This document shows, in pieces, positions 1-64,000 of a DNA stretch of 64,000 bases. The notes under the pieces were generated by a model. That model was not told where the DNA came from and ran no database searches. It saw nothing but the letters and a program-made list of their open reading frames with translations. The stretch is from Cellulomonas hominis (GTDB lineage Bacteria; Actinomycetota; Actinomycetes; Actinomycetales; Cellulomonadaceae): the NCBI RefSeq assembly GCF_014201095.1, contig NZ_JACHDN010000001.1, forward strand, positions 2,418,001 through 2,482,000. Reading direction: 5' to 3'. The translations under genes and the position numbers were made by a program. Numbering within the stretch: the stretch's first letter is position 1; each line of letters starts with the position of its first letter.

Positions 1-26
1 CGGGGGTGGCGCTTCTGATGTCCCGG

Positions 27-224
27 CTAGATCGTTCGGCGGCGACGTGACCGCTGCTGCAGCCTCCACGCCACCTGCCCGAGCGCGAGTGCCAGGACCG
101 CGCTCACGAGGATGCGCGTCAGCGTCGTGCTCCAGTTGGCCAGAGCGAGCGCCCCGACCAGGAACCAGAACGAGACGAAGGTGACGAGAGTCGGGAACCA
201 CCTGCCGCGACGACTGTCGATCAT
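27..224 (-). CDS. small two-helix membrane protein
   Basis: Encodes 65 residues with two hydrophobic stretches (about residues 10-29 and 33-50) followed by an Arg-rich tail (RSRRRR), so a small inner-membrane protein with a positively charged cytoplasmic end is likely. No family is recognised and no function can be given. It lies 17 bp downstream of the secreted-protein gene on the same strand, so the two may be cotranscribed. The start ATG at 224 follows a GAGAGGAGC purine run, a reasonable ribosome binding site. The call rests on hydrophobicity, the binding site and lack of a competing gene. Confidence 0.55.
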   Translation of the reverse strand: MIDSRRGRWFPTLVTFVSFWFLVGALALANWSTTLTRILVSAVLALALGQVAWRLQQRSRRRRTI

Positions 225-241
225 GAGTACCGCTCCTCTCG

Positions 242-757
242 TCAGCTACGAGGGTTCGTGAGGACGTACTGGACGTACGCAATTGCGGCCGACGCGGCGA
301 CGCTGCACGTGGCCGAGTTGTTCGAGCACCAGCGCTGAACCGCAGTGTATCCCTGGGGGATGATGGTCCAGACGGGCGACGTGGCGGGCGACTTGCTGAT
401 CGTCATGATCACCTTGCCGCTGCTGTTGTACAACCGGTATCCGCCCCATGAGGTGCAGTTCTTCGGGTTCTTTCCGGTCCAGTCGCTCACGGTGATGCCG
501 TTGGTGCAGCGGGCGTACTCACCCGCTGCATGAGCAGGAGCGGCGCCTGACACGACCCCTCCCAGGCTGAGTGACAGGCCCACGACTGCCAGCGCCGTCG
601 CTCTCTTCGACCCCTCCTCGGTGCGTCGCTCCGGGCCGTCGATCCCATTCTCGCAGGGTGGTGCATGAATAGCCTCCTGTCCGAAGGTAGGCGACGTCGT
701 CGGCGCCTGGCAGCTATCCTCCGCACATGTGCGATGTGGGTGCCCGACCGCCGGCAC
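242..757 (-). CDS. secreted protein with signal peptide; start frame uncertain
   Basis: The C-terminal part is a small exported protein: a signal peptide (basic SKR, hydrophobic run, then AAPAHA before the mature GEYARCTNG) and a mature domain of about 95 residues with four cysteines that could form two disulphides. Family not recognised. The open frame reaches ATG 757, but that upstream stretch has no ribosome binding site and looks non-coding. The obvious translation start, AGGAGG six bases before ATG at 666, is in another frame and would need a one-base shift near 610 to enter the signal peptide. Either the gene carries a frameshift, the sequence has an indel error, or an unusual start is used. 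Confidence 0.55.
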   Translation of the reverse strand: MPAVGHPHRTCAEDSCQAPTTSPTFGQEAIHAPPCENGIDGPERRTEEGSKRATALAVVGLSLSLGGVVSGAAPAHAAGEYARCTNGITVSDWTGKNPKNCTSWGGYRLYNSSGKVIMTISKSPATSPVWTIIPQGYTAVQRWCSNNSATCSVAASAAIAYVQYVLTNPRS

Positions 758-949
758 CTACCCAAGCCGCATTGCGCTGAATGCGCGGCCGTCTCGACTA
801 CTCAATCGCCCCGACGCTTGGCGCTTGAGTGTCCGAGCACTCATCCATTCAGCCGAAACTCTGGACATCGCCCGGCCGGCGTCCCCGGCGGAGAGTGCGC
901 GGGCGCGCGCCGCGCCATTGGATTCGGGAGGCGATGGGGATGGCGTGAG

Positions 950-3325
950 TCAGGGGCCCGCGGGCGGCGGCGCGGGCGCGGCCGGGTCCGCCGGGGGCGG
1001 CGCGGGGCCGGACGACAGGGAGAGCGCGACGGTCGACCCCGCCGTCGCCGTGCCCGAGCGGCTCTGCTCGGCGACGAGCCCGGGGGCCAGGTCCGACGGC
1101 ACCGACGGCCCGACCGTGACGCGGAAGCCGGCGGCGGTCAGCGCGGCCCGGGCCGACGCCTCGTCCCGCCCGACCACCCGCGGCACGGGCACCTGCTTGC
1201 CGAACACCTCGTCCGACCCCGCGGCGGCGAAGCCCGGCACGGCCACCCCCTCCAGCGTGCGGGTCATGAAGCCCTTCCAGATGGGGACCGCCACCGAGGA
1301 CCCGAACACGTTGCGGATGTACCGGCCGTTGATGACCACGCGCTGCATCGGGATCATCCGCTCGGCGTGGCCGACCCAGATCGCGGTGGACCGCACCGGC
1401 GTGTACCCGACGAACCAGGTGTGCTCGTTCCGGGACGTCGTCCCCGTCTTGCCGGCCGCGGGGAACGGCGGCGCGTCCGTGCTCGCCGTGCCGCTCCAGA
1501 CGTTCTGCAGCGCGTGGTTCACGGCGTTCGCGATCCGGGGCTCCAGGGCTCCCGGCGTGCAGGACTGCGGCGGGACGGCGAGCTGGTTGCCGTCGGTGTC
1601 CACCACGCTGAGGATCGCCACCGGCGTGCAGTACGTGCCGCCCGACGCGAAGCCCGCGAACGCGGCGGCCATCGCGAGCGGCGCCACGGACTGCGAGCCC
1701 AGGACGTTCGCCGGCAGCGGGTCGAACGGGCCGTCCCCGGACTGGCCGCCCGCCCGGTGGATGCCGAGGGCGGTCGCCGTGTCCATGATCCCGCAGAGGT
1801 TGAGCTGCGACGCCATGGCGATGTAGCCGGAGTTCACGGAGTTCCGCGTGGCGTCCAGCACCGACATCACGCCGCCGGAGCGCGGGCCCTCCGCGTTGTT
1901 GAACTTGTACTCCGTGCCGCCGTTCAGCGCGGTGCACGGGGCGGAGAACTCGCGGAACCGGTAGGAGAACCGCCGGGCGTCCACCTGCTCCGAGAGGCTG
2001 TGCCCCTCCTTCAGCCACTCCGCCAGGGTGAATGGCTTGAACGTCGACCCGGGCGGGAAGCCGCTGCCGCCGCCGTACAGGAAGTCGGTGTTGTAGTTCA
2101 CGGCGGTCTCGCGCTCGCCGTGCTCCTGGGTGTTGTTGTACGTGCGGTTCTGGGCCATCGACGTGATCCGGCCGGTGCTGGGCTCCACGGTGACCAGCGA
2201 GGTCGCCACGCCCGACGCGTCGTCCACCGGGACCCCGCGCTTGAGCTCCTCGTCGGCGATCGCCTGCTCGCGCGGGTCCAGGGTCGTGGTGATGGTCAGG
2301 CCGCCCCGGTACAGCCGGTCGACGCGCTCGGCCTCGGTCTCCCCGAAGACCGGGTCGTTGCGGAACACCTTGGTCACGTAGTCGCAGAAGAACCCCGACC
2401 CGGGCACCGTCGCGCCCGCCGCCATGCAGCCGATCTGCGGGTCGGACACCCGGAGCGTGTCCGGGAGCGGGGTGGCGACGGCGGCGCGGTACTCCTCGGT
2501 CGTCAGGTAGTCCTGCTCCCACATCTGGCGCAGCACGACGTCGCGCCGCGTCTGCGCCGCCTCGGGGTTGCGGACCGGGTCCAGCGCGGTCGGGCTCTGC
2601 GTGACCCCCGCGATCGTCGCCGCCTCGATCGGCGCGACCTCGGACGCCGGCTTCGAGAAGTACCGCTGCGCCGCCGCCTGCACCCCGTAGGTGTTCACGC
2701 CGAACTGCGCGATGTTGAGGTACGCCTCGAGGATCTCGTCCTTGGTCATCTCCTTCTCCAGGGCGATGGCGAGCTTCGCCTCCCGGAGCTTGCGCGCGTA
2801 CCCCTCGGCCCCGGACGCCTCCCGCGCCGCGTCGGCGCCCGCGAGGTCGCCCTCCCGCACGGCCTTCTCGATCAGCACGTTCTTGATGTACTGCTGCGTC
2901 AGGGTCGAGGCGCCCTCGGTGCGGCCCGGGTCCTGCAGGTTGCGGACCAGCGCCCGGACCATGCCCTCGGGGTCGATGCCGCCGTGCTGGTAGAACCGCT
3001 TGTCCTCGGTCGCGACGACGGCCTGCTGCATCGGCTCGGAGACCGCGTCCAGCGGCACGACCTCGCGGTTCTCCGCCCAGAACACCGCCAGCACGGTGCC
3101 GTCCGCCGCCAGCATCGTCGACCGCTCCGACAGCGGCTGCCGCTCCAGCTCGGTCGGCAGGTCCTCGAACGCCTCGACGGCCATCGCCGTCGTCCCGTTG
3201 GCCACCGCCACCGTGGGCAGCACGAGCGCGGCCGTCAGCAGCCCGCCGACCGCCGCGGTGAGCACGAACGCGACCAGCAGCGCGACCGCCTTCACGACGG
3301 ACATGCGGCGGGCGGTCGTTGCCAT
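950..3325 (-). CDS. ponA: class A penicillin-binding protein with PASTA domain
   Basis: Bifunctional peptidoglycan synthase acting outside the membrane. After one N-terminal membrane helix (about residues 9-35) comes a GT51 transglycosylase domain with the catalytic EDKRFYQHGG (about 107-116) and GASTLTQQ (about 138-145) motifs. The transpeptidase domain shows STFK (serine nucleophile, about 424), SVN (about 497) and KTG in AGKTGTT (about 625). A single PASTA repeat (about 710-770) and a Pro/Ala tail finish the protein. ATG 3325 was chosen over an upstream GTG because a TAGCGT box lies just before it, suggesting a leaderless message; length about 791 aa is normal for the family. Monocistronic in this context. 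Confidence 0.95.
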   Translation of the reverse strand: MATTARRMSVVKAVALLVAFVLTAAVGGLLTAALVLPTVAVANGTTAMAVEAFEDLPTELERQPLSERSTMLAADGTVLAVFWAENREVVPLDAVSEPMQQAVVATEDKRFYQHGGIDPEGMVRALVRNLQDPGRTEGASTLTQQYIKNVLIEKAVREGDLAGADAAREASGAEGYARKLREAKLAIALEKEMTKDEILEAYLNIAQFGVNTYGVQAAAQRYFSKPASEVAPIEAATIAGVTQSPTALDPVRNPEAAQTRRDVVLRQMWEQDYLTTEEYRAAVATPLPDTLRVSDPQIGCMAAGATVPGSGFFCDYVTKVFRNDPVFGETEAERVDRLYRGGLTITTTLDPREQAIADEELKRGVPVDDASGVATSLVTVEPSTGRITSMAQNRTYNNTQEHGERETAVNYNTDFLYGGGSGFPPGSTFKPFTLAEWLKEGHSLSEQVDARRFSYRFREFSAPCTALNGGTEYKFNNAEGPRSGGVMSVLDATRNSVNSGYIAMASQLNLCGIMDTATALGIHRAGGQSGDGPFDPLPANVLGSQSVAPLAMAAAFAGFASGGTYCTPVAILSVVDTDGNQLAVPPQSCTPGALEPRIANAVNHALQNVWSGTASTDAPPFPAAGKTGTTSRNEHTWFVGYTPVRSTAIWVGHAERMIPMQRVVINGRYIRNVFGSSVAVPIWKGFMTRTLEGVAVPGFAAAGSDEVFGKQVPVPRVVGRDEASARAALTAAGFRVTVGPSVPSDLAPGLVAEQSRSGTATAGSTVALSLSSGPAPPPADPAAPAPPPAGP

Positions 3326-3510
3326 GTCCGCCACGCTAGGACAGCCGGGCCGGACGTGTGCACCGGAAGGCCGCACAACCATCCGCGCCGGGTGACGGGT
3401 GGCGGGCCGCCGCGCCGCGTCCGATGCTGGGGACCCGCGGGGCCGCCGGGCCGTTCGACGGGCACCGGACGGCGGGCCGCCCGGGACGACGCGACGGAGA
3501 GGTGGGGACC

Positions 3511-4131
3511 ATGGGCTTCCTGGACCGGCTGCTGGGCCGCGAGGAGCCGGAGCAGCGGCGGGCGCCCGGACGCGCCGCGCCCGGCTCCGACGAGGCCGCG
3601 ATCGAGCGGTACCGCTACCTGCTGCGCACGGCGCCGCCGGACGCGCTCGAGCAGGCGCACGCCGAGGCGTTCGCCCAGCTCACCTCCGAGCAGCGCCGCC
3701 AGGTGCTCGCCGAGGTGTCCGCGCAGGTCCCCGAGGCCGAGCGCGCCACGTCGGACGACCCGCGGTCGCTCGCGCGGATGGCCACCCGCGCCGAGCTCCG
3801 GCAGCCCGGGACGCTGGAGCGGACCTTCGGGGCCGCGCGCGGGCCGGGCGGCGCCGGCGTCGGGGGCATCGGCATGGGCGGGATGATCGCCGGGTCGCTG
3901 CTCGCCAGCGTCGCGGGGGCGTTCGTCGGGACCGCGATCGCGGACAGCCTGTTCGACCTGTCGGACGGCGGGGGCGACGGGGCCGACGGGAGCGACGGGG
4001 CCGACGCGGGCGCGGACGCCGGCGGCGACGTGTCCGCGGACGGCGGCGGCTGGGGCGACGCCGGGGGCGGGGACTTCGGCGGCGGCTTCGGCGACTTCGG
4101 CGGGGGCGACTTCGGGGGCGGGGACTTCTAG
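3511..4131 (+). CDS. hypothetical protein with glycine-rich tail
   Basis: Encodes 206 residues. The N-terminal 100 residues are charged and probably helical. A Gly/Ala hydrophobic stretch (about 118-150, GMIAGSLLASVAGAFVG) may insert in or lie on a membrane. The C-terminal 60 residues are almost only Gly, Asp, Ala and Phe, ending in repeats of DFGGG. Such tails occur in several unrelated actinobacterial proteins, so no function follows. ATG 3511 is preceded by GGAGAGG. Divergent from the PBP gene. No close family recognised. Confidence 0.7.
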   Translation: MGFLDRLLGREEPEQRRAPGRAAPGSDEAAIERYRYLLRTAPPDALEQAHAEAFAQLTSEQRRQVLAEVSAQVPEAERATSDDPRSLARMATRAELRQPGTLERTFGAARGPGGAGVGGIGMGGMIAGSLLASVAGAFVGTAIADSLFDLSDGGGDGADGSDGADAGADAGGDVSADGGGWGDAGGGDFGGGFGDFGGGDFGGGDF

Positions 4132-4200
4132 CGGCCCCGCCCCCGGGTGCGCGGCCGGATGCGGTGTCGCGCGCCCCCGCCCCGCGCCTACTCTGCCGGG

Positions 4201-4491
4201 ATGGACACCGCCGACCCCGTGGCCGCCGCCACCCGGTTCCTCGTGCGCGGCCGGCTCGAGCAGCTGCCGCGCCGCCGCGCCGACCGCGACCTCGTGCTGC
4301 GCTGGGTGGCCCAGGGGGTGCTGCCGCTCGACGAGCCCGTCCGGGAGCGGGACCTCACCGGCCGGCTCGCGGACCTCGCCCGCGACCCCGTCGGCCTGCG
4401 GCGGGAGCTGGTCGACTCGGGGCTGGTCACGCGCACCCGCGACGGGGCGGAGTACTGGCGGACCCGGGTGACGGAGTTCGACCCGGTCTGA
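4201..4491 (+). CDS. DUF2087 domain protein
   Basis: A 96-residue protein that fits DUF2087 over nearly its whole length, with the typical LPRRRADRDLVLRWVA segment and the C-terminal LRRELVDSGLVTRTRDG..YWR segment. In other actinobacteria this domain is often fused to or encoded near ArsR-type regulators and is suspected to bind nucleic acid, but its role is unproven. It starts at ATG 4201, just after CTACTCTGCCGGG, which may include a TACTCT -10 box for a leaderless message. It converges on the STAS gene with only a few bases between stops. Confidence 0.75.
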   Translation: MDTADPVAAATRFLVRGRLEQLPRRRADRDLVLRWVAQGVLPLDEPVRERDLTGRLADLARDPVGLRRELVDSGLVTRTRDGAEYWRTRVTEFDPV

Positions 4492-4500
4492 GCGCCGGGG

Positions 4501-4839
4501 TCAGCCGAGGGCGGCGAACGCGTCCGCCACCGTGTCGTGCGGCGGGAGCACCCGCACCATCGTCGTGAGCGTCAGCACGTCGAGCACCTGACCCGTCGCC
4601 CGGGCGATCGTCAGGTCCCCGCCCGCGGTGCGGGTCAGGCGCAGGCCCGCGACCAGGGCACCCAGCCCCGACGAGTCGAGGAACGTCGTCTCCTCCAGGT
4701 CCAGCACGACCTTCGTGCGGCCCGCGGCGACGAGGTCCGCGAGCACGGACTTCAGCTCCGGGGCGTCCGCGGCGGTCAACCGGCCCCGGGGGCGCACGAC
4801 GACGACCGGCCCCCCGATCCGCTGCACGGCGATCTCCAC
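4501..4839 (-). CDS. STAS-domain anti-sigma factor antagonist
   Basis: A 112-residue single STAS domain of the SpoIIAA/RsbV type. The phosphorylation motif LDSSGLGAL is intact, with the Ser acceptor about residue 56. Proteins of this family bind and release an anti-sigma kinase when unphosphorylated and so free an alternative sigma factor. No partner anti-sigma kinase or sigma gene is adjacent, so it probably works with a system encoded elsewhere. GTG 4839 was chosen because GGGAGGG sits five bases before it; longer versions add a Pro/Arg-rich head with no domain match. A 57-base gap separates it from the upstream gene on the same strand. Confidence 0.88.
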   Translation of the reverse strand: MEIAVQRIGGPVVVVRPRGRLTAADAPELKSVLADLVAAGRTKVVLDLEETTFLDSSGLGALVAGLRLTRTAGGDLTIARATGQVLDVLTLTTMVRVLPPHDTVADAFAALG

Positions 4840-4896
4840 AGCTGCCCTCCCTCGCTCGTCCGGCCGGGTGCGGCCCGGCCGGGCCAAGCCTAGGGG

Positions 4897-5211
4897 TCAG
4901 CCGCCGGGCTCGACCCGGGCGGCGTGCCGGGGCAGGTCGTCGTCGCCGAGGTCGGTGCGCCACCGGCCGACCACCCGCAGCCCCGCGACGTCCAGGTGCG
5001 GGGCGATGAGGTCGCCCAGCGGCGTGGGCCAGTCGGGTGCGGTCAGCCGGTCCCGGCCGAGCGGCGTGCCCGCCCCGTCCGACACCGTCAGCGTCCAGAC
5101 CAGGTCCCCCTCGCGGGACGAGTCCGGGGAGTGCACGGTCACCGTGCGGGCCCGCGCGAGCGTCGCGTCGTCCAGCGCGGTGAGCCGTGGCAGCTCGTCG
5201 TGGTGCGGCAC
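4897..5211 (-). CDS. hypothetical protein
   Basis: Encodes 104 residues with no membrane segment and no recognised domain. Residues 60-90 (LGDLIAPHLDVAGLRVVGRWRTD) look like an alternating strand-helix fold. GTG 5211 is preferred because GGAGGGG lies five bases upstream. It is transcribed toward the STAS gene with a gap of under 60 bases, so a shared transcript is possible. A role in the same stress response is only a guess from position. Confidence 0.6.
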   Translation of the reverse strand: MPHHDELPRLTALDDATLARARTVTVHSPDSSREGDLVWTLTVSDGAGTPLGRDRLTAPDWPTPLGDLIAPHLDVAGLRVVGRWRTDLGDDDLPRHAARVEPGG

Positions 5212-5475
5212 CGTTGCCCCTCCGTCCGATGACCGCATCATGCGCGCAGCCCCCAGGACGCGTCACCTACCCGCCGGGTGAATCCGCCGGGACCGCACGG
5301 GGCGGCGACCTCCCGTGACGGACGTCACTCCCGCGGGCGTCGGGACGGGGACGTCCGGGTCGCCCGGGCCGCCCGGGCCCGAGCGGATCCACCCGGACGG
5401 CCGCGCCCGGGTGCGGTGCCGCGGCTGGATCCGCTCGGCCTCCGGTCGCGGGGGCGGAATGCGCGCGGGAACGAC

Positions 5476-5510
5476 GAAGCCCCGCATCGCCTGGGCGAGT
5501 GCGGGGCTTC
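5476..5510 (-). terminator. hairpin terminator after tRNA-Phe
   Basis: A perfect 11-bp stem, GAAGCCCCGCA at 5476-5486 and TGCGGGGCTTC at 5500-5510, with a 13-base loop. It begins five bases past the 3' end of tRNA-Phe and would end the tRNA transcript. The following T-rich stretch is weak (GTCGTTCC). Confidence 0.75.
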
Positions 5511-5515
5511 CGACG

Positions 5516-5588
5516 TGGCTCCGACCGGCGTCGATCCGGTGACCTTTCGATTTTCAGTCGAACGCTCTACCAACTGAGCTACAGAGCC
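5516..5588 (-). tRNA. tRNA-Phe (GAA)
   Basis: 73-nt cloverleaf. The acceptor stem pairs GGCTCTG with CGGAGCC (one G-U), discriminator A, no encoded CCA. The anticodon loop CTGAAAA gives anticodon GAA for phenylalanine. T-arm ACCGG/CCGGT and D-arm GCTC/GAGC are complete. Third gene of the Glu-Asp-Phe tRNA transcript. Confidence 0.97.
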
Positions 5589-5630
5589 GTGATACGACTA
5601 CACCGGCCCAGATGGACCGGTGTGATCGAG

Positions 5631-5704
5631 CGACCCCGACGGGACTTGAACCCGCGACCTCCGCCGTGACAGGGCGGCGCGCTAACCAACTGCGCTACGG
5701 GGCC
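5631..5704 (-). tRNA. tRNA-Asp (GTC)
   Basis: 74-nt cloverleaf with acceptor GGCCCCG paired to CGGGGTC, discriminator G, and anticodon loop CTGTCAC giving GTC (aspartate). The T-loop GTTCAAG is standard. It lies between tRNA-Glu and tRNA-Phe, 42 bases from the latter. Confidence 0.97.
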
Positions 5705-5740
5705 TCGTTGTGAGACCTATTCTTCCACATGCACTGCTCG

Positions 5741-5813
5741 TACCCCCAACGGGATTCGAACCCGTGCTACCGCCGTGAAAGGGCGGGGTCCTGGGCCGCT
5801 AGACGATGGGGGC
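5741..5813 (-). tRNA. tRNA-Glu (TTC)
   Basis: 73-nt cloverleaf with acceptor GCCCCCA paired to TGGGGGT, discriminator A, and anticodon loop CTTTCAC giving TTC (glutamate). First gene of the three-tRNA transcript, about 34 bases after the predicted transcription start. Confidence 0.97.
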
Positions 5814-5853
5814 TTGTCGCCCCTGACGTCGAGGCGTCTTCAGACCGGTGACG

Positions 5854-5882
5854 ATCATACGGGGTAGAACGCCGATCGCCAA
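5854..5882 (-). promoter_or_regulatory. sigma-A-type promoter of the tRNA operon
   Basis: On the minus strand TTGGCG (5882-5877) and TATGAT (5859-5854) are separated by 17 bases, close to the housekeeping consensus. The predicted start is near 5847, giving a short leader before tRNA-Glu. It faces away from the zincin gene starting at 5902. Confidence 0.75.
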
Positions 5883-5901
5883 AGTCGGCCAGGATGGACC
5901 C

Positions 5902-6255
5902 GTGGTGGACATGTCGCGGGAGGACTTCGAGGACGCCGTCCGGGACGGGCTGGACCTGGTGCCGCCCGAGCTCGCGGCGCAGATGGACAACGTCGTCGTG
6001 CTGGTCGAGGACGACGCGCCCGACGACGACCCGGACCTGCTCGGGCTGTACGAGGGCGTGCCGCTGACGGAGCGCGGGGAGTTCTGGGCTGCCGGCTCGC
6101 TGCCGGACCGGATCACGATCTTCCGGAACCCGACGCTCGCCGTCTGCGCGGACCGCGCGGAGGTCGTCGAGGAGGTCGCGGTGACCGTCGTGCACGAGAT
6201 CGCCCACCACTTCGGCATCGACGACGCGCGGCTGCACGAGCTCGGGTGGGCGTGA
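5902..6255 (+). CDS. small metallopeptidase-fold (zincin) protein
   Basis: A 117-residue protein of the minimal MMP-like (possibly zinc-dependent) family. The C-terminal HEIAHHFGIDDARLHELGW carries the HExxH zinc site and a third possible ligand 9-10 residues on. The acidic middle (VEDDAPDDDPDLLGLYEGVPLTERG) is typical of the family. Proteolysis has not been shown for these proteins. GTG 5902 follows AGGATGG at five bases; ATG 5911 is an alternative. It is transcribed away from the tRNA operon, and the luciferase-like gene begins 22 bases downstream. Confidence 0.85.
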   Translation: MVDMSREDFEDAVRDGLDLVPPELAAQMDNVVVLVEDDAPDDDPDLLGLYEGVPLTERGEFWAAGSLPDRITIFRNPTLAVCADRAEVVEEVAVTVVHEIAHHFGIDDARLHELGWA

Positions 6256-6277
6256 GCGCGGTCGCTACGCTGCCGGG

Positions 6278-7204
6278 GTGACCGCCGACGCCGCCCCGCA
6301 CGCCTCCCGGACGCGCCTCGGTGTCGTGATCCTGCCGCAGCAGCGCTGGGCGCAGGCGCGCCACACCTGGCGGCGCGCGGAGGAGTACGGCTTCGACCAC
6401 GCCTGGACCTACGACCACCTGGCGTGGCGGTCGCTCGCCGACGAGCCGTGGTTCGCCACCGTCCCGCTGCTGGCCGCCGCGGCCGCCGTCACCGAGCGGA
6501 TCCGGCTCGGCACGTGGGTGGCGTCGCCGAACTTCCGGCACCCCGTGCCGTTCGCGAAGGACGTCATGGGGCTGGACGACGTCGCCGGGGGGCGGTTCCT
6601 GCTCGGGCTGGGCGCGGGCGGCGAGGGGTTCGACGCGGGCGTGCTCGGACCGGCCCCGACCCGCGGCGAGCGGACCCGGCGGTTCGAGGAGTTCGTCGAG
6701 GTGCTCGACCGGCTGCTCACCCACCCGGAGACCGACCACGAGGGCACGTTCTACGCCGCGCACGGCGCCCGGATGATCCCCGGGACGGTCGCCCGGCCGC
6801 GCACGCCGTTCGTCATCGCCGCCAACGGCCCGCGCACCATGGCGCTCGCCGCGCAGTTCGGGCAGGGCTGGGCGACGTACGGGCCGACGTTCGCGCCCGA
6901 GGACGTCGAGGGGCCGGTGTCCGCGGCGCAGGAGGCCTGGTGGGCGGGGCTCGCCGTGATGGTCGAGCAGGTGCGGGAGGTCGCGGCCCGGCTCGCTCCC
7001 GACGGGCGGGTGCCGGACCTGTACCTCAGCCTCGACGGGGCGCCGGTGTACTCGCTGGAGTCGGCGGAGACGCTCGTCGAGGGCGTGCAGCGCGCGGCGG
7101 AGCTCGGGTTCAGCGACGTGGTCGTGCACTGGCCCCGGGAGTCGGGGATCTACGCCGGCTCGGAGGACGTCATGGCCGACGCCCTCGCCCGCCTCGCCCG
7201 CTGA
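6278..7204 (+). CDS. LLM-class flavin-dependent oxidoreductase
   Basis: A 308-residue luciferase-like TIM-barrel monooxygenase, a class that uses reduced FMN or F420 supplied by a partner reductase. The early WTYDHLAW segment, TERIRLGTWVASPNFRHP and GRFLLGLGAGGEGFDAG match the family. The substrate cannot be read from the sequence. GTG 6278 directly follows a CGCTACGCT stretch that may hold the -10 box of a leaderless transcript (TACGCT). It stands between the zincin gene and the convergent galE. Confidence 0.9.
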   Translation: MTADAAPHASRTRLGVVILPQQRWAQARHTWRRAEEYGFDHAWTYDHLAWRSLADEPWFATVPLLAAAAAVTERIRLGTWVASPNFRHPVPFAKDVMGLDDVAGGRFLLGLGAGGEGFDAGVLGPAPTRGERTRRFEEFVEVLDRLLTHPETDHEGTFYAAHGARMIPGTVARPRTPFVIAANGPRTMALAAQFGQGWATYGPTFAPEDVEGPVSAAQEAWWAGLAVMVEQVREVAARLAPDGRVPDLYLSLDGAPVYSLESAETLVEGVQRAAELGFSDVVVHWPRESGIYAGSEDVMADALARLAR

Positions 7205-7226
7205 CGCGCGGCCGGCCGGAGCCGGG

Positions 7227-8195
7227 TCAGTGGGACTGGCGGGCCTGCCAGGCGCTCGTGACCATCTCCGTCAGCGTGTGCCGCATGACCCAGTCCAGGT
7301 CGCGCGCCGCGGCCTCGCCGGAGGCCACGATCCGCGCGGGGTCCCCGGGGCGCCGGGGCGCGATCTCGGGCTCGAACGCGATGCCGGTGCCCTGGGCCAT
7401 CGCGGTCATGATCTCCCGCACGGAGACGCCGTCGCCGGAGCCGAGGTTGTAGACGCGCTGCAGCTCGCGGCCGTCGGTGAGGGCGCGGGCGGCGGCGACG
7501 TGCGACACGGCGAGGTCCGCGACGTGCACGTAGTCGCGGACGCACGTGCCGTCGGGGGTGGCGTAGTCGGTGCCATTGATCCGCGGGGTCCGGCCCTCGG
7601 CGAGCGCGTCGAGCACCAGCGGGAACAGGTTGTGCGGGCTGGTGTCGTAGAGGTCCGGGGTGCCGGAGCCGACGACGTTGAAGTACCGGAGCGAGGTGTG
7701 GTGCAGCTCGGTGGCGCGGGCCTGGTCGCGCAGCAGCCACTCGCCGATGAGCTTGGACTCGCCGTAGGGCGACTCGGGCGCGGTCGGGGTGTCCTCGGTG
7801 ACGAGGTCGACGTCCGGGGTGCCGTAGACGGCGGCGCTGGAGGAGAACACGATGCGGGTCACGCCCGCGGCGGCCATGGCCTCGAGCAGCCGGGCGGTGC
7901 CGGTGACGTTCTGGTCGTAGGTGTGCAGCGGGCGCTGCACGGAGACGCCGGCGTACTTGAACCCGGCCAGGTGCACCACGCCGGTCACGCCGTGCTCGCG
8001 CAGCGCCGCGGCGACGAGCGGGGCGTCGAGGATCGAGCCCTCGACGAACGGCACGTCGTCGGGGACGAACCCGCGGTGCCCGGACGACAGGTCGTCCAGC
8101 ACGACGGCCGGGATCCCCACCTGCGTGAACGCCCGCACCACGTGCGAGCCGATGTACCCAGCGCCTCCGGTCACCATCCACGTCATGCCACCCAT
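7227..8195 (-). CDS. galE: UDP-glucose 4-epimerase
   Basis: Interconverts UDP-glucose and UDP-galactose. A 322-residue extended short-chain dehydrogenase: the NAD motif TGGAGYIGSH is at the N-terminus, SSSAAVYG holds the catalytic Ser/Thr region, YGESK gives the Tyr-Lys pair, and RYFNVVG and NLGSGDGVSV are family signatures. ATG 8195 follows GAGGGAC; ATG 8186 (MTWMVTGG) is an alternative. UDP-galactose is the substrate of the UDP-galactopyranose mutase encoded at 62.2-63.4 kb, so the two may act in the same cell-envelope pathway. Divergent from the carotenoid operon across about 230 bases. Confidence 0.95.
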   Translation of the reverse strand: MGGMTWMVTGGAGYIGSHVVRAFTQVGIPAVVLDDLSSGHRGFVPDDVPFVEGSILDAPLVAAALREHGVTGVVHLAGFKYAGVSVQRPLHTYDQNVTGTARLLEAMAAAGVTRIVFSSSAAVYGTPDVDLVTEDTPTAPESPYGESKLIGEWLLRDQARATELHHTSLRYFNVVGSGTPDLYDTSPHNLFPLVLDALAEGRTPRINGTDYATPDGTCVRDYVHVADLAVSHVAAARALTDGRELQRVYNLGSGDGVSVREIMTAMAQGTGIAFEPEIAPRRPGDPARIVASGEAAARDLDWVMRHTLTEMVTSAWQARQSH

Positions 8196-8376
8196 CCTAG
8201 TCCCTCGATGGTGCTTTCTGCTCGTATTCGGTGGTTCGTGTGCGATTCGCCGCGCCGGGTGTCCCGGATGGGCGGATTCGTCCGGCGCACGGGGTCGTGC
8301 GGCGCCCCGCGATGCGGCAGAGTGCTGGGCAGGGCGGTGCGCGCCGGGTGACCGGCGTCCCCGGTGGCGCACCCGG

Positions 8377-8400
8377 AGATGCTCAGTATGCTGAGCATCT
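8377..8400. promoter_or_regulatory. perfect palindrome before the carotenoid operon
   Basis: AGATGCTCAG (8377-8386) and CTGAGCATCT (8391-8400) form a perfect 10-bp inverted repeat around TATG. It ends 23 bases before the crtE start, where a repressor would block initiation. In Corynebacterium glutamicum the MarR-type CrtR represses the equivalent operon from such a site; no MarR gene lies in this window, so the regulator here is unknown. Confidence 0.75.
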
Positions 8401-8423
8401 CGCTCGAGCCCAGGGGAGATGGC

Positions 8424-9584
8424 GTGCGCAGGTCTCGCAGTACCGCAACCGCCGGCCACGGCGGGCGCACCGGCACGCTCCCGGAGCGGGCGGCCCGCCC
8501 CGCACCGGCCGCGCCGGGGCGGCCGGCGGCCGTCGTCCTCGCCGACCGCGTCGAGGACGCCCTGGGCGACGTCCGGCTGCTGCTCGTCGACGACGTCGCC
8601 GCGCGCCGGCGCCACGCCCGCGATCTCGCGCCCGAGCACGCCGCCCTCTGGCGCGCCGTCGGCGACCAGATCGGCGGCCGGATGATGCGCCCGCGGCTGA
8701 CCCTCGCCGCCTACCTCGGCCTCGGCGGCACCGACCCCGCCGCCGTGGCACCCGTCGCGGCGGCGCAGGAGATGCTGCACACCGCGATGCTCGTCCACGA
8801 CGACGTGCTCGACCACGACGACACCCGCCGCGGCCGCCCGAACGTCACCGGCGCGGCCCGCCGCCGGCTGGCCGCCCGCGGGGTGACCGGACCGGCCGCG
8901 GAGGCGCCGGTGCTGGCGGCCGGCCTGCTCGGCGGGGACGTCGCGATCGCCGCTGCCTTCGACCTCGTGGCTTCCGCCCCCGTCCCCGCCGAGCTGCGGC
9001 TGCGGGTCGTCCGGTCGCTCGCCCGGGCGGTGGACACGACCGTCGCCGGGGAGCTGCTCGACGTCACCGGGCACCTGCACGGGCCGACCGCCGTCGACGC
9101 GCTGCGCGTGGCGGAGCTCAAGACCGCCGTCTACTCCTGCTGCACGCCGCTCGCCGCCGGGGCGGTGCTGGCGGGGGCGGACGACGCCGTGCTGGGTGTC
9201 CTCGACCGGTTCGGCACGGCGTTCGGCATCGCGTTCCAGCTGCTCGACGACGAGCTCGGGGTGTTCGGCGACCCGGCGGTCACCGGCAAGTCGACCGTCT
9301 CCGACCTGCGGGAGGGCAAGCGCACCGAGCTGCTGCGCCTGGCCTACCTGCGTGCCGACGCCGGCGACCGGGCGGTGCTGGACGCCGCCGTCGGCCGCCC
9401 GGACCTCACCGAGGACGACGCCGCCGCGGTGCGCGCCGTCGTGGCGGGGTCCGGGGCGCTGGACGAGGCCCGGCTCGTGCGGGCGGACGCCGTCAGCACC
9501 GCGCGCGCCGCGGCGGCCGGCCTGCCCGACGGGCTCGCCGGGTACCTCGCCGGACTCGCCGCCGCCGTGGCCGGTACCTCGTGA
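8424..9584 (+). CDS. crtE: geranylgeranyl diphosphate synthase
   Basis: Builds the C20 precursor for carotenoids from IPP and allylic diphosphates. A 386-residue trans-isoprenyl synthase. The first aspartate-rich motif is HDDVLDHDDTRRGR and the second is LLDDELGVFGD, in the DDxxG-like form seen in some actinobacterial enzymes. GTG 8424 follows AGGGGAG at five bases. It is first in a six-gene operon and its stop overlaps the crtB start (GTGA). A palindromic operator lies just upstream. No idi or MVA/MEP gene is included in the cluster. Confidence 0.94.
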   Translation: MRRSRSTATAGHGGRTGTLPERAARPAPAAPGRPAAVVLADRVEDALGDVRLLLVDDVAARRRHARDLAPEHAALWRAVGDQIGGRMMRPRLTLAAYLGLGGTDPAAVAPVAAAQEMLHTAMLVHDDVLDHDDTRRGRPNVTGAARRRLAARGVTGPAAEAPVLAAGLLGGDVAIAAAFDLVASAPVPAELRLRVVRSLARAVDTTVAGELLDVTGHLHGPTAVDALRVAELKTAVYSCCTPLAAGAVLAGADDAVLGVLDRFGTAFGIAFQLLDDELGVFGDPAVTGKSTVSDLREGKRTELLRLAYLRADAGDRAVLDAAVGRPDLTEDDAAAVRAVVAGSGALDEARLVRADAVSTARAAAAGLPDGLAGYLAGLAAAVAGTS

Positions 9585-10546
9585 GCGCGCCCGTCCGGCC
9601 CGGTGCCGACCCCGGCGTCCGGGCCGCCTCCGCCGCGCTGTACGACCGGACCGCCGCGCGGGCGAGCCGCGCCGTCCTGGCCGGGTACTCGACGTCGTTC
9701 GGCCTCGGCACCCGGCTGCTCGGGCCGCGCGCCCGCCGGGACATCGAGGCCGTGTACGCCCTGGTCCGGATCGCCGACGAGGTGGTGGACACCCGCGGCG
9801 GCGACGACGCGGGCGCGCTGCTCGACGAGCTCGAGGCGCAGACCGCCCGGGCGCTGGCGTCGGGCTGGTCGACGAACCTCGTGGTGCACGCCTTCGCCCG
9901 GACCGCGCGGCGCGTGGGCATCGGGCCGGCGGAGGTCGACCCGTTCTTCGCCTCGATGCGCGCGGACCTGACCGTGCAGGTCCACGACCGGGAGTCCTAC
10001 GAGCGCTACGTGTTCGGTTCCGCCGAGGTCGTCGGCCTCATGTGCCTGCAGGTGTTCCTCAACGCCGACCGCCGTCCGGGGGAGCCGGTGCGCCGCCCGG
10101 ACGAGGCCACGGTCGCCGGGGCCCGCGCGCTCGGCGCCGCGTTCCAGAAGATCAACTTCCTGCGCGACCTCGGCGCCGACTCCGGCGAGCTCGGCCGGTG
10201 CTACTTCCCGGGCGTCGGGCCGCAGGGGCCGTCGGACGCGCAGCTCGCGGCGATCCTCGCGGAGATCGGGGACGACCTGGCCCGCGCCCGCGCCGCGCTG
10301 CCCCGCCTGCCCGGCCGGGCGCGCACGGCGGTGGCGGCGACGCTCGCGCTGTACGACCGCCTGCTCGCCGACCTCGCCGCGACGCCGCCGGAGCAGGTGC
10401 GCGCCGCGCGGGTGCGGGTGAGCGCGCCGCGGAAGGCGGCGGTGCTGGCGGGCACGCTGGCGCGCGAGGGCGCGCGGGCGGTGCGGGACCGGGGGCCGCG
10501 CGGCGCCCGGCGGACGGGGACGACGGACGACGGAGGTGCGGCGTGA
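9581..10546 (+). CDS. crtB: phytoene synthase
   Basis: Condenses two GGPP molecules to phytoene (C40). A 321-residue squalene/phytoene synthase with the first metal-binding motif as IADEVVDTRGGDD and the second, on the far side, as NFLRDLGADSGELGRCYFP. Both aspartate clusters needed for magnesium-diphosphate binding are present. Its GTG overlaps the crtE stop by four bases and its own stop overlaps the crtI GTG, so translation is coupled along the operon. Confidence 0.95.
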   Translation: MSAPVRPGADPGVRAASAALYDRTAARASRAVLAGYSTSFGLGTRLLGPRARRDIEAVYALVRIADEVVDTRGGDDAGALLDELEAQTARALASGWSTNLVVHAFARTARRVGIGPAEVDPFFASMRADLTVQVHDRESYERYVFGSAEVVGLMCLQVFLNADRRPGEPVRRPDEATVAGARALGAAFQKINFLRDLGADSGELGRCYFPGVGPQGPSDAQLAAILAEIGDDLARARAALPRLPGRARTAVAATLALYDRLLADLAATPPEQVRAARVRVSAPRKAAVLAGTLAREGARAVRDRGPRGARRTGTTDDGGAA

Positions 10547-12237
10547 CGGGTCGGGTGGTCGTGGTCGGCGGCGGGATCGGCGGCCTCGCGACCGCGGCCC
10601 TGCTCGCGCGGGGTGGCGCCGACGTCACGCTGCTGGAGCGGCACGACCGCGTCGGCGGCCGCACCGGCACGCTCGAGGTCGACGGCTTCCGGTTCGACAC
10701 CGGGCCGTCGTTCTACTTCATGCCCGAGGTGTTCGACCACTTCTTCGCGCTGCTCGGCGAGCGGACGGCCGACCACCTGGACCTCGTCCGCCTCGACCCG
10801 GCGTACCGCCTGTTCCCGGAGCCCGCCGGGGCCGGGGCGTCCGACCCGATCGAGGTGGTCGCGGACCCGGAGGCGAACTGGGCCGCGTTCGAGCGCCTGG
10901 AGCCGGGCGCGGGGGAGGCGCTGCGCCGGTACACGGAGGCGTCGACCGAGGCGTACCGCACGGCGCTGGACCACTTCCTCTACACGACCTTCGAGCGGCC
11001 CGACCGGGCCGTCGGCGGCGACGTGGCGCGCCGGGCCGGCACGCTGGCCGGGCTGCTCACGCAGACGCTCGCCGACAAGGTCGCCCGCACCACCGAGCAC
11101 CCGGTGCTGCGCCAGGTGCTCGGGTACCACGCGGTGTTCCTCGGCTCCTCGCCGTACCGGGTGCCCGCGCTGTACTCGTTGATGAGCCACCTGGACCTGG
11201 TCGACGGCGTGCTGTTCCCGCGCGGCGGCATGTACACGGTCATCGAGGCGATCGAGCGGCTCGCGGTCGCGCACGGCGTGACGATCCGGACCGCGGCCGA
11301 CGTGGTCGCGGTCGAGGTCGACGACGCCCCGCGCACCCTGCGGCACCCGCGGCGCACCGGGACCGCCCGCGGCGTGCGCCTGGCCTCGGGGGAGCTCGTG
11401 CCGGCCGACGTCGTGGTGTCGGGCGCCGACCTGTTCCACACGGAGACCGCGCTGCTGCCGCCCGCGCACCGCACGCTGCCCGAGCCGTGGTGGGAGGACC
11501 GGGGCCCCGGCATCTCGGCGCTGCTGGTGATGGCGGGCGTCCGGGGCGCGCTGCCGGAGCTCGCGCACCACTCGCTGTTCTTCACCCGCGACTGGCCGGG
11601 CAACTTCGACGCGATCCTCGGCCCGGGGCGGACCTCCCGGCCGGCGGACCTGCGGGTGCCGGACACCGCCTCGCTGTACGTGTCCCGCACGACCGCCACC
11701 GACCCGGACGCCGCCCCGCCCGGGCACGAGAACCTGTTCCTGCTCGTGCCGTTCCCGGCCGACCCCGCGATCGGCGCCGGTCCCGCCGGGGCGGCGGAGC
11801 TGGACGCGTACGCCGACCGGTTCCTCGACCAGGTCGCGGGCTGGGCGGTGATCCCGGGGCTGCGCGACCGCGTCGTCACCCGCCGCGTCGTGGGGCCCGC
11901 GGACTTCGCGCGCGACTTCTCCGCGTGGCGCGGCACGGCGCTCGGCATGGAGCACACGCTCGCGCAGAGCGCGCTGTTCCGGCCCGCCGACCGGTCGCCG
12001 CGCGTGCCGAACCTGCTGCACGTCGGGGGCGGTACGGTGCCGGGCGTGGGGCTGCCGATGTGCCTGATCAGCGCCGAGCTCGTCGCCAAGCGGCTGCTCG
12101 GCGAGACGTCGCCCAGCCCGCTGCCGGCGCCGCTGCGGCGGGGGTTCCTCGCGGCGGCGCGTCCGCGCGGCGTGTGGGCCGAGGCCGGCCCGGCGACCGC
12201 ACCGGCCGACGCGCCGGCACCGGCGGGCGTGCGGTGA
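10543..12237 (+). CDS. crtI: phytoene desaturase
   Basis: Converts phytoene to lycopene by four desaturations with FAD. A 564-residue CrtI-type oxidoreductase: the dinucleotide-binding VVVGGGIGGLATA and VGGRTGTLEVDGFRFDTGPS are at the N-terminus, and the C-terminal bacterial CrtI signature GGGTVPGVGLPMCLISAE is intact. GGAGG is five bases before GTG 10543, which overlaps the crtB stop. An Ala/Pro-rich extension of about 35 residues after the signature is longer than usual but should not affect catalysis. Confidence 0.95.
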   Translation: MTGRVVVVGGGIGGLATAALLARGGADVTLLERHDRVGGRTGTLEVDGFRFDTGPSFYFMPEVFDHFFALLGERTADHLDLVRLDPAYRLFPEPAGAGASDPIEVVADPEANWAAFERLEPGAGEALRRYTEASTEAYRTALDHFLYTTFERPDRAVGGDVARRAGTLAGLLTQTLADKVARTTEHPVLRQVLGYHAVFLGSSPYRVPALYSLMSHLDLVDGVLFPRGGMYTVIEAIERLAVAHGVTIRTAADVVAVEVDDAPRTLRHPRRTGTARGVRLASGELVPADVVVSGADLFHTETALLPPAHRTLPEPWWEDRGPGISALLVMAGVRGALPELAHHSLFFTRDWPGNFDAILGPGRTSRPADLRVPDTASLYVSRTTATDPDAAPPGHENLFLLVPFPADPAIGAGPAGAAELDAYADRFLDQVAGWAVIPGLRDRVVTRRVVGPADFARDFSAWRGTALGMEHTLAQSALFRPADRSPRVPNLLHVGGGTVPGVGLPMCLISAELVAKRLLGETSPSPLPAPLRRGFLAAARPRGVWAEAGPATAPADAPAPAGVR

Positions 12238-12581
12238 CGGGGTTCGCGTACCTCGGCGCGCTGCTGCTGTCCCTGGGCGGGCTCGCGCTGATCGACCGGC
12301 GGTTCCGGCTCGCGTTCTGGTCGCACCCGCGCCGCACCGCGATCTGCCTGGGCGTCGGGGTCGTCGGGTTCCTGCTGTGGGACGTCGCCGGCCTGCTGCT
12401 CGGGATCTTCGCGCGCGGCGAGAGCCCGCACATGACCGGCCTGCTGCTCGCCCCGGAGCTGCCGGTCGAGGAGGCCGTGTTCCTGACGCTGCTCTGCTAC
12501 GTCGCTCTGCTCGCGTGGCGGTGGTTCGACCGGCAGGCCGCGCTGCGGGAGCGGTACCGGCGCGAGGAGCTCGGCCGGTGA
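12234..12581 (+). CDS. crtYe: C50 carotenoid cyclase subunit (CrtYe type)
   Basis: A 115-residue membrane protein of the lycopene cyclase domain family, one half of a heterodimeric C50 cyclase. Three hydrophobic helices are visible, and PELPVEEAVFLTLLCY holds the conserved P-x-EE motif. In Corynebacterium glutamicum CrtYe and CrtYf together close epsilon rings on flavuxanthin; in Micrococcus the homologues make gamma rings. The sequence alone does not settle which ring is formed here. GTG overlaps the crtI stop. Confidence 0.9.
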   Translation: MTGFAYLGALLLSLGGLALIDRRFRLAFWSHPRRTAICLGVGVVGFLLWDVAGLLLGIFARGESPHMTGLLLAPELPVEEAVFLTLLCYVALLAWRWFDRQAALRERYRREELGR

Positions 12582-12904
12582 CGAACATCGTGCTGAACGT
12601 GCTGGTGCTCGCGGTGCTCGCCGGCGTGTGCGCCCCGGTGCTGCGCCGGATGCGGGCCGGCGCCCTGGTGTGGACCGCGTTCCACCTCTGCCTGCTGACG
12701 ATGGTCTTCGACACGCTGATGATCGCGGCCGACCTGTACGTCTTCGACGAGGACAAGATCCTCGGCGTCTACCTGTGGGGGGCTCCGCTGGAGGACTTCG
12801 CCTACGCGATCGCCGCGTCGCTCGCGATGCCGGTGCTGTGGACGGTGCTGGAGCGCCGGGAGGGGCGCCGGGACGCGCGCGGCGCCGGGACGGGCTCCGC
12901 ATGA
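12578..12904 (+). CDS. crtYf: C50 carotenoid cyclase subunit (CrtYf type)
   Basis: The second, 108-residue half of the heterodimeric cyclase, with three hydrophobic helices and the PLEDFAYAIAASLAMPVLW segment that corresponds to the P-x-E-x motif of the lycopene cyclase domain. FDEDKILGVYLWGAPLEDF is typical of CrtYf/CrtYd-like subunits. It overlaps crtYe by GTGA and crtEb by ATGA, so the subunits are probably made in equal amounts. Confidence 0.9.
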   Translation: MTNIVLNVLVLAVLAGVCAPVLRRMRAGALVWTAFHLCLLTMVFDTLMIAADLYVFDEDKILGVYLWGAPLEDFAYAIAASLAMPVLWTVLERREGRRDARGAGTGSA

Positions 12905-13773
12905 GGGAGGTGCTCGCGGCCTCCCGCCCGTTCTCCTGGATCAACACCGCGTACCCGTTCGCCGCCGGCTACCTGCTGGCCACCGGCGGGCGGGTGGACG
13001 CGACCTTCGTCATCGGGACGCTGTTCTTCCTGGTCCCGTACAACCTGCTCATGTACGGCGTGAACGACGTCTTCGACTACGCCTCCGACCTGGCGAACCC
13101 CCGCAAGGGCGGCATCGAGGGCGCGCTGGCGGACCCGGCGTCCGCGCGGGCGGTGCACCGGCGGATCCTGCGGGCGTCGGCGCTGTCGGTGCTGCCGTTC
13201 CTGGCGTACCTGCTGGTCGTGGGCTCGGCCGCCGCCGACCTGACCCTGCTGCTCGTGGTGTTCCTCGTCGTCGCGTACTCGGCGCCCGTGCTGCGGTTCA
13301 AGGAGCGGCCGGTCCTGGACTCGGCGACGTCGGCGATGCACTTCGTCGGGCCGCTGCTGTACGCGCTGGTGCTCGTCGGGGCCGACCTCGGGGCGCGGAC
13401 CGTCTGGCCGGTGCTGGTCGCGTTCGTGCTCTGGGGGATGGCGTCGCACGCGTTCGGCGCGGTCCAGGACGTCCGTGCGGACCGGGAAGGCGGCATCGCG
13501 TCCGTCGCGACCGTGCTCGGGGCGCACGCGACCGTCGTCGGGGCGACCGCCGCGTACGTCGCGGCCGCGGGGGTGCTGCTCGTGCTGCCCTGGCCGGGCT
13601 GGCTCGCCGCGGTGCTGCCGCTGCCCTACGCGGTGAACGCCGCCCGGTTCTGGTCGGTCCGGGACGACGACTGCGAGCGGGCGAACGCGGGGTGGCGGGT
13701 GTTCCTCTGGCTGAACCTCGTCGTGGGGTTCCTCGTGACGATGCTGCTGATCGCGGTGGCGCTCACGTCGTGA
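12901..13773 (+). CDS. crtEb: lycopene elongase / prenyltransferase
   Basis: Adds two C5 units to lycopene to give the C50 backbone (flavuxanthin-type) in the membrane. A 290-residue UbiA-family protein with about eight helices. The first aspartate-rich motif is NDVFDYASD and the second is DVRADREGG, both intact for magnesium-diphosphate binding. ATG 12901 overlaps the crtYf stop. Its place as the last gene after crtYe-crtYf matches the Corynebacterium order, which supports a decaprenoxanthin-like end product. Confidence 0.94.
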   Translation: MREVLAASRPFSWINTAYPFAAGYLLATGGRVDATFVIGTLFFLVPYNLLMYGVNDVFDYASDLANPRKGGIEGALADPASARAVHRRILRASALSVLPFLAYLLVVGSAAADLTLLLVVFLVVAYSAPVLRFKERPVLDSATSAMHFVGPLLYALVLVGADLGARTVWPVLVAFVLWGMASHAFGAVQDVRADREGGIASVATVLGAHATVVGATAAYVAAAGVLLVLPWPGWLAAVLPLPYAVNAARFWSVRDDDCERANAGWRVFLWLNLVVGFLVTMLLIAVALTS

Positions 13774-13838
13774 TTCCCGCCCGCGGGCCGGGGGCGGCGC
13801 GGTAGCGTCCCGACCGTCGGCGACGAGCGGGGGACGGT

Positions 13839-14345
13839 GTGCGCAGGGTGCGGTGCGGGATCGCGGCTGCGGTCGTGCTGGCCGGGCTGGTGGGCTGCGG
13901 GACGGACCCCGGCGACCCGGCGGCGCGTCAGGCGGACACCGCGGCGGCCGCGCAGCCCGCCGACTCCGCGGAGGAGCCGGTCGCGCAGACGCCCGACCCG
14001 GCGCCCGCCCCCTCGTACGCGCTGTGCGCCGAGTTCCCCGGCGGCGGCGGGGCCCTCCCCGGCGACGCCGAGTCGTGGTGGAACAACACCCCCGCGAACC
14101 CGGACGGGTCGGTCGTGCGCGACCCGGAGCAGTGGCCCGCGCCGATGCGCGAGCACCCGCGGGTGGCGACGGTCGAGGTGGACACCGGCACCGTGATCTC
14201 GCTCTACGACCGGACGACGTGCCGGCAGGACCCGGCCGGGTACCAGCCGCCGCCCGCCGGCCCCGGCTGGGAGCCGGGCGGGTACGTGGCGCTCGACGCC
14301 GACACCGGCGAGCTGCTGAGCAGCTGGCAGCCGTACGTCGGCTGA
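13839..14345 (+). CDS. putative lipoprotein
   Basis: Encodes 168 residues with a lipoprotein signal: basic MRRVRCG, a hydrophobic run, then the lipobox LVGC with Cys at about residue 20. A Pro/Ala/Asp-rich linker leads to a small domain (about 58-168) with two further cysteines. It ends in YVALDADTGELLSSW, reminiscent of beta-propeller or PepSY-like strands, but no family is assigned. GTG 13839 follows GGGGGACG. It stands alone between the carotenoid operon and the convergent surE. Confidence 0.75.
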   Translation: MRRVRCGIAAAVVLAGLVGCGTDPGDPAARQADTAAAAQPADSAEEPVAQTPDPAPAPSYALCAEFPGGGGALPGDAESWWNNTPANPDGSVVRDPEQWPAPMREHPRVATVEVDTGTVISLYDRTTCRQDPAGYQPPPAGPGWEPGGYVALDADTGELLSSWQPYVG

Positions 14346-14366
14346 GGCGCGGGGCGCGGGGGACGG

Positions 14367-15152
14367 TCAGGCGTCCGGTGCCGCCCCGAGCGGCCCCGCC
14401 GACTCCGGCAGCGGGGCGTCCGCGTCGAACGCCGGCGCGTGCAGCAGGGTGACCGTGGCCCAGCCGCGCAGCAGCAGGCCCGCGTCGGTCTCGGACTCCT
14501 GGGACGCGGCGTGCTCCTGGTAGGTGAGCATGAGGTTCCCGTGCTCGACTTCGTGCACCCGGGCCTGGACGGCGCCGAACGCGGCGAGCGGCGCGCGCCG
14601 CAGCCCGCGGACCTGGTCGGCGGGGCGGTCCGGGACGTTGAGGTTGACCACGCGGTCGGGCAGGTGCGGCTGGTCGACCAGCCAGTCCAGCACGTGCGCG
14701 GCGTACGCCCCGGCGGTCGCCCAGTGCTGCGGGCGCGCGTCGGCCAGCGACACCGCCAGGCCGCGGATGCCGTGCGTCGCCGCCGACAGGGCCGCCCCGA
14801 CCGTGCCGGAGTGCAGCACCGCGTGGCCGGTGTTCGCGCCGCGGTTCACCCCGGACAGCACCAGGTCGGGCTTCGGCCCGAACCCGCCGTGCGCCGCGAC
14901 GAACGCGATCATCCCCGGGGCCGCCCGCACCGCGAACGAGTCGACGCCGTCGGGCAGGTCGGGCGCGTCCTTGCGGTCGACGACCAGCCGGCCGTCCTGC
15001 TCCGCGCCGAGCAGCGAGGCGCTGGCGCCGCTGGAGTCCCGTGCCGGAGCGGCGACCACCACCTGCTCCGCGCCCGCCTCCAGCGCGACCCGGGCCAGCA
15101 CCGCCAGCCCGGGGGACTCGATCCCGTCGTCGTTCGTGATCAGGACGCGCAT
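14367..15152 (-). CDS. surE: 5'/3'-nucleotidase SurE
   Basis: A survival-protein-E phosphatase that dephosphorylates nucleoside monophosphates with a divalent metal. The 261-residue protein starts MRVLITNDDGIESPG with the metal-binding NDD, has the VVAAPARDSSGAS loop (Ser metal ligand), and carries SGVNRGANTGHAVLHSGTVGAA, the family signature. GGAGG lies seven bases before ATG 15152; a GTG directly before it is less likely. It is 40 bases downstream of the PfkB kinase gene on the same strand and may share its transcript. Confidence 0.95.
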   Translation of the reverse strand: MRVLITNDDGIESPGLAVLARVALEAGAEQVVVAAPARDSSGASASLLGAEQDGRLVVDRKDAPDLPDGVDSFAVRAAPGMIAFVAAHGGFGPKPDLVLSGVNRGANTGHAVLHSGTVGAALSAATHGIRGLAVSLADARPQHWATAGAYAAHVLDWLVDQPHLPDRVVNLNVPDRPADQVRGLRRAPLAAFGAVQARVHEVEHGNLMLTYQEHAASQESETDAGLLLRGWATVTLLHAPAFDADAPLPESAGPLGAAPDA

Positions 15153-15192
15153 CACCGCTCCTCCCCGCCCGGCCGTGCGCCGGGCCCGTGGT

Positions 15193-16206
15193 TCAGGCCA
15201 CCTCGCGGACCGTGATCTGCTCGGCGAACCGCTCGATCTGCTCCCGGTGGCCGGTGCCGAGGCCGCGACGCGTCACGTTCAGCGCCCCCGCGGCCGCGCC
15301 GAGCCGCGCCGCCTCCGTGAGCCGCAGCCCGCGCCCGACGCCCACCGCCATGCCCGCGGTCATCGAGTCGCCGGCGCCGCGGTGGTCGACCGTCGTCACC
15401 GACGGGGCCACGACCTCCGAGACGCCCGACGCCGTCACCAGCAGGGCCGGGTCGGCCGCGCGGGACACGACCATCGCGCCGACCTGCCCCGGCGCCTCGG
15501 CGTCCACGTCGATCGGGTCGTCGGGGAACTCGTCGCCGTGGCCCTCCGGCAGCCCGGGCTCCGGGCGCAGCAGCCGCCGCGCGCCCTCGCGCAGGGACCC
15601 GACGGAGCCGTCCTCGGCGAGCCCCGCCTCGAGCAGCTCCTCGTGCGACATCTTCAGCACGTCCACGCCCGCCTTCGCGGCCTCCACCGCGGCCTTGCCG
15701 GACAGGTCGGCGACGGTCCTGACGCCCGCGGCGCGCAGGTCCCCGATGAGGCGGCCGAAGAACGACGGCGGCAGCAGCGGGGACGGGTAGGCGCCGGTGA
15801 CGACGCAGACGTCGGCGTCCAGCGCCTCGACGAGGATCGTCCCGTAGAGGTCGTCGAGCTCGTGCCGGTCCAGGCGGGCGGGCGGCATGAACGCGAGCTC
15901 GGTGCGCTCCCCGCCGCGGCGGTCGTGCAGGTAGGCGCCGTTGCCGCCGGCGTACGACACCCGCCGGACGCGCAGGTTCTCCACCTCGGCCAGGTGCCCG
16001 AGCACCGTGCCCGTCTCCCCGCCGAACGGCCCGCACACCACGACGTCCGCCCCCAGGGAGTACGCCATCCGCGCGACCCACAGCCCCTGACCGCCGGGGT
16101 GCACGTGCAGCTCGGGGGAGTCGTCGTCCGAGCCGCTCTCCAGCGTCACGGTGAGGATCGGCGTGGGGGCGAGCACGCACACGCGGGGGTTGCGGCTGGT
16201 CGGCAC
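15193..16206 (-). CDS. PfkB-family sugar kinase (1-phosphofructokinase-like)
   Basis: A 337-residue ribokinase-fold kinase. The N-terminal TPILTVTL and HPGGQGLWVARMAYSLGA segments match the phosphofructokinase B/tagatose 6-phosphate kinase branch. The C-terminal VDHRGAGDSMTAGMAVG contains the catalytic Asp in GAGDS. Substrate is uncertain; a fructose 1-phosphate kinase role is possible but no PTS gene is near. GTG 16206 follows AGGAGG at six bases. An acidic insert at about residues 220-245 (GDEFPDDPIDVDAEAP) is unusual for the family. Confidence 0.88.
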   Translation of the reverse strand: MPTSRNPRVCVLAPTPILTVTLESGSDDDSPELHVHPGGQGLWVARMAYSLGADVVVCGPFGGETGTVLGHLAEVENLRVRRVSYAGGNGAYLHDRRGGERTELAFMPPARLDRHELDDLYGTILVEALDADVCVVTGAYPSPLLPPSFFGRLIGDLRAAGVRTVADLSGKAAVEAAKAGVDVLKMSHEELLEAGLAEDGSVGSLREGARRLLRPEPGLPEGHGDEFPDDPIDVDAEAPGQVGAMVVSRAADPALLVTASGVSEVVAPSVTTVDHRGAGDSMTAGMAVGVGRGLRLTEAARLGAAAGALNVTRRGLGTGHREQIERFAEQITVREVA

Positions 16207-16390
16207 GGGCGTCCTCCTGCGGGGGCGTCGGGTCGGATCACCATGCTGACGTGGGCGGACGCGCTCCGCACGCGGGGAGCGGGGCGCGCGCGGACGGCGC
16301 GTGGTGCTGTGCAGGTCGTGCGGAGGGTCCGCGGGGCCGGCCCGCTGCGGTGGGCACCGGCCCGCGGGCCGTGTTCGGATGGTCGCCGTG

Positions 16391-18145
16391 ATGCGTGCAC
16401 CCGTGGACGAGCAGACCGCCGAGACCGCCCAGGACATCCTCATCCCGGTGGTGTCGGTCGTGGGAGCCGTCGTCGTCGCCCTGCTCGTCGCCGTCCTGAT
16501 CGGCGCCCTGGTGCGCTCGGTCGCGAAGAAGTCGACGATCGCCGCCGACCTGTCCCGACGGTCCAAGCAGCCGCTGCGCGCGGTGCTCGTCGTCATCGCC
16601 GTGTGGATCGCGCTGCGGATCACCGTGCCGAACGCGACCTGGGAGTCCTCCGACTGGATGGGCGCCATCGGGCACGGGCTGGTCATCGCGCTGATCGTGG
16701 CGGTGACGTGGCTGATCGGGACCCTGGCGTTCGTCGTCGAGGACGCGGCGCTGTCCCGGTACCGGGTCGACGTGAAGGACAACCGGCACGCCCGCCGGGT
16801 GCGGACCCAGATCCAGCTGCTGCGCCGGATCACCGTCGCCGTGCTGGTCGTCGTCGCGGTGGCCGCCGTGCTGCTGACGTTCCCCGGGGTGAGCGCCTTC
16901 GGGGCGTCGCTGCTCGCGTCCGCCGGCGTGCTGTCCATCGTCGCCGGCCTCGCCGCGCAGAGCTCGCTGGCCAACGTGTTCGCGGGGCTGCAGCTCGCGT
17001 TCACCGACGCGATCCGGGTCGACGACGTCGTCATCGTCGAGGAGGAGTGGGGGCGGATCGAGGAGATCACCCTCACCTACGTCGTCGTGCACGTCTGGGA
17101 CGACCGCCGGCTGATCCTGCCGTCGACGTACTTCACGCAGACCCCGTTCGAGAACTGGACCCGGCGGGCCGCCGAGCTGCTCGGGACCGTCGAGATCGAC
17201 GTCGACTGGCAGGTGCCCGTGGACGACCTGCGGGCCGAGCTCAACCGCCTGCTCGCCGAGACGGACCTCTGGGACCACCGCGTCGGCATCCTCCAGGTCA
17301 CCGACGCCGTCGGCGGGGTGGTCCGGCTGCGCGCGCTCGCCAGCGCCGTGGACGCGCCCACTCTGTTCGACCTGCGCTGCTACCTGCGCGAGGGGCTGGT
17401 CGGGTACCTGCAGCGGTCCGCGCCGCAGGGGCTGCCGCGCACGCGCATCGAGACCACCCGGGGGGCCGCGCTGCCCGTCGCGGAGGTGCGGCGGCCCGCC
17501 TCGGGGGCGCACGCCGCGGTCCCCGCCCCCGCCGACGCCGGGCAGCAGGACGCCCGGCTGTTCACCGGGAGCGTGGAGGCGCTCGAGCGCTCGCGGTCGT
17601 TCGCGGGGCCGGGGCAGGACGTCATCGACGAGCGCGAGGAGCACGCGGCCGAGGCGCGCGCGGCCGAGGAGGGCCCGGGGCGGTCCTCCGGCGGGCGGCG
17701 GCCGGACGCCGACGCGCCGGGGACGGCGGCGGTGCCGGTGGCCGGGACCTCCGGTGCGGCCGCCGGGGACGGCGGGGCGTCGGGGGTGGCCGCCGGGGCC
17801 GCGGCGGCGGGGGAGGCGTCCGTGGGCGCGGCGACCGGGGCGGCCACGACGGGCAGCGGGCAGACGCCGACCGCCGCGTCCGGGCAGCCGACGCCCGGGA
17901 CCGGGCACACGCCGGCCGCTCCGGCCGAGGAGCCGACGCCCGCGACCGGGGCGACGGGGGACACGCAGCTCATCCCGGCCGACGACCACGGGACGACCGT
18001 GCTGCCCGCCGTCGAGCGCCCGGCGCCGTCGGACGACGTCGAGGCCACGCAGGTCCAGCCGGCCGTCGGCGACGACGAGCCGCCGGCCCCGCCGACGCGC
18101 CGCTCGGTCCGCAGCACCCCCCTGCACCCCCCCGCCCCCCGCTGA
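16391..18145 (+). CDS. MscS-family mechanosensitive channel with long disordered tail
   Basis: A 584-residue small-conductance mechanosensitive channel that releases ions on osmotic downshock. Three to four membrane helices occupy about residues 16-175; the pore helix reads ASLLASAGVLSIVAGLAAQSSLANVFAGLQ with alternating Gly/Ala and Leu. The beta domain follows (DAIRVDDVVIVEEEWGRIEEI). From about residue 370 the protein is a 210-residue tail rich in Ala, Gly, Pro, Thr, which is predicted disordered and absent from most homologues. Start is ATG 16391, with ATG 16379 as an alternative. Confidence 0.93.
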   Translation: MRAPVDEQTAETAQDILIPVVSVVGAVVVALLVAVLIGALVRSVAKKSTIAADLSRRSKQPLRAVLVVIAVWIALRITVPNATWESSDWMGAIGHGLVIALIVAVTWLIGTLAFVVEDAALSRYRVDVKDNRHARRVRTQIQLLRRITVAVLVVVAVAAVLLTFPGVSAFGASLLASAGVLSIVAGLAAQSSLANVFAGLQLAFTDAIRVDDVVIVEEEWGRIEEITLTYVVVHVWDDRRLILPSTYFTQTPFENWTRRAAELLGTVEIDVDWQVPVDDLRAELNRLLAETDLWDHRVGILQVTDAVGGVVRLRALASAVDAPTLFDLRCYLREGLVGYLQRSAPQGLPRTRIETTRGAALPVAEVRRPASGAHAAVPAPADAGQQDARLFTGSVEALERSRSFAGPGQDVIDEREEHAAEARAAEEGPGRSSGGRRPDADAPGTAAVPVAGTSGAAAGDGGASGVAAGAAAAGEASVGAATGAATTGSGQTPTAASGQPTPGTGHTPAAPAEEPTPATGATGDTQLIPADDHGTTVLPAVERPAPSDDVEATQVQPAVGDDEPPAPPTRRSVRSTPLHPPAPR

Positions 18146-18220
18146 CCGCGCCCCGGGGACCACGCGCTGGGCACCGCCGGGACCGCCCGCTGGGCGAGGT
18201 CCGACGTGCCGCGCACCCGG

Positions 18221-18278
18221 CGAGACTGCACGACGTGCGGGTATCCGCGCCCCGGAACCAGCATCTGCTGCAGTCTCG
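18221..18278. repeat. REP-like palindromic element
   Basis: Within the 383-base gap between the mscS and HesB-like genes. CGAGACTGCA (18221-18230) and TGCAGTCTCG (18269-18278) form perfect 10-bp arms around 38 bases that hold a smaller GCGG/CCGC hairpin. The design is that of a dispersed REP-type palindrome. The rest of the gap is GC-rich with two GCCGCCGGGAGGC copies just after the element; no gene is seen in it. Confidence 0.55.
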
Positions 18279-18528
18279 GCGGCCGCCGGGAGGCTGAGCC
18301 GCCGGGAGGCCGGGCGGCGGCGCGGGGCGGGGGGTGGGCGGGCAAGGAGGGCGGAGGGTGCGGGACGCAGCGTGGGATGTCCAGCGCGCTCCGCGCAGCG
18401 GACGGCCCGGGTCTTGCCCAGCGGACGTGCGGTTGCGTCGGCGCGCCGGGGTGCCGACGGTGGAGGGGTCCGATGGTCGGGTCGCCCCGCGGGAGTCCCG
18501 ACCGCCACCGGCAACGAGAGGAGCACCC

Positions 18529-18813
18529 GTGCTCACCTTGACCGAGAACGCCAGCACCGCCGTCCGCGACCTCACCTCGCGTGCGGGCCTGCCCGAGTCG
18601 GGTGGCCTGCGCATCGCGGAGTCCCAGCAGCAGCTCGGTTCGTTCGAGCTCGCGCTCGTCCCGGAGGCCGTGCCCGGGGACGAGGTGATCGCCTCCGACG
18701 GGGCCACCGTGTTCGTCCCGCAGGAGACGGCGACCGTGCTCGCGGACCTCACGCTCGACGCCGACCCGTCGGCCACCGGCAGCCCGGGCTTCACCCTGGC
18801 GCCGCAGGCCTGA
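18529..18813 (+). CDS. HesB/IscA-like protein lacking cysteines
   Basis: A 94-residue protein resembling A-type iron-sulphur carriers: MLTLTENASTAVRDLTSRAG at the start, then GGLRIAE and FELALVPEAVPGDEVI. The family normally binds a cluster through one Cys in mid-protein and a C-terminal Cys-Gly-Cys, but this protein has no cysteine at all, so it cannot carry a cluster in the usual way. Such cysteine-less members are common in actinobacteria and their role is unknown. GTG 18529 follows GAGAGGAG. A strong hairpin terminator follows the stop. Confidence 0.8.
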   Translation: MLTLTENASTAVRDLTSRAGLPESGGLRIAESQQQLGSFELALVPEAVPGDEVIASDGATVFVPQETATVLADLTLDADPSATGSPGFTLAPQA

Positions 18814-18831
18814 CGGCCGGCCCCGGAACGG

Positions 18832-18880
18832 CGACGAGGGCTCGCGCAGCCGCCTGGTGCGGATGTGCGAGCCCTCGTCG
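18832..18880 (+). terminator. hairpin after the HesB-like gene
   Basis: A perfect 14-bp stem, CGACGAGGGCTCGC (18832-18845) with GCGAGCCCTCGTCG (18867-18880), begins 18 bases after the stop of the HesB-like gene. There is no T-run, as is common in high-GC genomes. Confidence 0.7.
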
Positions 18881-18932
18881 TGCCGGGCGGCTCCCGGGCG
18901 GTGTCCCACCGTCCGGTGCGGGTGCCCGGCAC

Positions 18933-18965
18933 GGCCCGGCGACGGTCTCCCACCGTCGCCGGGCC
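18933..18965 (-). terminator. hairpin after the YeaQ-type gene
   Basis: A perfect 14-bp stem, GGCCCGGCGACGGT (18933-18946) with ACCGTCGCCGGGCC (18952-18965) and a five-base CTCCC loop, lies 19 bases beyond the stop of the minus-strand gene at 18985. Two convergent genes thus each have their own hairpin. Confidence 0.7.
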
Positions 18966-18984
18966 GGGTCGGTGCCCCCTGGGG

Positions 18985-19254
18985 TCAGACCCGGGCGCCC
19001 TTGCGGCCGGTCACCGCGCCGTAGATCAGCAGCACGATGATCGAGCCGGCGATGGCGAGCAGCCAGGTCTGGATCGACCAGAACTCCTCGAGCGGCCGGT
19101 TGAACAGCACGCTGCCGAGCCAACCGCCGAGCAGCGCCCCCACCACGCCGAGAAGCAGCGTCACGAACCAGCCGCCGGCCTGACGTCCCGGGAGGATCGC
19201 CTTCGCGATAGCCCCCGCGATCAGACCCAGCAGCAGGAATGCGAAGAATCCCAT
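18985..19254 (-). CDS. GlsB/YeaQ/YmgE family membrane protein
   Basis: An 89-residue protein with three hydrophobic helices and many glycines (MGFFAFLLLGLIAGAIAKAILPG, then GGWFVTLLLGVVGALLGGWLG). This matches the transglycosylase-associated/YeaQ family linked to general stress in other bacteria; the biochemical role is unknown. GGAGG six bases before ATG 19254 fixes the start. It is monocistronic and ends in a strong hairpin. Confidence 0.9.
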   Translation of the reverse strand: MGFFAFLLLGLIAGAIAKAILPGRQAGGWFVTLLLGVVGALLGGWLGSVLFNRPLEEFWSIQTWLLAIAGSIIVLLIYGAVTGRKGARV

Positions 19255-19358
19255 CTGGCACCTCCAACGTCGCACTTCGGACGCGGAAACCGTCGCACGG
19301 GGGACGGGAGTCCGCATCCGGAACGGCGGCCGGCGGAGGGCGCTTCCCGAGATGCGGG

Positions 19359-19817
19359 TCAGGCGCGGGTCAGGTACGCCTCGATCCGCGCGAACGCCCC
19401 GACCCACGCGTGCTCCGCGAAGAAGTCCCGCAGCTCGACGTCGGGGAAGCCGGACTGCACGACGGACATCAGCGTGCCGCCGTCGACCGCGGTGAACGTG
19501 ACCTCGACCCGCGTGGTCATCGACTGCCCGGACGGGTCGGTGCCGACGGACTCGGTGACGAGCCGGTGCGGCCGGTCGATCTCCAGGAAGGTCTGGGTCT
19601 CGGTGAACAGCTCGTCGCGGCTCGGGCCCCACACCGCGGTCTGCGTGCCGCCGACGCGCAGGTCGACGTCGATCTCGACGATCCCCGGCTCGGTGTCGAG
19701 GATCGAGAACCAGATCCGCTGCTTCTCGGCGTCGGTGTAGGCGTCGAACACCTCCTCCGGCGTGGCGGGCAGGACGCGCTCGGCGCGGAGCTCGAGGTCG
19801 GTGGCGTCGGTGGTCAT
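19359..19817 (-). CDS. SRPBCC / AHSA1-like domain protein
   Basis: A 152-residue START-like fold protein of the activator-of-Hsp90 homologue (AHSA1) type used as a ligand-binding pocket. The N-terminal LPATPEEVFDAYTDAEKQRIWF and the central TFLEIDRPHRLVTESV segments match the family. It is coupled to the upstream ArsR gene by an ATGA overlap, an arrangement very common for this domain. The ligand and physiological role remain unknown. Confidence 0.9.
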   Translation of the reverse strand: MTTDATDLELRAERVLPATPEEVFDAYTDAEKQRIWFSILDTEPGIVEIDVDLRVGGTQTAVWGPSRDELFTETQTFLEIDRPHRLVTESVGTDPSGQSMTTRVEVTFTAVDGGTLMSVVQSGFPDVELRDFFAEHAWVGAFARIEAYLTRA

Positions 19818-20176
19818 GATGCGGGTCCCTTCGTGTCGTCGTCGTCGCGCGTGCCGCGCCGCAGGGTGAGGAAGAGCTCGAGGCCGTCGAGGCGCCGTTC
19901 CCAGAGCCGCTGGTAGGACGTGATCCAGGACATGACGTCGTCCAGCCGCTCGGTGCCGAGGCGGCACTCGCGCGCGCGCCCGACCTTCTCGGTGACGACC
20001 AGGCCGGCGTCCTCGAGCACCCGCACGTGCTTCGTCATGCCGGTGAGCGTGATGCCGTGCGGCTCGGCGAGCTGGCCGATGGTGGCCGGCCCCTCGCCGA
20101 GGCGGACGAGCACCGCGCGCCTGGTCGCGTCGGACAGGGCCGCGAAGACCTCGTCCAGGTGCTGTTGCTGAACCAT
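19814..20176 (-). CDS. ArsR-family transcriptional regulator
   Basis: A 120-residue winged-helix repressor. The HTH reads ATIGQLAEPHGITLTGMTKHVRVLEDAGLV, with no cysteine pair, so metal sensing of the ArsR/SmtB kind is unlikely. It is probably the autorepressor of itself and the overlapping SRPBCC gene. ATG 20176 was chosen because a perfect inverted repeat ends three bases upstream and the longer reading would run through this operator. The short or absent leader suggests a leaderless transcript. Confidence 0.92.
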   Translation of the reverse strand: MVQQQHLDEVFAALSDATRRAVLVRLGEGPATIGQLAEPHGITLTGMTKHVRVLEDAGLVVTEKVGRARECRLGTERLDDVMSWITSYQRLWERRLDGLELFLTLRRGTRDDDDTKGPAS

Positions 20177-20178
20177 GT

Positions 20179-20199
20179 GGTTCAGCGTAACACTGAACC
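20179..20199. promoter_or_regulatory. operator of the ArsR-SRPBCC operon
   Basis: GGTTCAG (20179-20185) and CTGAACC (20193-20199) form a perfect 7-bp inverted repeat with seven bases between, directly upstream of the regulator start. Its position at the start point fits autorepression. Confidence 0.75.
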
Positions 20200-20225
20200 G
20201 ATCGGTGCACAATGGCCGGCGGGGA

Positions 20226-20852
20226 TCAGCCGGCCCGGGCCCTGCGGTACGCGGGCAGCCGCAGCCGCGCGGCCCAGTCCGGCACGCGGAGGGCGCCCGG
20301 GGCGCGCAGCACGGGGTCGAAGCGCAGCCCGGGGTCGTCGGCGTCGCCCGGGACGGCGGGGCACGCCAGCCGCCCGGCGCGGTGCCACGGCCCCCCGGGC
20401 CGCGCGGTCAGCAGCAGCACGTCGACCCCGCCGTCGCGGGGCCCGTCCGGGAGCGGCACGGCGGCGACCAGGACGGCCCGCCCGCCGGCGTCGAGGAACG
20501 GCATCAGCGTCGAGGCCGGCCCGGACCAGGGGTGCGGCCGCGGCACGAGCAGGAACCGCGACAGGCGGCCCAGGCCGGTCGAGGCGAGCAGCAGGTCCTG
20601 GGCCCGGCCGCCCTCGTGCCAGCGGACCGCGAGCCCCTGGACGTCCGGCAGCGGCGCCGGCAGGCCGACCGACCGCGACACCCGCACCAGCGCGGGCGTC
20701 ACCAGCGGGGCGCCGAGCTCGCGCGCCCCGGGCGCACCGGCGTCGTCGAGCGCGAGCGTCCCGTGCCGCACCATCCCGCGGGGGTGCAGCGGCCGGCGCG
20801 CCCGCCGCAGCCGCCGCGCCACGACGACGAGCGCGCCCAGGGCCGCGCCCAC
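20226..20852 (-). CDS. conserved hypothetical protein with N-terminal membrane anchor
   Basis: About 208 residues. A hydrophobic N-terminus (GAALGALVVVA) followed by RRLRRARR looks like a membrane anchor. The remainder, with SRSVGLPAPLPDVQGLAVRW and PWSGPASTLMPFLDAGG, resembles a group of actinobacterial proteins annotated as putative phosphodiesterases, but no catalytic motif of that class is seen, so no activity is claimed. The start is uncertain: GTG 20852 has a weak binding site, and CTG 20909 would overlap the upstream DUF4383 gene. Probably cotranscribed with it. Confidence 0.6.
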   Translation of the reverse strand: MGAALGALVVVARRLRRARRPLHPRGMVRHGTLALDDAGAPGARELGAPLVTPALVRVSRSVGLPAPLPDVQGLAVRWHEGGRAQDLLLASTGLGRLSRFLLVPRPHPWSGPASTLMPFLDAGGRAVLVAAVPLPDGPRDGGVDVLLLTARPGGPWHRAGRLACPAVPGDADDPGLRFDPVLRAPGALRVPDWAARLRLPAYRRARAG

Positions 20853-20905
20853 GACGGATGCCGTGGCCGCGGTCCCGGCGCGCCCGCGCGCCCCTGCGAC
20901 GCGGG

Positions 20906-21373
20906 TCAGATGCGCCCGGTCCGGGTGCGGTCCGTGAGGTCCGCGCGGTCGCGGCGCGGCCAGAGGGCGATGGCGAGACCGGCGAGCGCCGACACGAGGT
21001 GCAGCCAGTTGTCCGCCCCGTTGATGTTGAGGATGTTCGCGTCGGGGTTGTCCGCCACGATCAGGCCGTACACGAAGGTGGCGCCGTACCCGATGAACAG
21101 CAGCCAGCCGTAGGTGCGCGCGCGGCTCGGCGTGGACCACAGGGCGATGCCGAGCAGACCGATGACGATGTGCACGATGTTGTGCAGCGGGTTGATGGCG
21201 AAGCCGAGCAGCGTCTGCGAGTGGTCGTGCTCGGTGAACCCGTCGACGCCCGTGACCAGGAAGCCGGCCAGGCCGACGACCAGGTAGACGATGCCGATCA
21301 CGAGGGCGAGCCACTGGTGCGGCTGCCGGACGACCGTCCGGGTCGTGCCGGCCGGGGTGGAAGCGGCGGTCAT
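20906..21373 (-). CDS. DUF4383 membrane protein
   Basis: A 155-residue protein with four membrane helices. GFAINPLHNIVHIVIGLLGIALW and NINGADNWLHLVSALAGLAIALW are the two conserved His-containing segments of DUF4383. Function is unknown in all members. ATG 21373 has only a weak GGGG before it. The stop lies just before the next gene on the same strand, so the two probably form an operon. Confidence 0.88.
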   Translation of the reverse strand: MTAASTPAGTTRTVVRQPHQWLALVIGIVYLVVGLAGFLVTGVDGFTEHDHSQTLLGFAINPLHNIVHIVIGLLGIALWSTPSRARTYGWLLFIGYGATFVYGLIVADNPDANILNINGADNWLHLVSALAGLAIALWPRRDRADLTDRTRTGRI

Positions 21374-21590
21374 GGGGAGCCCCTGTCTGCGCCCGGTCCG
21401 CCGGCGAGGCCGCCGGCGCCCGCTCGGCGCGGTGCGTGCGCCTCCTGCTCGACGCGGGTCGTGTCCAGCATGCGGGCGCCCCGGTGGCGCCGCATCCCGG
21501 CGCGGGAGCGGGGCGCTCGCCGTGCGTGCGGTGGCCACCGGGGTGATGCTCGGGAGGAACGCCCGCCCGACCGAGCCCTGGGGGATCCCG

Positions 21591-22190
21591 ATGCCCGACG
21601 ACGAGAGCCCCGTCCTCCGCGCCGTCCGCCGGCTGGAGCGCGCGACCGTCCTCGACGCCGTCGTCGACCGCGCGCAGCCCGTGGTCCTGTCCGCCCTCCG
21701 TGCCCGCCCCGGCGTGGCCCGGCTGCTGCACGGCAGGCCCCTCGGCCACGCCGCGCACCCCCTGCTCACCGACGCGCCGATCGGCCTGTGGGCGAGCGCG
21801 ACGGTCCTCGATCTGGCCGGCGGCGACGGCGCGCGGCGGGCCGCCGACCGGCTGCTGGGCCTCGGCGTGCTGGCCGCGCTCCCCGCGTCGGTGACCGGCG
21901 CGGCGGACTGGGCCGTGTCGGACCGCCGCACGCAGCGGGTCGGGTCCGTGCACGCCCTGCTCAACTACGCCGCGCTCGGGTTGTACGGCACCTCGTGGCT
22001 CCTGCGCCGCGCCGGCCGCCGCGGGCCGGGCGTCGCTGTGTCGCTCGCCGCGGGCGGGGTCCTGGGCGTCAGCGGCTACCTCGGCGGGCACATGGTGTCC
22101 CGCCTCGGCGCCCCGCCCCGCAGCGCGTCCGGCCCCGCCGAGCCCGCGCCGCGCGGCGCCCTGGCCGAGGAGGCGCCGGAGGTGCTCTGA
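21591..22190 (+). CDS. DUF2231 membrane protein
   Basis: A 199-residue protein with about four helices and the DUF2231 signature LGHAAHPLLTDAPIGLWASATVLDL, whose conserved His residues could bind a cofactor or metal. Similar proteins are predicted membrane partners of Rieske-type proteins in actinobacteria; here no Rieske gene follows. ATG 21591 follows TGGGGGAT. Seven bases after the stop begins a truncated DUF2071 fragment. Confidence 0.85.
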   Translation: MPDDESPVLRAVRRLERATVLDAVVDRAQPVVLSALRARPGVARLLHGRPLGHAAHPLLTDAPIGLWASATVLDLAGGDGARRAADRLLGLGVLAALPASVTGAADWAVSDRRTQRVGSVHALLNYAALGLYGTSWLLRRAGRRGPGVAVSLAAGGVLGVSGYLGGHMVSRLGAPPRSASGPAEPAPRGALAEEAPEVL

Positions 22191-22196
22191 TCGGCC

Positions 22197-22415
22197 GTGA
22201 GCCTCACCGGGCGGTGGCACGCGTCCACGGTCCGCGCGGGCCGGCCCTGGCGCGTCCCCGTCGAGCACCCGCCGTGGCCGCTGTTCGCGGCCGAGCCGGC
22301 GCGCCTGCGCACCGATCTGCCGGAGCGGTGCGGGGTTGCCGCCGGGCCGCCTGACCTGCGGGTCCTCTGGTCGCCCGGCGTCGACGTGCGGCTCGGCGTC
22401 CCCCGTCCGGCCTGA
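22197..22415 (+). pseudogene. C-terminal remnant of a DUF2071 protein
   Basis: A 72-residue open frame whose sequence (RPWRVPVEHPPWPLFAAEPARL followed by LRVLWSPGVDVRLG) matches only the C-terminal third of DUF2071 proteins, normally about 240 residues. The N-terminal two-thirds is missing; the preceding bases belong to the intact DUF2231 gene. It begins with GTG and could still be translated, but is best read as a deletion remnant. Confidence 0.6.
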
Positions 22416-22473
22416 CGGCGCCAGGCGGTGGATTGACCGCCGCCCGGGCGCCCGCTACGTTGAGCCGCGCCAG

Positions 22474-22500
22474 AGAGCGGTCTCTCAGAGAGATCGCTCT
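22474..22500. promoter_or_regulatory. 27-bp palindrome before the Amadori-catabolism operon
   Basis: AGAGCGGTCTCTC (22474-22486) and GAGAGATCGCTCT (22488-22500) match at 12 of 13 positions around a single A, giving a core TCTCTCAGAGAGA. A TACGTT -10-like box lies at 22456-22461, so the site covers the start of transcription. The LacI-type protein encoded at the end of the operon is the obvious candidate, although the odd-length palindrome without central CG is not a typical LacI operator. Confidence 0.7.
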
Positions 22501-22523
22501 CCACCCCGACAGAGAGGTCTCCC

Positions 22524-23537
22524 ATGCTCGGCTTCGACCCCGACCGGTTCTCCGCGGTGATCGGCGGCGCCGCCCGCCTCCGCCCGCGGATCGAGGAGCT
22601 CGCCCAGCTCGTCGTGGACCGTGACCCGAACGCCCTGTTCCTCATCGGCTCCGGCGGCTCGCACGCCGCCATGTGGCCGTACGCGCTGCTGATGCAGACG
22701 CGCTCGACGCTCCTCACCCGCACGCCGATCGCCGCCGAGCTCGTCGTCTCCGGCGACCGGCACCTCACCGCCAACTCGGTCGTCGTGCTCGCGTCGCTCT
22801 CCGGCACCACGAAGGAGACCGTCGCCGCCGCCGAGTACTGCCGCGAGCGCGGCGTGACCACGATCGCCATGACCGGCGACGCGGACTCCCCGCTGGCCGG
22901 CCTCTGCGACCACCTGCTCGTGAACCCGGCCGACGACGAGACGGCCTCCGAGTCCTACGACATCCAGCTCACCCTGCTGATGACCGCGATCCTCGCGCGC
23001 CGCGGCGAGTTCGACGGCTACCCCCGCCTCGCCGCCGCCATGGACCGGTCCGAGGAGATCCTGCTCGCGGTCCAGCAGCAGGCCGAGCCGGTCGCGGCGG
23101 CGTTCGCCGAGCGGCACAGGGACACCGGCTACCACATGCTCGTCGGCGCCGGGAACCTGTGGGGCTTCGCCTACAACTACTCGATGTGCATCCTCGAGGA
23201 GATGCAGTGGCTGCACACCACGCGTGTGCACGGGGCCGAGTTCTTCCACGGCTCGCTCGAGCTGGTCGAGAAGGACACCAGCCTCATGCTGTTCGTCGGC
23301 GAGGACGAGAGCCGGCCGCTCATGGACCGCGTGCGCCGCTTCGCCGAGACCTACTCCGACGAGGTCACCGTCCTGGACTCCGCCGACTACCCGCTCGAGG
23401 GCGTCGACGCGGACCTGCGCGGGCTGTTCGCGCCGCTCGTCATGGACTCCATCACCATCCGCATCTCCAAGCACCTGGAGCAGGTGCGGAACCACCCCCT
23501 CGACACACGGCGCTACTACCGCGTCGTCGAGTACTGA
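22524..23537 (+). CDS. SIS-domain deglycase (FrlB-like)
   Basis: A 337-residue protein with two sugar-isomerase (SIS) domains, of the fructosamine 6-phosphate deglycase branch. FLIGSGGSHAAMWP and ASLSGTTKETVAAAEY are phosphosugar-binding loops of the first domain; VGAGNLWGFAYNYSMCILEEMQWLHTT...HGAEFFHGSLELVEKD holds the catalytic Glu and His region; the C-terminus HPLDTRRYYRVVEY is typical of FrlB-like enzymes. Expected role: split a phosphorylated Amadori compound to glucose 6-phosphate and an amine. GAGAGGTCT precedes ATG. First gene of a five-gene operon. Confidence 0.88.
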   Translation: MLGFDPDRFSAVIGGAARLRPRIEELAQLVVDRDPNALFLIGSGGSHAAMWPYALLMQTRSTLLTRTPIAAELVVSGDRHLTANSVVVLASLSGTTKETVAAAEYCRERGVTTIAMTGDADSPLAGLCDHLLVNPADDETASESYDIQLTLLMTAILARRGEFDGYPRLAAAMDRSEEILLAVQQQAEPVAAAFAERHRDTGYHMLVGAGNLWGFAYNYSMCILEEMQWLHTTRVHGAEFFHGSLELVEKDTSLMLFVGEDESRPLMDRVRRFAETYSDEVTVLDSADYPLEGVDADLRGLFAPLVMDSITIRISKHLEQVRNHPLDTRRYYRVVEY

Positions 23538-23549
23538 GAGAAGGACCCC

Positions 23550-24431
23550 ATGTCTGCAACGACGCAGGCCACCACGCCCCCGCGCGTGGTCGGCTTCGGC
23601 GACAACGTCGTCGACCGCTTCCTCGACCGCCGGATCCTCTACCCCGGCGGCAACAGCGTGAACTTCGCGGTGTACGCCGGCCAGCTCGGCGCGGAGGCGG
23701 CCTACCTCGGCGTCTTCGGCACCGACGAGCCCGCCGCGCACCTCCGGGAGTCGCTGACCGGGCTGGGCGTCGCCCTCGACCGGTGCCAGGACAAGCCGGG
23801 CGAGACCGGCTACTGCGACGTCACCGTCGTGGACGGCGACCGGGTGTTCGGCGACTGGAACGAGGGCGGTATCACCACCGCCGACCCGTTCCGGCTCGAG
23901 CCCGCCGACGTGGCGTACCTGGCCGGCTTCGACCTGGTGCACTCCGGCGTCTACGGGGGCGTGGCGGACCAGCTCGGCCTGCTGCGCGCCACCCCGGCGC
24001 TCGTGTTCTTCGACTTCTCCGACGAGGACGAGTTCCGGACCGCGGCGTACCTGGACGCCGTCTGCCCGGCGGTCGACCTGGCGCTGCTGTCCTGCGAGCA
24101 CCTGAGCCTGGACGACACCGTCGCCCTGGCCCAGGACGTCCGCCGCCGCGGCCCGGCCCTCGTGCTGGCGACGCGCGGCATGCACGGGTCGGTCCTGGTC
24201 GACGGGCGCGGCGTGCTGCACGGGACGGCGACGCCGGTCGAGGCGCTCGACACCATGGGCTGCGGCGACGCGTTCTCCACCGCGTTCGCCGTGCACGCCC
24301 TGCGGTCGGGCTGGCGGCGGGACCGGCTCCCGGCCGTGGACGACCTGCAGGAGGCGCTCGCGGTGGCGGCAGACTTCGCCGCGAAGCAGTGCCTCGTCGA
24401 GGGCGCGTTCGGTCACGGGAAGGGGTTCTGA
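23550..24431 (+). CDS. PfkB-family fructosamine kinase (FrlD-like)
   Basis: A 293-residue ribokinase-fold kinase of the FrlD branch: VGFGDNVVDRFLDRRILYPGGNSVNFAVYAGQLGAEAAYLG at the start, and the catalytic TMGCGDAFSTAFA near the end. The expected reaction phosphorylates an Amadori compound at C6, feeding the deglycase encoded 13 bases upstream. GAGAAGGA precedes ATG 23550. The pairing of FrlB- and FrlD-like genes is the main evidence for the pathway; the attached amine is unknown. Confidence 0.88.
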   Translation: MSATTQATTPPRVVGFGDNVVDRFLDRRILYPGGNSVNFAVYAGQLGAEAAYLGVFGTDEPAAHLRESLTGLGVALDRCQDKPGETGYCDVTVVDGDRVFGDWNEGGITTADPFRLEPADVAYLAGFDLVHSGVYGGVADQLGLLRATPALVFFDFSDEDEFRTAAYLDAVCPAVDLALLSCEHLSLDDTVALAQDVRRRGPALVLATRGMHGSVLVDGRGVLHGTATPVEALDTMGCGDAFSTAFAVHALRSGWRRDRLPAVDDLQEALAVAADFAAKQCLVEGAFGHGKGF

Positions 24432-24432
24432 G

Positions 24433-25959
24433 ATGAGCTCGACCCTGGCCCCCGAGGGCCCCGTGACCGGGGCGCCGCAGCCGCCGCAGGGCGCCTGGTC
24501 CGCCCTGCGGCGGCGGCTCGCCGACCGCCGGACCCTGATCGCCTACGCCGGCCTGGCCGTCATCTTCGTGCTGGTCCTCGCCCTCGCCCCGCACGGCGAG
24601 GGCGCGGAGTACGGCGCGTGGTCGCTGCTGCCCGCCGGCACGCTGTTCGTCTTCATCCTCGTGACCCAGCAGGTCGTGGAGGGGTTCATCTGGGCGTCCC
24701 TGCTCGGCGCGGTGATGCTCGCGCGGGGCGACTTCTTCGCCTTCTGGATCGACCGCCTCTTCTCCGAGGTGTCGAACACCGACAACCTCTGGCTGCTCGT
24801 GCTGCTGCTGAGCATCGGCGGGCTCATCGGGGTGTTCGAGCACCTGGGCCTCGCCGCGTCGTTCGCGGAGGCGGCCGCGCGCCTGGCCCGCGGGCCGAAG
24901 CGGTCCTCGCTCGTCACGGTCGTCGCGACCGCGCTGCTGTCGAACGACTCGTACCTGTCGACGTCGGGCGTGGGTGTCTCGATGACGCCGGTGAACAAGG
25001 GCTTCGGCCTGCCGAAGGCGTACAGCGCGATGCTCATCCGCTCGACGGCCGAGCCGACCTGCACGCTGAACCCGATCGGCTCCACCCCCGTCCTGGTCAC
25101 GGGCCTGCTGGTCACCGCGGGCGTCGTGGCGGCGGACGAGCAGGTGTCGGCGTACCTGCACATCCTCCCGTACCTGTTCTTCTCGCTGGCGATCGTGCTG
25201 GTCGCCGTCCTCGCCGCCGCCGGTGTGCTGCCGCTGATCGGCGGGATGCGCCGGGCCGCGGCCGTCGAGGCGCAGGAGGAGGCCGCCGAGGTCGCCGAGG
25301 CCGGGGACGCCCCCGCCGCGGAGGCCGCCGCCGCCGCCCGCCGGCCGCACTGGCTGAACATGGTCGTCTCGATCGCCGCCGTGATCGTCGGCACCCTGAT
25401 CACCGGTGACGTGCAGCAGGCGTTCCTCATCGCGCTCGTCGTCACCGGGGTCGTGCTGCTCGCGCAGCGGCTCACCACGCCGAGCGGGTACCTGGACGCC
25501 GTCATCGAGGGGATGAAGGACATCTTCTCCCTCGTGCTGCTCATGGCCATCGCGTTCGTGCTGGTCTCGTTCATCGCCGACCTCGACTTCGCCGGGTTCG
25601 TCATCCAGCACGTCTCGGGCGTCGTCGCCCCGGCGTGGCTGCCCCTCGTGGTGTTCCTCGTGTTCGGCGTGACCGAGCTGCTGGTCACGCTGAACTGGAG
25701 CCTGTACATCCTGCTCATCCCCGTGCTCGTGGCGCTCTGCGAGCAGACCGGCGCGAACCTGTGGGCAACCGTCGCCGCGCTGCTGGGCGCCGGCACCTGG
25801 GGCCTGACGGCGTCGATCTCCTCCGACGTCGGGCTGCTCACCGCCTCGTCCACCGAGGTGGGGCTGTTCCGGCACTGGATCACGAACCTGCCGTACCAGG
25901 TCGTCGCGTTCGTCGTGGCGGCCGCGGGGTTCGCCGTGGTCGGGCTGGTGGGGGCGTGA
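24433..25959 (+). CDS. NhaC-type Na+/H+ antiporter family transporter
   Basis: A 508-residue protein with 11-13 membrane helices of the NhaC / ion transporter superfamily. Conserved segments include STSGVGVSMTPVNKGFGLPKAYSAMLIRSTAEPTCTLNPIGS and GVTELLVTLNWSLYILLIPV. A charged Ala/Glu-rich cytoplasmic loop (about 270-305) separates two halves. Members of this group also carry organic ions. Its place one base after the kinase, inside an Amadori operon, suggests it imports the substrate rather than only moving sodium. It overlaps the next gene by GTGA. Confidence 0.85.
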   Translation: MSSTLAPEGPVTGAPQPPQGAWSALRRRLADRRTLIAYAGLAVIFVLVLALAPHGEGAEYGAWSLLPAGTLFVFILVTQQVVEGFIWASLLGAVMLARGDFFAFWIDRLFSEVSNTDNLWLLVLLLSIGGLIGVFEHLGLAASFAEAAARLARGPKRSSLVTVVATALLSNDSYLSTSGVGVSMTPVNKGFGLPKAYSAMLIRSTAEPTCTLNPIGSTPVLVTGLLVTAGVVAADEQVSAYLHILPYLFFSLAIVLVAVLAAAGVLPLIGGMRRAAAVEAQEEAAEVAEAGDAPAAEAAAAARRPHWLNMVVSIAAVIVGTLITGDVQQAFLIALVVTGVVLLAQRLTTPSGYLDAVIEGMKDIFSLVLLMAIAFVLVSFIADLDFAGFVIQHVSGVVAPAWLPLVVFLVFGVTELLVTLNWSLYILLIPVLVALCEQTGANLWATVAALLGAGTWGLTASISSDVGLLTASSTEVGLFRHWITNLPYQVVAFVVAAAGFAVVGLVGA

Positions 25960-27497
25960 GGGCCGCGGACCTCGTCGTCCGGTCCGAGGCGGTCTACGAC
26001 GCGGCGACGGGGACGGCGTCCCCGGGCCACGTGGCCGTCGCCGGCGACCGGATCCTGTCGGCCGGCCCGGGGCGGGGCGACCACCTCGTCGCCCCCGGCA
26101 CACGTGTCGTGGACGCGGGCGACGGGCTGGTCGTCCCCGGGCTGCACGACAACCACACCTTCGTCACCGCGCTCATGCTCGAGCACGCCGGTGTCGACGC
26201 GTCGGCGTGCGCCACGGCGGCCGACGTCGTCGGGGCGCTGCGCTCCGCGCCCGAGCCACCGCCCGGCGGGGTGCTGCTCGCCCGGGGAGCCGCCCTCGGC
26301 GAGGACGAGCGGGCCGGGCTGGCCGACGCCCTCGACGCGGCGTTCCCCGGCAGCCCGGCCGTCGTGCTGGGGGAGGGGCGGGAGTGGCTGGTCGCCGGGC
26401 GGGCCGCGCGCGCCGGCCTCGGCGAGGGGCTGGACCCGGCGTCGAACGAGGCGCTCGCCCCGCTCTACGCCGCCCTCGCCCGGGACGCCGACGTGGTGCG
26501 CCGCACCTACACCGGCACCGCGCGGCGGATGGCGGCGCAGGGGGTGGTGTCCGTCAAGGAGATCGCGTTCGACGACTACCTCGGCATGCTGCCCGTCCTC
26601 GACGACCTGACCCGCTCCGGTGACGTCCACCTGCGGATCAGCTTCGCGTCGCAGCCGGTGCAGGCGCCCGCGGACCTCGACTTCGGGGCCCGGGCCCGCG
26701 CCGCGTACGCCACCCCGCGGCTGCGGTTCCACGGGTTCAAGCTGATGACGGACGGCTCGTTCGACGAGTTCACCGGCGACCTCGCCGGCCCCGCCGACGC
26801 GTGGACCGCCCGGCAGCACGTGGACGTCGACTACGCCGCGCTGCGGCGCGAGGCTCGGCGGATCGTCGCGGCGGGCCACACCCTCGCGCTGAACGCCGAC
26901 GGGGACGGCGCCGTCGCGCGCTGCCTCGACGTGATCGAGGAGATGCGGCTCGACGGCCTGGCCCTGCCGGAGCTGCTGTCCCTGTCCGACGTCTCGCTCA
27001 TCACCGACGAGGACGCGCGGCGGGCCGGCGCCCTGCGGGTGTTCTGCGAGGTGTACACGCAGCTGCTGCTCATCGAGGGCTACACCACCGACCTGGTGCG
27101 GGACATCCTCGGCCCGGAGCGGGAGCAGCGGCTCGGCAACCACGCCCGGCTGCTCGCGGCCGGCGCGCGGCTCACCTCCGGCACGGACCTGCCGCTGTTC
27201 TTCCCGTCCCTCGGGGAGGCCATGCTGTCCGCCGCGGAGCGCCGGTTCCCGGGCGGCGGCCCGGACGGCGGCTGGCACCCCGGGCGCGGGCTGACCCGCG
27301 CCCAGGTGGTCGACTCGTGGACCGGGACGGCCGCCGCCGCGATGGGCCTCGGCGGGTGGACGGGCGCGCTCCGGCCCGGGCTCCGCGCGGACGTCGCGGT
27401 GTTCGACCGCGACCTCCTGCGGGTGCCCGCCGACCGGCTCGCCGGGTCCGCGGCGGTGCTCACCGTCGCCGGCGGGACCGTGGTGCACGAGGCGTGA
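25956..27497 (+). CDS. amidohydrolase family protein (YtcJ-like)
   Basis: A 513-residue metal-dependent hydrolase with the composite beta-sandwich/TIM-barrel layout: DAGDGLVVPGLHDNHTF at the first metal motif, later KLMTDGSFDE, TLALNADGDGAVARCLD, and TSGTDLPLFF with the final Asp. The usual HxH of the first motif is replaced by HDNH, and other histidines expected in YtcJ-like enzymes are hard to find, so metal use may differ. It may cleave the amide or amine part of an imported conjugate. Coupled by GTGA to the transporter. Confidence 0.82.
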   Translation: MRAADLVVRSEAVYDAATGTASPGHVAVAGDRILSAGPGRGDHLVAPGTRVVDAGDGLVVPGLHDNHTFVTALMLEHAGVDASACATAADVVGALRSAPEPPPGGVLLARGAALGEDERAGLADALDAAFPGSPAVVLGEGREWLVAGRAARAGLGEGLDPASNEALAPLYAALARDADVVRRTYTGTARRMAAQGVVSVKEIAFDDYLGMLPVLDDLTRSGDVHLRISFASQPVQAPADLDFGARARAAYATPRLRFHGFKLMTDGSFDEFTGDLAGPADAWTARQHVDVDYAALRREARRIVAAGHTLALNADGDGAVARCLDVIEEMRLDGLALPELLSLSDVSLITDEDARRAGALRVFCEVYTQLLLIEGYTTDLVRDILGPEREQRLGNHARLLAAGARLTSGTDLPLFFPSLGEAMLSAAERRFPGGGPDGGWHPGRGLTRAQVVDSWTGTAAAAMGLGGWTGALRPGLRADVAVFDRDLLRVPADRLAGSAAVLTVAGGTVVHEA

Positions 27498-27529
27498 GCA
27501 GGGGTGACGCGTCGGATAGGCTCACCGGC

Positions 27530-28618
27530 GTGTCCGGCGCGTCACCCACCCGAGTCACGGTCACCGACGTCGCCAGGGCGGCCGGCGTGGCCCGTGCGAC
27601 GGCGGCCCGGGTGCTCGGCGGCTACGGCTCCGTCCACGCCGGCCTGCAGGAGCGGGTCCGGGAGGCGGCCGCCGCCCTCGGCTACCAGCCGAACACCCTG
27701 GCCCGGTCCATGGCGACCGGCGTCACGCACACCATCGGCGTCGTCGTCGCCGACATCGGCAACCCGTTCTTCGCGGGCGTCGTCCGGGGGATCGCCGACA
27801 GCGCCCGCGCGGCCGGCTACGACACGATCGTCGTCAACACCGACGAGAGCGCCGTCCGCGAGCAGGACGCCGTCCGCGTCCTGCTCGGCAAGCAGATCGA
27901 CGGCCTGGTCGTCGCGTCCGCGGTCGGCGCGGCCGACGACCCCGCGCACCTGCGCGCCGCCGTCGAGCGCGGGGTCCCCGTCGTCGCCGTCGACCGCGAG
28001 CTCCCGGCCCTCGACGTGGACGCCGTCGTCATCGACAACCACGACATCGCCGCCGCGGCCGTCCGGCACCTCACCGCCGCCGGCCACCGGCGCGTCGCGC
28101 TCGCCTGGGGCCCGGCGCTCCCGCACCGGCCGCGCTCCCTGCGGACCCTGCTCGACGCGAGCGGCCGCGACCTGCCCACCAGCGGCGCGCGCCTGCGGGG
28201 CTGGGCCGACGCCCTGACCGAGGCCGGCCACGAGCCCGACCCGGCGCTGGTCATGACGGGCAGCCAGACGATCGAGGGCGTCCGCCGGTTCGTCACCCGC
28301 CAGCTCCAGGCCGACGACCCGGCCACCGCCGTGTTCGCCACCGAGACCGACGCCGTGCTCGGCACCCTCGCCGCCGCGCGCGACCTCGGGCTGCGGATCC
28401 CGGAGGACCTGTCGGTCGTCGGGTTCGACGACAGCCCGTGGGCCACGGTGACCGTGCCGGCGCTGACCATGGTCGAGCAGCCGGTGCGGCAGCTCGGGCA
28501 GACCGCCGCCGCGCGGCTCGTGCAGCGGATCGAGGGCCGCGGCGCGGGCGCGGCGCGGACGCGGGCGCTGCGCGGGCGGCTCGTGGAGCGGGACTCCGTG
28601 GCGGCGCCGCGGGCGTGA
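27530..28618 (+). CDS. LacI-family transcriptional regulator
   Basis: A 362-residue regulator with the N-terminal HTH VTVTDVARAAGVARATAARVLGGYGSVHAGLQERV, the hinge helix LGYQPNTLARSMATG, and a periplasmic-binding-protein-like sensor (TIGVVVADIGNPFFAGVVRGI; VVGFDDSPWATVTVPALTMVEQP). It probably responds to an Amadori compound or its phosphate. GTG 27530 was chosen because TAGGCT lies just upstream, suggesting its own leaderless promoter; GTG 27494, overlapping the amidohydrolase stop, is an alternative read from the operon transcript. Confidence 0.92.
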   Translation: MSGASPTRVTVTDVARAAGVARATAARVLGGYGSVHAGLQERVREAAAALGYQPNTLARSMATGVTHTIGVVVADIGNPFFAGVVRGIADSARAAGYDTIVVNTDESAVREQDAVRVLLGKQIDGLVVASAVGAADDPAHLRAAVERGVPVVAVDRELPALDVDAVVIDNHDIAAAAVRHLTAAGHRRVALAWGPALPHRPRSLRTLLDASGRDLPTSGARLRGWADALTEAGHEPDPALVMTGSQTIEGVRRFVTRQLQADDPATAVFATETDAVLGTLAAARDLGLRIPEDLSVVGFDDSPWATVTVPALTMVEQPVRQLGQTAAARLVQRIEGRGAGAARTRALRGRLVERDSVAAPRA

Positions 28619-28665
28619 CGCGGGCGTCAGGCGTGCGTCACGCGGGTGGCTGCGGCGCGGCGGGG

Positions 28666-29901
28666 TCAGGCCGGCGTGGCCGCCCGGGCCTCGTCGCCCG
28701 CGGCGCGGCGCGCGACGAGCCGGTTGAGCCGCTCGGACATGACGAGGCCCAGGGCCACCAGCACCGCGACGAACAGCGGGAAGATCCATGTCCCGGCCCA
28801 GGTCGAGAGCGCCCCGAACAGCGGCGGCGCGAGCGTCGAGCCGGTGTAGGCCGCGGCCATCTGGATGCCGATGATCGCCTGCGAGCTGCGGCGGCCGAAG
28901 TTCACGGGCGTGGAGTGGATGATCGCCGGGTAGATCGGCGCGCAGCCCAGCCCGGCCACCACGAGGCCGGCCAGCGCGAGCACGTCGGTCCCGACCGGCA
29001 GGGCGATCAGCACGACGCCGGCCGCGACCGTCGCGAAGCCCCAGCGGATCAGCTGCGTGTCGCCGATCCGGTCGGCGAAGAACCCGGCCAGGAACCGCCC
29101 GCCGGTGATGCCCAGCAGGAACAGCGAGCCGAACGCCGCCGCGGTCGCGGTGTCCACGCCGCGGTCCGTGACGAGGTAGGTCGACGCCCAGAGGATCGCC
29201 GTGCTCTCGAGCGCGCAGTAGGCGAAGAACGCGGTGAGGACGAGCAGGACGCCCGGGATGCGGAGCGCCTGCGCGAGCGGGACGTGCGCGCCGCCCCTGC
29301 CCGCGGGGTCGGCGTCGTCGCCGTCGGCAGCCGGTTCCGCGGGCCGGACCGGGTTGACCCGGCCCCACAGCGGCAGGCTGACGAGCAGCACGACCGTGAG
29401 CGCGATCTGGATCGTGCCGACGATGCCGTAGGCGCCGGACCAGCCCAGCCGGGTGCCGAGGGCGTAGCTCATGATGAACGGGCTGATCGAGGCGCCCACG
29501 CCCCAGAAGCTGTGCAGCCAGTTCATGTGCCGCGCGGCGTAGTGCAGGGCCACGTAGTTGTTGAGGGCCGCGTCGACCGCCCCGGCGCCCAGGCCGTACG
29601 GGATCGCCCAGAGGCAGAGCATCCAGAACGCGCCCGAGAACGAGAAGCCGACCAGCGCGGCCGCGGTCATGCCGACGCTGACGGCCGTGACGAGGCCGGC
29701 ACCGAACCGGCGCGTGAGCCGGTCGGACGCGAGGCTGGAGACGATCGTGCCGCCGGCGATGATCATCGTGAGGATCCCGGCGGAGCCGAGCGGGACGCCG
29801 AGGTCCTCGTGCATGACCGGCCACCCGGACCCGACGAGCGAGTCGGGCAGACCGAGGCTGATGAAGGCGACGTAGATGATCGTCAGCAGGAGGGAGTACA
29901 C
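28666..29901 (-). CDS. MFS transporter
   Basis: A 411-residue major-facilitator protein with about 12 helices. It has the YVAFISLGLPDSLVGSGWPVM start typical of a sugar/fucose-permease-like branch and the loop-2/3 motif DRLTRRFGAG. A charged central loop (about 190-215) separates the halves. The substrate is unknown. The start GTG 29901 has no clear binding site, so the message may be structured or start elsewhere. A perfect palindrome lies 77 bases upstream. Convergent to the LacI gene, it might transport a related sugar, but no operon link exists. Confidence 0.88.
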   Translation of the reverse strand: MYSLLLTIIYVAFISLGLPDSLVGSGWPVMHEDLGVPLGSAGILTMIIAGGTIVSSLASDRLTRRFGAGLVTAVSVGMTAAALVGFSFSGAFWMLCLWAIPYGLGAGAVDAALNNYVALHYAARHMNWLHSFWGVGASISPFIMSYALGTRLGWSGAYGIVGTIQIALTVVLLVSLPLWGRVNPVRPAEPAADGDDADPAGRGGAHVPLAQALRIPGVLLVLTAFFAYCALESTAILWASTYLVTDRGVDTATAAAFGSLFLLGITGGRFLAGFFADRIGDTQLIRWGFATVAAGVVLIALPVGTDVLALAGLVVAGLGCAPIYPAIIHSTPVNFGRRSSQAIIGIQMAAAYTGSTLAPPLFGALSTWAGTWIFPLFVAVLVALGLVMSERLNRLVARRAAGDEARAATPA

Positions 29902-29977
29902 GGCCTGGGGTGCTGCCTTTCCGCGGCTCGGGCCTCGGCCCGGGGAGGCGCCGGGCGACGGTCCGCCGGCGGGTTGC

Positions 29978-29993
29978 GTGTACGAGCGTACAC
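29978..29993. promoter_or_regulatory. operator upstream of the MFS gene
   Basis: GTGTACG and CGTACAC form a perfect inverted repeat around AG. The inner GTACG-NN-CGTAC is shared with the palindrome before the acetyltransferase-TetR operon at 41,833, so one TetR-type protein may bind both. Confidence 0.65.
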
Positions 29994-30134
29994 ATGCCTC
30001 AGGGGGCGCGGTGCCGTTCCCCGGTGCCCTGAGCCCGCGCGGGCGGGTCGGACGGTGCGCCGGGGTCCTCCCCGCGGGGGTCCCCGCGTGAGATCGTCCT
30101 CCCTGCGAGCACGCCGTGGACCCCGGGGCAGTAC

Positions 30135-30776
30135 GTGGCGACCGACCGCCAGGCGGAGCAGATGGCGGCCGCCGCCATGCGGAGCATGGGCTTCGCGGAT
30201 GCGCAGGAGACGCCGGTCGGGCCGGACGGCGGAGTGGACGTCCGCAGTCGCAGGGCGATCGCCCAGGTGAAGTTCCGCGGCGCGCAGACGGGTCGCGTCG
30301 ACGTGCAGCGGCTGGTCGGTGCCCGGGGCCGCGAGGTGCTCGACCTGTTCTTCTTCACGATCGCCGGCTACTCGGCACGTGCCGTCGAGTACGCGACCGA
30401 GATGGACGTCGCGCTGTTCACCTACGACCCCACGGGAGCGCTGTCGCCGCACAGCCCGGCCGCCGTCCGGCACCTCCAGGCGGCCGCCCGTCCGGCGACC
30501 CCGGTGCCGGCCGCCGTTCCGCCGTCACCCGGCCGCGTCTGGTGGCGCCGGAACTGGTGGAAGGCCGTCACGGTCTTCTGCTGGGCGAGCGTGGTGCCGC
30601 TGCTCGTCGACGCGATCCGGGCCACGGCCGCGGGGGAGGACGACCCCGGTTGGGGGAACCCGCCGCTCGCGCTGGGGATCGCCGTGGTCGGCACGCTGGT
30701 CTGGCGGCGGCAGGCGCGACGGCGGCAGGAGCGGAGCAGTCCGCGGGCGCAACTGCATCTACCGCCGCGGCCGTAG
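30135..30776 (+). CDS. Mrr-like restriction endonuclease with membrane segments
   Basis: A 213-residue protein. Residues 5-100 fit the Mrr_cat PD-(D/E)xK nuclease fold: AEQMAAAAMRSMGFADAQ helix, GVDV with the catalytic Asp, and AQVKF as the (D/E/Q)xK strand. After a Pro/Ala linker, two hydrophobic helices (about 143-160 and 177-195) are followed by an Arg-rich end, so the nuclease may sit at the inner membrane face. No methyltransferase is adjacent. It lies next to hipBA and tRNA-Lys, in what may be a small island. Activity on modified DNA is possible but not shown. Confidence 0.75.
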   Translation: MATDRQAEQMAAAAMRSMGFADAQETPVGPDGGVDVRSRRAIAQVKFRGAQTGRVDVQRLVGARGREVLDLFFFTIAGYSARAVEYATEMDVALFTYDPTGALSPHSPAAVRHLQAAARPATPVPAAVPPSPGRVWWRRNWWKAVTVFCWASVVPLLVDAIRATAAGEDDPGWGNPPLALGIAVVGTLVWRRQARRRQERSSPRAQLHLPPRP

Positions 30777-30797
30777 GGGCAGAGGTCCGACGGCCGG

Positions 30798-30871
30798 TGT
30801 CAGCGAACGGTGACACGGGCACCGATGTCAGCATGCGTAGACATGGCGACCGGTGTCCACGTACGCTGACA
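30798..30871. promoter_or_regulatory. three tandem hip operators at 28-bp spacing
   Basis: Three 18-bp sites of the form TGTC-N10-GACA begin at 30798, 30826 and 30854, exactly 28 bp apart. The last ends on the A of the hipB ATG at 30871, so repression would cover the start of a leaderless transcript. The design parallels the TATCC-N8-GGATA operators bound by HipB in Escherichia coli. Confidence 0.85.
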
Positions 30872-31116
30872 TGGTGGACGTCATCACCGCGCGCACCCTG
30901 CCGCAGCTCGGCCTCACGATCCGCCGGCTGCGCGACCGGCGCGGGCTGAGCCAGGCCGAGCTCGCCGAGCGCGCGGGAGTCTCCCGCCAGTGGGTCATCG
31001 CGGTCGAGCAGGGGCAGAAGAAGGGGCTCGAGGTCGGCCTCATCATGCGCGTCCTGGACGCCCTGGACGCCTCGCTGACCGTGCGGGACGACCTCGACGC
31101 GGACGCCGAGCGATGA
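30871..31116 (+). CDS. hipB: HipB-like antitoxin, XRE family
   Basis: An 81-residue helix-turn-helix protein: LGLTIRRLRDRRGLSQAELAERAGVSRQWVIAVEQGQKKGLEVGLIMRVLDAL is a complete XRE domain. As in other hip modules it should bind its own operators and, with HipA, repress the pair and restrain the kinase. ATG 30871 touches the third operator; an upstream GTG would place coding sequence inside the operators. Its stop overlaps the hipA start by four bases (ATGA). Confidence 0.93.
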   Translation: MVDVITARTLPQLGLTIRRLRDRRGLSQAELAERAGVSRQWVIAVEQGQKKGLEVGLIMRVLDALDASLTVRDDLDADAER

Positions 31117-32414
31117 CCGGCCCGCTCGCCGTGCTGCTCGGCGGTCGTGTGGCCGGCCTGCTCGAGCGGACCCGCCGCAACGTCCTGCGGTTCGCGTACG
31201 ACCCGGACGCCACGCGCACGGGTCGGACGCCCCTGTCGCTGTCCCTCCCCCTGGCGAGCCAGGTGTACACCGGGGAGCCCGTCGACAGGTTCGTGCGCGC
31301 CCTGCTGCCCGAGTCGAACGGCGCGCTGGCCGCGATCGAGCGCCAGCACCCCGGTGTGGACCGGTACGACCCGCTCAGCCTGCTCGCGGCGATCGGCCAG
31401 GACTGCCCCGGTGCCGTGCAGTTCTGCCACCCCGACGACGTGGACGCGACGCTGACTCGGACCGGCTCGCTCGAGCCGCAGTCGGCCGGGCAGATCGAGC
31501 AGCGACTCGCCGAGCTCCGCATCGACGAGGACGCCTCGTGGACGATGCCCGGCGAGCACTGGTCGCTCGGCGGGACGCAGCCCAAGTTCGCGTTGCGGCG
31601 CATCGGCGACCGGTGGTTCCAGGCGCAGGGCTCCCAGCCCACGAGCCACATCCTCAAGCCCGGCGTCCACGGCCTGACGTCGCAGGCGCTCGTCGAGCAC
31701 ATCAGCATGCGCGCGGCCGCCGCGTGCGGGGTCGACGTGGCGCACACCGAGTACCTCCAGGTGAAGTCCGAGAGCGCCGTCGCGATCACGCGCTTCGACC
31801 GCCGCGCCGACGGTGACGTCCTGCTCCGGCTGCACCAGGAGGACCTGTGCCAGGCGCTCGGCGTCGGTGAGAAGTACGAGGAGTACGGCGGGCCGACGGC
31901 GGCCGACATCGTCCGGCTGCTGCGCGAGCGGTCCGCGACCGCTGCCGCCGCACGCCGCAACGTGGACCGGTTCGTCGACGGGCTGGTGTTCAACACGGTC
32001 GTCGCCGCTCCTGATGCGCACGCCCGGAACTACGCGGTGCTCCTGGACGGTGAGGACGTGCGGCTGGCGCCGCTCTTCGACGTCTCGACGAGCCTGCCGT
32101 ACGACGCGCCCCGGCGGGGTCGCGTGCTCTCGATGTCGATCGGCGGTGAGGTCGACGCCGGGCGGGTCGGGCGGGAGCAGTGGCGGCGGTTCGCGGACGA
32201 GAACGACCTCGACGTGGAGCGGGTCCTCGACCGGGTGCGGCTGGTCGCCGGGACGGCGCCGGGGGCGATGCTCGACGCGCTCGGCGAGGTCGAGGACTGG
32301 GACGGGAGCGTGGCGGGGCTGCGCGAGCGCCTGGAGGCGGGGGTCGCCGGGTACGCGCGCGGATCGGCGATGCGGTGGGCCCCGTGGGGATCGAACCCAC
32401 AACCCGCGGATTAA
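31113..32414 (+). CDS. hipA: HipA-like serine/threonine kinase toxin
   Basis: A 433-residue toxin kinase. The N-terminal HipA-N1 domain (LLGGRVAGLLERTRRNVLRFAYD) is followed by the kinase core: SLGGTQPKFALR glycine-loop region, HILKPG for ATP binding, the catalytic APDAHARNYAVLL and LAPLFDVSTSLPY (metal-binding Asp). Known HipA proteins phosphorylate glutamyl-tRNA synthetase and arrest translation. The last 13 codons and the stop lie inside the tRNA-Lys gene on the other strand, reading WAPWGSNPQPAD, an unusual end probably created when the module came to rest beside the tRNA. Confidence 0.93.
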   Translation: MTGPLAVLLGGRVAGLLERTRRNVLRFAYDPDATRTGRTPLSLSLPLASQVYTGEPVDRFVRALLPESNGALAAIERQHPGVDRYDPLSLLAAIGQDCPGAVQFCHPDDVDATLTRTGSLEPQSAGQIEQRLAELRIDEDASWTMPGEHWSLGGTQPKFALRRIGDRWFQAQGSQPTSHILKPGVHGLTSQALVEHISMRAAAACGVDVAHTEYLQVKSESAVAITRFDRRADGDVLLRLHQEDLCQALGVGEKYEEYGGPTAADIVRLLRERSATAAAARRNVDRFVDGLVFNTVVAAPDAHARNYAVLLDGEDVRLAPLFDVSTSLPYDAPRRGRVLSMSIGGEVDAGRVGREQWRRFADENDLDVERVLDRVRLVAGTAPGAMLDALGEVEDWDGSVAGLRERLEAGVAGYARGSAMRWAPWGSNPQPAD

Positions 32415-32448
32415 AAGTCCGCTGCTCTGCCAGTTGAGCTAGAGGCCC
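32376..32448 (-). tRNA. tRNA-Lys (TTT)
   Basis: 73-nt cloverleaf with acceptor GGGCCTC paired to GGGGCCC (one G-U pair and a weak pair), discriminator A, and anticodon loop CTTTTAA giving TTT (lysine). Its 3' half is overlapped by the end of hipA on the plus strand. tRNA 3' ends are frequent integration sites. Confidence 0.95.
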
Positions 32449-32609
32449 GGGAGGTGACGGGACCCGATCCGGGTCCCCTCGGGAGAACTCCCGCGCCGCC
32501 GGCCGAGGCGTGGTGACGTGCCGGCGGCGACGACCTCGAAGGTACCGCGGATGCGGGCGACGACGGTGCCCGGTCACCGACCGGCTCCGTCGTCTTCCCC
32601 GCCCGCCCG

Positions 32610-33305
32610 TCAGCCCAGCGCCACCTCGACGCCCCCGGAGAACGGCGAGTCGTGCAGCTCGACCCGGGTCAGCGTGGTGTCGGCGGGCACGTCGAACACC
32701 ACGGTGCCGCTGACGGTGTTCCCCGGGTTGATCTGGTTGAGGAACGTGCTGCCGTCGCCGAGGTACACGGCGGCGGTGCTGTCGGCGGAGAACTCCCGGT
32801 CCTGCGCGTCGAACGCCTTCTGCGAGCCGTCGTAGAAGTACTGCGCCTCGGTGCCGACATTCGTGACGGTCAGGTGCACGAGCACGTACTGGCCCTGCGC
32901 GTCCTGGCCGAGCACGTCGTTCCCGACCCGCGCGACGCCCGGCTCGACCGAGGTGACGGTGAACTCGAACTTGCCGTCCTGCACCGCGGTGCCGATGCCG
33001 GGGGCCGCGGGCGCTTCGACGGGCTCCTCGGCGGGGGCCTCGGCCGCGCCCTCGTCGGCACCGGCGGTGTCGACCGGTGCCGCCGGTGCCGCCGGAGCGT
33101 CCTCCGGGGTCGCCGGGTCGTCCGATCCGCCGGACGTGGCGATGCCGACCACGACCACGAGCACGACCAGGGCGCCGAGCGTCGTGAGCACCTTGTGCCG
33201 GGCGAACCACGAGCGCCGCGGAGGCGGCCCGGGGACCGGGGCGGGGGTGCCAGGCCCCGGGGCCGTCGGGTAGGGCTGGGCAGGCGGCGGGGGGACCTGG
33301 GACAT
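32610..33305 (-). CDS. DUF4352-domain membrane-anchored protein
   Basis: A 231-residue protein. A Pro-rich cytoplasmic head (SQVPPPPAQPYPTAPGPG) leads to one membrane helix (about 38-57, VLTTLGALVVLVVVVGIA), an Ala/Glu-rich linker and an extracellular DUF4352 immunoglobulin-like domain (about 100-230, KFEFTVTSVEPGV, YVLVHLTVTNVGTEAQYF). Function of the domain is unknown. GAGGAG is six bases before ATG. It is divergent from a two-component system, and twin palindromes lie in the shared promoter region, so the response regulator may control it. Confidence 0.88.
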   Translation of the reverse strand: MSQVPPPPAQPYPTAPGPGTPAPVPGPPPRRSWFARHKVLTTLGALVVLVVVVGIATSGGSDDPATPEDAPAAPAAPVDTAGADEGAAEAPAEEPVEAPAAPGIGTAVQDGKFEFTVTSVEPGVARVGNDVLGQDAQGQYVLVHLTVTNVGTEAQYFYDGSQKAFDAQDREFSADSTAAVYLGDGSTFLNQINPGNTVSGTVVFDVPADTTLTRVELHDSPFSGGVEVALG

Positions 33306-33417
33306 GGCGTGCTCCTCGGGGGTGCTGCGGGGCGGCGCCTGTCGTGGCGCCCTGACGTGCCAGAACACTGCCGACGGGCGGGTTCGCGGGGCATCGGCCG
33401 GACGGTCACGACCGGTG

Positions 33418-33463
33418 TGCCCGATCGGGCAGGTCGCGGCCCGGTGAAGTGCCCGATCGGCCG
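33418..33463. promoter_or_regulatory. twin palindromes before the two-component operon
   Basis: TGCCCGATCGGGCA at 33418-33431 is a perfect 14-bp palindrome; TGCCCGATCGGCCG at 33450-33463 repeats it with two changes, 32 bp on (about three helical turns). Both lie between the divergent DUF4352 and histidine kinase genes and may be sites of the LuxR/NarL-type response regulator. Confidence 0.65.
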
Positions 33464-33498
33464 ACGAACGGGACCGGCCGCGTCCGTACCCTGAGCGC

Positions 33499-34935
33499 AT
33501 GTCCTTCCCACCCGCGCCGGGCCCGGCGACGCCGCCGGCGCGGGGTCCGCTGCCGCCGTACGGCGCGCCGCCGTCCCGCGGGACGTGGCAGCCCGCCGGC
33601 GCGGTCCCGCCCTCTGGCCCGCATGCGCGCGGCGCCGCCCCCGGGCCCTCCGGCTACGGCCCCCCGCCGGCGCCCTACGCCCCGCGCCCGCCCCGGACGG
33701 GTCGCCCGTGGTGGTCCCGCGCCGGCACGGTCGGCGCCGTGTCGGTCGCGGCGTTCTCCGCCGCGGGTGCGGCGTCGTTCGCCTCGAACGCGCGCGGGAC
33801 GGGCACCGTGTCGGTGGTGGACGGCCTCGCGATGCTCCTCGGCCTGACGGGCGCCGGCTTCCTGGTGGCCCGGCGCCGGTGGGCGGTGCCGATCGTGCTG
33901 GCGAGCGGCGTGCTGGCCCTGCTGCTCCCGCTCGACTCCGTCACCGCGCTGATCGCCCTGCCGTGGGTGTTCGTGACGGCGTCGCGGCGCACCGCGTGGG
34001 CGTGCACGGGCCTCGTCGCCGTGGCCACGGCCGTCGCGCTCTGGCGGGACGCGATCCGGCCCCCGGAGCACATGATCCTGTCGGTCACGGACCAGGTGAC
34101 GGGGGAGCGGCTGGTCGCGTCCCCGGTCGCCTTCGTGGTGACGGGCCTGGTGTGCGTGGGCGCGGCGGTCGCCGCCGGGCTGGTCCGCGCGTCGCAGGCG
34201 CGGACGGAGCGCGCGGTCGCCGACACCGAGGCCCAGGCGGCCCGCGCCGACACGCTGCACGACCGCATGTCCCGGCAGGAGGAGCGCGAGCTCATCGCGC
34301 GCGAGGTGCACGACACCGTGGCGCACCACATCTCCCTGATCTCGCTCCAGGCGTCGGCGCTCGAGGTGCAGCGCGGGCCCGACGAGCGCCAGGTCCGCGC
34401 CGCCGCGCAGCAGGTCCGGTCGTCCGCGCAGCAGGCGATCGCGGAGATGCGCGGCCTCATCACGACGCTCCGGGCGGGCGACGACGCGCTCGCCCCCGGC
34501 GCCTCCGGGGCGACACTGGACGACCTCGCGGGGCTGCTGGACGGCGCGCGCCGCCAGGGACGCTGGGTGACGAGCACGGTGTTCGTCAACGACGGCCGAG
34601 ACGCGTCGCCGGCGCTGACGCGGGCGACGTTCCGCATCGTGCAGGAGGCGCTGACCAACGCGCTCAAGCACGCCCCGGGTCAGCCCGTCGAGGTGTCGGT
34701 GCGCGCGTCGGCCGGATCGGGGGTCGACGTCCGGGTGGTGAACCCGCTCGTGCCCGGTGCGCGCCCCCCGGTCGAGGGCACCGGTTCCGGGCTGGTGGGG
34801 ATGCGGGAGCGCGCGGCGCTGGTCGGCGGCACGGTGCAGGTCCGGGTCGAGGCCGGCTGGCACGTCCTCGAGGCGCACCTGCCCTGGTCGACCGCCGGAC
34901 CTGGAGCCGGGGAGGCCGTACCCTCGTCGGTGTGA
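33499..34935 (+). CDS. sensor histidine kinase, NarL/DesK-type
   Basis: A 478-residue membrane kinase. A Pro/Gly-rich head of 70 residues precedes four to five membrane helices (about 75-230). The HisKA_3 domain shows the phosphorylation site as AREVHDTVAHHISLI and the HATPase_c domain has IVQEALTNALKHA and GTGSGLVGMRERAALVGG. No extracellular sensor domain is seen, so it may sense a membrane signal. It overlaps the response regulator by GTGA. Confidence 0.93.
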   Translation: MSFPPAPGPATPPARGPLPPYGAPPSRGTWQPAGAVPPSGPHARGAAPGPSGYGPPPAPYAPRPPRTGRPWWSRAGTVGAVSVAAFSAAGAASFASNARGTGTVSVVDGLAMLLGLTGAGFLVARRRWAVPIVLASGVLALLLPLDSVTALIALPWVFVTASRRTAWACTGLVAVATAVALWRDAIRPPEHMILSVTDQVTGERLVASPVAFVVTGLVCVGAAVAAGLVRASQARTERAVADTEAQAARADTLHDRMSRQEERELIAREVHDTVAHHISLISLQASALEVQRGPDERQVRAAAQQVRSSAQQAIAEMRGLITTLRAGDDALAPGASGATLDDLAGLLDGARRQGRWVTSTVFVNDGRDASPALTRATFRIVQEALTNALKHAPGQPVEVSVRASAGSGVDVRVVNPLVPGARPPVEGTGSGLVGMRERAALVGGTVQVRVEAGWHVLEAHLPWSTAGPGAGEAVPSSV

Positions 34936-35585
34936 TCCGCGTCCTCGTCGTCGACGACGACGCGATGGTGCGCACCCTGCTGACGAGCATCCTCACCGCG
35001 CAGGACATCGCCGTGGTCGGGCATGCCACGGCCGGCGACGAGGTCGTCCCCGCCGTGCAGGCGCACCACCCGGACGTCGTCCTCATGGACCTGCACATGC
35101 CCCGCGTGCCGGGGCTCGACGCGATCGCCGCGCTCGCCGCGCTCCCCGAGCCGCCCGGCGTCATCGCGCTCACCTCCTTCGGCACGGACGACACGGTGCT
35201 CGCCGCGGTCCGCGCGGGGGCCTCCGGGTTCCTCGCGAAGGACGCCGACCCGACGGCGATCGCCGAGGCGGTCCGCAAGGTGGCGGCGGGCGACGGTGCG
35301 CTCGACCACGCGGCGGCGGGCAGCCTGACGCGGCACGTCGCCGGCGACCCGGACCGCGGGCGGCGGGACGACGCGCGCCGGCAGCTCGCTGTGCTCACGG
35401 AGGCGGAGCTCGAGGTCGTCGCCTACGTCCCGACGGGCATGTCGAACGAGGCGATCGGCGAGCTCACCTACCGGTCCGCGTCGACGGTCAAGGCGCACCT
35501 CAGCCGGGCGATGGCCAAGCTCGGTGTGACCACGCGGTCGCAGCTCGCCGTGGTCGTCGACCGTGCCGGACTCTCAGTGCCCTGA
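34932..35585 (+). CDS. LuxR/NarL-type response regulator
   Basis: A 217-residue response regulator. The receiver begins VIRVLVVDDDAMVRTLL with the acidic pocket, the phosphoacceptor Asp is in DVVLMDLHMPRVPG, and the Lys is in FLAKDADP. The output HTH is LTEAELEVVAYVPTGMSNEAIGELTYRSASTVKAHLSRAMAKLGV; the family's usual Glu-Arg-Glu is AEL here. Partner of the upstream kinase by overlap. The last 12 bases overlap the convergent gene at 35574. Confidence 0.94.
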   Translation: MIRVLVVDDDAMVRTLLTSILTAQDIAVVGHATAGDEVVPAVQAHHPDVVLMDLHMPRVPGLDAIAALAALPEPPGVIALTSFGTDDTVLAAVRAGASGFLAKDADPTAIAEAVRKVAAGDGALDHAAAGSLTRHVAGDPDRGRRDDARRQLAVLTEAELEVVAYVPTGMSNEAIGELTYRSASTVKAHLSRAMAKLGVTTRSQLAVVVDRAGLSVP

Positions 35586-35999
35586 CCTCGGCGCCGCCGT
35601 CCCCTCGTCCAGCGCGGTCAGCATGGCGTCCGACCACCGCACCGAGTCGAGGAGGTCGGCGGCCTCGTGGTCCGTCCGGTTGCCCGCGAGCAGCTCGACC
35701 GCCACCTCGCGCCACCGGGCGATCTCCTGGCGGACGACGTCCCAGTCCCCGCTGCGGAGCTCGATCTCCAGCACGGTGTCCAGGGGCGGCCACCCGCCGG
35801 GCCCCTCGCCGCGTCGCGGGTGCGACCGCAGGGCGCGCCACCCGGCCGCGCGGCCGCGTCCTGCCGCCTCGGCGAGCTCCGGGTCGCCGCCCACGCGCTC
35901 GACCGCGCCGGTGTTGTCCATCGTCACGTCGATGCGGAGCCAGTCGCTGACCTGGACGGAGCGCGCGGCGGGGCCGTCTCCGGCACCGGGGACCGGCAC
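35574..35999 (-). CDS. hypothetical protein
   Basis: A 141-residue soluble protein of unknown family. It has few features apart from an acidic, Trp-containing helical second half (RSGDWDVVRQEIARWREVAVELLAGNRTDHEAADLLDSVRW). GAGGAGG lies five bases before GTG 35999, giving a well-supported start. It converges on and slightly overlaps the response regulator gene. No functional claim can be made. Confidence 0.65.
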   Translation of the reverse strand: MPVPGAGDGPAARSVQVSDWLRIDVTMDNTGAVERVGGDPELAEAAGRGRAAGWRALRSHPRRGEGPGGWPPLDTVLEIELRSGDWDVVRQEIARWREVAVELLAGNRTDHEAADLLDSVRWSDAMLTALDEGTAAPRSGH

Positions 36000-36310
36000 G
36001 GGGGCCTCCTCGTCGGGCTGCCGGTCGGGACGACCGGGTACGAGGCCGTCATCGGCAGATCCGCACCGGTACTGAACGGTGTTCCCCCGGACGGCAGAGG
36101 CACGCCGTCAGCGCCCGGCGACCCCATGACCCGCAGCGGGTCAGATGCTCCCCGCCCCCTGGGGGGTGTCCGGATTGTCCGATACGTTCGCTCCGACGGG
36201 TGACCCCGCACGGGCCGCGTCCCCGGCCGGCGGCCGAGCACCGCACCCCCCGGACGGCCCGGCGCGCGACGACGGCGGCCACCCCGCGCACGGTGGAGGG
36301 AGGCCCGCCG

Positions 36311-37453
36311 ATGACGTCCGTCCCGCAGCTCGTCGAGCTCGCGGCGCTGTCCGCGGTCGACCCCGTCCCGTGGGCCCGCTCGCAGATGGCGTTCACGCTC
36401 GGCTTCCACATCATCCTGGTGCCGCTCGGCGTCTCCTGGGCGGCGATGGCCCTGATCGCGAACTACCGCGGCGTGCGGCACGGGGACCGGGACGCCCTGG
36501 AGCTCGCGCAGCGCTGGTCGAAGTACATGGCGGTGACGTTCGCGGTCGGCGCGGTGACCGGCACGGTGCTGAGCTTCGAGTTCGGGCTGCTGTGGCCGCG
36601 GTTCATGGGGCAGTGGGGCGACGCGTTCGGGGTGCCGTTCGCGTTCGAGGGGATCTTCTTCTTCCTCGAGGCGATCTTCGTCGCGATCTACATCTTCGGG
36701 TGGCGCCGGCTGCGGCCCTGGCCGCACTTCTGGACCGGTGTGCCCATCGTCGTCACGGGCGTGCTGGGGTCGGTGTCCGTCGTCGCCGCGAACGCCTGGA
36801 TGAACGCCCCGACCGGGTACACGCTCGGCGACGACGGGCAGATCGTCGACGTCGACCCCGTGCGCGTGATCTTCAACGACTCGATGCCGTGGCAGGCCGC
36901 GCACATGGTCGTGGCGGCGTACCTGGTGGGCGGGTGCCTGGTCGCCTCGGTGTACGCGTTCGCGATGCTGCGGGGCCGGCGGGACCGGTACCACCGGCTC
37001 GGGTTCACCATCGCGTTCACGGTGGCGGCGATCGCGGCGCCGGTGCAGATGGTGGTCGGCGACGGGCTGGCGCGCTGGGTGTACGAGAACCAGCCCGTGA
37101 AGTTCGCGGCGATCGAGCTGGTCCCGGAGACCAGCTCGGACGTGCCGGAGACGCTGCTGGGCCGGCTGGGCGCGGACGGCGAGGTCGAGGGCGGGTTCCC
37201 GATCCCGGGGATGGCGTCGTGGCTGTCGGACCCGAGCACGGGGCGCGACACCGTGGTGCAGGGGCTCGACTCGGTGCCGGCGGACGAGCGGCCGACCAAC
37301 CGGGAGGTCAACATCGTGCACCTGGCCTGGGACGTCATGGTCGGGATCGGCACGCTGCTCCTGCTCCCTCGCCGCCCTCGTCCGCGAACTGCATGTCGAG
37401 CTCGATGGGCGCGGCCATCCGCGCGACGTCGGCCCGGTGCGCGTCCACGATGA
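36311..37453 (+). CDS. cydA: cytochrome bd oxidase subunit I, 3'-truncated
   Basis: Quinol oxidase subunit with haem ligands in the membrane. The first about 350 residues are normal: ARSQMAFTLGFHIILVPLG with the high-spin haem His, the GRQ-like PRFMGQWGDAFGVPFAFEG, and PWQAAHMVVAAYLVGG. After VMVGIGTLLLL (about 37,363) the frame runs into antisense zwf sequence and continues with meaningless PRRPRPRTACRARW to 37,453. About 100 C-terminal residues and cydB are missing, so the gene as shown cannot give a working oxidase. GGAGGGAGG precedes ATG 36311. Confidence 0.85.
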   Translation: MTSVPQLVELAALSAVDPVPWARSQMAFTLGFHIILVPLGVSWAAMALIANYRGVRHGDRDALELAQRWSKYMAVTFAVGAVTGTVLSFEFGLLWPRFMGQWGDAFGVPFAFEGIFFFLEAIFVAIYIFGWRRLRPWPHFWTGVPIVVTGVLGSVSVVAANAWMNAPTGYTLGDDGQIVDVDPVRVIFNDSMPWQAAHMVVAAYLVGGCLVASVYAFAMLRGRRDRYHRLGFTIAFTVAAIAAPVQMVVGDGLARWVYENQPVKFAAIELVPETSSDVPETLLGRLGADGEVEGGFPIPGMASWLSDPSTGRDTVVQGLDSVPADERPTNREVNIVHLAWDVMVGIGTLLLLPRRPRPRTACRARWARPSARRRPGARPR

Positions 37454-38552
37454 TCCGGATGCCCGTGGCCGGGTCCAGGCGCACGACCAGCTGGTTCGGG
37501 TCGGGGTCCCGCCCGGCGGGGCCGAACCCGAGGCGCGGCGGGCGCTTGAACACCAGGCGCAGCTCGGTCTGGGTGGCCCGCAGCCGCTTGCCGGTGCGCA
37601 GGTAGAACGGCACGCCCGCCCACCGCCAGTTCTCGATCTCCAGCCGGAGCGCGGCGTACGTCTCGGTGGTCGACCCGGGGGCCACGCCCGCGATGCCCTG
37701 GTACCCGTCGTACTGCCCGCGGACGTAGTGCCGGGGGTCGGCCTCGACCACGGCCCGGAACAGCGCGACCTCGGAGTCCTTCAGCGTCGCGGGGTCCCCG
37801 CGGGACGGCGGCTCCATGGCCGCGGCGCCGACCACCTGCATGAGGTGGTTGACCACCACGTCGCGCAGCGCCCCCACCGGGTCGTAGAAGTGCCCGCGGT
37901 CGTCGACGCCGAAGTCCTCGGCCATCGTGATCTGCACGCTGTCGAGGTAGTTCCGGCTCCACAGCGGCTCGAGGATCGCGTTCGCGAACCGCAGGTGCAG
38001 GATCTCCTCCAGGCCCATCTTCCCGAGGTAGTGGTCGATCCGGAACAGCTGCGACTCGTCGAGGTGCTGGTGCAGCTCGGCGGCCAGGGCGTGCGCCGAC
38101 TCCTGGTCGTGCCCGAACGGCTTCTCGACGACGACGCGCGCGTGCTCGGTCAGCTCGGCCTCCGCCAGGCCCTGCACGACCCGGCCGAACAGGGACGGCG
38201 GGATCTCCAGGTAGAACACGGGCTGGGCGGCACCGTCCACCGCCTTGGCGACCCGCTCGTACGTCTCCGGGTCGGTGAAGTCGCCGCTGACGTACGACAG
38301 CCGGGCGGCGAACCGCGCGAACACCGCCTCGTCGACCTCCTGCCCCGTCGCCTCGATGGACGTCCGGGCGCGCTCGACCAGGCGCTCGAGGGTCCAGTCG
38401 TCCGCGGCCACGCCCACCACCGGCAGGTCCAGCAGGCCGCGGCTCTCCAGGCGGTAGAGCGACCGGAACGTCATCACGCGGGCGAGGTCGCCGGTGATGC
38501 CGAACACCACCAGGACGTCGGCCGGGCGCGCGTCCCCCGCTGCTGCATTCAT
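37335..38552 (-). CDS. zwf: glucose-6-phosphate dehydrogenase, 3'-truncated
   Basis: First enzyme of the oxidative pentose phosphate route. The N-terminal VVFGITGDLARVMTF binds NADP and RIDHYLGKMGLEEI is the active-site signature. The protein is normal up to about FADEGGEG (near 37,366), then reads antisense cydA (AGAACRSRP) and stops at 37,335. Roughly 70 C-terminal residues are missing. ATG 38552 follows GGGGAGGGGAC. The sequence departs from the family at exactly the place where cydA does, so the two genes are joined tail to tail by a rearrangement or an assembly error. Confidence 0.85.
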   Translation of the reverse strand: MNAAAGDARPADVLVVFGITGDLARVMTFRSLYRLESRGLLDLPVVGVAADDWTLERLVERARTSIEATGQEVDEAVFARFAARLSYVSGDFTDPETYERVAKAVDGAAQPVFYLEIPPSLFGRVVQGLAEAELTEHARVVVEKPFGHDQESAHALAAELHQHLDESQLFRIDHYLGKMGLEEILHLRFANAILEPLWSRNYLDSVQITMAEDFGVDDRGHFYDPVGALRDVVVNHLMQVVGAAAMEPPSRGDPATLKDSEVALFRAVVEADPRHYVRGQYDGYQGIAGVAPGSTTETYAALRLEIENWRWAGVPFYLRTGKRLRATQTELRLVFKRPPRLGFGPAGRDPDPNQLVVRLDPATGIRIIVDAHRADVARMAAPIELDMQFADEGGEGAGAACRSRP

Positions 38553-38753
38553 GGCTCGTCCCCTCCCCGTCGGCGCGTCCCCCGAGCCAACCGCGTCCGT
38601 GTGCCCGCGTCACCTACCCGCAGCGGGCGGGGAGGCCGGCCTGCCCGCGAGGCGAACGCGCGCCCCGGCGCGTCATCCCGGCCGGATGAGGCGCCCCGCG
38701 GCCGCCCGCGGCCACCCTGAACGGGATCGAGCGCCGGACCGGGGAGGGACCGC

Positions 38754-38923
38754 ATGGCTGCCTGGACCGTCCTGCGGCGGGCGCGGTGACGCGTCCGCGC
38801 CGGCCCGGCCTCGGGCGCCGGGCCGCGCGGCTCGGCGCGGAGAGCGTGCACCTGCGCGCCGCGGCCTCCTTCCCAACGCCGGACCGCGCCCATGACGACG
38901 CGCTCGCCCGGGTCCGCGGGTGA
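38754..38923 (+). other. two chained short open frames before the FUSC gene
   Basis: ATG 38754 with GGGAGGG five bases upstream opens an 11-codon frame (MAAWTVLRRAR). Its stop overlaps GTG 38786, which opens a 45-codon frame ending at 38923; that stop in turn overlaps the GTG of the FUSC gene at 38920. The chain of GTGA overlaps suggests translational coupling and perhaps a leader-peptide control, but neither peptide resembles a known protein. The remainder of the zwf-FUSC gap (38553-38753) shows no gene. Confidence 0.4.
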
Positions 38924-39951
38924 GCGCACGGGGCGCCGCGGGGCTCGCGTGGAGCCGGCCCGGTGCGATGCGCGGCGCGGTGACGGTGGCGCCGGCGGCC
39001 GTCGCGGCGCTGTCCGACGTCCAGCTCGCGGCGGCGCTCGCCGTGGGGCTGCTGCCGGTGTGCTCGGTCGCGCTGCCGCCGCGTCGGCCAGCGCGGGTGC
39101 GCCTGGGGCTGTACGGGGTGCTGGCTGCCGCCTCGATCTTCTGCGGCGGCGTGCTCGCGCAGTGGCCGGCGGTCGCCGTCGCGGCGCTGGTCCTGGCCGG
39201 CGGCGGCGTGGGGCACCTGATCGCGCGGACCGGGCGGCCGGAGGCGATGCTCGCGCTCGTGCTCTGCCTGCCGCTGCTCGCCGTGGGGTTCAGCTACCCG
39301 GGGGCGGACGCGGTCGCCGGGCTGGCGGTGGACATCCTCGCGGGGACGGCGTGGGCGGTGCTGGTGGCGCTGGCCTGGCCCGCGCGCCGCGCCCCCGCCT
39401 CCGCATCCGCCCCCGCGCCCGCCGCGGGCCCGGCGTCCGCCGCCGCACCGCCGGGGATCGTGGCCTACGGCTGGGCCGCGGGTGCCGTCGGCGGGGTCTG
39501 CGCTGCCATCGGCTTCGCCGCGGGCCTCGAGCACGTCGGCTGGGCGCCGGCCGCCGCGCTCCTGGTCATGCGCCCGAGCGCGGCGGCCCAGCGGCTGCGG
39601 TCCCTCGACCGCCTCGTGGACGTCGTTGCGGGGGCCCTCGCCGCGTCCGCGCTGGTCCTGGTCGACCCGCCGCCGTGGGTCTGGACGCTCGTGATCGCGG
39701 GCGTGGTCGTCGGCGCGACCGCCACCTCCGGCAGCCGCTGGTACGTGCTGCCCACGTTCACGACGCTCCTGGTGTTCGTCATGCTGCTCGCCCGGGACCC
39801 GCAGGACGCGGGGGAGCGGTTCTGGGAGCGGGTCTCGGAGACGGCGCTCGGCGTCGGCGTCGCCGCCCTCGTCGCGCTCGTGGTGCTGCCCGCCGTGCTC
39901 CGGCGCCGGGCGACGGCGGGGTCAGATGGTCTTCGGCAGGGCCGCCAGTAG
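38920..39951 (+). CDS. FUSC-family membrane protein
   Basis: A 343-residue protein with about 10 helices in two sets (about 25-150 and 180-330) separated by an Ala/Pro linker. The second set (AAALLVMRPSAAAQRLRSLDRLVDVVAGALAASALV) is the FUSC/aromatic-acid-exporter-like domain with the conserved Arg residues. Efflux of an organic compound is a reasonable guess. GTG 38920 overlaps the short frame upstream. The 3' end overlaps the convergent membrane gene by 30 bases. Confidence 0.8.
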   Translation: MSARGAAGLAWSRPGAMRGAVTVAPAAVAALSDVQLAAALAVGLLPVCSVALPPRRPARVRLGLYGVLAAASIFCGGVLAQWPAVAVAALVLAGGGVGHLIARTGRPEAMLALVLCLPLLAVGFSYPGADAVAGLAVDILAGTAWAVLVALAWPARRAPASASAPAPAAGPASAAAPPGIVAYGWAAGAVGGVCAAIGFAAGLEHVGWAPAAALLVMRPSAAAQRLRSLDRLVDVVAGALAASALVLVDPPPWVWTLVIAGVVVGATATSGSRWYVLPTFTTLLVFVMLLARDPQDAGERFWERVSETALGVGVAALVALVVLPAVLRRRATAGSDGLRQGRQ

Positions 39952-40569
39952 CACCACGCCCAGCAGGAACAGCCCGCCCGCCAGCCCGAGCAGCACCCGG
40001 CCCGCCACCGGCCGGGCGGTGCGCTCCGAGACGGCCGCGAAGAACAGCACCAGCGCGAACAGCACGGTGATCAGCGTGTAGCTGTCGCTCCGCTGGTTGT
40101 TCCGCAGCGCGTCGTCGAAGGACCGGTCGGCGCGCGCGTCGGCCTCGGCCGCCTCCGCGGTCCCGGGCGGGACGTAGGAGTCGAGCGCGAACGGGCTCGG
40201 CGGCGCCGCCGGGTCCTGGAGCGGCCGGGCGGCGATCCACTCGTCGAACGCGGGCCGGAACGCGTCGGTGAACCGCTGCTCCACGAAGGTCGCGAGCTCG
40301 TCGTCGCCGGTCGCCACGGCCTCGACGTACAGCGCGAACGTCTGCAGGTCGTAGCCGCGGGCCGCCTTGGCCGTGCCGTCCCACCGGGCCGCCTCGATCC
40401 GCTGGGCGGAGGCGCGGGAGAACGCGATGGACATCTCCCCGCCCCACTTGCTGGACTCGAAGCCGCTCCACGCGGTGAGCACGGCCGTGACGGTGAGGAC
40501 GGCGACCGCGGTGATCTCGCGCAGGCGCGACCACCGCTGCACGGACGCCGACGGCGCGGCCTCGCTCAT
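39922..40569 (-). CDS. membrane protein, DUF4337-like
   Basis: A 215-residue protein: helix 1 at about 18-37 (ITAVAVLTVTAVLTAWSGF), a 120-residue middle with many Ala/Asp/Phe, and two C-terminal helices (about 162-180 and 190-212). WSGFESSKWGGEMSIAFSRASAQRIEA resembles the DUF4337 pattern of a helix followed by a coiled-coil. Function unknown. Start ATG 40569; GGGGAGGG precedes it. Convergent with the FUSC gene. Confidence 0.72.
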   Translation of the reverse strand: MSEAAPSASVQRWSRLREITAVAVLTVTAVLTAWSGFESSKWGGEMSIAFSRASAQRIEAARWDGTAKAARGYDLQTFALYVEAVATGDDELATFVEQRFTDAFRPAFDEWIAARPLQDPAAPPSPFALDSYVPPGTAEAAEADARADRSFDDALRNNQRSDSYTLITVLFALVLFFAAVSERTARPVAGRVLLGLAGGLFLLGVVLLAALPKTI

Positions 40570-40635
40570 GGGCCCTCCCCGACACCCGCCCGTTCGCTGT
40601 GCCGCGACGGTAGGGCGGGTCGTGCGGGGCCGGCG

Positions 40636-41229
40636 TCACCCGGGCGGGGTGGGTGTCCCGGTCGTGCCGATGATCCGCCGGACCGCGAGCTCGACGTCCG
40701 CATCGTCGGCGGGCGCGTCGTCCAGCGCGCGGTGGATCGTCAGCCCCTCGATCAGCGCGTCGAGCACCCGCGCGGTCGCCGGGTCGAAGCACCGCTCGAG
40801 CGCGGCGCGGCTGCGGGCCATCCAGGCGTTCGTCAGCGTCCGGTAGGCGGGCTCGCGGGCGGCCAGCGTGTAGAGCTCGTGCGTCAGGACGAGGTCGCGG
40901 GCGTCGGGGAACACGTCGCTGCGGATGATCTCCACGACGGCCCGCGCCCCGCCCTCGCGGTCGCCCGGCTCGACCTGGCCCATCCGGGCCACGAACCGGT
41001 CGGCGACCGTCCCGGCGAACCGGCCGAACGCCTCGCGCAGCAGCTCGTCCCGGCCGGCGAAGTGGTAGGTCATCGACCCGAGCGGCACGCCAGCGGCCGC
41101 GGCGACCCGCCGGTGCGACGTGCCGTCCACGCCGTCGGCGGCGATGACGTCGAGGCAGGCGTCGATGATGCGGTCGCGCCGCCCGGGGTCGTTCCGCCGG
41201 GTGCGGGCGGGGACGGGGTCGCCGGCCAT
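40636..41229 (-). CDS. TetR-family regulator
   Basis: A 197-residue regulator. The HTH reads RIIDACLDVIAADGVDGTSHRRVAAAAGVPLGSMTYHFAGRDELLREAFGRF; the ligand domain carries a TetR_C-type pattern. Its start overlaps the stop of the acetyltransferase gene, so both come from one transcript, and a GTACG-NN-CGTAC palindrome in that promoter is the likely autoregulatory operator. The same motif precedes the MFS gene at 29.9 kb, a possible second target. Confidence 0.92.
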   Translation of the reverse strand: MAGDPVPARTRRNDPGRRDRIIDACLDVIAADGVDGTSHRRVAAAAGVPLGSMTYHFAGRDELLREAFGRFAGTVADRFVARMGQVEPGDREGGARAVVEIIRSDVFPDARDLVLTHELYTLAAREPAYRTLTNAWMARSRAALERCFDPATARVLDALIEGLTIHRALDDAPADDADVELAVRRIIGTTGTPTPPG

Positions 41230-41810
41230 CAGATCTCCCGGACCACCCGGGCCGGGTTCCCGACGGCGACCACGTTCGCCGGGATGTCACGGGTGACGAC
41301 CGAGCCCGCGCCGATCACCGCGTTGTCCCCGATGGTGACGCCCGGGCACACCACCACGCCGCCGCCGAGCCACACGTTGTCCCCGATGGTGATCGGCTTC
41401 GCGGCCTCGAGCTTGTCGCGGCGCGGCTGCGGCTCGACCGGGTGCGTCGGGGTGAGCAGCTGGACATGCGGGCCGATCTGGCAGTCGTCGCCGATGGTGA
41501 TCGGGGCGACGTCCAGGGCGGTCAGGCCCATGTTGACGAAGGTTCGCGCGCCGACGGAGATCCGGTCGCCGTAGTCCACGTGCACGGGCGCCCGCACGAA
41601 GGTCCCCTCGCCGACGGCGCCGAACAGCTCGCGCAGCACCGCCTGGCCCGCGACGGGGTCCTGGTCGTAGGCGTCCCGGAACCGCGCGGCCAGCCGGATC
41701 GCCCGGACCTGCGCCTCGACGATCGCCGGGTCGTCGCCGATGTACAGGTCCCCGGCGAGCATCCGCTCGTGGTTCGTGCGCGGGTCGCCGGCGAAGTAGT
41801 CCGTGGTCAT
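41229..41810 (-). CDS. sugar O-acetyltransferase, maltose/galactoside type
   Basis: A 193-residue left-handed beta-helix acetyltransferase. The N-terminal ERMLAGDLYIGDDPAI is the Mac domain; hexapeptide repeats follow, with the catalytic His in LLTPTHPVEPQPR and the CoA-binding end ITIGDNVWLGGGVVVCPGVTIGDNAVIGAGSVVTRDIPANVVAVGNPARVVRE. It acetylates sugars or thiogalactosides, often as detoxification. It is first in an operon with a TetR regulator. ATG 41810 lies 22 bases from the operator. Confidence 0.94.
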   Translation of the reverse strand: MTTDYFAGDPRTNHERMLAGDLYIGDDPAIVEAQVRAIRLAARFRDAYDQDPVAGQAVLRELFGAVGEGTFVRAPVHVDYGDRISVGARTFVNMGLTALDVAPITIGDDCQIGPHVQLLTPTHPVEPQPRRDKLEAAKPITIGDNVWLGGGVVVCPGVTIGDNAVIGAGSVVTRDIPANVVAVGNPARVVREI

Positions 41811-41832
41811 GCGGACGACGGTAGCAGGCGGT

Positions 41833-41848
41833 GTGTACGGTCGTACGC
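41833..41848. promoter_or_regulatory. operator of the acetyltransferase-TetR operon
   Basis: GTGTACGGTCGTACGC holds GTACG-GT-CGTAC, a perfect 5-bp inverted repeat with a two-base centre. It matches the MFS-gene operator at 29978 in core and spacing, and sits 22 bases before the acetyltransferase start. Confidence 0.65.
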
Positions 41849-41869
41849 ATGACGGGGGTCAGGGGACGG

Positions 41870-42174
41870 TCAGCGGGAACGGCTCGCTGACGATCGTGGT
41901 CTCGGGGACGCCCGGGACCACGGTGCCGTCCGGCAGGATCCGCGACAGGCCCCAGACCGAGATCCCCGCGTACGCCTGGTAGTCGCCCGGCGGGAGGGGA
42001 CCGGCGCCGTCGTCCGGGCAGCGTCCGCCGCGGGCGGGCGAACACCTTCACGACGGCCTCGTGGACGAGGTCCTCGGCCTCGTGCCGGTCCGCCGCGAAC
42101 AGCCGGGCGTACGCGACGAGCGCGGACCGCCGGTCCCGGACCATCGCGTCCAGGACGTCCCGCCAGTGCGCCAC
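41870..42174 (-). pseudogene. fused remnant: ECF sigma factor start and unrelated gene end
   Basis: GTG 42174 opens a SigE-like sigma-70 region 2: VAHWRDVLDAMVRDRRSALVAYARLFAADRHEAEDLVHEAVVKVFARP. After this (about 42,030) the match ends and the frame drifts into nonsense. In another frame from about 42,025 to the stop at 41,870 runs CPDDGAGPLPPGDYQAYAGISVWGL and EPFPLTVP, the C-terminus of a different, probably membrane or secreted, protein. The simplest reading is a deletion that removed the rest of the sigma gene and the start of its neighbour. Neither product can work. Confidence 0.7.
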
Positions 42175-42273
42175 CGGTCCCCCTCTCCCGTGCCTGTCGC
42201 CGGCACCCTGCCACCACAACGGGCGACGGGGCCGGGACGTTGGGTCGACCGCGCCGCCGGCACCCGGAACGGG

Positions 42274-42675
42274 TCAGTCGGAGCGGTACCGCCTCGCCAG
42301 CGCCAGGAACCCCAGCTCGACCACGAGCGTCGCCACCAGCTGCGCGCGTGCCGCGTGCGACCAGAACTCCCCGGGCGTGACGACGCCGGGCATCCCCTGG
42401 TTCAGGCCCCACCTGTCGTACCGCGGGTTCTGCGCCTGCACCACGACCAGGGGGACGATCGCGCACGCGACCCGCACGAGCGGCGGGAGCCAGCCGGACC
42501 GGAACGGCCCCCGGGCCAGCACGCACGCCATGACCAGCACGCACGGCAGGCCCAGGAGCACCGGCGGCCACTCCACCCCGGTGGCCACCACGGCCAGCCA
42601 CGCCACCGCGACGCCCAGCGGCCACCACAGGTACCGCCGCGCCGGGTGCGGCGCCGGCCGCTCGTCGGTCCCCAT
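42274..42675 (-). CDS. small membrane protein of unknown function
   Basis: A 133-residue protein with three to four hydrophobic helices (about 17-33, 38-55, 65-80, 108-125) and a conserved-looking loop AQNPRYDRWGLNQGMPGVVTPGEFW between helices three and four. No family recognised. It lies upstream of the sigma remnant on the same strand and may once have been in its operon. ATG 42675 has a weak binding site. Confidence 0.6.
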   Translation of the reverse strand: MGTDERPAPHPARRYLWWPLGVAVAWLAVVATGVEWPPVLLGLPCVLVMACVLARGPFRSGWLPPLVRVACAIVPLVVVQAQNPRYDRWGLNQGMPGVVTPGEFWSHAARAQLVATLVVELGFLALARRYRSD

Positions 42676-42751
42676 GCGGCGCGACGCTAGCCAGCCCGGC
42701 TCGGCCGCGGGCCGGGTCCGGGCGGGCTCACCCGATCGGGGGCGTCCCGCC

Positions 42752-42842
42752 CGCGCGAGGTCGAGGGTCCCGCGCGAGGTCGAGGGTCTCGCGCGAGGTC
42801 GAGGGTCTCAGGGCGCCCTCGGACGCGAGACCCTCGACCTCG
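42752..42842. repeat. 19-bp-period hairpin element (three direct, one inverted unit)
   Basis: Three tandem 19-bp units of the form CGCGCGAGGTCGAGGGTCY start at 42752, 42771 and 42790. After exactly 19 bases (holding GGGCGCCC) an inverted unit starts at 42828 (AGACCCTCGACCTCG). It lies just beyond the stop of the epimerase gene and could fold into a terminator-like stem. The architecture recurs with another sequence at 61302. Confidence 0.75.
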
Positions 42843-42863
42843 GCACCCCGCCGGAGTCCGGCG

Positions 42864-43862
42864 TCAGGCCGGGGCGGCCGCCTGCTCGCGCGGGTGGGTC
42901 ACGCACCACGCCAGGGACTCGCGGATCGCGGCGACCACGTCGTCCTGCTCGATGCCGAGGACCGCGCTGAGCGCCGGGTCGCTCACGGCCCGCCGGTCCT
43001 GGAACCGCGCGGAGTCGACCAGCCCGATCCCGTGCTCGACGCCGGCGGCCGCCGTCTGCGCGTGGGCGGCTTCCATGGCGGGCAGCACCGCCTCCAGCGG
43101 GACCACGGTCACGTCCTCCGGGTCGCGCCCGAGGGCCTCGCAGCAGAGCCGGTGGAACTCGGCGTAGGTCAGGTCGTAGGCGTTGATCGGGTACCGGCCG
43201 CCGTGCGCGCCGTGCTCCATCGCGCCGACGGCGGCCTGCGCGACCTGGCCCACCGTCACCGAGGACGTGGCGCCGCCGAGCACCGGCACGGCCCCCTCCT
43301 GCCCCGCGACGATGTCGAGGAACATCTGCCACAGCGGCCGCTGCCCGGGGACGAGCCCGAAGATGTACGGCAGGCGCAGCACCATGACGTCCATGGCGCC
43401 GTCGCCCTCCAGGTACGCGACCTCCTCCTGCGCGAGGCGGGTGCGGGGGTAGCCGTTCCGGGTGCGGTAGCCGAGGTCGGGCCACTGCTCGGCGAACTCG
43501 GCGGTGTACGAGCCGTACACGACGAACTTCGCGACGCCGGCCTGCCGGGCCAGGCGGGCGAGGCGCTGCGTGGGCAGGACGTTCGCGCGGTAGAAGAACG
43601 CGGCGGCCGGCGCCGGGGGCGTGGTGCGCTCGTCGGCGCCGACGGCGTAGAACACCGCGTGCTTCCCGGCCAGGAGGTCGAGCAGCTCCGCGTCGGACAG
43701 GGCGGTGAGGTCGCCCCAGTGCGCGTCGACCTGCTCGGGCAGGAAGCTCGGCCCGTCGAGGGGGAGCGAGAGGGTCGTGACCCCGTAGCCGCGCCGGAGC
43801 AGTTCGAGGGTGGTGTGGTAGCCGAGCAGCCCGGTGCCGCCCAGGACGAGCGTGTCCGTCAT
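42864..43862 (-). CDS. NAD-dependent epimerase/dehydratase family protein
   Basis: A 332-residue extended short-chain dehydrogenase. The N-terminal LVLGGTGLLGYHTTLELLRRGY is the nucleotide-binding site, YGSYTAEF and YPRTRLAQEE occupy the usual catalytic regions; the second lacks a plain YxxxK, so activity may differ from classical epimerases. Substrate is unknown. It is divergently transcribed from a TetR gene with a perfect palindrome between, which is the usual layout of a target gene and its repressor. Confidence 0.87.
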   Translation of the reverse strand: MTDTLVLGGTGLLGYHTTLELLRRGYGVTTLSLPLDGPSFLPEQVDAHWGDLTALSDAELLDLLAGKHAVFYAVGADERTTPPAPAAAFFYRANVLPTQRLARLARQAGVAKFVVYGSYTAEFAEQWPDLGYRTRNGYPRTRLAQEEVAYLEGDGAMDVMVLRLPYIFGLVPGQRPLWQMFLDIVAGQEGAVPVLGGATSSVTVGQVAQAAVGAMEHGAHGGRYPINAYDLTYAEFHRLCCEALGRDPEDVTVVPLEAVLPAMEAAHAQTAAAGVEHGIGLVDSARFQDRRAVSDPALSAVLGIEQDDVVAAIRESLAWCVTHPREQAAAPA

Positions 43863-43939
43863 CGTGACCTCGCAGGTAGGAGGGGGTTCTGATGCGATTC
43901 ACGCTAGGAGCGCGGGGGATCGTGAACGCGGGCACAAAG

Positions 43940-43959
43940 TCCTAGCCGTTCGGCTAGGA
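43940..43959. promoter_or_regulatory. operator between epimerase and TetR genes
   Basis: TCCTAGCC (43940-43947) and GGCTAGGA (43952-43959) form perfect 8-bp arms around GTTC. A half copy, GCTAGGAGCGC, occurs about 50 bases to the left. Likely site of the adjacent TetR-type protein. Confidence 0.75.
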
Positions 43960-44013
43960 GCGCCCGACGGCCCGCTACCGTGGGCCGCGTCCACCCGAGC
44001 CCAGGAGGTCCGC

Positions 44014-44562
44014 ATGCCCCGCGGCGACGCGTCCGCACCCCAGGTCGTCGCGAGCGCCCTCGGCCTGTTCTCCCGCCACGGGGTCGCCGGGACGTCGCTG
44101 CAGATGATCGCCGACGACCTCGGCGTCACGAAGGCCGCCGTCTACTACCGGTTCCGCACCAAGGAGGAGATCGTCCTCGCGGTGCTCGCGCCGGCGTTCG
44201 ACGACTTCGCCGCGCTGCTCGCCGAGGCGCGGGCGCTCCCCGAGGCGGACCGGGCGCGGCTGGTCGTCGACCGGCTGGCCCGGCAGGCGGTCGCGCACCG
44301 CGAGCTCTACGCCGTGGTGCTCGGGGACCTCAGCGCGGCCCAGCTCCGCCGCGAGACGCCCGGGCACCGTGACCTGTTCCGCGACCTGCGGGACGTGCTC
44401 GCGGGGCCCGGCCCGACGCCGGAGCGGCTGGTGCGGGTCGCGATCTTCCTGTCCGGCCTCATGGGACCGCCGGTGGACGCCGACCTGCGCCGGCTCGACG
44501 ACGCCGCGCTCGAGGCCGGCGTCGTCGCGTCGGGGTACGCGCTGCTGGGGATCGCGCCCTAG
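44014..44562 (+). CDS. TetR-family regulator
   Basis: A 182-residue repressor-type protein: ALGLFSRHGVAGTSLQMIADDLGVTKAAVYYRFRTKEEIVLAVL is the HTH, followed by a helical ligand domain. AGGAGG five bases before ATG 44014 sets the start. It probably controls the divergent epimerase gene and itself through the palindrome at 43940. The stop overlaps the convergent HAD gene by four bases. Confidence 0.93.
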   Translation: MPRGDASAPQVVASALGLFSRHGVAGTSLQMIADDLGVTKAAVYYRFRTKEEIVLAVLAPAFDDFAALLAEARALPEADRARLVVDRLARQAVAHRELYAVVLGDLSAAQLRRETPGHRDLFRDLRDVLAGPGPTPERLVRVAIFLSGLMGPPVDADLRRLDDAALEAGVVASGYALLGIAP

Positions 44563-45428
44563 CGTCCTGGCGGCGCGGTCAGCCCCAGCTCCGCGAACGC
44601 CGCCACGAGCCCCTCCGCCGCCGGGGCCGCGGCCACGTGGTCCGCCAGCGCCAGCACCCGCTCGTCGCCGCCGGCCACGCCGACGGCCGTCCCCGCGTAC
44701 TCCAGCATCTCCAGGTCGTTCGGCCCGTCGCCGAACGCGACGACGTCCTCGCGGCCCGCCCCCAGGTGCTCGAGCACGAGCCCGATCCCGAGCGCCTTGT
44801 GCATGCCCGCGGGGTGGATCTCCCCGGCGCGGTCGCCGAGTGCCGAGATCGAGCTCGGCAGGATGTCGACCGCGCCGGCCCCGATCGCGGCGCGCACGGC
44901 GTCCCGCGGCTCGTCGGCCTCGAAGTAGGTGACCTTCGCGAACGAGCACCCGTCCAGCGAGGCCGGCGTGCGGAGCGCGGCGAGGATGTCGCCGGGCGCG
45001 TCGGTCTCGTCCCGGCCCCGGTCGCGGGTGCCCTCGTGCTGGTGCCCGGAGAGCAGCGAGCGCAGCCGGCCCGCGACGCCCGCCCGCCCGTAGATCGCGT
45101 CCGGCGCCTCCAGGACGTACGCGGCGCCGGTGCGGTCCAGCACCTCGACGGTGCGGGCCGCGAGATCGTCGGGGAACCGCAGGTCGCGGAGCACCTCGCC
45201 GTCCACCTCGACCCAGGCGCCCGCCGACGCGACCATCCCGTCGAACCCGGCCGCGAGGATGTGCGGCGTCAGCATGGACTTCGGGCGGCCGGTGCAGAGC
45301 AGGACGCGGTTCCCGGCGGCCCGGGCTGCGGCGACGGCGCGGACGTGCCCCGGCGGGACGACGCCCCGGTCCGCGTAGGTGCCGTCGATGTCGAGGAAGA
45401 TCAGCCTGCTGCGAGCCGGGGGAGCCAT
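44559..45428 (-). CDS. HAD-family hydrolase, Cof type
   Basis: A 289-residue Cof-type haloacid dehalogenase-like phosphatase. Motif I is FLDIDGTYAD (nucleophile Asp), motif II is LLCTGRPKS, and the C-terminal GDGPNDLEMLEYAGTAVGV holds the metal-binding Asp residues. A C2-type cap (about 90-190) includes a charged insert HQHEGTRDRGRDETDAPG. Family members dephosphorylate sugar phosphates or flavin precursors; the substrate here is unknown. Confidence 0.92.
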   Translation of the reverse strand: MAPPARSRLIFLDIDGTYADRGVVPPGHVRAVAAARAAGNRVLLCTGRPKSMLTPHILAAGFDGMVASAGAWVEVDGEVLRDLRFPDDLAARTVEVLDRTGAAYVLEAPDAIYGRAGVAGRLRSLLSGHQHEGTRDRGRDETDAPGDILAALRTPASLDGCSFAKVTYFEADEPRDAVRAAIGAGAVDILPSSISALGDRAGEIHPAGMHKALGIGLVLEHLGAGREDVVAFGDGPNDLEMLEYAGTAVGVAGGDERVLALADHVAAAPAAEGLVAAFAELGLTAPPGR

Positions 45429-45458
45429 GCCCCCAGCCTCCCAGATGCCGGCGGCCGG

Positions 45459-45932
45459 TCAGCCGGCGAGCCCCGCCGCCCAGGCCGCCGCGCGCTCGAG
45501 CTCACCGTCGGCGAGCGGCCCGCCGACCCCGGTGACCACGAAGTCCGCACCCTGCCGGGCGTCCGCGCCGCGGCGCCGGAGCTGCTTCGCGGCTGCCCTG
45601 CTCGCCGACCCCGCGAACGCGCTGCGGAACCGGGTCGCGAAGGTCAGCACGGGCACGCCGGCGGTGTCGGCCGTCGCGATCCACTCCCGGACCCCGGACG
45701 GGACCGCGGCGGCGCCCTTGCCGGCGGCCTGGGCCCGGCTGGCGGCGGTGGGCAGCCCCATGTTGTGCGTCGGCGCGCCCAGCAGCACCAGGTCGGCGTC
45801 CGGACGGGCGGGCGCGTCCGCGGCGGCGACGTGCTCCACCTCGGCGCCCGCCGCGCGCAGGGCCTCCGCGACCCTCCGGGCGACCGCCTCGGTGGTGCCG
45901 AAGCAGGACTCGACGATCAGCAGGACCCGCAC
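45459..45932 (-). CDS. flavodoxin-like protein
   Basis: A 157-residue protein with the flavodoxin fold: VLLIVESCFGTTEAVARRVAEAL forms the FMN phosphate loop, and LLGAPTHNMGLPTAASRAQA is the next binding loop. The usual aromatic sandwich residues are not obvious, so FMN binding may be weak. GGAGG lies eight bases before GTG 45932. It is divergent from a TetR gene with a perfect palindrome in the shared promoter, and may be repressed by it. Confidence 0.85.
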   Translation of the reverse strand: MRVLLIVESCFGTTEAVARRVAEALRAAGAEVEHVAAADAPARPDADLVLLGAPTHNMGLPTAASRAQAAGKGAAAVPSGVREWIATADTAGVPVLTFATRFRSAFAGSASRAAAKQLRRRGADARQGADFVVTGVGGPLADGELERAAAWAAGLAG

Positions 45933-45948
45933 GGGGACCACCTCCGGA

Positions 45949-45967
45949 CTGAGACATCATGTCTCAG
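45949..45967. promoter_or_regulatory. operator between flavodoxin and TetR genes
   Basis: CTGAGACATCATGTCTCAG is a perfect palindrome with 9-bp arms around one C. It lies 13-17 bases before each of the divergent start codons, so a bound repressor would close both promoters. Confidence 0.8.
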
Positions 45968-45980
45968 GCAGACGAGGCAC

Positions 45981-46817
45981 GTGCCGGACCCCCGTCAACG
46001 CCCCGAGGACGCGGGCGAGCGCGTCGTCAGCGCCGCCGTGGACCTCGTGCGCCGCCGGGGCCTCACCGTCGGCCTCGACCGGATCAGCCTGGAGGAGGCG
46101 ATCGCCGCCTCCGGCGTCGCGCGGGCCACCGCGTACCGGCGGTGGCCGACCCGGGACGAATTCCGCACCCGCGTGCTGCTGCGGGTCGCCCGGGACGTCG
46201 ACCTCGAGCCGGAGACCGACGAGGACATCGCCGCCCTGCGCCGCCTGGTCGCCGGGGACCGCGCCGCGCTCGCCACGCCCGAGGGCTGGCGCACGCTGGT
46301 GGTCGAGAGCCTGCGGATCACCACCGACAGCGACTTCCGCCGGCTCGCCGGGTCCGCCGCGTGGCGGGACCACCTGGCGCTGCGCGCGACCTGCTCGACC
46401 CTGCCCGAGGGCGACCTCCGGGACGCGGTCGCCGCCGAGCTGGCCGCGTCCGAGCGCGCCTTCACCGACCGCCGCGCCCGGGTCTACGGCCGGCTGCCCG
46501 CCGTCCTCGGCTACCGGCTGGTGCCGTGGCTCGACCCGGCGGACGGGTTCACGCGGATGGCCGAGGCGACCGGCGCGATGATGACCGGGCTGGTCGCCCG
46601 CGCCGCCGTCGTGCCGCCGGGACCGCCGACGCCGATGCGGGCGTTCGGCTCGGGCGCGCTCGCGCCGTGGACCACCGAGGCGTACGCGGTCACGGCGACG
46701 ATCCTGGCGTTCCTGGAGCCCGACCCCGACGTGGTGTGGGACGCGGCGCGGCTCGACCTGGCGGTGGCGCGGTCGGCGGAGCTCGAGCGGGAGGCGCGGC
46801 TGCTGCGGCGGGAGTAG
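45981..46817 (+). CDS. TetR-like transcriptional regulator
   Basis: A 278-residue protein with an N-terminal HTH (VSAAVDLVRRRGLTVGLDRISLEEAIAASGVARATAYRRWPTRDEFRTRVLL) of the TetR type and a longer than usual ligand domain with a hydrophobic MAEATGAMMTGLVARAAVV segment. GTG 45981 follows the palindrome and GAGG; no other in-frame start preserves the HTH. Probable autorepressor and controller of the flavodoxin-like gene, which suggests a redox or xenobiotic signal. Confidence 0.87.
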   Translation: MPDPRQRPEDAGERVVSAAVDLVRRRGLTVGLDRISLEEAIAASGVARATAYRRWPTRDEFRTRVLLRVARDVDLEPETDEDIAALRRLVAGDRAALATPEGWRTLVVESLRITTDSDFRRLAGSAAWRDHLALRATCSTLPEGDLRDAVAAELAASERAFTDRRARVYGRLPAVLGYRLVPWLDPADGFTRMAEATGAMMTGLVARAAVVPPGPPTPMRAFGSGALAPWTTEAYAVTATILAFLEPDPDVVWDAARLDLAVARSAELEREARLLRRE

Positions 46818-46821
46818 GGCC

Positions 46822-47481
46822 TCAGCCCCGGACGGGCGTGGCCCGACCCGGCCGCCGCTCCGCGGCCGTCACCGCCCACACCGCGGTGTCCCGCCACCCC
46901 GCGTCGCCGTCCCACCGGTCCTCCCGCGCGGTCCCCTCGTGCCGCATCCCGAGCCGCGCGCACAGCGCGAGCGACCCGGCGTTGTCGGGGTCGACCCGCG
47001 CGGCCACCCGGTGCGCCCCCGCGCCGGCGGCCAGGTCGAGCAGCGCCCCCGCGGCCTCCGCGGCGTACCCGCGCCCGCGGAAGTCCGGGTGCAGCACCCA
47101 CCCGACCTCGACCTGCGCGTGCCGCTCGCTGACGAGGATCAGCGTGAGGTCCCCGATCACCCGCCCGTCGCCCGGGGCGCCCAGTGACGGCGTGCCGGGC
47201 AGCACGACCGCCAGCGCCACGGCGTCCCCGTCGGCGGCCAGCACCCGCCGGGACGCCCGCGCCGCGGTGTGCTCGGCGGAGGCGTCCCGGTCGCGCACCG
47301 GCCACGGCAGGTAGGCGACGACGTCGGGCAGCGACTGGTAGGCGTGCACGTCGGCGGCGTCGGACTCCCGCAGCGGCCGGACGAGCAGCCGCGCCGTGCG
47401 CAGCGGCTGGGCGTCGAGCGTCCCGAGGTCCAGCGGGACCGCGAGCCGGGGGCTGCCGGCCGGCAGGGCGTGCTCAGGCAC
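46822..47481 (-). CDS. GNAT-family N-acetyltransferase (RimJ/RimL-like)
   Basis: A 219-residue acetyltransferase: TARLLVRPLRESDAADVHAYQS at the start, then VEVGWVLHPDFRGRGYAAEAAGALLDLA with the acetyl-CoA pyrophosphate loop RGRGYA, and DPDNAGSLALCARLGMRHEG. This is the ribosomal-protein acetyltransferase-like branch; the true acceptor is unknown. GTG 47481 lies within the end of the flotillin gene, so the two overlap by eight bases and are probably cotranscribed. Confidence 0.92.
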   Translation of the reverse strand: MPEHALPAGSPRLAVPLDLGTLDAQPLRTARLLVRPLRESDAADVHAYQSLPDVVAYLPWPVRDRDASAEHTAARASRRVLAADGDAVALAVVLPGTPSLGAPGDGRVIGDLTLILVSERHAQVEVGWVLHPDFRGRGYAAEAAGALLDLAAGAGAHRVAARVDPDNAGSLALCARLGMRHEGTAREDRWDGDAGWRDTAVWAVTAAERRPGRATPVRG

Positions 47482-49036
47482 CGGCGGAGGTGTCGTCGCG
47501 CGGCGCCCGGGCCGTGGGCGCCCCGACCGCGACGGTGCGCCCGTCGCCGCCGCCGACGCCCCGGACGAGCTCGAGCAGGTCCACGCCGGTCTGCGCCTTG
47601 AGGAGCGCCGCGAGCTCCTGCACCCCGGACGCGACCTGGCCGGTGACCCGGGAGGCGCCGTCCTTGTCGATCACCGTGATGTCGTCGATCGCGGCGAGCG
47701 CGTCGGCGTACGGCTGCGCGAGCTTCGGCAGCGCGTCGAGCACCATCTGCAGCCGCGCCGACTCGGGGAACGCCTGGTAGGCCTCGGACTCCGCCTTGAT
47801 CGCCGACGCCCGGGCGTCGCCCTGCGCGCGCTCGGCGGCGGCCTCGGCCTCGCCGCGCGCCTGGATGCCGTCGGCGTCGGCCTTCGCCAGCGCGAGTGCA
47901 CCCTCGGCGCGCCGCTGCTGCTCGACCAGTGCGGCCTCCGCGCGGGCGCGGGCGGCGGACGCCTCGGCCTCGGCCTGCGCGGTGATGCGCTGCGCCTCGG
48001 CCTCGGCCTTGCGGATCGCCGCGGTCTTGGCCGCCTCGGCCTCCTGCTCGGCGGCGTACTTGCGGGCGTCGGCCTCCTGCGCGGCCTCGTACTTCCGGGC
48101 CTCGGCGGGCTTGCGGACCTCGGTCTGGAGCTCCTGCTCGCGGAGCGCGGCGCGGCGGAGGGCGACCTGCTCCTGCTCCACGAGCACGGCCTGCTGCGAC
48201 TCGGCCTCGGCGCGCTCCTGGGCGGCGGCGGCCTCGGCCTGCGCCTTGGCGGTCTGCTGGGCGATGTCGGCGTTGCGCAGGGCGAGCGCCTTGTTGGACT
48301 CGGCGATCTGCACGGCCGCCTCGTTCGAGCGCTCGGTGCTCTCCTGCCGGGCCTGCGCCTCGGCGATCTCCGCGTCGCGGGCGACGGCGGCGGCCCGGGG
48401 GCGGCCGAGGTTGCGGATGTAGTCGCCGGAGTCCTCGACGGTCTGGATCTCGAAGTTCTCCAGCACGAGGCCGCGCTCGGCGAGCATCGGCACCGCGATG
48501 TCCTTGACCTCCTTCGAGAAGTCCTGCCGCTCGTACAGGATCGACTCGACGGTGAGCGTGCCGGCGATGGTGCGCAGCACGCCGACCAGGACCTCGCTGG
48601 TCTGCTGCTCGATGACCTGCTCCTGGCTGCGACCGGCGAACCGCTGGGCCGCGGCGCGCACCATGCGCTCGGTGCCGCCGACCTTGACGACCGCGATCGA
48701 CCGGAGGGTCACGCCGACGCCGCTCTTGGTCGTGGCGTCCTCGGCGGCCACCGGGAAGCTCTGGGACGCGAGGGACAGGCGGACGACCTGCTCGAAGATC
48801 GGCTTGACGAACGTGCCGCCGCCGATGACCACGCGCTGCCCGGAGAGGTCGGTCGTCTCGTCGCCGGTCTCGGGGTTGATGACCGGGGTGCCGCTCTTGC
48901 GCCCGGTGATGATGAGCGCCTCGTCCGGGGTGGCGATCTTGAACCGCACCTTCGCGTAGACGAGCGCGACGACCCCGAGGACCAGCACCGCCAGCACGGC
49001 GGCGGCGACGATCAGGACGGCTCCGGCGATCTCCAT
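47474..49036 (-). CDS. SPFH-domain flotillin-like protein
   Basis: A 520-residue membrane scaffold protein. One N-terminal helix (about 4-30), an SPFH/band-7 domain (about 35-205, IATPDEALIITGRKSG to FEIQTVEDSGDYIRNLGRP), then a long coiled-coil of Glu, Ala, Gln, Arg (about 215-430), and a C-terminal helical end. This is the YqiK/flotillin layout linked to functional membrane microdomains. No NfeD gene is adjacent. Its transcript continues into the acetyltransferase gene. Confidence 0.93.
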   Translation of the reverse strand: MEIAGAVLIVAAAVLAVLVLGVVALVYAKVRFKIATPDEALIITGRKSGTPVINPETGDETTDLSGQRVVIGGGTFVKPIFEQVVRLSLASQSFPVAAEDATTKSGVGVTLRSIAVVKVGGTERMVRAAAQRFAGRSQEQVIEQQTSEVLVGVLRTIAGTLTVESILYERQDFSKEVKDIAVPMLAERGLVLENFEIQTVEDSGDYIRNLGRPRAAAVARDAEIAEAQARQESTERSNEAAVQIAESNKALALRNADIAQQTAKAQAEAAAAQERAEAESQQAVLVEQEQVALRRAALREQELQTEVRKPAEARKYEAAQEADARKYAAEQEAEAAKTAAIRKAEAEAQRITAQAEAEASAARARAEAALVEQQRRAEGALALAKADADGIQARGEAEAAAERAQGDARASAIKAESEAYQAFPESARLQMVLDALPKLAQPYADALAAIDDITVIDKDGASRVTGQVASGVQELAALLKAQTGVDLLELVRGVGGGDGRTVAVGAPTARAPRDDTSAGA

Positions 49037-49119
49037 GGGTCTCCCTCGGCGGTGACGGTGCGGTACAGGGAACCCTAGGGCCGCCGACGCGCCCGTGCGG
49101 GGGGTTCGGCGCAGAGGGG

Positions 49120-49152
49120 CGCACCACTCAGCCCGGCGGGCCGAGTGGTGCG
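49120..49152. promoter_or_regulatory. near-perfect inverted repeat between divergent genes
   Basis: CGCACCACTC (49120-49129) and GAGTGGTGCG (49143-49152) form perfect 10-bp arms; the centre adds a GCCC/GGGC stem. It lies between the flotillin gene and the plus-strand gene at 49177, so it is more likely a regulator site or leader structure than a terminator. Confidence 0.55.
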
Positions 49153-49176
49153 TGCGGGCGTGGCAGGCTGACGCCC

Positions 49177-49605
49177 GTGAGGCTCACCCCTGCGCGCGTC
49201 GCCGCCGACGTCGGACCCGGGTTCCACGCCGCCGAGGCGACGGCGCTCCAGACGGCCGTGCGCGGCGTGCTCGGCGCGGTCGAGCGGGCCGCGGACCGGC
49301 CGGTGCCCGTCGAGGTGCGGCTGGAGGGCGGCCGGGACGCGGCGGTCGTGGTGGTGTGCCGCAACCACGTCGTCGGGTTCGTCCCCGCGGAGCACGGGGC
49401 GGCGCTGCGGGCGCAGGTCGACGCGGCGGGCCGGTGGACCCGCCTCGTCGCGCCCGGGCTGCTGTTCCGCGACGGCGACCTGTGGCGGGTCTGGGTCGGC
49501 GCCGAGCCGGACGGCGGGCTGCCGCCGGTGCCAGCGGGGCTCGACGTGCTGACCGCGCCGGACCCGACCGTCCTCGGGATCCCGCTGCACCGTCACGACG
49601 GCTGA
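49177..49605 (+). CDS. hypothetical protein
   Basis: A 142-residue soluble protein with no recognised family. The pattern VEVRLEGGRDAAVVVVCRNHVVGFVPAEHGAALRAQVDAAG suggests an alternating alpha/beta fold like HIRAN-type domains, but the match is too weak to name. GTG 49177 lies just after GGCAGGCTGACGCCC with no classic ribosome binding site, suggesting a leaderless message. It converges on the LuxR gene. Confidence 0.6.
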   Translation: MRLTPARVAADVGPGFHAAEATALQTAVRGVLGAVERAADRPVPVEVRLEGGRDAAVVVVCRNHVVGFVPAEHGAALRAQVDAAGRWTRLVAPGLLFRDGDLWRVWVGAEPDGGLPPVPAGLDVLTAPDPTVLGIPLHRHDG

Positions 49606-49621
49606 GGTGCCCGCCGAGCGC

Positions 49622-50731
49622 TCAGCCGTACCAGCCGGACGGCGCGAGGTCGCCCGCGTACCGCGGCGCGTAGTGGTCGAAGTACACCCGCGCGACGAGC
49701 TCGCGCCGGCTGCCCACGCCCGCCTTCTCGAAGACGGCCTTGAGGTGGTCCTGCACCGTGTAGGGCGACAGGTGCAGGGTCCGACCGATCTGCTGCGTGC
49801 TGTCGCCGTGCAGCACCCCCGCGACGACGTCGCGCTCCCGCCCGGTCAGCCCGAAGGCGGCGACGACGAGCGGCACGATCTCGGGCGGACGCGCCTCCTC
49901 GATGGTCACCACGACCTGCCGGCGGCCGCCGTCCCGCGCGGCGAGCGGCGCGGCGTGCACCAGCAGCCACTGCCCGGACGGCGTGCGGACGCGCAGCCGT
50001 GGGACGGTGCCGAGCCGGCCGGCGCCGAGCGCGCGGGCGGCCGAGGTGATCGACGCGACCGGCGTCGGCAGCGCACCCCAGCCGGACCCGCCGAGCTCCG
50101 CGATCCGGGCCTCCGCCGCGGGGCTGACCTGGCTGACGGCGTTGTCGGCGTCGACGACCAGTACCGCGGGGCCCTGCGTCCCCGGCGCGGGGCTCGCCGC
50201 CGCCGCGGTGACCAGCCCCGCCCGGACCCCGACGGCGACCGTGCCGGCGACCCGCGCGAGGAAGTCCGCCTCGGCGGGGGAGAACCCGCTGGACTCCCCG
50301 GACCGGTACAGCGCGATGGCCGCCCAGGGGTGGCCGTCGGTGCGCGCCGCGGCCCGCATCTCGTGGTCCAGCGCCCAGTGGGGGACGAACATCTCCCGGT
50401 GCCGGCTGCTGCGCCGCGGGTCGCCGCCGGTGTCGTCGGCGAGGATGCCGACCGGGTTCTCCCGCCGCGCGAGCGTGCGGAACAGGTTCACGTCGTCCGT
50501 CACGTACTCGTGCTCGAGGAACTCCGCGTCCTTCTCGTCGCCCAGGTTCCGCTTGACGGAGCCGGTGAGCAGGCCGGTCCCGGGGTCGACCGGGCCGACG
50601 CACGCGGCGTCGTTCGGGATCGCCGCGCCGAGCAGGTCGATCGCCCCGCGCACGAAGTCCTGCCAGCCCAGCCCGGCGCGCGCGAGGGCGTCCAGCCCCT
50701 CCTGCACCGGCTCGGTGCGCAGCGTGGTCAT
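49622..50731 (-). CDS. LuxR-family regulator with GAF-like sensor
   Basis: A 369-residue one-component regulator. Residues about 25-190 look like a GAF-type sensor and 190-290 like a PAS-type domain (VLVVDADNAVSQVSPAAEARIAEL). The C-terminal HTH is FGLTGRERDVVAGVLHGDSTQQIGRTLHLSPYTVQDHLKAVFEKAGVGSRRELVARV, a complete GerE-type domain. It is divergent from a FAD-dependent oxidoreductase, and two related palindromes lie between, so it probably activates that gene in response to a small molecule. Confidence 0.92.
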   Translation of the reverse strand: MTTLRTEPVQEGLDALARAGLGWQDFVRGAIDLLGAAIPNDAACVGPVDPGTGLLTGSVKRNLGDEKDAEFLEHEYVTDDVNLFRTLARRENPVGILADDTGGDPRRSSRHREMFVPHWALDHEMRAAARTDGHPWAAIALYRSGESSGFSPAEADFLARVAGTVAVGVRAGLVTAAAASPAPGTQGPAVLVVDADNAVSQVSPAAEARIAELGGSGWGALPTPVASITSAARALGAGRLGTVPRLRVRTPSGQWLLVHAAPLAARDGGRRQVVVTIEEARPPEIVPLVVAAFGLTGRERDVVAGVLHGDSTQQIGRTLHLSPYTVQDHLKAVFEKAGVGSRRELVARVYFDHYAPRYAGDLAPSGWYG

Positions 50732-50767
50732 CCCCCGATGGTCCCGCTGTCCGCTTCGTCCCGGTAC

Positions 50768-50832
50768 CCCCATGTTTGTGGGGATTCTCCGGTCGGCGGG
50801 GCGGGGCGGCGCGTTCCCCAGGTTCCTGGGAT
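50768..50832. promoter_or_regulatory. two related palindromes between LuxR and oxidoreductase genes
   Basis: CCCCATGTTTGTGGGGAT starts at 50768 and CCCCAGGTTCCTGGGAT at 50816. Both read CCCCA-N6-TGGGRAT roughly, 48 bp apart. The second overlaps the promoter region of the oxidoreductase gene. They are the best candidates for binding sites of the adjacent LuxR-type protein. Confidence 0.7.
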
Positions 50833-50867
50833 ACCCGCCGCCGCGTCCCGCGAGGACGCTCGTCGGC

Positions 50868-52262
50868 ATGACCACCGAGATCGCGGCCCACGAGCCGCTC
50901 GACACCACCGCCCTCGAGGACCTGCGCGCCGCGCTCGCCGGCACCGTCGGCGCACCCGGCGACCCCGCCTGGGACGCCGCCCGCCTGCCCTGGAACGTCC
51001 TCGTCGACCAGCAGCCGCTCGCCGTCGTGCAGGCCGCCGGCGCCCACGACGTCGTCACCGCCGTCCGCTGGGCCGCGGCGCACCGGGTCCCCGTGTCCGC
51101 GCAGCCCAACGGGCACGGCGCCAGCCGCTCGCTCGACGGCACCGTCCTGGTCCGCACCACCGCGCTCGACGACATCTGGGTCGACGCCGGCGCGCGCGTC
51201 GCCCGGGTCGGCGCCGGCGTGCGCTGGGGCGACCTGCAGACCGCCCTCGACGGCACCGGCCTCACCGCGCTGATCGGCTCCAACCCGGACGTCACCGTCG
51301 TCGGGTACTGCCTCGGCGGCGGGCTGTCCTGGTTCTCCCGCGCGTTCGGCACCGGCGCCGGGTCCGTCCGCGCCGTCGAGGTCGTCGACGCCGCCGGTGC
51401 GCACCGCTGGGTCGGCGGGGACGACCCGGCCGACGCCGACCTGCTCTGGGCGCTCCGCGGCGGCGGGGGCGACTTCGCGCTCGTCACCGCCGTCGAGCTG
51501 GACCTGTTCCCCGCGCCGCAGATCTACGGCGGCCTGCTCGCGTTCCCCGCCGAGGTCGCGCCGGCCGTGTTCCGGGCCTTCGCCGCGATCACGCGCGAGG
51601 CGCCGGAGGAGCTGACCGCCTGGGCCGCCGTGCTGCACCTGCCGGACGCGCCGGTCGTGCCCGAGCCCATGCGCGGGCTGTCCCTGGCGCTGCTGCTCGC
51701 CACGTACCTGGGGGAGGCGGAGGACGCCGAGCGGCTGCTCGCGCCGGTGCGCGCCGCCGGGCCGGTGGTCCGCGACACGTTCCGCCCGCTCGCGCCCGGG
51801 GAGGTCGGGCTGCTCGCCGAGGAGCCCGTCGACCCCAGCCCCGCCGTGCTCGCCGGGACCCGGCTGCACACCTTCGACGACGCGGCCGTCGACGCCCTGC
51901 TCGCCCGGGTGGGCGCGGGCAGCGGCACGCCGCTGATGCAGGTGCAGGTCCGGCACGTCGGTGGCGCGCTGGCCCGCGAGCGCGTGCCGTCGGCGGCCGG
52001 CACCGCGCCGGAGCCCTACCTGCTCTCGGGGCTGTCCATCGTCCCCGTCCCCGAGGCCTACGCGCCGATGTCCGCGGCGCTCGACGACCTGTTCGCCACG
52101 ATGGCGCCGTGGAGCACCGGCACCGCGCCGCTGACGTTCCTCGACCGGGCCGAGGCGATCGACCGGGCGTACCCGCCCGCGACGGTCGAGCGGCTCCGCG
52201 CGGTGAAGGCCGCGGTCGACCCCGCCGGCCTGTTCCGGAGCAACCGCCCCGTCGGCGGCTGA
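50868..52262 (+). CDS. FAD-binding oxidoreductase, berberine-bridge-like
   Basis: A 464-residue PCMH-type flavoprotein: VVQAAGAHDVVTAVRWAAAHRVPVSAQPNGHGASRSLDGTVLVRT binds FAD, with NGHG containing the His that is often the covalent flavin attachment site; VGYCLGGGLSWFSRAFGTGAGSVRAVEVV follows. The C-terminal berberine-bridge motif is short (FRSNRPV). The second covalent Cys may be in GYCLGGG. Substrates in this family are sugars or secondary metabolites. A 10-bp-stem terminator follows. Probably regulated by the divergent LuxR-type gene. Confidence 0.9.
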   Translation: MTTEIAAHEPLDTTALEDLRAALAGTVGAPGDPAWDAARLPWNVLVDQQPLAVVQAAGAHDVVTAVRWAAAHRVPVSAQPNGHGASRSLDGTVLVRTTALDDIWVDAGARVARVGAGVRWGDLQTALDGTGLTALIGSNPDVTVVGYCLGGGLSWFSRAFGTGAGSVRAVEVVDAAGAHRWVGGDDPADADLLWALRGGGGDFALVTAVELDLFPAPQIYGGLLAFPAEVAPAVFRAFAAITREAPEELTAWAAVLHLPDAPVVPEPMRGLSLALLLATYLGEAEDAERLLAPVRAAGPVVRDTFRPLAPGEVGLLAEEPVDPSPAVLAGTRLHTFDDAAVDALLARVGAGSGTPLMQVQVRHVGGALARERVPSAAGTAPEPYLLSGLSIVPVPEAYAPMSAALDDLFATMAPWSTGTAPLTFLDRAEAIDRAYPPATVERLRAVKAAVDPAGLFRSNRPVGG

Positions 52263-52274
52263 GCCCGGCCGGAC

Positions 52275-52305
52275 GGGCGGTCCCCGGCAGGGGGAGGGAC
52301 CGCCC
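52275..52305 (+). terminator. hairpin after the oxidoreductase gene
   Basis: GGGCGGTCCC (52275-52284) and GGGACCGCCC (52296-52305) give a perfect 10-bp stem starting 13 bases after the stop codon. Confidence 0.65.
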
Positions 52306-52357
52306 GCACGCCGCCGGACCCTGGCGGGCGGTCGCCCCGCGGGCGCAGACTGGCCCG

Positions 52358-52627
52358 GTGACCGCCCGCCGGCTCGTCGTGCACGGTCTCGTGCAGGGCG
52401 TCGGGTTCCGCGTCTCGATGGCCGCGGAGGCCCGGCGCCTCGGCGTCGCGGGGTGGGTGCGCAACCGCGCCGACGACACCGTCGAGGCCCTGGTGGAGGG
52501 GCCGGAGGACGCGGTGGCGGCGCTCGCGGCGTGGACGCGGCACGGCCCGCGGTACGCGTACGTCGAGCGGGTGGACGAGCGCGACGCCGAGCCGGAGGGC
52601 GCGACGGGGTTCGTGATCACGGGCTGA
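52358..52627 (+). CDS. acyP: acylphosphatase
   Basis: An 89-residue complete acylphosphatase that hydrolyses carboxyl-phosphate bonds. LVVHGLVQGVGFRVSM carries the catalytic Arg in the phosphate-binding loop, and GWVRNRADDTVEALVEGP holds the catalytic Asn. GTG 52358 is preceded by no strong binding site. It stands between the oxidoreductase and a convergent membrane-protein gene. Confidence 0.93.
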   Translation: MTARRLVVHGLVQGVGFRVSMAAEARRLGVAGWVRNRADDTVEALVEGPEDAVAALAAWTRHGPRYAYVERVDERDAEPEGATGFVITG

Positions 52628-52653
52628 GCCAGGGGCGTGCCGCGCCGGGAGTG

Positions 52654-53448
52654 TCAGGCCACCGGCCGCAGCCTCTCGACCAGCCGCGTCCGCGCCGTCC
52701 CGTCCGCGATCTCCCTCCGGGCCGCCTGGTTCTCTGCGTAGAAGGTGATCGTCCCGGCGAGGAAGTACGGGTCCACGTCCACGACCGGCAAGGGGACCTC
52801 GAGGTACGGACCCCTGGGCGCGGGCGCGAACAGGATGCGCCGTCGCCGTCGCCATCTCGGTGCGGCCCCGCGCCGGTCCACGATGCGCAGGTTCGACCAC
52901 GGGCCCGTGTCGGCGACCTCCACGCCGGCGACGCGCTCCCACGGCAGCTCGCCGTCGCCGTCCCAGCCGTGCACGACCACGCCGTCGACGGTGAGCGCCA
53001 GCCAGGGCCGACGCCGGAGCCGCAGCCACGAGTCGGGCAGCAGCGGCAGCAGGAGCACAGCGAGCCCGCCTGTGAACCAGGCTCCCGCTCCCGCATCCCG
53101 GAGCACGATCTGCAGCACCGTCGCGCCGGCGAGCAGCACGACGAGCCCGGCCACGGTCGCCGCCGGCACGGCGATCACGGTGGACGACCACGGCAGCACG
53201 ACGGCCGGGCGGCCGTCGACCGGGTCGAGGGTCACGCGCGATCCGTCGAGCGGCCGCCGGCGGAGGTACGTCCGGTGGAAGCCCACGGACCCGGCCGCGA
53301 CCCAGAAGACCCCGGCGAGCGCCACCAGCAGCGAGGCCGCGGTCGGCCAGGTGCCCGGCTGCGTGAGCAGCGCCAGCGCGACGAGCGTCAGCGCGCCGCC
53401 GAGCACCGCGTTGCCGACGACGACCAGCCAGAGGAACCTGCGGCTCAT
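52654..53448 (-). CDS. membrane protein, possible immunity protein
   Basis: A 264-residue protein with four hydrophobic helices (about 5-25, 33-52, 85-105 and 112-132) followed by a soluble PH-like C-terminal half (LALTVDGVVVHGWDGDGELPWERVAGVEVADTGPWSNLRIVD). No family assigned. It starts about ten bases after the stop of the glycine-zipper WxG protein and on the same strand, the usual place of an immunity gene. A membrane protein would suit a membrane-targeting toxin, but this is inference. ATG 53472, overlapping that gene, is an alternative start. Confidence 0.65.
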   Translation of the reverse strand: MSRRFLWLVVVGNAVLGGALTLVALALLTQPGTWPTAASLLVALAGVFWVAAGSVGFHRTYLRRRPLDGSRVTLDPVDGRPAVVLPWSSTVIAVPAATVAGLVVLLAGATVLQIVLRDAGAGAWFTGGLAVLLLPLLPDSWLRLRRRPWLALTVDGVVVHGWDGDGELPWERVAGVEVADTGPWSNLRIVDRRGAAPRWRRRRRILFAPAPRGPYLEVPLPVVDVDPYFLAGTITFYAENQAARREIADGTARTRLVERLRPVA

Positions 53449-53458
53449 GCCGCCGCGG

Positions 53459-54712
53459 TCAGAAGAGGACATTCCACGCGTCCTTCACGGTGTCGCCGAC
53501 AGCGCCCGCCGCGTCGCCGACGATCTCCCCGGCGTCAGCGACCGTCCCGGTCAGCTCGTCCCATCCATCCACGATCGCGGTTCCGACGTCGCCGAGCGAG
53601 TCGACCCCGTTCTCCCACATCGAGTCGATCGCCCCTGAGGTGATCAGGCCTGCGGCCGTGCCGACCACCGTTCCGACGACCGCCCCGGCCACGGTGCCGA
53701 CGATGGGCACCGGGACGAAGCTGCCGACGACTGCTCCGGTCGCCGCGCCGGCGCCCGCTCCAGCGAGAAGCGAGGCGCCGAAGCCCACACCGTTCGACAC
53801 CGCGGCCTGAGCAGCGGACTCGCCGTGCTGGATGTCGTCGTAGATGCCGTAACCGGTGGCGGCGACTCCGAGCACGAGCAACCCACGTCCGAGTGCCACG
53901 GGCACGCGGGCGTTCGCTCCGGCGCGGACGGCGTCGTCAGCAAGCGCGGTCTCCACACGCATGCGGTCGTACAAGTCGTACCAGTGACTCGACGAGGTGG
54001 CCACGCGCCCGCCCGGCGCGAGGTCGTCCATATGCCGCGCCAGCTTGGCGGCCTCGGCTGCGTGCGTCTGCGCCCCCGCCGCCGCGAACCGGGAGATCGC
54101 GACGACAGCCCCGGCCTCCGCGCCGGTGGACAGCAGGTCGTTCGTGAGTCCGACTAGGTTCCCCGCGTTCGCGTTCCACGTGGCTGAAGCGTCTGCCAGC
54201 GCCTGCGCCCACCGGGTGCGGGCGTCATCCACGATCTCGACGACCTCCTCCCACACGGCCGTACGGGCGAGAGCGAGGTCGTGTGCGGCCACCTCGCGGC
54301 GGTGCGTCTCGACCTCGGCCGGTGCAGCGTCGACTGAAAGCGGGGCGACTGCTCGGGCCGCCGACGGCGCCTGGATCGCCGTGCCGAGAACCTGCAGGCC
54401 ACCGCCCGTCGCGACTCCGAGTGCTCGCGCCATCTCCGCCTGCTCGTCGTCGAGAGCGGTGGCGAGCCGGTCCAGAGCCCGCGAGGTGCTCGCGGCCGTG
54501 CCGCCGAGCGTGCCGGTGCGGCCGGCGAGGGTCTCGATCCGTCCACGTGCGGCCTCGGACGCCTCGCCGGTCCACACCCCGGCGGCGCGATCGCGCTGCC
54601 GGCGCCCGGTGTCCTCTGCGGCGGAGGCGGCCGGGGCGAGGGTGTCGCCCAGCCACGCCGAGACCCCACGGATCGTCGCGGCGCTCCCGTCGATGCTCGC
54701 CTCGAGCGACAT
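53459..54712 (-). CDS. WxG-motif protein with glycine-zipper C-terminus, putative T7SS effector
   Basis: A 417-residue protein. The N-terminal 100 residues are helical with a WTG turn (AAGVWTGEASEAARGRIETLAGR), as in WXG100/LXG-like substrates of type VII secretion. A helical middle (about 120-260) follows. The C-terminal region holds alternating Gly/Ala/Val stretches (GASLLAGAGAGAATGAVVGSFV, VAGAVVGTVVGTAAG) with GxxxG spacing, a glycine zipper as in the membrane-depolarising LXG toxin TelE. It may therefore be a pore-forming antibacterial effector. It overlaps the small upstream gene by one base. No secretion-apparatus genes are in the window. Confidence 0.72.
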   Translation of the reverse strand: MSLEASIDGSAATIRGVSAWLGDTLAPAASAAEDTGRRQRDRAAGVWTGEASEAARGRIETLAGRTGTLGGTAASTSRALDRLATALDDEQAEMARALGVATGGGLQVLGTAIQAPSAARAVAPLSVDAAPAEVETHRREVAAHDLALARTAVWEEVVEIVDDARTRWAQALADASATWNANAGNLVGLTNDLLSTGAEAGAVVAISRFAAAGAQTHAAEAAKLARHMDDLAPGGRVATSSSHWYDLYDRMRVETALADDAVRAGANARVPVALGRGLLVLGVAATGYGIYDDIQHGESAAQAAVSNGVGFGASLLAGAGAGAATGAVVGSFVPVPIVGTVAGAVVGTVVGTAAGLITSGAIDSMWENGVDSLGDVGTAIVDGWDELTGTVADAGEIVGDAAGAVGDTVKDAWNVLF

Positions 54713-54999
54713 CACGACGACACCTCGAACACCGACGAGAGCCGGGTCGACACGGCTCCGTCGGTCTCGACGTAGGCGTCCTCGCACTCCTGGACCCGTT
54801 CACCGATGAGGTGCGCCTCGAGAGCGAGGTGAGCGACGGTGCCGGAGAACGTGGTGAGGATCGATGCGAGCAGCGGTGCAGCGTCCCCCGTGCCAGTGGA
54901 GGCGGGGATCGAGGCGCACGACGCGTCGAGGTCCGTCGCTGCGTCCTGCAGTTCCGATGCGACCGCACGGAGGCCCGCGTGGTCAACGTTGATGCTCAC
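54712..54999 (-). CDS. small ESAT-6-like helical partner protein
   Basis: A 95-residue, almost wholly helical protein (INVDHAGLRAVASELQDAATDLDASC ... TTFSGTVAHLALEAHLIGERVQECEDAYVETDGAV) of the size and pattern of WXG100-type or LXG-helper proteins, though the WxG turn itself is absent. Such small proteins pair with the N-terminal helices of the large effector and guide it to a type VII secretion system. It sits directly upstream of the large protein and overlaps the preceding gene by GTGA. Confidence 0.7.
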   Translation of the reverse strand: MSINVDHAGLRAVASELQDAATDLDASCASIPASTGTGDAAPLLASILTTFSGTVAHLALEAHLIGERVQECEDAYVETDGAVSTRLSSVFEVSS

Positions 55000-55286
55000 G
55001 CGGACGCCTCGACCCGCTGGTCCTCCGGTACGACGAGGTCCAGCAGGACCAGGTCGAACGGTCGGATGTCGTACAGCTTCTGCAGCTCGGTGGTCGGCAG
55101 GACGAACCACGGCTCGGCCGCTCCGGCGCACCGGTGGAGACGATCGAGCGCCGAGTAGACGAGCAGAGCTGTCCGGCCGTCCTTGGTCGTGCGGTAGACG
55201 ATTTCGAGGTCTGCCGGGTCCACGACCGCGCGGAGGCATGGGATGTACAGAACCGGTGGGTAGTCCGCCGGGATCGGTCGCGACAT
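54996..55286 (-). CDS. SAV_915-like / SseB-like small protein
   Basis: A 96-residue soluble protein (PVLYIPCLRAVVDPADLEIVYRTTKDGRTALLVYSALDRLHRCAG ... FDLVLLDLVVPED) resembling the SAV_915 family and the SseB fold. These are found next to WXG100-type genes in actinobacteria and have been suggested as chaperones or accessory proteins; function is unproven. ATG 55286 follows GGGGGAG. First gene of the four-gene cassette. Confidence 0.72.
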   Translation of the reverse strand: MSRPIPADYPPVLYIPCLRAVVDPADLEIVYRTTKDGRTALLVYSALDRLHRCAGAAEPWFVLPTTELQKLYDIRPFDLVLLDLVVPEDQRVEASA

Positions 55287-55408
55287 CGCTCCCCCTCGTG
55301 CCTCGTCGGTACGCCTGTGCAACCTACCCGAGCGCTCTGTGTCACGGGCCCGGTCGGGTGGAGCAGCGCACCGTCGCGGGTGTCGGAGGTCACGTCTACC
55401 GTCGTGCC

Positions 55409-56143
55409 ATGGACGTCATCCTCATCCCCGGGTTCTGGCTGGACGCGTCCTCCTGGGCGCCGGTCTCCGCGGCCCTCACGGCCGCCGGGCACACCCCGCA
55501 CCCCGTCACGCCCCTGGGCGCCGGCGGTGCGGCGGACGAGGTCGCGGGCATCACGCTGGCCGACCAGGCCGCGGCGGTGGTCGAGCTGCTGGACGGGCTG
55601 GACGGCCCGGTGGTCGTCGTCGGGCACAGCGGGGGCGGGGCGGTCGCGCACGCCGTCGCGGACGCCCGGCCCGACCGGGTCGAGCAGGTGGTCTACGTCG
55701 ACAGCGGCCCGCTCGCCGACGGCGGGGTGGTCAACGACGAGCTGCCGGACGTCGGCGGGGTCGTGCCGCTGCCGGACTGGGGCGCGTTCGAGGAGGAGGA
55801 GCTCGAGGGTCTGACCGAGCAGATCCGGGCGGACTTCCGGGCACGCGCGCTCACGGTCCCGCCGCTGGTGGCGGGTGGCGCGCAGGTGCTGCACGACGAG
55901 CGCCGGTACGACGTCCCGGTCACGCTCATCACCTCGACGATGCCGGAGGCGGTGCTCCGGGAGCTCATGGCCAAGGGGCACCCGTACGTCCAGGAGCTCG
56001 CGCGGGTCCGGGACGTGACGATCGTCGAGCTGCCCACCGGGCACTGGCCGCAGCTCACGCGGCCCGACGACCTCGCGGCGGCGGTCGTGCGGGCGGTCGA
56101 GGGCGAGGCCGAGGCGGAGGAGGCGATGGCCGTCCCGACGTGA
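55409..56143 (+). CDS. alpha/beta hydrolase
   Basis: A 244-residue alpha/beta hydrolase: ILIPGFWLDASSWAPVSAALTAAGH start, nucleophile elbow VVGHSGGGAVAHA with Ser about residue 75, and the late GHWPQLTRPDDLA with the catalytic His. The catalytic Asp is not clear. Substrate unknown; esterases and haloperoxidase-like enzymes share this outline. ATG 55409 follows TCTACCGTCGTGCC, where TACCGT could be the -10 box of a leaderless message. Confidence 0.9.
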   Translation: MDVILIPGFWLDASSWAPVSAALTAAGHTPHPVTPLGAGGAADEVAGITLADQAAAVVELLDGLDGPVVVVGHSGGGAVAHAVADARPDRVEQVVYVDSGPLADGGVVNDELPDVGGVVPLPDWGAFEEEELEGLTEQIRADFRARALTVPPLVAGGAQVLHDERRYDVPVTLITSTMPEAVLRELMAKGHPYVQELARVRDVTIVELPTGHWPQLTRPDDLAAAVVRAVEGEAEAEEAMAVPT

Positions 56144-56149
56144 TCCTTA

Positions 56150-56182
56150 CTATGGCGGACTATAGTTTAGTCGACTATAGTC
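56150..56182. promoter_or_regulatory. AT-rich palindromic promoter of the ATPase gene
   Basis: ACTATAGT occurs at 56159-56166 and 56174-56181, 15 bp apart, the second within the perfect palindrome GACTATAGTC; a partial ACTAT precedes at 56150, and TAGTCGACTA (56168-56177) is another perfect palindrome between them. The block is strikingly AT-rich against its surroundings and ends 27 bases before the ATPase start. Confidence 0.75.
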
Positions 56183-56208
56183 AAGCCCGTCGTAGTGGAG
56201 GGGGTGTC

Positions 56209-57639
56209 GTGGGGTTCGTCGGCCGGTCGCGGGAGATCCGCGAGCTCCAGGGCCAGCTCGACGTCGTACGAGCCGGTACCCGCGCGGATGCCGGGGTCGC
56301 CGTGCTGATCCGCGGACGGCGCCGCGTCGGCAAGTCGCGCCTGGTGGCCGAGTTCGTCGAGCGCTCCGGTCTGCCGTCCGTGACGTTCCAGGCCGCCAAG
56401 GGCACCCCGCTCGTGCAGGAGCTCGCGCTGCTCGCGGAGACGATCGCGCACTCGGACCTCCCGGACGCCGACACGGCCCGCGACATCGCACCCGCGTCGC
56501 TGACGGCGGCGCTGACCCTGCTCGCCGCCGCGCTGCCGGACGACACCCCGTCGATCGTCGTCCTGGACGAGATCCCGTGGCTCCTGGAACACGTGCCCGG
56601 CGGTGCGGGCGAGCTGCAACGCGTGTGGGACAGCCGGCTGTCCCGCAAGCCCGTGCTCCTCCTGCTCCTCGGCTCGGACCTTGCGATGATGGAGCGGCTC
56701 ACCGCCCCCGATCAGCCGTTCTACGCGCGCGGCACCGAGCTGGTCCTGGACCCGCTCACCCCCGCCGAGGTGGGCGCGATGTGCGGTCTCGCGCCGTTCG
56801 ACGCCGTCGACGCCTACCTGATCACGGGCGGCCTCCCGCTGGTCGCCCAGGAGTGGCAGCACGGGGCGACGCCGGACGACTTCCTGCTCCGGTCGTTCGC
56901 GTCGTCCACCAGCGCCCTCGTCGTGTCGGGCGCGCGCGTCCTCGACGCGGAGTTCGCGGAGGGCACCGTGGCCCGTCAGGTGCTCGCGGCGATCGGAGGG
57001 CGCGGCGAGCGGACGTTCTCCGGCATCCAGAACGCCGCCCGCGGCGCCCCGCTCAACGCCGCGACGCTCAGCTCCACGCTCGCCGTGCTCATCGACAAGC
57101 GGATCGTGGCCGCCGACGAGCCGCTGTCCACGGCCTCCGCCCCGAAGAACCGCCGGTACCGCATCGCCGACCCCGCCCTCCGGTTCTGGCTCGCGTTCGT
57201 GGAGCCGGCCCTGGGTGAGGTCGACCGCGCCCGGCCCGACCTGGCCATGGCTCGCGTCGAGCGCGGCTTCGCCACGTGGCGCGGTCGCGCGGTGGAGCCG
57301 GTGGTCCGGTCGGCGCTGCGCCGCCTGCTGCCCGACGAGACGTGGCCGGACGTGACGGCGGTCGGAGGATGGTGGCCGAGGAGCAACCGTCCGGAGGTCG
57401 ACCTGGTGGGGACGTCGGGTGCACCGGGCCCGGTCCGCCTGGTCGGGACGGTGAAGTGGCGGGCCGACGGCCCGCTGCGTGCCGCGGAGTGCGACGCGCT
57501 CGCGGCGGACGCGACGGCCGTTCCCGGGGTGAGCGTGGCGACGCCGCTCGTCGCGGTCTGCCCCGGAGGCGCGGAGCCCGGCCTCCCTCTCGCGGCGACC
57601 TGGACGGCCGACGACCTGCTGGCGGCCTGGCCGTCCTGA
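56209..57639 (+). CDS. archaeal-type ATPase with DUF234 domain
   Basis: A 476-residue AAA-type ATPase: Walker A is RGRRRVGKSRLV, Walker B is SIVVLDEIPWL, and the C-terminal 170 residues (RYRIADPALRFWLAFVEPALGEVDR ... RAVEPVVRSALRRLLP) match DUF234, a domain with a possible nuclease-like core (PEVDLVG, VKW). Such genes are mobile, patchily distributed and of unknown role; defence or selfish behaviour has been suggested. GTG 56209 follows GGAGGGGG at five bases; ATG 56153 would start within the palindromic promoter. Confidence 0.88.
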   Translation: MGFVGRSREIRELQGQLDVVRAGTRADAGVAVLIRGRRRVGKSRLVAEFVERSGLPSVTFQAAKGTPLVQELALLAETIAHSDLPDADTARDIAPASLTAALTLLAAALPDDTPSIVVLDEIPWLLEHVPGGAGELQRVWDSRLSRKPVLLLLLGSDLAMMERLTAPDQPFYARGTELVLDPLTPAEVGAMCGLAPFDAVDAYLITGGLPLVAQEWQHGATPDDFLLRSFASSTSALVVSGARVLDAEFAEGTVARQVLAAIGGRGERTFSGIQNAARGAPLNAATLSSTLAVLIDKRIVAADEPLSTASAPKNRRYRIADPALRFWLAFVEPALGEVDRARPDLAMARVERGFATWRGRAVEPVVRSALRRLLPDETWPDVTAVGGWWPRSNRPEVDLVGTSGAPGPVRLVGTVKWRADGPLRAAECDALAADATAVPGVSVATPLVAVCPGGAEPGLPLAATWTADDLLAAWPS

Positions 57640-57805
57640 CGCCCGCTGCTGCCAGCGTGGATGACACGTCAGCCGACGCTCGCCTACCATCGGCGCGTCT
57701 CGCCGGGGCCCGCGCGCGAGGGGGAGCGCGCCAGGTGCTCGACGGTCCCGGCAGGCCGACGTACCCGTGCGGACGGGACGCGCAGAACCCGAAAGAGCGG
57801 CAGAA

Positions 57806-58519
57806 GTGATCAGGATCGGCATCGTCGAGGACGACCCGGCGAGCGCGGCGCTGCTGGTCGACTACCTGCGCCGCTACGAGGAGACGCAGGGCGAGCAGTT
57901 CGCCGTGACGACCTTCGCCGACGGCGCCCAGGTGGTGGCCGGCTACCGCCCCGACTTCGACATCCTGCTGCTGGACGTCGAGATGCCGGGGCTGGACGGG
58001 TTCAGCGCGGCCGAGCGCATCCGCCAGGTGGACACCGACGTCGTGCTCATCTTCATCACGAACATGACGCAGTACGCGATCAAGGGCTACGAGGTCGACG
58101 CCCTGAGCTACGTGCTGAAGCCGGTGCCGTACTTCGCGTTCTCGCAGGAGATCAAGCGCTCGATCGCCCGGCTGCGCCGCCGGTCCGCGGACTACCTGCT
58201 GCTGGCCGTCGACGGCGGGCTGGTGCGGGTCGCGACCGACGACATCGTCTTCCTGGAGAGCCAGAAGCACCGCACGACCGTGCACACCGTCGACGGCAAG
58301 CACTCGGTGGTCGGCCCGCTGAAGGCGTTCGAGGCGCAGCTCGAGGGCAAGAGCTTCTTCCGCAGCAACAGCGGCTACCTCGTGAACCTCCGGCACGTGC
58401 TCGGCGTGCACGGGACGAGCTCGCTCATGGTCGGCGGTCACGACCTGCTGATCAGCCGCTCGCGCAAGAAGGCGTTCCTCGCGGCGCTCACCGACTACCT
58501 CGGGGCGCGGGCGACGTGA
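57806..58519 (+). CDS. LytTR response regulator
   Basis: A 237-residue AgrA/LytR-type regulator. The receiver reads IRIGIVEDDPASAALLVDYL, phosphoacceptor Asp in FDILLLDVEMPGLDG, and Lys in YVLKPVPY. The LytTR DNA-binding domain occupies about 135-237 (IVFLESQKHRTTVHTVDGKH, SFFRSNSGYLVNLRHV). GTG 57806 overlaps no gene. It is coupled by GTGA to the sensor kinase downstream, an order (regulator first) opposite to agr systems of Firmicutes. Confidence 0.94.
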   Translation: MIRIGIVEDDPASAALLVDYLRRYEETQGEQFAVTTFADGAQVVAGYRPDFDILLLDVEMPGLDGFSAAERIRQVDTDVVLIFITNMTQYAIKGYEVDALSYVLKPVPYFAFSQEIKRSIARLRRRSADYLLLAVDGGLVRVATDDIVFLESQKHRTTVHTVDGKHSVVGPLKAFEAQLEGKSFFRSNSGYLVNLRHVLGVHGTSSLMVGGHDLLISRSRKKAFLAALTDYLGARAT

Positions 58520-59889
58520 TCGCGGCCGCGCTGCCCGTCGTCGAGACGCTGCCGGACATCCCGCGGGCGCTGACCGGCCTGGCGGAGTGGCTGGCGTGCC
58601 TGGTGTACGTGCTGCTGCGCCGGCAGCGGCTGCCGCGCCGCCGGCTGGTCCCGGTGGCGGTCGTCGCGCTGGGCGTGCAGATCGGCGTCCAGGAGCTCGC
58701 GGACCAGCTGCCGATCCAGCTGTGGACCCTCGGCATGGCCGCCGCGGTGGCGGCGATGTACGCCTTCATCATCACGGCCGCGAAGGTCTCCGCCCGGGAC
58801 GCCGGCTACTTCGCGGCGCGGGCGCTGGTGCTGGCCGAGCTGGTCGCGGCGCTGCACTGGCAGGTGCACTGCTTCTTCTTCCTGCCGGAGGGCCGGCCCG
58901 GCATCGAGTGGCAGGGCCCGTTCTTCGTCCTGGTGTACGCGGCCGCGTTCGTCGGGGCGTACCTCATCGAGTCCCGGCACTTCCGCCCGGCGCAGGCGCT
59001 GGACGTCACGTTCGGGGAGCTCGCGTCGGCGGTGGCGATCGCGCTGGTGACGTTCTTCATGAGCAACATCAGCTTCCTCAACGCGAACACGCCGTTCAGC
59101 GGGCGGCTCGGGCTCGAGATCTTCTACATCCGCACCCTCGTGGACCTGTGCGGCTTCGTCGCCCTGTACGCGCAGCAGGGCCAGCGGCTGCAGCACCGCG
59201 CGCGCTCGGAGGTCCGGGCGATCGACGAGATGCTGCGCCGCCAGCACGCCCAGTACCTCCAGTCCAAGCGCAGCATCGAGATCGTCAACCGCAAGTACCA
59301 CGACCTCAAGCACCAGATCGGGGTCATCCGCGCCGAGGGGGACCCGCGCCGCCGCGCGTCCTACCTGGACGACCTGGAGGCGAGCGTCTCCGGCTACGCC
59401 GCGCAGGCGGACACCGGCAACGGCGTGCTGGACGTCATCCTCACGACGAAGAGCCAGGAGTGCGCCGAGCGTGGCATCGACCTGACCTACGTGGTGGACG
59501 GCGCGGCGGTGGACTTCATGTCCGCGATGGACGTGTCCGCGGTGTTCGGCAACGCGCTCGACAACGCGATGGACGGCGTGCTGGCGGTGCCGGACCCGGA
59601 GCGGCGGCTGATCAAGGTCGCGCTGTACGCCCGGGACCGGTTCGTGCTGCTGACGTTCGAGAACTACTTCACCGGCGAGCTGCGCACCGAGGACGGCGAC
59701 ATCGTGACCCGCCGCTCGGACCGCACCCGCCACGGGTACGGGCTGAAGTCGATCCGCTACACCGCGGAGAAGTACGGCGGCTCGATGACGGTGAACGTCG
59801 AGGACGACTGGTTCGTCCTGCGCATCCTGCTGCCCATCCCGCAGGACAGGGCGGCCGGCCCGCGGGTCCCGGCCGAGCGCGCCCGCTGA
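58516..59889 (+). CDS. GHKL-type sensor histidine kinase (AgrC-like)
   Basis: A 457-residue membrane kinase with six to seven helices (about 20-220), then a dimerisation helix with the phosphorylation site in RKYHDLKHQIGVIRAEGD and a GHKL ATPase domain: VFGNALDNAMDG (N box) and HGYGLKSIRYTAEKYGGSM (G box). It resembles peptide-sensing AgrC or the citrate-independent DcuS-unrelated GHKL group. No small peptide or AgrB-like gene is seen nearby, so the signal is unknown. The Pro/Arg-rich tail is short. Confidence 0.92.
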   Translation: MIAAALPVVETLPDIPRALTGLAEWLACLVYVLLRRQRLPRRRLVPVAVVALGVQIGVQELADQLPIQLWTLGMAAAVAAMYAFIITAAKVSARDAGYFAARALVLAELVAALHWQVHCFFFLPEGRPGIEWQGPFFVLVYAAAFVGAYLIESRHFRPAQALDVTFGELASAVAIALVTFFMSNISFLNANTPFSGRLGLEIFYIRTLVDLCGFVALYAQQGQRLQHRARSEVRAIDEMLRRQHAQYLQSKRSIEIVNRKYHDLKHQIGVIRAEGDPRRRASYLDDLEASVSGYAAQADTGNGVLDVILTTKSQECAERGIDLTYVVDGAAVDFMSAMDVSAVFGNALDNAMDGVLAVPDPERRLIKVALYARDRFVLLTFENYFTGELRTEDGDIVTRRSDRTRHGYGLKSIRYTAEKYGGSMTVNVEDDWFVLRILLPIPQDRAAGPRVPAERAR

Positions 59890-60148
59890 GCGCCGGCGCC
59901 GTCCGCCCGTTCGGGTGGCGGCCTGTCCCGGGCGGGTGACGCCGGAACGGGTGACATCCGGGGTGCCGCGGTGGGCGGGGACCGCGCCCGCACGCTTCTG
60001 ACCTGCGGCGGGACAGGCCTCCCCGGCTCTCCGGTTCCTCGGGCAACAGTTCACCCCGAAACTGCCCCAAAGCGGTTCAAATCGGGCACTAGCCTCGCCT
60101 CGGCCCGGCGCTCCCGCCCGGTTCACGGCTCGCCCGCAGGAGGGCATC

Positions 60149-61297
60149 GTGCACGTCCGCCTCGTCCCGCTCCTCGCCATCACCGACGCCGACGTGCAGG
60201 CGTGGCGCCGCCTCGCCGACCACGCGGTCGCGCCCAACATGTACCTCGACCCCCGGTACCTGGTCCCCGCCCGGCACCGCGGGCAGGAGGCCGCCGACGT
60301 GCGGGTGCTCGTGGTTCAGGAGGGCGCGGAGTGGCTCGCGGCGCTCGGGCTCACGACCAAGCCGATCGCCCCCCGGGTGCCGCTGCACGCGGTGACGACG
60401 GGCGGCGCGTTCGCCACCGTGCACTCGGACCGGCACCACCCGCTCGTGCGGGCCGGGCGCGAGGTCGAGGCGCTGACCGCCCTGCTGCGCGGCGTGCACG
60501 ACGCGGGCCTCCCCGGCCTGGTGCTGCTGCGCCGGTTCCCGGGCGACGGCCCGCTCGCCGACGCGCTCGCCGAGGTCCTGCGGCGCACGCCGATGCGGGT
60601 CTACGAGCGCCGGCGCGACGTCGGCGCGTTCGCGCCCCGCGAGCTGCTGGACCTGCCGCCGGTCGCACCGCTCGCCGGCGGGGTGCTCACCGGTCCGCCG
60701 CTGGCCACGGCCCACCTGGCGGCCGACGAGCGCCGGAACCTGCTGCGCGGGGTCCGGGGGATCGAGCGCGCCACCGGCGGGCCGCTCACCCTGCACGACC
60801 TCTCGGCGGACCCGGCGGCCGACGACGCGTTCGTGACGCTGCAGGCGGCGGGCTGGAAGGGGGACCCCGCGCGGGGCGGGGACGCGCTGCGGCTCGACCC
60901 GGTCGCCGAGCGGTGGTTCCGGGAGGTGGTCGCCGGCTTCCGCCGCGACGGCGACCTCGCGGTGCTCCGCCTCGCGGCCGGCGGTGAGACGCTGTGGATC
61001 GGGTACGGCGTGCGCTCGGGCGGCGCGTACTTCGGGTTCCTCGACGCCTACGCCGACGAGCACCGGCGGTACAGTCCCGGGTCGATCGGCCGCGTCGCCC
61101 TGCTCACCGCGGTCCTGGCGTCGACCGATGCGCCCTTCTTCGACCCCGGGTTCGACTCTCGGTACGCCGTCGGCGCCCGGCTGTTCCCCGCGTCGCGCCC
61201 GGTGGTCGACCTCCTGGTGTCGACCCGGGGGGTCACGGCGCGCACGGTGCTGCGGGCCGTGCCCGTCGCCCGGCGGCTCGGGCTGCTGGCGTCCTGA
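60149..61297 (+). CDS. FemAB/BioF2-like acyltransferase-fold protein
   Basis: A 382-residue protein that fits the GNAT-type FemAB/BioF2 group used for peptidoglycan cross-bridges or cell-envelope glycolipids. The second half has LQAAGWKGDPARGGDALRLDPVAERWFREVVAGFRRDG and LWIGYGVRSGGAYFGFLDAYADEHRRYSPG, typical of the acetyl- or aminoacyl-binding domain. AGGAGG lies about six bases before GTG 60149. The 259-base gap upstream contains CACTAGCCTCG, which may be the -10 region, and no gene. Confidence 0.85.
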   Translation: MHVRLVPLLAITDADVQAWRRLADHAVAPNMYLDPRYLVPARHRGQEAADVRVLVVQEGAEWLAALGLTTKPIAPRVPLHAVTTGGAFATVHSDRHHPLVRAGREVEALTALLRGVHDAGLPGLVLLRRFPGDGPLADALAEVLRRTPMRVYERRRDVGAFAPRELLDLPPVAPLAGGVLTGPPLATAHLAADERRNLLRGVRGIERATGGPLTLHDLSADPAADDAFVTLQAAGWKGDPARGGDALRLDPVAERWFREVVAGFRRDGDLAVLRLAAGGETLWIGYGVRSGGAYFGFLDAYADEHRRYSPGSIGRVALLTAVLASTDAPFFDPGFDSRYAVGARLFPASRPVVDLLVSTRGVTARTVLRAVPVARRLGLLAS

Positions 61298-61301
61298 GCC
61301 G

Positions 61302-61398
61302 CAGGCGAAGATCGATCCCGCGCGCCGAGATCGGTCCTCCGCGCCGAGATCGGTCGCCGGGACGACCGATCTCGGCTGGAGGGACCGATCTCGGCGAG
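61302..61398. repeat. 19-bp-period hairpin element (three direct, two inverted units)
   Basis: Units of 19 bp start at 61302 (degenerate), 61321 and 61340, the last two sharing CGCGCCGAGATCGGTC. After two spacer bases, inverted units start at 61361 and 61380, sharing GACCGATCTCGG. All unit starts keep a 19-bp step, so the whole element can fold on itself. It lies just after the FemAB-like gene and before the convergent vapC. Confidence 0.8.
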
Positions 61399-61403
61399 GG
61401 TGT

Positions 61404-61476
61404 GTGGGCTCGGCGGGGGCGTGTTGGGCTCGGCGGGGTATGTGGGGCTCGGCGGGGTGTGTGGGGCTTGGCGGGG
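61404..61476. repeat. G-rich tandem repeats
   Basis: GGGCTCGGCGGGG or a one-base variant occurs at 61406, 61426, 61445 and 61464, steps of 20, 19 and 19 bp, each preceded by a GTGT-like spacer. It directly follows the hairpin element and has similar period, so both may belong to one repeat locus. Confidence 0.65.
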
Positions 61477-61507
61477 GCGTGGTCGGCCCCGGGCGCCGCG
61501 GGCGGGG

Positions 61508-61900
61508 TCAGCCGGCCGGGCCGATGACCGCGGTGCCGCGCGCGGTCGCCTCGCGGGCGAGGCGGGTGTCGAAGGTGGCGAGCGCCGCGCCGGCGTGCTC
61601 GGCGGTCGCCAGCACGCAGGCGTCGGGCATCGTCAGGGCCGTCGTCGCCCGGACGCGGGCGACCGCGGTCGGCGCCGGGTCCGTGGCCGGCGAGCTCCGC
61701 ACCCCGGCCGCGACGTACGCGGCGTGCGCGTCCTCCTGCCGGCCGGCGCGCGCGGGACCGACCAGGACCTCCGCCATGGTCAGCGAGTGCAGCACGACAC
61801 CGGCGCCGCCGTGCTCGAGCAGGATCGACCGGGCGCGGCGGTGGTGCACGTCCGCGGGGTTGGCCGCGGCGATCAGGACGTTCGCGTCGGCGACGATCAC
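61508..61900 (-). CDS. vapC: VapC-type PIN-domain toxin
   Basis: A 130-residue PIN ribonuclease: VIVADANVLIAAAN gives the first catalytic Asp, LTMAEVL the Glu, and MPDACVLATAEHAGAALATFDTRLA the later Asp residues. Known VapC toxins cleave tRNA or rRNA. GTG 61900 overlaps the antitoxin stop (GTGA); GTG 61909 three codons earlier is possible. Second gene of the vapBC pair. Confidence 0.92.
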   Translation of the reverse strand: MIVADANVLIAAANPADVHHRRARSILLEHGGAGVVLHSLTMAEVLVGPARAGRQEDAHAAYVAAGVRSSPATDPAPTAVARVRATTALTMPDACVLATAEHAGAALATFDTRLAREATARGTAVIGPAG

Positions 61901-62157
61901 TCCGGCCACCCCTCGCGGACCTCGTCGAGGTAGCCCTGCGGGTAGTGCTGCGCGAGGTCGGTCAGCGCCGAGACGGCCCGTTCGTGCGCGTGGGTGGTCC
62001 TGCTGTCCTCGGCCTCGACGGCCTGCGCGCCGGTCTCGATCAGCCGCGTGAGCAGCTGCGAGGTGGGTTGCCCGGGCCAGCGTCGGCCGGCGACCTCGAG
62101 GGCGTGGGTCACCGCTGCGGTCTCCGTGATGGCGTGCCGGTGCTTGAGCGTGGGCAT
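61897..62157 (-). CDS. vapB: VapB-type antitoxin
   Basis: An 86-residue protein directly upstream of vapC. The N-terminal 15 residues (MPTLKHRHAITETAAVT) could form the DNA-binding strand-helix of an antitoxin and the acidic C-terminus (YLDEVREGWPE) would wrap the toxin. No standard antitoxin family is certain. ATG 62157 lies ten bases after TACACT, so the transcript is probably leaderless. Two palindromes overlapping this promoter fit autorepression. Confidence 0.85.
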   Translation of the reverse strand: MPTLKHRHAITETAAVTHALEVAGRRWPGQPTSQLLTRLIETGAQAVEAEDSRTTHAHERAVSALTDLAQHYPQGYLDEVREGWPE

Positions 62158-62165
62158 ACCCGGAA

Positions 62166-62196
62166 GTGTAACACCGGGGCGCGAGGGTGTGACACC
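62166..62196. promoter_or_regulatory. vapBC promoter-operator
   Basis: GTGTAACAC (62166-62174) and GGTGTGACACC (62186-62196) are two short palindromes with GTGTNACAC cores 21 bp apart, two helical turns. The first overlaps TACACT on the minus strand (62172-62167), the likely -10 box for vapB. Confidence 0.75.
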
Positions 62197-62215
62197 ATCG
62201 GCGCCCTCGCCGGGC

Positions 62216-63562
<1,347 letters not shown>

Positions 63563-63666
63563 CTAGCGTGACAACGCAACCCGCCGGACCACGACGTCCC
63601 GGGTGGCGTTCGGTTCGCAGTGCGCGGTGTCGCGCACCTGCCGCCTCGACAGACAAGGGAAGGTCG

Positions 63667-64000
63667 ATGAAGACAACGAGAACGGCTTACGTCAAGGGTG
63701 CGGCGGTGGTCGCAGGGCTGTCCCTGTTCGCCCTCACCGCGTGCAGCCCGGGGTCCTCCGACGAGGACGGCTCCGCCGGCGACAGCTTCACCACGCGCGA
63801 CGTCACGGACGGCAAGACGGAGTTCGTGGTCGTCACCAACCCTGGCGACGGCCCGGTCCTGTCGTACGGCAAGGACAGCGGGATCGAGCTCCTCGAGGAG
63901 GAGATCGACGGCGCCACCTACGCGTTCAAGGACATGAACGGCAACGGCGAGCTGGACACGTGGGAGGACTGGCGCGAGACGTCGCAGGACCGCGCCGCCG
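63667..64000 (+). CDS. lipoprotein, probable GH3 glycoside hydrolase N-terminus (partial)
   Basis: The first 111 residues of a protein that continues past the window. A lipoprotein signal (MKTTRTAYVKGAAVVAGLSLFALTACS, lipobox LTAC) is followed by a Ser/Asp-rich linker and an EF-hand-like FKDMNGNGELDTWEDWRETSQDRAA, which in actinobacterial family-3 beta-glucosidase-type enzymes precedes the catalytic domain. The catalytic part is not visible, so the family is an inference. AAGGGAAGG precedes ATG 63667. The 302 bases upstream of it hold no gene; CTCCTAGCGTGAC may include a -10 box. Confidence 0.8.
   Translation, partial: MKTTRTAYVKGAAVVAGLSLFALTACSPGSSDEDGSAGDSFTTRDVTDGKTEFVVVTNPGDGPVLSYGKDSGIELLEEEIDGATYAFKDMNGNGELDTWEDWRETSQDRAA

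Follow-up and report, generated by a model that had tools for sequence, protein, structure and literature searches.

Deletions by illegitimate (end-joining) recombination that leave gene remnants behind are a known kind of event in bacteria. The junction described here lies in a 64,000-nucleotide stretch of the Cellulomonas hominis genome (the window; C1:2418001-2482000) and resembles such events in having no repeats and in a genome where Ku is present; no distinctive feature sets it apart, and end joining would be its presumed route. The closest described locus is a cluster in three genomes of the same genus (G028, G009 and G059), in which cydA, cydB, a GH15 gene and a gene for an NDH-2-like protein face zwf. 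In the window, the same orthologs of cydA and zwf likewise face each other, whereas about 4.86 kb of the relatives' DNA (about 5 kb in G059) is gone. We conclude that the junction is very probably best explained by the simple deletion of some 4.86 kb.

The initial annotation had reported that a plus-strand cydA and a minus-strand zwf are cut at one junction, beyond which each frame reads the antisense of the other gene, and our analysis bears this out. For cydA and zwf alike, the alignments to the intact genes of G028 and G009 break off between positions 37365 and 37366. The cydA-like 5' remnant (cytochrome bd subunit I; 36311..37365, + strand), assigned by its PF01654 match and by alignment to intact orthologs, is followed in frame by an out-of-family tail of zwf antisense at 37366..37453 (+). 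The 5' remnant of the zwf paralogue (glucose-6-phosphate dehydrogenase; 37366..38552, - strand, starting at 38552) was assigned by PF02781, TIGR00871 and its match to the full-length protein P0001, and runs on into a tail of cydA antisense at 37335..37365 (-). Both tails were delimited from the open reading frame list and the junction position. Since two unrelated families end at the same base, chance can be dismissed, as the initial annotation had argued, and one event cut both genes.

The CydA product belongs to its family, matching PF01654 at positions 1-328 of 418 with 340.3 bits against a cut-off of 26.2. It lacks approximately the last 135 of 487 residues, among them the GRQPW stretch, which 116 of the 120 CydA relatives listed possess, as do the oxidases of known structure 9r2g and 5doq; this stretch lies beyond the junction and is hence absent from the remnant. 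The Zwf product matches PF02781 only at positions 2-222 of 296, so that a full-length C-terminal domain is missing, while its TIGR00871 match extends up to position 408 of 486 and, at 411.6 bits against a cut-off of 400.6, identifies the equivalog despite the truncation. In the full-length Zwf P0001 (466 aa) the PF02781 match reaches 292; this protein equals the remnant at 394 of 395 residues, with one difference, and the remnant is without about 70 C-terminal residues. Judging from these missing parts, both remnants are most likely non-functional, and we propose that both open frames at the junction be annotated as gene remnants.

Close orthologs of both genes were found in G028 and G009, with 89% identity for zwf in both genomes and with 94% and 95% amino acid identity, respectively, between the CydA remnant and its intact orthologs. 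In these relatives cydA and zwf are intact and convergent, and the points corresponding to the junction lie 4,859 bases (G028) or 4,865 bases (G009) apart; the same order and orientation with this extra DNA is what a simple deletion leads one to see. The G028 interval holds the remaining 3' portions of cydA and zwf and, between them, a cydB next to cydA (PF02322, 208.7 bits), a gene for a GH15 protein (PF00723) with a trehalase-like N-terminus and a gene for a Pyr_redox_2 protein. The Pyr_redox_2 protein is probably an NDH-2-like dehydrogenase; none of the 25 NCBIfam matches listed for it reached its own cut-off. The finding that cydA and zwf already sit together and face each other in G028 and G009 speaks against the proposed chimeric join between unrelated loci. 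Nor did an inversion or translocation, also put forward in the initial annotation, agree with these genomes, where the genes are convergent at a single locus and 4.86 kb further apart.

An inversion or translocation breakpoint would account for two genes stopping at one base and predicts that the missing 3' parts, together with cydB, lie side by side elsewhere. Searches of the 4,489,147-base genome, which is a single contig, with PF01654, PF02781, PF02322 and full-length P0001 found neither the missing 3' parts nor a second cydB. As both genes are, moreover, already facing neighbours in two relatives, we regard such a rearrangement as scarcely credible. The lost segment itself was sought with the corresponding 5,001 bases of G028, and no other copy was found in the genome; 40 of the 1449 first-look candidates of this search were scored, among which a copy of about 88% identity would be expected to rank. 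The search listed the two junction stubs and 42 further matches. The best of the latter (67% over about 1 kb) is a paralogue at C1:4225714-4226742, and others reached 79% over 105 bases, 76% over 91 bases within the other cydB, and up to 93% over 30 bases.

The initial annotation had also noted the loss of 3' ends from two essential-type genes and the absence of an expected cydB. Both genes are indeed cut, and no cydB adjoins the truncated cydA; however, these are not the only copies. Another, complete cydA lies at C1:331464-332831 and is followed by the genome's sole PF02322 match (C1:332955-333905), about 2.1 Mb from the junction, and a complete zwf is found at C1:4208943-4210397. The truncated pair is thus a second set in a genome that has complete copies elsewhere, and the apparent loss of two core genes is explained by a deletion of an ordinary kind within a cluster of accessory genes. 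The complete copies could cover for the remnants. Compared with its G028 ortholog, a third zwf paralogue (near C1:1604179-1605538) switches frame close to the C-terminus, and is either a pseudogene or affected by a sequencing indel.

To describe how rare the junction is, 400 bases around it were searched for in 81 genomes of the same genus. Only the genome of the window itself had the contiguous junction, and it was absent from all 80 others. Both halves were matched well in four of these (G028, G009, G059 and G058), in each case at separate places, and the rest of the matches were short. At the protein level, relatives were taken as the best 120 of 8000 scored matches for each of CydA and Zwf, and the window's out-of-family tails occurred in none of the 120 CydA and none of the 120 Zwf relatives listed. 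Several of the best-matching proteins with a named source belong to Cellulomonas. These data bear on the possibility that shortened proteins are conserved and normal for the group. Both remnant frames are open, with no stops or frameshifts, as such conservation would have it, and three of the 240 listed relatives (P0075, P0150 and P0214, at about 82% identity) are themselves shortened. The ends of these three are, however, unlike those of the window, and given that the four other genomes matching both halves lack the junction, we attach almost no probability to this explanation. Relatives with the same shortened proteins, which the initial annotation had named as evidence against a break, were not found among these genomes and listed proteins.

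Having named a simple deletion as the preferred reading, we looked at its ends. In neither G028 nor G009 do the two ends have a base in common where they would be joined, and the longest word that occurs less than 150 bases from each end was 8 bases in G028 and 9 bases in G009, neither above the random level (mean longest shared words of 9.5 for 28 random pairs in G028 and 10.1 for 27 random pairs in G009); as these ends were judged on relatives that differ by about 12% in DNA, the true ancestor may have had 1-2 bases of microhomology. A repeat-mediated deletion was rejected, since the words at the ends are shorter than the random means and no base is common at the join. One match to Ku was found in the genome. 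Because the ends share no bases and the genome encodes Ku, the deletion would fit end joining of the Ku type.

The same end sequences bear on an assembly error, in which an intact 4.86-kb segment present in the strain was skipped by the assembler; such an error would look the same as a deletion. It would fit with the near-identical full-length proteins found in other data, and with the frameshift of another zwf paralogue of this genome against G028, as a sequencing indel could have caused it. The lack of repeats at the ends nevertheless makes it unlikely that the assembler dropped a segment: in two relatives the endpoints have no base in common and share words no longer than random places do, leaving no repeat to explain a collapse. 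The genome is also a single contig with a completeness of 100 and a contamination of 0.76. Taken together, these data leave an assembly error as an unlikely, though the least unlikely, alternative to a simple deletion.

For the deletion, we propose the following course. An ancestral accessory cluster would have carried cydA, cydB, the GH15 (trehalase-like) gene and the NDH-2-like gene on one strand, with zwf facing them on the other. On the line of descent leading to this strain, a single loss of about 4.86 kb would then have joined mid-cydA to the later part of zwf, removing the 3' ends of both genes, the complete cydB and the genes for the GH15 protein and the dehydrogenase. The loss was presumably tolerated since complete cydAB and zwf copies remain. 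The event is ordinary gene loss. That the loss was selected, with an accessory oxidase/dehydrogenase/G6PD cluster shed after a change of niche and the remnant transcripts, each now continuing into the antisense of the other gene, still expressed, seems to us very improbable.

The loss looks recent, because near-identical full-length proteins exist in public data: besides P0001, the full-length CydA P0121 (487 aa) equals the remnant at 349 of 351 residues and differs at 2. These two proteins come from different sources ('lgn' for P0121 and 'jgi' for P0001) and represent near-identical alleles, not one intact genome; the longest contigs behind them measure 9,973 bases (P0121) and 7,667 bases (P0001). 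Old decay was rejected, as the open reading frame list gives no stops or frameshifts in either remnant frame. The dN/dS ratios of the remnants against G028 and G009 were 0.10-0.15, compared to 0.04-0.09 between G028 and G009, and selection on the remnants may have been slightly relaxed.

Of 58 genomes, the window's own among them, 55 had Zwf relatives of some kind and 56 had CydA relatives, nearly all of them distant paralogues. Relatives of P0121 at an E value of 1e-100 or better were found in 13 of the 221 genomes of the family, the window's own counted, and the cydA of the junction locus is therefore accessory. G039 has a zwf ortholog at 73% and is without a close cydA. In a scan of named genomes, the best 80 of 581 relatives had best-segment identities of 46-79%, in a set that may not include records of the window's genome itself.

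Gene order in the cluster of G059 is the same as in G028, and G059 keeps about 5 kb where the window has the junction; the order is changed in G058 and in G144, a member of a different genus in this family. In G144, whose genome is 83% complete, the NDH-2-like gene (L190:5376-6604) is matched as several separate pieces and may also be broken. Since the DNA flanks outside the cyd/zwf cluster differ between the window and G028 or G009, the neighbourhood of the cluster is variable. A tRNA-Lys(ttt) gene lies a few kb from the cluster in the window (32374-32448, - strand) and is also found near it in G028 (L161:6222-6296) and G009 (L162:6571-6645), with different genes between and around them; the spot beside this tRNA gene is variable.
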